Origin: a virus
Length of the DNA: 21,011 nucleotides
Virus record (IMG/VR): IMGVR_UViG_3300020172_004213
Coordinates: 1 to 21,011 of that record
Direction: 5' to 3' (one strand)
The position numbers were made by a program, and so were the translations under genes. Every line of letters begins with the position of its first letter. Within the stretch, counting starts at the first letter, position 1. Positions 1-21,011 of the stretch are shown one piece after another. The notes below the pieces were generated by a model. The model was not told the DNA's origin. It searched no databases and worked only from the letters and a program-made list of their open reading frames with translations.

Positions 1-37
1 CGTGCTACAATTCATTCGTACCCAACCACCCGAACCG

Positions 38-229
38 ATGGCAACCTACAACCAAGCAACCGACCTCCAAACCCGCCAGACCGTATGGGTCGGCACCGTG
101 GCAGGCAGGGACCAGGCGAACTCCCACACCCGCGCCGCCTTTACGTCTGATGGCATCAGTGCCGCTGAGTTGGCAGGGTTGGCGGCACACGCCTACCGCA
201 CCGACGTTCGTGCCAGGCAGTGGGGGTGA
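38..229 (+). CDS. Unrecognised small ORF in the GC-rich block
   Basis: A 63-residue frame runs from ATG at 38 to TGA at 227-229. The frame is already open from the left edge (a GTG lies at position 2), so the true gene may start outside the window. The product is rich in Ala, Thr, Arg and Gln, with an alanine-rich stretch (ISAAELAGLAAHAYR) that could form one amphipathic helix. No Shine-Dalgarno sequence precedes the ATG. I do not recognise the family. In DNA of this GC content, open frames on both strands are expected by chance, and a reverse-strand frame also spans 5-190, so coding is uncertain. Confidence 0.3.
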   Translation: MATYNQATDLQTRQTVWVGTVAGRDQANSHTRAAFTSDGISAAELAGLAAHAYRTDVRARQWG

Positions 230-388
230 CCCCGGCGCGGGGCGTTCGTGATCGGCAGCGCCCCCGTTGAAAAAAGCAATACTACCCTAACCTACAAAGT
301 GTTACCCAAGCGCAATAAGTATCAGGAGCTATATGAAAAAATTTTTGCCATAAAAAACCAGTCCTTAAGTTTGATAATTCATATATAA
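230..388 (+). other. Open frame crossing the composition break
   Basis: After TGA at 227-229 the same frame stays open to TAA at 386-388. The part after the composition break (about 266-385) reads like protein, with YKVLPKRNKYQELYEKIF followed by a short hydrophobic tail. The only usable start is GTG at 248; there is no ATG. It may be the C-terminal remnant of a phage gene cut off by the GC-rich DNA, or a chance frame. A competing signal, AGGAG at 324-328 followed by ATG at 333, encodes only six residues in another frame. Confidence 0.25.
239..264. repeat. GC-rich inverted repeat
   Basis: GGGGCG at 239-244 pairs perfectly with CGCCCC at 259-264 around a 14-base loop. A smaller GGGG-TGA-CCCC palindrome (223-233) sits just upstream, over the stop of the preceding frame. 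No T-run follows on the + strand, so this is not a standard intrinsic terminator. It lies exactly at the edge of the GC-rich block. Confidence 0.5.
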
Positions 389-417
389 GGTGAAAAAAGA
401 AAAAATATTTCTTGCTA

Positions 418-585
418 ATGAAAAAAAATTTCGGAGAAAATATTCAGCCCGTACAGGTCGATCCAGTTAGTGGAGAGTACTATGTCAATATTCCTGAATG
501 GATGATTAATGAACTTTCTTGGTATGAAGATACTGAAGTAAAATTCAATTTGGATGGAAATGAAATCGTGATTACCGAACATTAA
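418..585 (+). CDS. AbrB/MazE-like small protein
   Basis: The product is 55 residues, starting at ATG 418 and ending at TAA 583-585. The centre (VDPVSGEYYVNIPEWMINEL) and end (EVKFNLDGNEIVITE) follow the pattern of a swapped-hairpin AbrB/MazE/SpoVT DNA-binding domain: a beta strand with an I-P turn, a short helix ending in Leu, a D/E turn, then strand, D-G-N hairpin and strand. Such proteins bind DNA as dimers and act as transition regulators or antitoxins. No toxin-like partner is next to it. Single-domain proteins of this shape are common in cyanophages without known function. The start has no good Shine-Dalgarno; AAGG at 387-390 is too far away. I am confident it is coding because of the codon pattern and fold-like periodicity; the fold is inferred. 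Confidence 0.75.
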   Translation: MKKNFGENIQPVQVDPVSGEYYVNIPEWMINELSWYEDTEVKFNLDGNEIVITEH

Positions 586-590
586 GTAGG

Positions 591-619
591 TTGACAACTG
601 CTACATAATACTGTATGAT
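591..619 (+). promoter_or_regulatory. Sigma-70 promoter for the glycosyltransferase-like gene
   Basis: TTGACA at 591-596 and TATGAT at 614-619 are separated by exactly 17 bases. This is a perfect -35 box and a one-mismatch -10 box. It lies between the stop at 585 and the ATG at 642, predicting a start site near 626 and a leader of about 16 bases. It matches the host-RNA-polymerase type used for early genes in T4-like cyanophages. Confidence 0.85.
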
Positions 620-641
620 AGTGAAGTAATTACACTCAATT

Positions 642-1400
642 ATGGCTAAAGGATTTACCGTTAAAGCAAAAGCACCCATCGCAAAAACTGCAGATCAAGA
701 ATGGGACTATGACTTGGCAAGACAAATGGTTCAAGGCAAATCGGTCGTATTTTGCCTACCAGGAAGAGGAGTTTCTTATACCTATCTGAAGAACTTCGTA
801 CAACTCTGTTTTGATTTGGTTCAGGCCGGAGCAAGTATTCAGATTTCACAAGACTACTCTTCAATGGTGAACTTTGCACGTTGCAAATGTCTTGGAGCAA
901 ATGTACTACGCGGTCCCGATCAAATTCCCTGGGACGGCAAACTCAAATACGATTGGCAACTCTGGATTGATTCTGACATTGTATTCAATACTCAGCAATT
1001 CTTCCAACTGGTCCTAATGGATCAGGATATTGCATCTGGATGGTACTGTACCGAAGATGGCAACACTACATCAGTTGCACACTGGATGGAAGAAGATGAC
1101 TTCCGTAATAATGGTGGTGTAATGAACCACGAAACTCTTGAAACGATGAGTAAGCGTCGTAAGCCATTCACAGTTGATTATGCCGGATTTGGTTGGTTAC
1201 TGATCAAGAACGGAGTATTCGAACATCCCGAAATGAAGTATCCTTGGTTTGCTCCAAAGATGCAAGTCTTCGAATCTGGTGAGGTTCAAGATATGTGTGG
1301 AGAAGACGTAAGCTTCTGTTTGGATGCAAAGGAAGCAGGATTTGAAATCTGGTGCGATCCTCGTATTAGAGTCGGTCACGAGAAAACACGAATTATCTAA
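642..1400 (+). CDS. Glycosyltransferase-like protein (GT-A type)
   Basis: The protein has 252 residues. An N-terminal beta-alpha unit (about residues 33-62, SVVFCLPGRGVSYTYLKNF) is followed by an acidic metal-binding-type motif, LWIDSDIVF, with Asp110-Ser-Asp112, as in the DXD motif of GT-A nucleotide-sugar transferases. A later CGEDVSFCLDAKEAGF segment (about 219-234) resembles the conserved E-D acceptor-side motif of family-2-like enzymes. A terminal His246 (VGHEK) could complete metal binding. It is probably cytoplasmic: there is no signal peptide or membrane segment. The donor and acceptor are unknown; possible roles are modification of virion protein, DNA or host glycans. It has its own sigma-70 promoter, which suggests early expression. 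The upstream region has no Shine-Dalgarno, but this ATG is the first in frame. The reading frame is certain and the enzyme class is inferred from motifs. Confidence 0.85.
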   Translation: MAKGFTVKAKAPIAKTADQEWDYDLARQMVQGKSVVFCLPGRGVSYTYLKNFVQLCFDLVQAGASIQISQDYSSMVNFARCKCLGANVLRGPDQIPWDGKLKYDWQLWIDSDIVFNTQQFFQLVLMDQDIASGWYCTEDGNTTSVAHWMEEDDFRNNGGVMNHETLETMSKRRKPFTVDYAGFGWLLIKNGVFEHPEMKYPWFAPKMQVFESGEVQDMCGEDVSFCLDAKEAGFEIWCDPRIRVGHEKTRII

Positions 1401-1406
1401 GGTTGA

Positions 1407-1586
1407 ATGTCTAACAATTCTACGAAGTACAATATCCTATGTAAGGGGCGTAAAATTTACTCAGATCTTACAGAAGAAGAATATTTCAATACAATGGAGG
1501 ATCTGGCAATAGAATTCTATCAGTCAGGTTCTCCACATCCTGAAGAACTTGAAACTGAAATTATGGAGATTACTTATGGCAGTTAA
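1407..1586 (+). CDS. Conserved-type small cyanophage protein, 59 aa
   Basis: ATG at 1407 lies six bases after the preceding stop, with AAGG (1399-1402) as a short-spaced Shine-Dalgarno that overlaps that stop. The 59-residue product begins MSNNSTKYNILCKGRKIYS, has an acidic helical centre (LTEEEYFNTMEDLAIEFY) and ends in a Glu-rich tail (PHPEELETEI). I recall similar short acidic proteins in T4-like cyanophages, all without known function. The Shine-Dalgarno and the tight packing between neighbours support real coding. Its last 11 bases overlap the next gene. Confidence 0.75.
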   Translation: MSNNSTKYNILCKGRKIYSDLTEEEYFNTMEDLAIEFYQSGSPHPEELETEIMEITYGS

Positions 1587-1719
1587 AAAATCATTGAGTG
1601 GCGCTAAGCTCATTGAGTCTAGTCCTAAAAACACTCGTCAAGGGTGTGGTTCTAATACTAAGTATGCCGCTACGTCTCGTAACAGAGCTCGTAAAAAGTA
1701 TAGAGGTCAAGGAAAATAA
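1576..1719 (+). CDS. Very basic small cyanophage protein, 47 aa
   Basis: ATG at 1576 is preceded by GGAG (1565-1568) at good spacing. The 47-residue product has 13 Lys/Arg and one acidic residue. Its C-terminal half, NTKYAATSRNRARKKYRGQG, is the sort of basic, Gly-ending tail I recall from a small protein found in many T4-like cyanophages. The charge suggests binding to nucleic acid or packing in the virion, but no function is known. It overlaps the 59-residue gene by 11 bases in a different frame, suggesting coupled translation. An intrinsic terminator lies seven bases after its stop, ending this transcript. Confidence 0.8.
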   Translation: MAVKKSLSGAKLIESSPKNTRQGCGSNTKYAATSRNRARKKYRGQGK

Positions 1720-1725
1720 TTATTC

Positions 1726-1749
1726 ACCTCCCGAAAGGGGGGTTTTTTA
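1726..1749 (+). terminator. Intrinsic terminator
   Basis: ACCTCCC (1726-1732) pairs with GGGGGGT (1737-1743), with one T-G wobble, around a GAAA tetraloop; a T-run follows at 1743-1748. This is a strong rho-independent terminator. It closes the early-type unit that starts at the sigma-70 promoter near 591. Confidence 0.92.
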
Positions 1750-1752
1750 TTT

Positions 1753-1760
1753 TCTAAATA
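1753..1760 (+). promoter_or_regulatory. Late-promoter-like box upstream of speD
   Basis: TCTAAATA matches the T4-type late box TATAAATA at 7 of 8 positions. It sits directly after the terminator and about 40 bases before the speD ATG, so speD may restart transcription here. A TATTAT at 1776-1781 could instead be a sigma-70 -10 box, but no good -35 box is at the right distance. Confidence 0.45.
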
Positions 1761-1799
1761 AATTTTTACTGTGGTTATTATAGATTGGAACGGTTTTCG

Positions 1800-2126
1800 A
1801 TGGGCAATCACCTCCTGTTAGAGGTGTATGATGTAGAATTCGATCTGCTAAATGATGGAATTGCCATTCAGGAGGCAATGGAGCGCGGTATTGAACGTGC
1901 CGGAATGACAATTCTTAACATTTATCAACATTGTTTTGTACCACAAGGTGTTACAATCGTTATCGCACTATCAGAAAGTCACGTTTCTTGTCATACTTGG
2001 CCAGAAAAGGGAACCATTGCCATCGATGCATATACTTGTGGTACAGGAAATCCAAAATTGATCGTTCTAGAACTATTAAAATATCTTGATTCGGACAATT
2101 ATAAACTTCGGGAACTGGATCGTTAA
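1800..2126 (+). CDS. speD: S-adenosylmethionine decarboxylase proenzyme
   Basis: The 108-residue protein is a class 1B (bacterial/archaeal short form) AdoMet decarboxylase, which makes decarboxylated AdoMet, the aminopropyl donor for spermidine synthesis. The proenzyme cleaves itself to create a pyruvoyl cofactor. The diagnostic block LSESHVSCHTWPEKG is present: cleavage between Glu59 and Ser60 is expected, with His65 and Cys80 (in AYTCGTG) as the other catalytic residues. The length fits the family at about 110-130. I chose ATG 1800, which has GGAACGG at 1787-1793 in front; a TTG at 1785 would add five residues. No spermidine synthase is in the window, so the phage product probably feeds the host enzyme. 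speD is a known auxiliary gene of T4-like cyanophages. All catalytic residues are present, so it is probably active. Confidence 0.95.
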   Translation: MGNHLLLEVYDVEFDLLNDGIAIQEAMERGIERAGMTILNIYQHCFVPQGVTIVIALSESHVSCHTWPEKGTIAIDAYTCGTGNPKLIVLELLKYLDSDNYKLRELDR

Positions 2127-2134
2127 ATAGAGAT

Positions 2135-2154
2135 AAGGAGATAGCAACCTCCTT
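2135..2154 (+). other. Small hairpin after speD
   Basis: AAGGAG (2135-2140) pairs with CTCCTT (2149-2154) around an 8-base loop. Only three T's follow, so termination would be weak at best. It could protect the speD message 3' end. Confidence 0.4.
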
Positions 2155-2162
2155 TATAAAAG
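2155..2162 (+). promoter_or_regulatory. Weak late-promoter-like box
   Basis: TATAAAAG matches the TATAAATA late box at 6 of 8 positions. With T4 spacing the start site would fall near 2168, inside the left arm of the hairpin at 2165-2185. That arrangement is interesting, but the box itself is weak. Confidence 0.3.
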
Positions 2163-2164
2163 TT

Positions 2165-2185
2165 CTGTTTTATTCACTAAAACAG
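2165..2185 (+). promoter_or_regulatory. Hairpin touching the ribosome binding site of the 80-aa gene
   Basis: CTGTTTTA (2165-2172) and TAAAACAG (2178-2185) form a perfect 8-bp stem with a 5-base loop, extendable by a T-G and a T-A pair. The right arm and its extension run into the Shine-Dalgarno AGGAG (2184-2188) of the gene starting at 2194. On transcripts read through from upstream it could block ribosome binding. On a shorter late transcript the left arm would be partly missing. The stem is mostly A-T, so its stability is moderate. Confidence 0.55.
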
Positions 2186-2193
2186 GAGCTAAA

Positions 2194-2436
2194 ATGTCCA
2201 ACTTACCAGTCGATAGAGACTCAGATTATATGAGAGAAATGTGGGGAACCGCAAAACTGATTACTGATTATGATGCAACTCCTCCACAACGTGTAATTCA
2301 GGAGATTATGCACGATACTGCACCAAAACATAAGTTCAAGAAGCAGGTTGAATTGCACGAAAAAATCCGTAATGACGAAGATTATGATGATTGGTCATAT
2401 GGAACCGAACCATCCTATGGATCACCCTGGAAATAA
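2194..2436 (+). CDS. Hypothetical acidic protein, 80 aa
   Basis: ATG at 2194 has AGGAG six bases upstream. The 80-residue product begins MSNLPVDRDSDYMREMWGTA, has a basic middle (HKFKKQVELHEKIR) and ends in an acidic, aromatic tail (NDEDYDDWSYG, then a short Pro/Gly-containing end). There are no membrane segments or signal peptide. I do not recognise a domain. Its place between speD and the late baseplate operon, with a perfect late promoter starting two bases after its stop, suggests it ends the accessory block. The Shine-Dalgarno and the clean frame support coding. Confidence 0.75.
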   Translation: MSNLPVDRDSDYMREMWGTAKLITDYDATPPQRVIQEIMHDTAPKHKFKKQVELHEKIRNDEDYDDWSYGTEPSYGSPWK

Positions 2437-2437
2437 C

Positions 2438-2445
2438 TATAAATA
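2438..2445 (+). promoter_or_regulatory. Late promoter for the baseplate operon
   Basis: This is a perfect TATAAATA box, the T4-type late promoter read by phage sigma gp55 with the gp33/gp45 coactivators. It sits two bases after a stop codon and 21 bases before the gp25 ATG, predicting a start near 2451. The purine-rich GGGAG at 2448-2452 would then fall mostly outside the message. Confidence 0.8.
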
Positions 2446-2466
2446 AAGGGAGAACTTTTTTGTCCG

Positions 2467-2868
2467 ATGGCAGTTCAAAGGATATCTAGATCATTTAAAG
2501 ATATTAGTTTATCCTTTGAACCTCATCCGGTGACAAAGGATTTACCAGTATTGCTTAATGAGAATGCGATTCGTAGATCCGTCAGAAATCTGGTAGAAAC
2601 AGCACTTACCGAGAGATTTTTTAATTCATCTCTTGGATCACAAGTCTATTCTAGTCTATTTGATTTCGTTGATTATGGTACTGCGACAAATATTCAGGCA
2701 CAAGTTGAGGCAGTAATTACCAATTACGAGCCCAGAGTTGATAATCTTCAAGTCTTAGTTGATCCACAACCAGATGATAATGCATTTTCAATTACTTTGA
2801 TATTTGATATTGTCGGACAACAATTTCCAACACAAGAATTTTCATTCATATTAGAGGCAACCAGATAA
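2467..2868 (+). CDS. 25: Baseplate wedge subunit gp25
   Basis: The 133-residue protein belongs to the GPW/gp25 family, the same fold as TssE of type VI secretion. In T4, gp25 sits at the inner baseplate, contacts the gp6-gp7 core bundle and helps start sheath polymerisation. The sequence has the N-terminal beta region, the helix LLNENAIRRSVRNLVETALT (residues 29-48), and the family's hallmark EPR motif at residues 88-90 in NYEPRVDNLQV, followed by a C-terminal beta hairpin. Length is normal. ATG 2467 is the only reasonable start; no well-spaced Shine-Dalgarno would remain on a message beginning near 2451. The next start codon is one base past this stop, so gp25 and gp6 are probably translationally coupled. 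Confidence 0.95.
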   Translation: MAVQRISRSFKDISLSFEPHPVTKDLPVLLNENAIRRSVRNLVETALTERFFNSSLGSQVYSSLFDFVDYGTATNIQAQVEAVITNYEPRVDNLQVLVDPQPDDNAFSITLIFDIVGQQFPTQEFSFILEATR

Positions 2869-2869
2869 A

Positions 2870-4798
2870 ATGCCTTTTACTAAGTTTACAAATCTAGATT
2901 TTGATCAGATAAAAGCATCCATCAAAGATTATCTCCGTGCGAATTCTAATTTCACGGACTTTGACTTTGAAGGATCGAACTTTTCGATTCTGATTGATAC
3001 GCTTGCCTATAACACATATATCACAGCATTTAACTCAAATATGATTGTGAACGAATCCTTTTTGGATTCTGCAACACTCAGAGAGAATGTAGTTTCTCTT
3101 GCAAGAAATATTGGTTACGTTCCACGCTCCAGAACCGCCTCTAAGGCACTTGTTTCTTTTGACGCGCAAATAGATGCAGCAGTCAATAGTGCCACCCTCA
3201 CGCTCCAGGCAGGTCTTGTATGCGTAGGAAATGTTGATAATACGTCTTACATCTTTTCAATACCAGAAAACTATACTGCAAATATTACCAACTCAGTCGC
3301 ATCATTTACAGAACTAGAAATTTATCAAGGAACATTTCTTAAAAAACAGTTTGTAGTTGATGGATCATTGGACCAGAGATTTATTATTGATAATCCATAT
3401 GTGGATACATCAACCATTAAAGTTTATGTGAAAGGTCCCACAGATAGTGGAAATGGCATTGAATATACTCTTGCCAATAATATTTTTGAAGTTACTGGAA
3501 TCTCCAATATCTATCTTATTCAAGAAGTTCAGGATGAAAAGTATGAACTTCTGTTTGGTGATGGAGTTATTGGTAGAAAGTTAGAGAATAATTCTGTCAT
3601 TACTGTATCATATATTGTTACTGACGGCACAGAGGGAAATGGTGCCTCAAGATTTTCTTTCTCGGGAACATTTAGAGGTTCTTCAGATCAACCAATTACT
3701 TCTAACAATGCAATTTCAATCACAACGGTTCAATCCTCTCAAAACGGTGGAAACATTGAATCAATTGATTCTATCAAATATTTTGCACCACGAATTTATT
3801 CAAGCCAATATAGAGCGGTAACTGCAAGAGATTATGAGGCAATCATTAAATCAATCTATCCAGATACAGAATCAGTTTCAGTAATTGGTGGCGAAGATTT
3901 AGATCCACCAGAATATGGAACAGTATCAATTAGTATTAAACCAAAGAATGGTACATTTGTTTCCGACTTTAATAAGTCCCAAATCTTATTCAAGTTAAAA
4001 CAATATTCACTTGCTGGTATTAATCAAAAGATTATGGATCTCAAAATTCTTTATGTTGAGATCGATTCTTCAATTTACTATAATTATTCTCAGGTTTCAT
4101 CTGTAAATGATTTGAGAACAAAAGTTATTCAATCTTTGACTACTTATTCAAATTCTATCGATTTAAATAAATTTGGTGGCAGATTCAAATATAGTAAAAT
4201 TCAACAAATCATCGATAATACTGACACATCAATTACATCAAATATTACTAAGATTAAAATTAGAAGAGATTTAAAGGCTCTTGTAAATCAAGCAGTCCAA
4301 TATGAACTATGTTTTGGTAACAGACTACACATTAATCCTTTAGGTGCAAATATTAAATCAACTGGATTTACAATCTCTGAACAGTCTGGAACAATCTATA
4401 TTACTGATACTCCGAATAAGAATGTTGATGGAACTCTTGACGGAAGCAATAAAGGAGTTTTGGCATTATTTAAGTATGATCAAAGTGGGAATGTTCAAAC
4501 AATTTCCAAATCAGCTGGGTCCGTAGATTATTCAAAAGGTGAAATTATTCTTGGACTTCCTGAAGATATTATTATAACATCAACAGAAAAGGGTGATAAT
4601 ATAATTGAAGTACAGGCATATCCAGAATCCAATGATATTATTGGATTAAAAGATTTATACATCTATTTTGATGTTACAAAAAGTTCAATAAATATGGTTA
4701 AAGATGTTATTGCATCTGGAGATAATATATCTGGTGTGACATTCTCACAAGATTATTATACATCAAGTTATTCCAATGGAGATTTAACGAGGTCATAA
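2870..4798 (+). CDS. 6: Baseplate wedge subunit gp6
   Basis: The protein has 642 residues, against about 660 for T4 gp6. In T4 two gp6 copies per wedge join neighbouring wedges into the ring that keeps the baseplate together. The conserved N-terminal block is clear: DFDFEGSNFSILIDTLAYNT, then NESFLDSATLRENVVSLA and a GYVPRSRTASKA turn (about residues 30-97). The middle has the gp6/baseplate J-like beta domain with YELLFGDGVIGRKLENNS and the RAVTARDYEAIIKSIYPD segment just after it. It starts one base after the gp25 stop; AGAGG at 2853-2857 is a distant Shine-Dalgarno, so coupling is likely. Its own stop is followed after one base by the giant gene. Frame and identity are firm. Confidence 0.95.
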   Translation: MPFTKFTNLDFDQIKASIKDYLRANSNFTDFDFEGSNFSILIDTLAYNTYITAFNSNMIVNESFLDSATLRENVVSLARNIGYVPRSRTASKALVSFDAQIDAAVNSATLTLQAGLVCVGNVDNTSYIFSIPENYTANITNSVASFTELEIYQGTFLKKQFVVDGSLDQRFIIDNPYVDTSTIKVYVKGPTDSGNGIEYTLANNIFEVTGISNIYLIQEVQDEKYELLFGDGVIGRKLENNSVITVSYIVTDGTEGNGASRFSFSGTFRGSSDQPITSNNAISITTVQSSQNGGNIESIDSIKYFAPRIYSSQYRAVTARDYEAIIKSIYPDTESVSVIGGEDLDPPEYGTVSISIKPKNGTFVSDFNKSQILFKLKQYSLAGINQKIMDLKILYVEIDSSIYYNYSQVSSVNDLRTKVIQSLTTYSNSIDLNKFGGRFKYSKIQQIIDNTDTSITSNITKIKIRRDLKALVNQAVQYELCFGNRLHINPLGANIKSTGFTISEQSGTIYITDTPNKNVDGTLDGSNKGVLALFKYDQSGNVQTISKSAGSVDYSKGEIILGLPEDIIITSTEKGDNIIEVQAYPESNDIIGLKDLYIYFDVTKSSINMVKDVIASGDNISGVTFSQDYYTSSYSNGDLTRS

Positions 4799-4799
4799 G

Positions 4800-7700
4800 A
4801 TGATAGAAACTGGTTTTGATGCTAGGGTAAAAGTTCAGCAAATTGTAGAAAATCAATTACCAGAGTTTATATTAGACGAAAGCCCAAAATCCTCAGAATT
4901 TTTAAAGCAATACTACATCTCTCAGGAGTATCAGGGAGGTCCGGTTGATATTGCCGAAAATTTAGATCAGTATCTAAAACTTGACAATCTCATTCCAGAA
5001 GTTGTTGTAGGAATTACTTCCCTATCAACAGATCTATCATCGACTTCTGGGATAGTTACTGTAACAAGCACTAAGGGATACCCAAATCAATATGGTCTTT
5101 TAAAGATTGATGGTGAAATCATCACCTATACTGGAATTACTACTAATACTTTCACTGGATGTATTAGAGGATTTAGTGGAATTACTAGCTATCATGCGCC
5201 AAATGATCAAGAAGAATTAGTATTCAGCCAAACTAATACATCTACACATATTCAAGGATCTAAGGTAGAGAATTTAAGTTCATTATTCCTCAAAGAATTT
5301 TATAAGAAAATTAAATATACTTTTACTCCTGGACTTGAGGATAAGGATTTTATTCCAGAATTAAAGGTTGGAAACTTTATAAAGCAAGCAAGAGATTTTT
5401 ATAAATCAAAAGGTACTGATCAGTCATTTAGAATTCTTTTCAATATTCTTTATGGGGTAAATCCTAAAGTTATTGATCTAGAACAATTTCTAATCAAACC
5501 ATCGTCTTCTGTTTTTGTAAGGAGACAACTTGTTGTTGCAGAAAGAATTTCTGGAGATCCAAATAAACTTGTTGGGCAGACCATTAGAAAATCGACTGAT
5601 TATGGAACTAATGCTTCAGTTTCAGAAGTTGAAATTTTAACTAGAAAAAATAAAGTTTATTATAAAATCAGCCTTTATGTTGGATTTGATGAAAATACCC
5701 AGATCCAAGGTGATTTCAATATTTCACCAAAAACAAAAGTTGTAGAAAATGTATCTCCAGGAGCATCAGTTATTACTGTAGATTCTACGATTGGATTTAC
5801 TACTTCTGGAACAGTTGTATCTGGAAATAATATTATTTCATATTCTGACAAGACTATTAATCAGTTTTTAGGATGCTCTAATGTTGAATATGCAATTACA
5901 ACTGCTGATGACATTAGATCTGATGAAATTTATTATGGATTTGAGGATAATGATCTAACCAAAAAAGTTGAAATAAGAATTACTGGAGTTATTAGTAAAT
6001 TTACAAATTTAAATGATTTTGGACTATCAATTGAAGGTGAAGAAATAAAAGTTTCTCATCTAGGTAAAATTATTAAAAATCCAGAATTAAATAAAACTTA
6101 CACGGAAACTGTTGCCAATTCATTCATTTATAACACTAGTTCCAGGTATTATGTAAATTATTCTTCTGGTTCATTTAATACAAATAGTATCATTGATAAA
6201 TCCAGTTTAATGTCTGGAGATTCAATTGAGGTTCTAATTAGAGGATCTCAAACTGTAGTCTCCTCACCAGTAACTATTGCAAGTATTGTTAGTATCTCTG
6301 GTAATACTATTAATGTTACAAATCTTTTGGATTTGAATGGAGAGACATTTGATCCTACAGATCCAAATAAAGTATATTTTGGCAGAGATCTTGATATTAG
6401 AAGGAAAGTTAAAAAAGCAACAAGTTCTGAAACATCTTTGGATTATGGGAATAATACGTTACTTTCAGATGTTCAAAATGTATATGATGATAATGATGGA
6501 AATCTATATGTAGCGTCAAATTCCTTACCATCATACAATATAACACAAAATATATTTGAAATTGATATTCCTACGGCAAGTAGTGCATATCTACAAAACA
6601 AAGATACTAGTACTCAAAAATACTCCACAATTTCATTTGATTTTTCCAGTGGTTCCAGTAACGGTTCTAGAGGATTTACTCAAGTACCATTCTTGACTGG
6701 AGATAAAGTTTTCTATTCACCACAAAATATTCCCATTACTGGATTAGAACAAGGATTTTATTATGTTGAAGTTGTTAGTCAGACTAATATTAGGTTATAT
6801 GCCTCACAATCATTTATTGTAAGTGGTGATTATATTCCTTTAGACATTCCATTAAATGCAAATGGATCTCACGCATTTACTTTAGCAGATCAAAGAACTA
6901 AAAATATTTCTGCACAGAAAATATTAAGAAAAATTCCAGTTACTAAATTAAATCCAACAGACTCTGGTGATGTTACAACTTCAGGCCCAATTGGAATACT
7001 GATTAATGGTGTTGAAATACAAAACTATAAGTCTTCAGATAAAATTTATTATGGACCTATCGAATCCGTCAATATCTTAAATGGTGGTACTGGTTATGAT
7101 GTCGTTAATCCACCATTACTAACTGTTGAGTCTGGGATAGGAGTTACTGCTTTAGTTAATCCAGTTATAACTGGATCTATTGAAAAAATCTTTATTGATC
7201 CCCAAGATTTTGATTTGGATGTTGTTGTTTCTGTTGCTGTCTCTGGGGGAAATGGTATTGGTGGAGTTTTTGAACCAATCTTAGAAAAGAGACGTAGATC
7301 AATTTATTTTGATGCAAGAGATACTGACAATTCTGGGGGAATAGATTTAATAAATGAAACGATTACATTTAAAACTAATCATAATCTTAGAGATAGGGAT
7401 GGTATAATTTATAGTCCAAATGGGAATTCCCAAATAGGAATTGCTACCTTTGGCGGATCAAATGCAAGTTCTGGTTCTTTTTTAAGAGACGGAACCATTT
7501 ACTATACAAAAGTTGTTAATTCCAAAACAATCCAATTATATAACTCATTATCAGATTTTAATTCGGGTATTAATACAGTTGGTTTCACCACTATTAATAC
7601 ATATGGGCTTCAAAAATTCGAAACTTTTGCCTTAAGAAATACTTTATCACAAATTAAAGTAGTTGATGGTGGAAGTGAATTTTCTAACAGAAAAGTAATT

Positions 7701-10700
7701 GTAAATCCCACTGGAATATCTACATTTGATCATACTATTAATTTTAGTAATCACGGATTTAATAATGGAGATTTTGTAACATACACCCATGATAATATTG
7801 CAATCAGCGGTCTTTCTTCATCAGTTCAATATAAAGTATTGAAAGTTGATGGCAATAGTTTTAGATTAGTAAATGCAGGAATTGGTGGTACATACCTTTC
7901 AGATTATCAAAGAGGAAAATATGTAAAATTCTCCTCTTCAGGATCCGGTTATCAGTATTTTTCATACCCACAAATTAGTGCAAATATTAATTATTCTATT
8001 GGAATTAATGGTAGTTCTGTTGGCATAGTTACAGCTACTCCTATTATTAGAGGAAAAATTGTTGATGCATATATTTACGAAGCAGGAACGAATTATGGAT
8101 CTACAATTTTAAATTTTCATAAGAAACCCAAAATCTCTATTAATAATGGGACTGATGCGGAATTGGTTCCCGTAATTATAGGGAATACAATTGAATCGGT
8201 TCAAATAAAATATGGTGGTACGAATTATTATTCTATTCCAGATCTTAATGTAATTGGTGATGGTAGTGGAGCAATATTAAGACCTTCTATTTCAAATGGA
8301 AAAATAATTAAAGTCTTTGTCCAAAATGGGGGACAAAATTATACATCAGAAAATACATTTATCAATGTTGTTCCTGCAGGTAAAAATGCAATTATTGAGG
8401 CATCAGTTAGATCTCTTACTTTAAATAATAATTATAGATTTAATAATTCTGAGATTATCTCTGGTGAAAATTCTTTGGAATATTCTGTTAGTGGATATAT
8501 TTCTCAAGTAAGAAGTGCCGTTAATGATACCAGTCAAAGTACAAATGCACACTCACCTTTAATTGGGTGGGCTTATGATGGAAATCCAATCTATGGTGCA
8601 TATGGATATCCGGATCCAACTATTGTATCGGATTGCATAGTATTGAGACCTGGATATAGTTTAAATTCAAATAATATTTTTAATAGACCTTCTTTGACTA
8701 ATTTCCCAGCAGGTGCTCTTGTTGAAGATTATGTCTTCAACAACTCTGGTGATTTGGATTATTCAAATGGAAGATTTTGCAAAACTCCGGAATTTCCATT
8801 AGGTACATATGCATACTTTGCTGGAATAACAACCGGATCCGCTCAAACTTTACCATCTTTCCCATATTTTGTTGGAGATAGATTCAAAAATAATTTTATC
8901 AAAGAAAATAGAACTCTAAATCAATCATTTAATTTGAATAATTCTTCATTAATTAGAAATACTCTTCCTTATAAAATTAATGATGAATATGCAGATAATG
9001 ATTTTATTATAGAATCAAATGAAATAATAAATCAAAAGGTAATGGTTGATTCCATTTATAAAGGAAAAATTGAAGGATTCGATATCCTCAATTCTGGAGA
9101 TGGATATTCCATTGGCGATACTTTAGTATTTGATAATACTGGAACATATGGAAGTAATGTAGATGCAAAAGTATTCAGTTTAACTGGTAAAGACATTGTT
9201 AATATCAATACATCTATAGAAACCTATGATAATACCATCTTTACCAGAAAAGATGGAAATTCTATTAATGCAACTATTTTACCATATCACACATTTTCTG
9301 ATGGTGATAACGTTACAGTATCTGGATTTTCAACATATTTAAGTGCATTAAATGGATCTTATCCAATAGGAGTTACTTCTTATAGTACAACTTTGACAAA
9401 TGCAATGGCATCAAGCCCATCTGTAGGGTTGGTAACAGATATCTATGTTGCAAATGTCCCTCCAAATATCTCTATTGGTAGCAGCATTAGTGTTGGCATA
9501 GGATCAGAAATTCTGTCCATTATTTACATTTTTGATACAACTAATGTTATAAGAGTTAAGAGATCTTCTGTTGGAGTTGCCTATAGTGCATCCACAATTA
9601 TCAATTATCTTTCAGATACTATTACTATTAATAAGCAAACCGAATATTTTGATTCAACTTTAAACAATAAAGTATTTTTTAATCCAACAGAAACAGTCGG
9701 TTTGGGAACTCTTGTTGGTATTGGAACAACGGTTCGTTATAGTCTTAATGGACAAAACTATATTGGTATAGGATCGACGGGACTTTCACCACTTTTAAGA
9801 ACTATTCCAACACAAAGCATTTATATTAAAAATCACCCATTCAAAGATAATCAACAAGTACTATTTAAAAAACCAGTTGGAATAGCAGCAACTGCCCTCA
9901 TTGTTTCGGGAAGTGCTGGAGTATCATCTACATTTATATTACCATCTCCAGGAGATGCTCAGATTGTTTATGTAACAAATAAATCAAGAGATACAATTGG
10001 AATCAAAACCCAATTAACTTCTAGTGAAATATTCTTCATTCAAAATGGGACGAATAACTATGAATATTCTATTGAATCGGTTTTCCCACAATTAACCGGT
10101 AGAATTGATAAAATAAAATCTACCGTCTCAGTTTCGACTGCTCATGGGCTTCTGCAAAATGATTCAATAAAACTTTCCATTCAACCAAATCTTTCGGTCG
10201 GAATAGGCACTTCAAGTTCCGTTTATGTTTCATATTATGCTGCCAAGAAGCAACTTATTTTTAATCCAATTGGATTTACTTCTGTTGGAATTAATACACT
10301 CAATAATACTATCAATTTACCAAACCATAATTTAAATACTGGAGATAAGGTATTTTATAAAGCAGACGATCTTGCAGCATCAGGATTAACAACTGGTGGA
10401 TATTTTGTTTATAGAGTTAATGATGACAATATTCAATTATCTGAGACATATAATGATAGCGTATCAAATCCACCAACCGTTGTTAGTACTGGAATTGGAA
10501 CTGGTGGGCGTTCTCAGCAGATTGGACTCATAAATCCCGAAATTAAATCAATTAGAGGAAACGATTTAGTATTTAATTTATCGGATACTACTCTATCTGG
10601 ATATAATTTTAAATTATATACTGACAACCAATTTGAAAATGAATTTGTTTCAATTGCAGGAACTACGGCATTTAGTGTAATTGGAATTGGAAGTCTTGGA

Positions 10701-13700
10701 ACTGCTTCAGCAACTAAAACAATTCAGTATAATTCGGAATTACCGAGCACATTATTCTACACATTAGAAAAATCTGGTTACCTCAGCACATCAGATAAAG
10801 ATGTCAATAATTATTCTCAGATAACATTTATTGACAGTGGTTATAATGGCAATTACTCAATTACTGGTGTAGGGACGACAACGTTTAGTTTTTCCCTACA
10901 ATCTATTCCAGAAACAAAAGTTTATAATGCAAGTGATTGCTCATTATTGAAATATACCACTAAATCAAAAAATGCAACTGGTGGTGTTGATAGAATAAGA
11001 ATTATTTCTGGTGGATATAATTATAAAAAATTACCGAAAATAAGTTATGTTGATAGTCAATTTGGTTCAAGTGCATATATTGTCCCAACTTCATCAACCA
11101 TTGGAAAAATAAACGATGTTAATATTATCAATCAAGGATTTGAATATGCTTCTGATAAAACCCTAAGACCATCCGCAAGCATACCTAGTTATCTCACAAT
11201 TGATTCATCAAATACACTTACAAAAATTGATGTAAATTATGGTGGAAATTACTATTCATTTACACCATCCGTAGTAGCTATAAATCCAAATACTGGAAAA
11301 GAAGTAGAAGATTATGTTTTAAATGCATCTCTCAGGGGATCTAGTATTAATAAAGTTGATATTGTAAAGAGTCCAAAAGGACTTCCAGCAACTCCATTAC
11401 AATTATTCACAGTAAATAATTCGAATGGAATATCAGTGGATACTATTGTAACTTCTCAGGCAGGAATTGCCACATGCACATTAGTTACTCCAGTATTAGG
11501 ATTTAGTACTAATGTCTTTGGTGTTGGTGATAAAGTTTTTGTTGAAGGCATACAACAATCGGGAGCAACTGGAACAGGATATAATTCATCAGATTATGGG
11601 TATAAGTTCTTTACTATTACAAATTATCAGAATACAATTCCTGCAACGGTAGAATTTACAGTATCCCAATATAGCAACAATCCCGGTATAGCAAAAACAA
11701 TTCAAGATTCTTTTGGAAATATTGTTAAGTATCAGGATTATCCACAATTTAGAATTTCACAGGAACCATCAACATTTATACTTGGTGAAAAATTAGCATC
11801 TGCTACTGGATCAGTATTTACTGAAAGAGATCTGACAGTTACTGAGTACAATATAAATTCAATAAAGGCAACTGGATCATATTCACTTACACCTGGAGAG
11901 CGCATTAAGGGAATTATATCAGGATCTGTCGCCTCGATCAGTAGCATTATTAGTCGAGAGGGAAGATTTGAAACTGATTATTCAACAAAAAATAATTATG
12001 ATTGGATTGACGAAGTGGGGAGATTGAATGAGGATTTTCAAGTAATAAATGATAGTGACTACTACCAAAATCTTTCATATACTATAAAGAGCCCTATTCA
12101 ATATGAAGAACTAAAGACATCCGTAAATTCCTTATTACATACTACTGGTTTGAAGAATTTTGCAGATACTCAAGTACAATCAGTAGCAAGAAGTGGAATT
12201 GGTTCTACCGATGGAACCGTTATTATTTACGACATTCAAAGTGAAAATAGGGTAGATACAATTAATTCATTTGACCTTGCCATTGATATAAACATATCCA
12301 ATAATAAATCCAAATTTTTAAAACTTAAAAATAAAAAATTATCTAGTTATATTGAATGTAGAACAAATAGAGTTCTTCAGGTAGATGATGTATCGTCACA
12401 ATTTACGAATAATGATGCAGCAGCTGTTGGTTATGTAGATTTGATTACTTACAATCTTCCAGATAATTTTGGAACTTATCTAGTTCAAATTATCAATACA
12501 CCGAAGAGTAGATATCAATTTACCGATTTGGTAGTTCTTGTAGATAATGATTACAATGTTTTCACTCTTCAAAGACAATCTTTAAATAATTCTACAATTA
12601 ATGTTGCTGATATTGATGGTTATATTGACGATTCCCTAGGAACAATTAGCTTAAGATTTACTCCTTTGGATCGTTTTAATGAAGATTATGACATTAAAAT
12701 GATTAAGTCAAGTTTTCCTGGAGCAAGTATTGGAATAGGAAGTACAAGTGTTGGATTTATTAAGTTAACAAATGCAGGATCTTATGTTTCGTCTGGAGTT
12801 ACTACATCAATCGTATCAGTAGCAACAACAACTAATTATGGATCTTTCTATGGAACATTTCAAATAATTGATAATGTCACCAATTATATGGATTTTGTTG
12901 AATTGTATATGACCTATGATGGTCAAGATACATATATGAGCCAGTATTATTATGATACAAGTTCACTATCAAATAATTATTCGAGTCAATTTATAGGAAC
13001 TTTTGGAGCATCGATTTCATCTGGAGTTTTATCGATAAATTATACCAATGATACCTCAAATTTAGTTACTGTAAATTCAAAAATAGTTGGATTTGGAACA
13101 ACCTCTATTGGAATTGGAACTTATAGATTTTTAGTTCCTGGTCAAGGTGCTGGATTTGAGAGATCAGCAAAATATGAATCTCTGTATTCAAGAGTTTCAA
13201 CTGCTTCAACGATTGTTTCATATTCTATTACAGATGTAGGTTGCTTTAAGGCAAAAGTTAATTTGAGTGTTGGGTCAACCAGCGAGTTGCATCAGATCAT
13301 GTTTATGTCTGACGGTGTTGATGGTTACATAACTCAATATCCAATTTTGTCCAATAAAGATACTACAGGAATTGGAACTTTTGGTACAGTTTATTCACCA
13401 CTTTACAACCAACTTTTATTCTATCCAAGTTCTAGTTTGGGTGGAGCAACTGTTGAAGTTAAAATTTACAATGAAGTATTTTATATTGAAGCGGATTATA
13501 GTAATGTACCACCAAATCTAATATACGGTACTGGTGAGGATACATTTACAATTAATCCATATAATGGATTGAACGCAAGAAGAATTAATAAATTGGACTT
13601 TGAGATGAATTATCAAGGAATTCCAATCTATAAGAAAGTATTTGACCCATCAAATGGAGCTCAATTAAATCCATCTACTGGTGTTATTACAATTCCAAAT

Positions 13701-16700
13701 CATTTCTTCAATACTGCTGAAGAACTGATTTATAATCCTGCAACAACTTTCCTAGGGATTGCTGTTACTGCTGTTGGGATAGGTTCTACACTAAGTTATA
13801 CTGGTGTTGTAACTTCGTTCTTACCATCAAGAGTATATCCAATTAAACTTGACAATAACAATTTCCAATTATCTACAAGAAAAGAATACGCCGAAGTTGG
13901 TATTTGCGTTACATTTACATCTTTTGGATCTGGAAATGCTCACGAATTAGAGATGACCAAGAAATTGGAAAAATCTTTGCTTACAATTGATAGTGTTGTT
14001 CAAGCACCTCTTGCATATTCATTACTAGATTATTCCTTAAAATACAATTCCGATCTAGTAGGAATTAGTAGAACTGGTATTATTGGAGTGAGTACTAATT
14101 TAATCACTGGAATTAATACTTCTGGTATAGTAGTTGGCAAATTAATAGGTTCTGTTGGAATAGTATCTTCTGATGCTCAGGTAACATCAATTGGGATTGG
14201 TAGTTTGACAATTAATAAAACTTCACTCCAAGGAATAAGTACAACAACAACATTTAATTTTGATGGTGGAGTTGGTGCTGGTAATACTAATTTTTCAATT
14301 AGTGGAATTTCTTCAATTAAACCAACAGATCTTCTCAAAATTGATGATGAATATGTAAGGGTTGTTTCTGTTGGACTTGGTACAACTAGTGGAGCACCTA
14401 TAAGTGGTCTAGGGACTTATTACATTCTCAATATTCAAAGAGGATATGCAGGAACTATTGCGACTGCACACTTTAATGATACTGCAATTCCTCTCTATAG
14501 GGGATCCTATAATATTGTTGGAAACAAAGTATGGTTCACAGAGTCTCCGAGAGGAAATGCAGTAACACAGAGAGATATTAGTAATCTGGAACAAGCAAAA
14601 TCCTCATTTACTGGAAGAGTTTATCTTAGAAAGGATTACACTACAAATACATTGTATGATAATATTTCAGAGAAATTTACTGGAATTGGGCAAACTTATA
14701 TTCTGACATTGAATGGATTGAACACTACCGGAATTGGATCTACTGGTGGTAATGGAATTCTTTTCATTAACAGTATTTTCCAGACTCCATCCACACAAAA
14801 TAATACTGGAAATAATTTTACTGTTGTTGATAATGCAGTTCTTGGAATTACTAGTGCTGTGTTTAGTGGAATTACTTCAACAAATGGTCAAATTATTAAA
14901 TCAGATGCTGATGTAAATCAAAATCAACTTCCAAGAGGTGGTATTATTGTTTCTTTAGGAACCAGTGAAGGTTCTGGATATGCTCCCTTAGTGGGCGTTG
15001 GAAGCACTGGAATTGAGATTAAACTTAGTGGTGGATCAATTTCTTCTATTGGATTTACAACTTCCTTCGTTGTTGGCGTAGCGGTCACTGGACTGATTGG
15101 AATCACAACTAATAGGATTACAGGTATTGTCACTAATTCAATTTCTGTTGGGCAGCAACTTCAGGCAATTGGTGTGGTTACTACTGGAACTTTTGTAACT
15201 TCTATTGGATTTGGAACTATTTTCATTAACAGTAACTCTACTAATGCAGTTGGAATAGCAACAACATTTTCATTTAGATCAGAACCAAATTTTGGATCTG
15301 GATATTTTGGAACGGTATCTATTGGAATATCTGACCCAACTGGATCTGGAGCAGTAGTTTCTGGAAGAGTTGGTTCTGGTGGTTCTATTTCTGGATTTAT
15401 AATTCAGAATGGTGGATCTGGATATACAAATCCATATGCTCAAATTGCACCACCAAATTATGAAAATCTTCCAATCATTGGTGTTTCTAGATTGAGCATA
15501 GGATCAACTACCGATACTGGAGTAGGATTGCAGGTGAATGTGACTGTTGGACCAAGTGTATCAACTGGAGTTGCCTCAACACTCTTTGGTGTAGAATCAT
15601 TTAAGATTACTAGACCTGGTTATGGTTTCCAAATTGGAGATGTATTTAAACCAGTAGGTCTCGTAACTGCAAAAGGTCTATCAGAACCAGCTAAAGAATT
15701 TAAATTAACTGTTTTAAGTACATTTAGTGATTCCTTTGCTGCTTGGCAATTTGGAGAAATGGATTATATTGATTCTATCAAAGCAATGCAGGATGGTAGT
15801 AGGACAAGATTCCCACTTTATTACAATTCACAATTATTGAGTTTTGAAATTAATGCTAATGATCAGGATTCTGCCAATATTGATCTTGGACCAATTCTAC
15901 TCATCTTTGTTAATGGAATTGTTCAAGCTCATGGAGATACTTATGAATTTGATGGCGGATCATCATTTGTATTCAAATTTCCACCATTGCCAGAGGATAA
16001 TATTGCAATTTTCTTCTACAGAGGAACAAGAAATCAAGATAGTATTTTAGTATCAGTTAATGAAAGCCTGAAGAGGGGAGATACTGTTCAATTATTTAAA
16101 AATCCAACAGTTTCTGGAGTCACGACTTCCCAAAATTCAAGATCAATTTCATATATTTCTGCTTCTGACAAAGTTGAGACTAACATTTATGGTGATCAGG
16201 GAATTGATGTTGCAAACTATAAACCATTTAGTTGGACAAAGCAAAAAGTTGATTCTAAGATCAATGGTGAGATTATCAGAAAAACTAGAGATTCAATTGA
16301 AGGATCAGTTTATCCATCTGCAAGAATTATTAAGGATTTAACATCTTTTGATACTGAATTGTTTGTTGATGACGCAAACTTCTTCAAATACGAACAAAAT
16401 CAAACAGCAGCATATTCGGGCTCCTTATCACCAATCACAATTGGTAGTTTTGGTGGATTGATCGTTAGTGGAAAGGATGATCCAGTATCTGCAGCATTAA
16501 CTGCAACAGTTTCTGCTGCTGGAACAATTTCAGCATTAACAATTACTAATGCTGGATCTGGATATACTGGAACAACAATACCAGTTAAAATTGCCCGTCC
16601 AAGAGTTATTGGTGTTGGTATTGGGTCAACCGCCATTGCAACGGTAAGTATTTCAAATGGAAGCATTTCTTCTCCAACAATTACTAATGCTGGGTTTGGA

Positions 16701-17297
16701 TATACTATAAGTAATCCACCTCAAGTCATCGTTGCGTATCCTAGCCCAATTGTTGAAAAAATTAGTGGGGCATCATTAGTACAAGGATTCTCTGGAATTA
16801 TTACCGGAATTGGAACTACTACAGGAATAAGTGGAAATCCTCTTGCTCTCAGGTTCTATTTAAATGTAAATTCTCCAAATTCATTCCCATCTGGATTATC
16901 TACTGGATATCCAATTTATATTTCCGATACAGTTGTTGGTATGGGAGTAACTTCAATTGATAATAGTAACACTGCGGTTGTTGGAGTAGGAACTACCTAC
17001 GTCAATAATATTTACTATGTTCATTCACTTACTTATGTTTCTGCTGGATCAACCAATGCTGAGATAGTCTGCAATATTGAATCAAACACTTCTGTGGTTG
17101 GTTTACTGACTAGTGGAAATAAATTTGCTGGAAGATTCTCTTGGGGAAGAATTTCCGGATTTAGTAGATCATCAAATCCAATTTCAATTGGCGTAAGTGG
17201 TTATACTATAACTTCTGGATTGACCACATTCGCATCAATTCAAAGACGTGGATATGGATTAAGAGATATTGGTCCACTTAAAAAGGATCTCGGTTAA
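4800..17297 (+). CDS. 7: Giant gp7-like baseplate wedge protein
   Basis: The 4165-residue product is about four times T4 gp7 (1032). GAGG at 4789-4792 is a good Shine-Dalgarno. Residues about 159-310 resemble the T4 gp7 C-terminal region: ARDFYKSKGTDQSFRILF, then LVGQTIRKST. Residues about 2395-2460 resemble a segment that lies soon after in T4: INDSDYYQNLSYTIKS, then LLHTTGLKNFAD. Between and after these lie repeated beta-rich modules: IDGEIITYTG...GC.RG units; eight H-x-x-x-x-GD-type units of about 60 residues; GG-x-GY motifs; a YHYH domain (about 1250-1345, GWAYDGNPIYGAYGY); a three-copy tandem module (2543-2897); and a non-repetitive C-terminal domain (about 3640-3865). There are no membrane segments. 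In T4, gp7 is one copy per wedge and braces gp6, gp8 and gp10; gene order 25-6-7-8 fits. The modules may form an external lattice or bind host polymers. The gp7 link rests on remembered T4 sequence. Confidence 0.8.
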   Translation: MIETGFDARVKVQQIVENQLPEFILDESPKSSEFLKQYYISQEYQGGPVDIAENLDQYLKLDNLIPEVVVGITSLSTDLSSTSGIVTVTSTKGYPNQYGLLKIDGEIITYTGITTNTFTGCIRGFSGITSYHAPNDQEELVFSQTNTSTHIQGSKVENLSSLFLKEFYKKIKYTFTPGLEDKDFIPELKVGNFIKQARDFYKSKGTDQSFRILFNILYGVNPKVIDLEQFLIKPSSSVFVRRQLVVAERISGDPNKLVGQTIRKSTDYGTNASVSEVEILTRKNKVYYKISLYVGFDENTQIQGDFNISPKTKVVENVSPGASVITVDSTIGFTTSGTVVSGNNIISYSDKTINQFLGCSNVEYAITTADDIRSDEIYYGFEDNDLTKKVEIRITGVISKFTNLNDFGLSIEGEEIKVSHLGKIIKNPELNKTYTETVANSFIYNTSSRYYVNYSSGSFNTNSIIDKSSLMSGDSIEVLIRGSQTVVSSPVTIASIVSISGNTINVTNLLDLNGETFDPTDPNKVYFGRDLDIRRKVKKATSSETSLDYGNNTLLSDVQNVYDDNDGNLYVASNSLPSYNITQNIFEIDIPTASSAYLQNKDTSTQKYSTISFDFSSGSSNGSRGFTQVPFLTGDKVFYSPQNIPITGLEQGFYYVEVVSQTNIRLYASQSFIVSGDYIPLDIPLNANGSHAFTLADQRTKNISAQKILRKIPVTKLNPTDSGDVTTSGPIGILINGVEIQNYKSSDKIYYGPIESVNILNGGTGYDVVNPPLLTVESGIGVTALVNPVITGSIEKIFIDPQDFDLDVVVSVAVSGGNGIGGVFEPILEKRRRSIYFDARDTDNSGGIDLINETITFKTNHNLRDRDGIIYSPNGNSQIGIATFGGSNASSGSFLRDGTIYYTKVVNSKTIQLYNSLSDFNSGINTVGFTTINTYGLQKFETFALRNTLSQIKVVDGGSEFSNRKVIVNPTGISTFDHTINFSNHGFNNGDFVTYTHDNIAISGLSSSVQYKVLKVDGNSFRLVNAGIGGTYLSDYQRGKYVKFSSSGSGYQYFSYPQISANINYSIGINGSSVGIVTATPIIRGKIVDAYIYEAGTNYGSTILNFHKKPKISINNGTDAELVPVIIGNTIESVQIKYGGTNYYSIPDLNVIGDGSGAILRPSISNGKIIKVFVQNGGQNYTSENTFINVVPAGKNAIIEASVRSLTLNNNYRFNNSEIISGENSLEYSVSGYISQVRSAVNDTSQSTNAHSPLIGWAYDGNPIYGAYGYPDPTIVSDCIVLRPGYSLNSNNIFNRPSLTNFPAGALVEDYVFNNSGDLDYSNGRFCKTPEFPLGTYAYFAGITTGSAQTLPSFPYFVGDRFKNNFIKENRTLNQSFNLNNSSLIRNTLPYKINDEYADNDFIIESNEIINQKVMVDSIYKGKIEGFDILNSGDGYSIGDTLVFDNTGTYGSNVDAKVFSLTGKDIVNINTSIETYDNTIFTRKDGNSINATILPYHTFSDGDNVTVSGFSTYLSALNGSYPIGVTSYSTTLTNAMASSPSVGLVTDIYVANVPPNISIGSSISVGIGSEILSIIYIFDTTNVIRVKRSSVGVAYSASTIINYLSDTITINKQTEYFDSTLNNKVFFNPTETVGLGTLVGIGTTVRYSLNGQNYIGIGSTGLSPLLRTIPTQSIYIKNHPFKDNQQVLFKKPVGIAATALIVSGSAGVSSTFILPSPGDAQIVYVTNKSRDTIGIKTQLTSSEIFFIQNGTNNYEYSIESVFPQLTGRIDKIKSTVSVSTAHGLLQNDSIKLSIQPNLSVGIGTSSSVYVSYYAAKKQLIFNPIGFTSVGINTLNNTINLPNHNLNTGDKVFYKADDLAASGLTTGGYFVYRVNDDNIQLSETYNDSVSNPPTVVSTGIGTGGRSQQIGLINPEIKSIRGNDLVFNLSDTTLSGYNFKLYTDNQFENEFVSIAGTTAFSVIGIGSLGTASATKTIQYNSELPSTLFYTLEKSGYLSTSDKDVNNYSQITFIDSGYNGNYSITGVGTTTFSFSLQSIPETKVYNASDCSLLKYTTKSKNATGGVDRIRIISGGYNYKKLPKISYVDSQFGSSAYIVPTSSTIGKINDVNIINQGFEYASDKTLRPSASIPSYLTIDSSNTLTKIDVNYGGNYYSFTPSVVAINPNTGKEVEDYVLNASLRGSSINKVDIVKSPKGLPATPLQLFTVNNSNGISVDTIVTSQAGIATCTLVTPVLGFSTNVFGVGDKVFVEGIQQSGATGTGYNSSDYGYKFFTITNYQNTIPATVEFTVSQYSNNPGIAKTIQDSFGNIVKYQDYPQFRISQEPSTFILGEKLASATGSVFTERDLTVTEYNINSIKATGSYSLTPGERIKGIISGSVASISSIISREGRFETDYSTKNNYDWIDEVGRLNEDFQVINDSDYYQNLSYTIKSPIQYEELKTSVNSLLHTTGLKNFADTQVQSVARSGIGSTDGTVIIYDIQSENRVDTINSFDLAIDINISNNKSKFLKLKNKKLSSYIECRTNRVLQVDDVSSQFTNNDAAAVGYVDLITYNLPDNFGTYLVQIINTPKSRYQFTDLVVLVDNDYNVFTLQRQSLNNSTINVADIDGYIDDSLGTISLRFTPLDRFNEDYDIKMIKSSFPGASIGIGSTSVGFIKLTNAGSYVSSGVTTSIVSVATTTNYGSFYGTFQIIDNVTNYMDFVELYMTYDGQDTYMSQYYYDTSSLSNNYSSQFIGTFGASISSGVLSINYTNDTSNLVTVNSKIVGFGTTSIGIGTYRFLVPGQGAGFERSAKYESLYSRVSTASTIVSYSITDVGCFKAKVNLSVGSTSELHQIMFMSDGVDGYITQYPILSNKDTTGIGTFGTVYSPLYNQLLFYPSSSLGGATVEVKIYNEVFYIEADYSNVPPNLIYGTGEDTFTINPYNGLNARRINKLDFEMNYQGIPIYKKVFDPSNGAQLNPSTGVITIPNHFFNTAEELIYNPATTFLGIAVTAVGIGSTLSYTGVVTSFLPSRVYPIKLDNNNFQLSTRKEYAEVGICVTFTSFGSGNAHELEMTKKLEKSLLTIDSVVQAPLAYSLLDYSLKYNSDLVGISRTGIIGVSTNLITGINTSGIVVGKLIGSVGIVSSDAQVTSIGIGSLTINKTSLQGISTTTTFNFDGGVGAGNTNFSISGISSIKPTDLLKIDDEYVRVVSVGLGTTSGAPISGLGTYYILNIQRGYAGTIATAHFNDTAIPLYRGSYNIVGNKVWFTESPRGNAVTQRDISNLEQAKSSFTGRVYLRKDYTTNTLYDNISEKFTGIGQTYILTLNGLNTTGIGSTGGNGILFINSIFQTPSTQNNTGNNFTVVDNAVLGITSAVFSGITSTNGQIIKSDADVNQNQLPRGGIIVSLGTSEGSGYAPLVGVGSTGIEIKLSGGSISSIGFTTSFVVGVAVTGLIGITTNRITGIVTNSISVGQQLQAIGVVTTGTFVTSIGFGTIFINSNSTNAVGIATTFSFRSEPNFGSGYFGTVSIGISDPTGSGAVVSGRVGSGGSISGFIIQNGGSGYTNPYAQIAPPNYENLPIIGVSRLSIGSTTDTGVGLQVNVTVGPSVSTGVASTLFGVESFKITRPGYGFQIGDVFKPVGLVTAKGLSEPAKEFKLTVLSTFSDSFAAWQFGEMDYIDSIKAMQDGSRTRFPLYYNSQLLSFEINANDQDSANIDLGPILLIFVNGIVQAHGDTYEFDGGSSFVFKFPPLPEDNIAIFFYRGTRNQDSILVSVNESLKRGDTVQLFKNPTVSGVTTSQNSRSISYISASDKVETNIYGDQGIDVANYKPFSWTKQKVDSKINGEIIRKTRDSIEGSVYPSARIIKDLTSFDTELFVDDANFFKYEQNQTAAYSGSLSPITIGSFGGLIVSGKDDPVSAALTATVSAAGTISALTITNAGSGYTGTTIPVKIARPRVIGVGIGSTAIATVSISNGSISSPTITNAGFGYTISNPPQVIVAYPSPIVEKISGASLVQGFSGIITGIGTTTGISGNPLALRFYLNVNSPNSFPSGLSTGYPIYISDTVVGMGVTSIDNSNTAVVGVGTTYVNNIYYVHSLTYVSAGSTNAEIVCNIESNTSVVGLLTSGNKFAGRFSWGRISGFSRSSNPISIGVSGYTITSGLTTFASIQRRGYGLRDIGPLKKDLG
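12428..13490 (+). repeat. Three-copy tandem module in the gp7-like gene
   Basis: Three related segments of about 125-130 residues follow one another (near 12428-12717, 12828-13100 and 13222-13490). Each has a hydrophobic strand ending in a D-(G/N)-x-D turn (VVLVDNDYNVF, YMTYDGQDTYM, FMSDGVDGYI). This is followed by an SLN/SLSN/LSN segment, then a G-(A/Y/T) strand and a LxFTP-, INYTN- or LFYP-like strand. The D turns are 373 and 393 bases apart. Copies have diverged strongly at DNA level, so the duplication is old. A beta-sandwich fold is likely but inferred. Confidence 0.6.
14050..15290 (+). repeat. Diverged internal duplication in the gp7-like gene
   Basis: The segment coded at about 14071-14260 (RTGIIGVSTNLITGINT, then VTSIGIGSLTIN and ISTTTTFNF) is repeated at about 15088-15276 (VTGLIGITTNRITGIVT, then VTSIGFGTIFIN and GIATTFSF). 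The order and spacing are the same, and the copies are offset by roughly 1020 bases. This is a dispersed duplication of a roughly 65-residue Ile/Gly/Thr-rich unit. Confidence 0.65.
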
Positions 17298-17298
17298 T

Positions 17299-17306
17299 TA
17301 TAAATA
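17299..17306 (+). promoter_or_regulatory. Late promoter for gp8
   Basis: A second perfect TATAAATA box begins two bases after the giant gene's stop and ends 19 bases before the gp8 ATG, almost the same layout as the promoter before gp25. The predicted start is near 17312. The A-rich leader has no Shine-Dalgarno. Confidence 0.8.
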
Positions 17307-17325
17307 GTGAAAAAACTACAATAAT

Positions 17326-18903
17326 ATGTCAGCAATTGTAACCGATCAATTTAGAATTCTCAATGCAGGTAACTTTGTAGATTCTATTGATAATACTAAT
17401 AATTCTTATTATGTATTTCTGGGATTACCAAATCCCACAGCAGTTGGATTTGGTAGAACTACTGATTGGGATACAAATACTCCTGATCCAACAGATAATA
17501 TAAATTATCTCAATCATTCTCATGATACTATCGTATTTGGTAAAAAACTAACTAGTGCAAACGTAAGAAGAGTTATAAGAAGAATTGATTGGTCTAGGGG
17601 ATCAAAATATGAAATGTATCGCCATGACTATAGTATTACAAACCAATCACCATTAACACAATCTAATAGACTTTATGATGCAAATTATTATGTTCTGAAT
17701 TCTGAATATAAACTCTATATTTGTATTGATAATGGTTCTTCAGGGATTACTACAGGTGGAAATGCTTCTCAGGATGAACCAACTTTTACAGATTTAGAAC
17801 CATCTGCTGCAGGTTCTAGTGGCGATGGATATCTTTGGAAGTATCTATACACAGTATCTCCAAGTGATATTATTAAATTTGATTCTACTGAATATATTTC
17901 AGTTCCAAATAGTTGGCAGTCTTCAACTGATGTGCAAGTAACTGCAGTAAGAACAAATGGAGATTCTTCAATTAATCAAAACCAAATTAAGAAAGTTTAT
18001 GTAGATAATCCAGGACTAGGATATGCTGGTGGAGCAAATCAATCATTCAATATTATTGGTGATGGGTCTGGAGCATCTATTATTTTAGATGTAAACACTA
18101 TTGGTCAAATTTCTAATGCCAGGATTTCTTCTGGAGGTAATGGATATACCTATGGTATGGTAGATCTTGGTAGTATTAGTGCAACAGCAACAGAAGCAGC
18201 CAAATTAATCCCAATTATTCCACCATCAAGGGGTCATGGTTATGATATTTACACTGAATTGGGAACTGATAGAGTCCTTGTATATGCAAGATTTGATGAT
18301 TCTACAAAGGATTACCCAATTGATACAAAATTTGCCCAAATTGGTATATTAAAAAATCCAACCTCATTTGGTTCAACAGCAACATTTACTGATAACCAGT
18401 TTTCTGGATTATATTCAATCAAATTAAATCAATCATCAATTACGGGAACAGTATCTGTTGGTGATAAAATCACTCAAACAGTTACTGGCGGTACAGGTGG
18501 AGTAATTGGAACTGCAATTGGTTATGTTGCATCATATGATGCTGAAACAAATGTTGTTAAGTATTTTAGGGACAGATCACTTTATTTCAATTCAACCAAA
18601 TTGGATGAAACTGACTATAAGACTGTTTCGTCACAAGCAAGGGTTTTATCATTCGAATCATCTTCATATCCAATTGTGAAAAATGTTGGTGGATTCTCAG
18701 CATCCGTAGATACTAGTTTTAGTGGAGTTACTACATCCCTTTCTACGGGTAAAATAATAAGTTTAGGAACACAATTTACAAATGGTCTTTCAAATCCCGA
18801 GATAAATAAATCATCGGGAGATATCATATACATTGATAACAGACCCTTGGTATCAAGAAACTCCAGACAAAAAGAAGACGTTAAAATTATCCTGGAATTT
18901 TAA
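17326..18903 (+). CDS. 8: Baseplate wedge subunit gp8
   Basis: The protein has 525 residues; T4 gp8 has 334. Both ends match T4 gp8 as I remember it. The start has AIVTDQFRILNAGNFVDSI and the VRRVIRRIDW segment (about 80-89), then GDGYLWKYLY (166-175) and TEYISVPNSW. The end is SGDIIYIDNRPLVSRN followed by a Lys/Glu-Ile-rich strand, parallel to the T4 C-terminus. The extra length lies between about residues 215 and 440 and contains two GG-x-GY repeats (NPGLGYA, SGGNGYT) of the type found in the gp7-like protein. In T4, a gp8 dimer per wedge binds gp7 and links to gp10. A dedicated late promoter would let it be made in excess of the giant gene upstream. There is no clear Shine-Dalgarno. Confidence 0.93.
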   Translation: MSAIVTDQFRILNAGNFVDSIDNTNNSYYVFLGLPNPTAVGFGRTTDWDTNTPDPTDNINYLNHSHDTIVFGKKLTSANVRRVIRRIDWSRGSKYEMYRHDYSITNQSPLTQSNRLYDANYYVLNSEYKLYICIDNGSSGITTGGNASQDEPTFTDLEPSAAGSSGDGYLWKYLYTVSPSDIIKFDSTEYISVPNSWQSSTDVQVTAVRTNGDSSINQNQIKKVYVDNPGLGYAGGANQSFNIIGDGSGASIILDVNTIGQISNARISSGGNGYTYGMVDLGSISATATEAAKLIPIIPPSRGHGYDIYTELGTDRVLVYARFDDSTKDYPIDTKFAQIGILKNPTSFGSTATFTDNQFSGLYSIKLNQSSITGTVSVGDKITQTVTGGTGGVIGTAIGYVASYDAETNVVKYFRDRSLYFNSTKLDETDYKTVSSQARVLSFESSSYPIVKNVGGFSASVDTSFSGVTTSLSTGKIISLGTQFTNGLSNPEINKSSGDIIYIDNRPLVSRNSRQKEDVKIILEF

Positions 18904-18906
18904 AAA

Positions 18907-21011
18907 ATGGCTCAAAAAACCAATTTAAATGTTAGTCCTTATTATGATGATTATGATTCTAATAAGGATTTTTATAAAATCCTATTCAATCCAGGTAGAC
19001 CAGTTCAGGCTAGAGAATTAACTACCTTACAGTCAATTTTACAAAATCAAATTGAAAAATTTGGGAGTAACGTCTTTAAAGATGGGTCTGTAGTTATTCC
19101 AGGAAATATTGCATTCGACTCACAATTTTATGCTGTTAAATTAAATCCAACCAATTATGGTGTGGATATTTCGCAGTACATTGAAAAATTAATTGGTAAA
19201 AAAATTACTGGGCAAAATTCTGGGGTTAGTGCTCGTGTCCAATATGTATCATTGCCAGATGGGGCAAATATTGAATACATTACAATTTATGTAAAATATC
19301 TAGATTCTGATTCTAATTTTAAATTTAGCCCCTTTATGGATGGGGATATACTTGTTTGTGAAGATAATATAACCTATGGTATCACAACAATAAATTCTGG
19401 GACTCCATTTGCATCTTCAATTGCATCCGATGCAACAGCAATTGGATCTGCAGCATCCATTAATGATGGAATTTATTTCATTAGAGGATTTTTTGCAAGA
19501 GTTTCTAAGCAAACAATCATTCTTGATGAATATACAAACACACCATCGTATAGAGTTGGATTAAGAATTGATGAAGAAATAGTTAGTGCAAAAGACGATT
19601 CTTCATTATATGATAATGCAAAAGGATTTTCCAACTATGCGGCTCCAGGATCAGATAGATTTAAAATCAATTTAACTCTCATCAAAAAGGAACTTGATGA
19701 TCTGAATGATACAGATTTTGTTGAGTTGATGAAGATTCAAAATGGGCAAATTAAAAAGTTTCAAGTAAAGAGTAGTTATAATATAATTAGAGATTATCTT
19801 GCACAAAGAACTTATGATGAATCTGGAGATTATGCAGTTACACCATTTACTGTTTCGGTAAATAACTCCTTAAATAATAGACTTGGAAATGATGGTTTAT
19901 TTTTTGATGATGAAAAAACAGATAGTGGAAATGTCCCATCAGATGATTTGATGTGTGTTAAAATTTCTCCCGGTAAGGCATATGTTAGGGGATATGATAT
20001 TGATAAGGTAGGAACAACAATTATTGATGTCAATAAACCGAGAGATATTCAAACAGTAAGTCAAATTAATGTTCCATTTAAAGTAGGAAGTCTTTTAAGA
20101 CTTAATAATGTATATGGAGCAGTAAAAAGAAGAGGTACAGTAGAACTTTTCAACCAGAGAAAAAGTTCTACTAGTGCATCTTCTGGAACTGGTGTTAAAA
20201 TCGGAGATGCCAGAATTTTAGAACTTAATGTAACTGATGTAAATTATTCTTCTTTTGCAACAAACTGGGATTTGTATCTTTATGATATTCAAACTTACAC
20301 TCAACTGACTTTAAACCAGGCAGTTGGGATAGAACTTCCAGCAACTTCCCTTATTAGAGGTAAGAGCAGTGGAGCTACAGGATATGCCGTAAGCGCAGGT
20401 AGCAACTCAACTTTAGTTACACTAAGACAAGTATCTGGATCATTTTTGCCGGGAGAACAAATTTTAATTAATGGTATCGATACATATTCAAGATCTATTG
20501 TATCTGTAAAAGATTTTGGTAATCAGGATATTAAATCCGTCCTTCAGAGTACAGCAGTATCTGGTTTACCTGTAGCATTTAGTGCGGATTGCTTTTTAGA
20601 CACCTTTAATGGTGCTGGATTTAATGGATTGGATAGAATAACAATTTCTTTTGATGCCTCTGGAAATGCAACTGCAGCATGTCCTGGAAAGGTATTTACT
20701 GGCATTAAAACTGATACTGTTATTAGATACCAAAGACCTGGATTTACTACAGAAACCTATAATAGAGTTTCGGCAGTATCTCCAACAGGATTAACAATGA
20801 ATCTAGTTGGAGTAACAACTGTTACTGGAGTTTGTGATGGTGGGGTTGGAGTTTCAACTGGCATTGGATTTGCTGTTGGAGTATCACAAATTAGGAATCA
20901 GGATAAATTAGGTCTCTATATTCCACTACCAGATAAAAATGTATCTTCTGTAAATCTAAGCGGATCTAATATTTCTATTGTAGATCAGATTACTGGACAA
21001 ACAACAAGTGC
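18907..21011 (+). CDS. DUF4815-like virion structural protein (3' partial)
   Basis: This frame opens at ATG 18907, three bases after the gp8 stop, and stays open for 701 codons to the right edge, so the C-terminus is missing. The N-terminus (SPYYDDYDSNKDFYKILFNP, then GRPVQARELTTLQSIL) is the pattern I associate with DUF4815-type phage structural proteins: a Y/F-D-x-x-K segment, F-x-PGRPVQARELT, then a long helix. It includes FKDGSVVIPG and a later KISPGKAYVRGYDID strand-turn. Further on it carries Gly/Ser/Thr-rich beta segments such as IRGKSSGATGYAVSAG. Its place after gp8 suggests an outer baseplate or fibre-attachment protein, perhaps in the position of T4 gp9/gp10, but I see no direct similarity to those. 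It likely shares the gp8 late promoter and is coupled to it. Confidence 0.85.
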   Translation, partial: MAQKTNLNVSPYYDDYDSNKDFYKILFNPGRPVQARELTTLQSILQNQIEKFGSNVFKDGSVVIPGNIAFDSQFYAVKLNPTNYGVDISQYIEKLIGKKITGQNSGVSARVQYVSLPDGANIEYITIYVKYLDSDSNFKFSPFMDGDILVCEDNITYGITTINSGTPFASSIASDATAIGSAASINDGIYFIRGFFARVSKQTIILDEYTNTPSYRVGLRIDEEIVSAKDDSSLYDNAKGFSNYAAPGSDRFKINLTLIKKELDDLNDTDFVELMKIQNGQIKKFQVKSSYNIIRDYLAQRTYDESGDYAVTPFTVSVNNSLNNRLGNDGLFFDDEKTDSGNVPSDDLMCVKISPGKAYVRGYDIDKVGTTIIDVNKPRDIQTVSQINVPFKVGSLLRLNNVYGAVKRRGTVELFNQRKSSTSASSGTGVKIGDARILELNVTDVNYSSFATNWDLYLYDIQTYTQLTLNQAVGIELPATSLIRGKSSGATGYAVSAGSNSTLVTLRQVSGSFLPGEQILINGIDTYSRSIVSVKDFGNQDIKSVLQSTAVSGLPVAFSADCFLDTFNGAGFNGLDRITISFDASGNATAACPGKVFTGIKTDTVIRYQRPGFTTETYNRVSAVSPTGLTMNLVGVTTVTGVCDGGVGVSTGIGFAVGVSQIRNQDKLGLYIPLPDKNVSSVNLSGSNISIVDQITGQTTS

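Follow-up and report, generated by a model that had tools for sequence, protein, structure and literature searches.

The giant ORF of the window, the window being the whole 21 kb (21,011 nt) IMG/VR virus fragment IMGVR_UViG_3300020172_004213, very probably encodes a T4-like cyanophage's orthologue of gp7, in which the conserved core (about residues 646-900 of T4 gp7) is present in two pieces that would still form one domain, with the long insert between them at its periphery. The family of the giant ORF as such is already known, and the gp7 label was in the databases beforehand, though inconsistently: the ORF matches PHROG 2885 ("baseplate wedge subunit") across most of its length, and its close relatives carry the GenBank label "baseplate wedge initiator". 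The T4-like cyanophages count among the most abundant viruses of the sea; for the question of how a baseplate can function in them with gp10-gp12 lacking, the location and the split of the gp7 core provide a precise map for structural work. The genes surrounding the giant ORF are as follows:

2467-2868, + strand: gp25-like baseplate wedge protein (PF04965, E 3.9e-13)
2870-4798, + strand: gp6-like baseplate wedge protein (PF21379, E 8.7e-18; PHROG 219)
4800-17297, + strand: giant gp7 ORF, 4,165 aa, uninterrupted
17326-18903, + strand: gp8-like baseplate wedge protein (PF09215, E 8.5e-12, match in split pieces)
18907-21009, + strand: DUF4815/VrlC-type structural protein, start only, running to the window end (PF16075, E 9.5e-38; PHROG 358)

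According to these Pfam and PHROG assignments, the order gp25-gp6-giant ORF-gp8 agrees with the order gp6-gp7-gp8 of T4. The gp8-like protein is enlarged as well (525 aa vs 334 aa in T4 gp8): its Pfam match is broken up, with about 266 residues between pieces that are about 60 apart in the profile, and GGxGY modules, of the kind described below for gp7, are found at residues 215-277, so that growth by insertion may involve several wedge proteins. Residues 81-114 of the VrlC-type protein weakly match the gp7 core HMM at its barrel end (E 4e-4), and the two proteins perhaps share a barrel motif. The window also comprises a 252-aa ORF (642-1400) which matches PHROG 1574 (E 7.5e-123; function not assigned in PHROG); its match to a glycosyltransferase family is weak (E 6e-7).

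The giant protein is organized in six regions:

4800-5015, + strand: residues 1-72, N-terminal helical part of the gp7 core (profile A1, described below, aligns to T4 gp7 from residue 646; alignment with Moby, XG4, Cr30, phiM12 and T4)
5016-5249, + strand: residues about 73-150, site A insertion, a small beta module missing in the aligned T4, Moby, XG4, Cr30 and phiM12 proteins
5250-5744, + strand: residues about 151-315, gp7 core segment 1, FYKSKG helices and LVGQTI barrel strands (PDB profile search, T4-free HMM)
5745-11984, + strand: residues about 316-2395, site B insertion, about 2,080 residues of beta-domains (N-core to C-core spacing)
12003-12212, + strand: residues 2402-2471, gp7 core segment 2, YYQNLSYTIKS...LLHTTG (C-core HMM, clade identity peak)
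12222-17294, + strand: residues 2475-4165, C-terminal tail, about 1,690 residues of similar beta-modules (ORF end, module matches)

Profile A1, built from window residues 1-321 and 37 relatives, was searched against 177,635 PDB sequences: two T4-type gp7s ranked at the top (E 2.8e-10 and 2.5e-9), the alignment covering window residues 1-320 and residues 646-831 of T4-type gp7, and the next match was a MarR protein (E 7e-4). A second profile, A2, made from short relatives, likewise found T4-type gp7, with a weak second stretch that corresponds to the C-core and lies in the correct order. Reciprocally, an N-core HMM built from eight non-T4 gp7s matched T4 gp7 at 724-759 (E 2.4e-9), and an HMM of T4 gp7 600-1032, run on all the window frames, detected the giant ORF (E 5.9e-5; runner-up 0.079). 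The FYKSKG and LVGQTI motifs at residues 200-262 correspond to FYSTKG (734) and LVGQTI (781) of T4 gp7. Profiles were required for these results: phmmer with the whole giant protein against the PDB gave no match, and single-sequence tblastn against enterobacterial gp7 was weak (E 0.2-0.9); among the non-cyanophage tblastn matches listed, nearly all were gp7 genes, save unannotated or "hypothetical" records. The NCBIfam scan left the window protein unmatched; the TIGR02242 phage tail protein domain was seen on the phiM12 gp7 core, under the cut-off (E 9.9e-6), with no match in the window protein. In P-SSM4, S-SM1 and S-TIM4 site A is larger by about 500 aa, and the N-core starts at residues 666-668. 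The earlier note, made from the letters of this DNA, had recognized gp7 in the ORF, a reading that the profile searches, the reciprocal HMMs, the gene order and the graded relatives uphold; its first segment, set at residues 159-310, is indeed homologous to gp7, but it was made to start too late, since the core runs from residue 1 and residues 73-150 are a second insertion.

The motif of segment 2 is common to the window protein, Moby, XG4, Cr30, phiM12, P-SSM2 and P-SSM4, and the C-core HMM of this YY..SYxIxS...HPxG region gives E 3.8e-30 on the window protein, which is itself a seed member. Built without T4, the C-core HMM matches T4 gp7 at 865-890 (E 0.0043), the best reversed-sequence control being 0.18-0.22. 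The segment 2 of the window clade alone, aligned to T4 gp7 by hhalign, is placed correctly at 866-887 but does not reach significance (P 0.063), and its profile did not find T4 gp7 in the PDB, where weak unrelated matches only were obtained. Through intermediates, hhalign connects the window clade with the Cr30-type proteins (P 9e-15) and these with T4 (P 0.0021). At the level of sequence, therefore, the link of segment 2 to T4 gp7 is one that depends on intermediates. The T4 C-terminal HMM matches P-SSM2 in two separated pieces, at 192-272 and, weakly, at 2491-2548 (i-E 0.17). Identity within the window clade is highest at residues 1-360, with a second peak at 2401-2460; the first value is partly biased, as the relatives were picked by that region, and the second peak is free of such bias.

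The distance between the N-core and C-core HMM matches was taken as the spacing of the two pieces. It measures 2,123 aa in the window protein versus 72-105 aa in full-length T4-type gp7s, in agreement with the earlier proposal that two segments less than 100 residues apart in T4 gp7 lie far apart here. Among 44 contigs of the window clade the spacing is 2,064-2,157 (mean 2,098, SD 22). It is 52 in Ochrobactrum phage OC, 138 in Pseudoalteromonas XG4, 201 in Stenotrophomonas Moby, 284-920 in the Cr30-like group (n = 84 contigs), about 1,530-1,600 in S-H34 and S-MbCM7, 2,097 in S-SRM01, 2,181 in P-SSM2 and 2,753 in P-SSM4, the cyanophages overall spanning about 1,500-2,750. The site B insertion is real, constant in length inside the clade and graded over the T4 superfamily; it is not peculiar to this phage, being a property of the clade and part of a trend across the whole T4 superfamily. 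Identity of the insert within the clade is about 30-60% throughout, and the region is not hypervariable.

A profile of T4 gp7 1-600 found no counterpart in the six window frames (best E 0.78), which bears out the absence of the T4 N-terminal two thirds supposed in the earlier note, and it had no match among short gp7s either (Moby, Cr30, OC, phiM12); the N-terminus is accordingly a T4-type addition, which the wider family does not share. The tail, previously estimated at some 1700 residues, extends for about 1,690 aa after segment 2, compared with about 140 aa past the core in T4 gp7.

The following modules were located in the insert and in the tail:

6675-6884, + strand: residues 626-695, tailspike/FCCH-type beta-barrel module (HMM derived from the insert profile A3, iterated)
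residues 853-942, 970-1026, 1674-1740, 1828-1903 and 2963-3053: other barrel modules (same iterated HMM)
7044-7124, + strand: residues 749-775, GGxGY module (GGxGY HMM)
residues 1035-1060, 1082-1105, 1163-1190, 1418-1445 and 2059-2084: further GGxGY modules of the insert (GGxGY HMM)
at residues 3376, 3525, 3904 and 3950: GGxGY modules of the tail (GGxGY HMM)
8514-8828, + strand: residues 1239-1343, YHYH-like domain (PF14240, E 9e-21, profile positions 81-182 of 193)

Rather than forming a regular lattice, the insert consists of divergent beta-domains strung one after another, which fall into at least three kinds. The size of about 2,000 residues foreseen for it proved close to the approximately 2,080 found, and its description as lattice-like repeats did not hold: self-BLAST of the giant protein detected no repeats at E 1e-3, so that the reading as regular repeats was dropped, and divergent modules were recovered by HMM instead. 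The GGxGY HMM finds 10 copies in insert and tail, and none in T4 gp7. The barrel modules, in several copies, carry the pattern NHxFxxGDxVxY...; in predicted structures, residues 963-1056 resemble an endosialidase beta-barrel (Z 6.7) and residues 830-944 the FCCH domain of E1 (Z 8.8), a likeness that, in these models, would be one between single domains of a common kind, and no catalytic tailspike domain was found alongside the barrel modules. Most beta-modules of the model of residues 720-1445 are predicted with confidence (block pLDDT mostly 80-95), with the exception of the YHYH region, whose pLDDT is under 50 and which was left uninterpreted. Foldseek returned nothing at E 0.001 or better for this model; its low-probability matches, such as the HEV capsid and RNA polymerase, were regarded as chance, and gp18 domain I was not among the structure matches listed for these residues. 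Neither the search of A3 against the PDB, which gave no match, nor the Pfam scans of individual modules, which gave nothing useful, added to this picture.

Structural information on the core came from the predicted model of L094, a relative of 479 aa, whose top three Foldseek matches are all gp7. VIA-align aligned L094 76-441 with T4 gp7 716-894; it also aligned the L094 barrel, to which residues on either side of the insert contribute, with residues 763-851 of a Klebsiella-phage gp7 (Z 8.8, 89 residues, rmsd 3.2). The helical core and the C-core of the model have low confidence (pLDDT under 50), and for this reason the model supports, and does not prove, the folding of both pieces together. 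The insert module of L094 (263-337) is similar, in its six-stranded barrel fold, to domain I of T4 gp18 (99-186; Z 9.2, rmsd 2.3 A, 75 residues, 25% identity); this gp18-like fold was seen in L094 and not in a segment of the window protein, and by sequence only the similarity of the GGxGY module to gp18 is marginal (E 0.05-0.18). Domain I of T4 gp18 juts out of the sheath, and both the baseplate and the retracted fibres are bound by it (PMC3004832).

In T4, gp7, one copy to each wedge, makes up the wedge core with the gp6 dimer. Pieces 1-315 and 2402-2471 would most likely pack into one wedge-core domain next to gp6, and the insertion of about 2,080 residues would have grown from one loop, between the last barrel strands of the first piece and the second piece. 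From there the insert may loop outward, with GGxGY modules resembling gp18 domain I, tailspike-type barrels and the YHYH-like domain, to form a large peripheral mass on each wedge. T4 gp7 is a monomer present in six copies per tail (PMC3004832), and at this copy number the protein would add more than 3,000 residues per wedge beyond T4. On this reading gp7 shows clearly how a virion machine can change through growth within a domain.

As for the role of the insert, g10, g11 and g12 are reported as missing from cyanomyoviruses (PMC2984593), which makes a replacement of that apparatus by the insert attractive. The peripheral baseplate and short-tail-fibre apparatus of cyanomyophages (the T4 gp7 N-terminus, gp10, gp11 and gp12) might thus have been replaced by covalent growth of gp7, the core anchoring an arm of more than 2,000 residues which leaves the barrel loop, holds sheath, fibres and host surface, and takes over the docking or host contact of the T4 parts; we put this forward tentatively. 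It is quite conceivable, instead, that insert and tail are mainly architectural, connecting adjacent wedges, gp8 and the VrlC-type protein so that the baseplate becomes larger or double-layered, and having no direct host contact. The tightly kept length of the insert (2,098 +/- 22) and the degree of identity among relatives, unlike that of a fast-changing receptor-binding part, argue for such a role, as does the docking of baseplate and fibres by gp18 domain I in T4 (PMC3004832); tailspike-type barrels and YHYH-like modules, however, are usual in proteins contacting the host (PMC7824862, PMC7029224). The replacement of the gp10-gp12 apparatus and a purely architectural role are about equally likely.

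Some very long structural proteins undergo processing, and the giant chain could be cleaved after assembly, so that in the mature virion the small core of gp7 would be separate from the peripheral proteins. This seems unlikely, as the core pieces flank the insert on both sides, and T4-GC969 of S-SM1, which has both gp7 cores according to the core HMMs, was detected in purified virions and recorded as one virion protein (PMC3037559). We give still less credence to the insert providing an enzyme, namely a zinc hydrolase of the YHYH type directed at the cell wall. YHYH domains are predicted to be zinc hydrolases (PMC7824862), and the PF14240 match, present in 40 of 40 clade members, scores 75 bits vs a curated cut-off of 25; however, it is limited to part of the profile, and the literal YHYH motif is missing in all gp7s examined, the one regularly conserved His being that of HSPxIGW, which counts against the hydrolase role predicted for the family. 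A chance resemblance of gp7 to an unrelated giant structural protein, which the weak single-sequence identity to T4 gp7 might suggest, is very improbable, being contradicted by the PDB profile match, the reciprocal HMMs, the ordered motifs, the gene order and the graded intermediates. An assembly chimera or a frameshift fusion, conceivable for a 21-kb fragment, is the least credible account of the ORF, because 44 further contigs, as well as the isolates S-SRM01 and P-SSM2, show the same collinear arrangement.

In the literature searched, with subscription papers outside the search, no description of a split gp7 core was found. According to one genomic comparison, cyano- and pelagimyophages lack gp7 and have VrlC in its place (PMC7029224); this is contradicted by the gp7 cores of cyanophages, which have a VrlC-type gene as well, separate from gp7, and also by those of Pelagibacter phage Mosig. 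In the latter, an 874-aa "hypothetical protein" encoded after gp6 (5545-8169) matches both the N-core (E 3e-23) and the C-core (E 3e-17), and is thus a gp7 despite the reported absence. The gp7 and VrlC labels appear to be swapped in S-MbCM7 (KF156338), where the gene between gp6 and gp8 (11983-22584) is annotated as VrlC and holds both gp7 cores, and the gene after gp8 (24558 onward) is annotated as gp7. In S-SKS1 (HQ633071), the gp7 region (6341-18736) is divided among four ORFs in differing frames (710, 1601, 1113 and 739 aa), in part unannotated, which reflects either sequencing errors or true breakage. A split core with an insertion ranging from about 50 to more than 2,700 residues helps to explain such inconsistent gp7/VrlC annotation.

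Compared with known systems, the window protein shares with T4 gp7 (PDB 5IV5, 5HX2) the core, whose residues 646-900 are homologous to both pieces, and the gene position between gp6 and gp8; about 600 N-terminal residues of T4 gp7 have no counterpart here, and about 2,100 residues stand in place of the short T4-type gap. The short gp7s of Ochrobactrum phage OC, Pseudoalteromonas XG4, Stenotrophomonas Moby, Caulobacter Cr30 and Sinorhizobium phiM12 share the core and likewise lack the T4-type N-terminus, and several of them have GGxGY modules; their site B insertion is of 52 to 755 aa vs about 2,100 in the window protein. Domain I of T4 gp18 (98-188), whose fold is like that of the L094 GGxGY module, is in gp18 too an insertion into another domain, but sits in a different carrier protein from the gp7 modules. 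The endosialidase beta-barrel of phages K1F and phi92 and the FCCH of E1 have a barrel fold like that of the insert modules, a single-domain resemblance. VrlC/DUF4815, a large virion protein of the same cluster, is encoded by a separate gene past gp8, so that both a VrlC-type protein and gp7 occur here. The full-length relatives, finally, are the members of PHROG 2885, including the "baseplate wedge initiator" of S-SRM01 and ACG-2014f and the P-SSM2 homologue; they have the same two-piece core with no essential difference, and the window protein is a member of this group.
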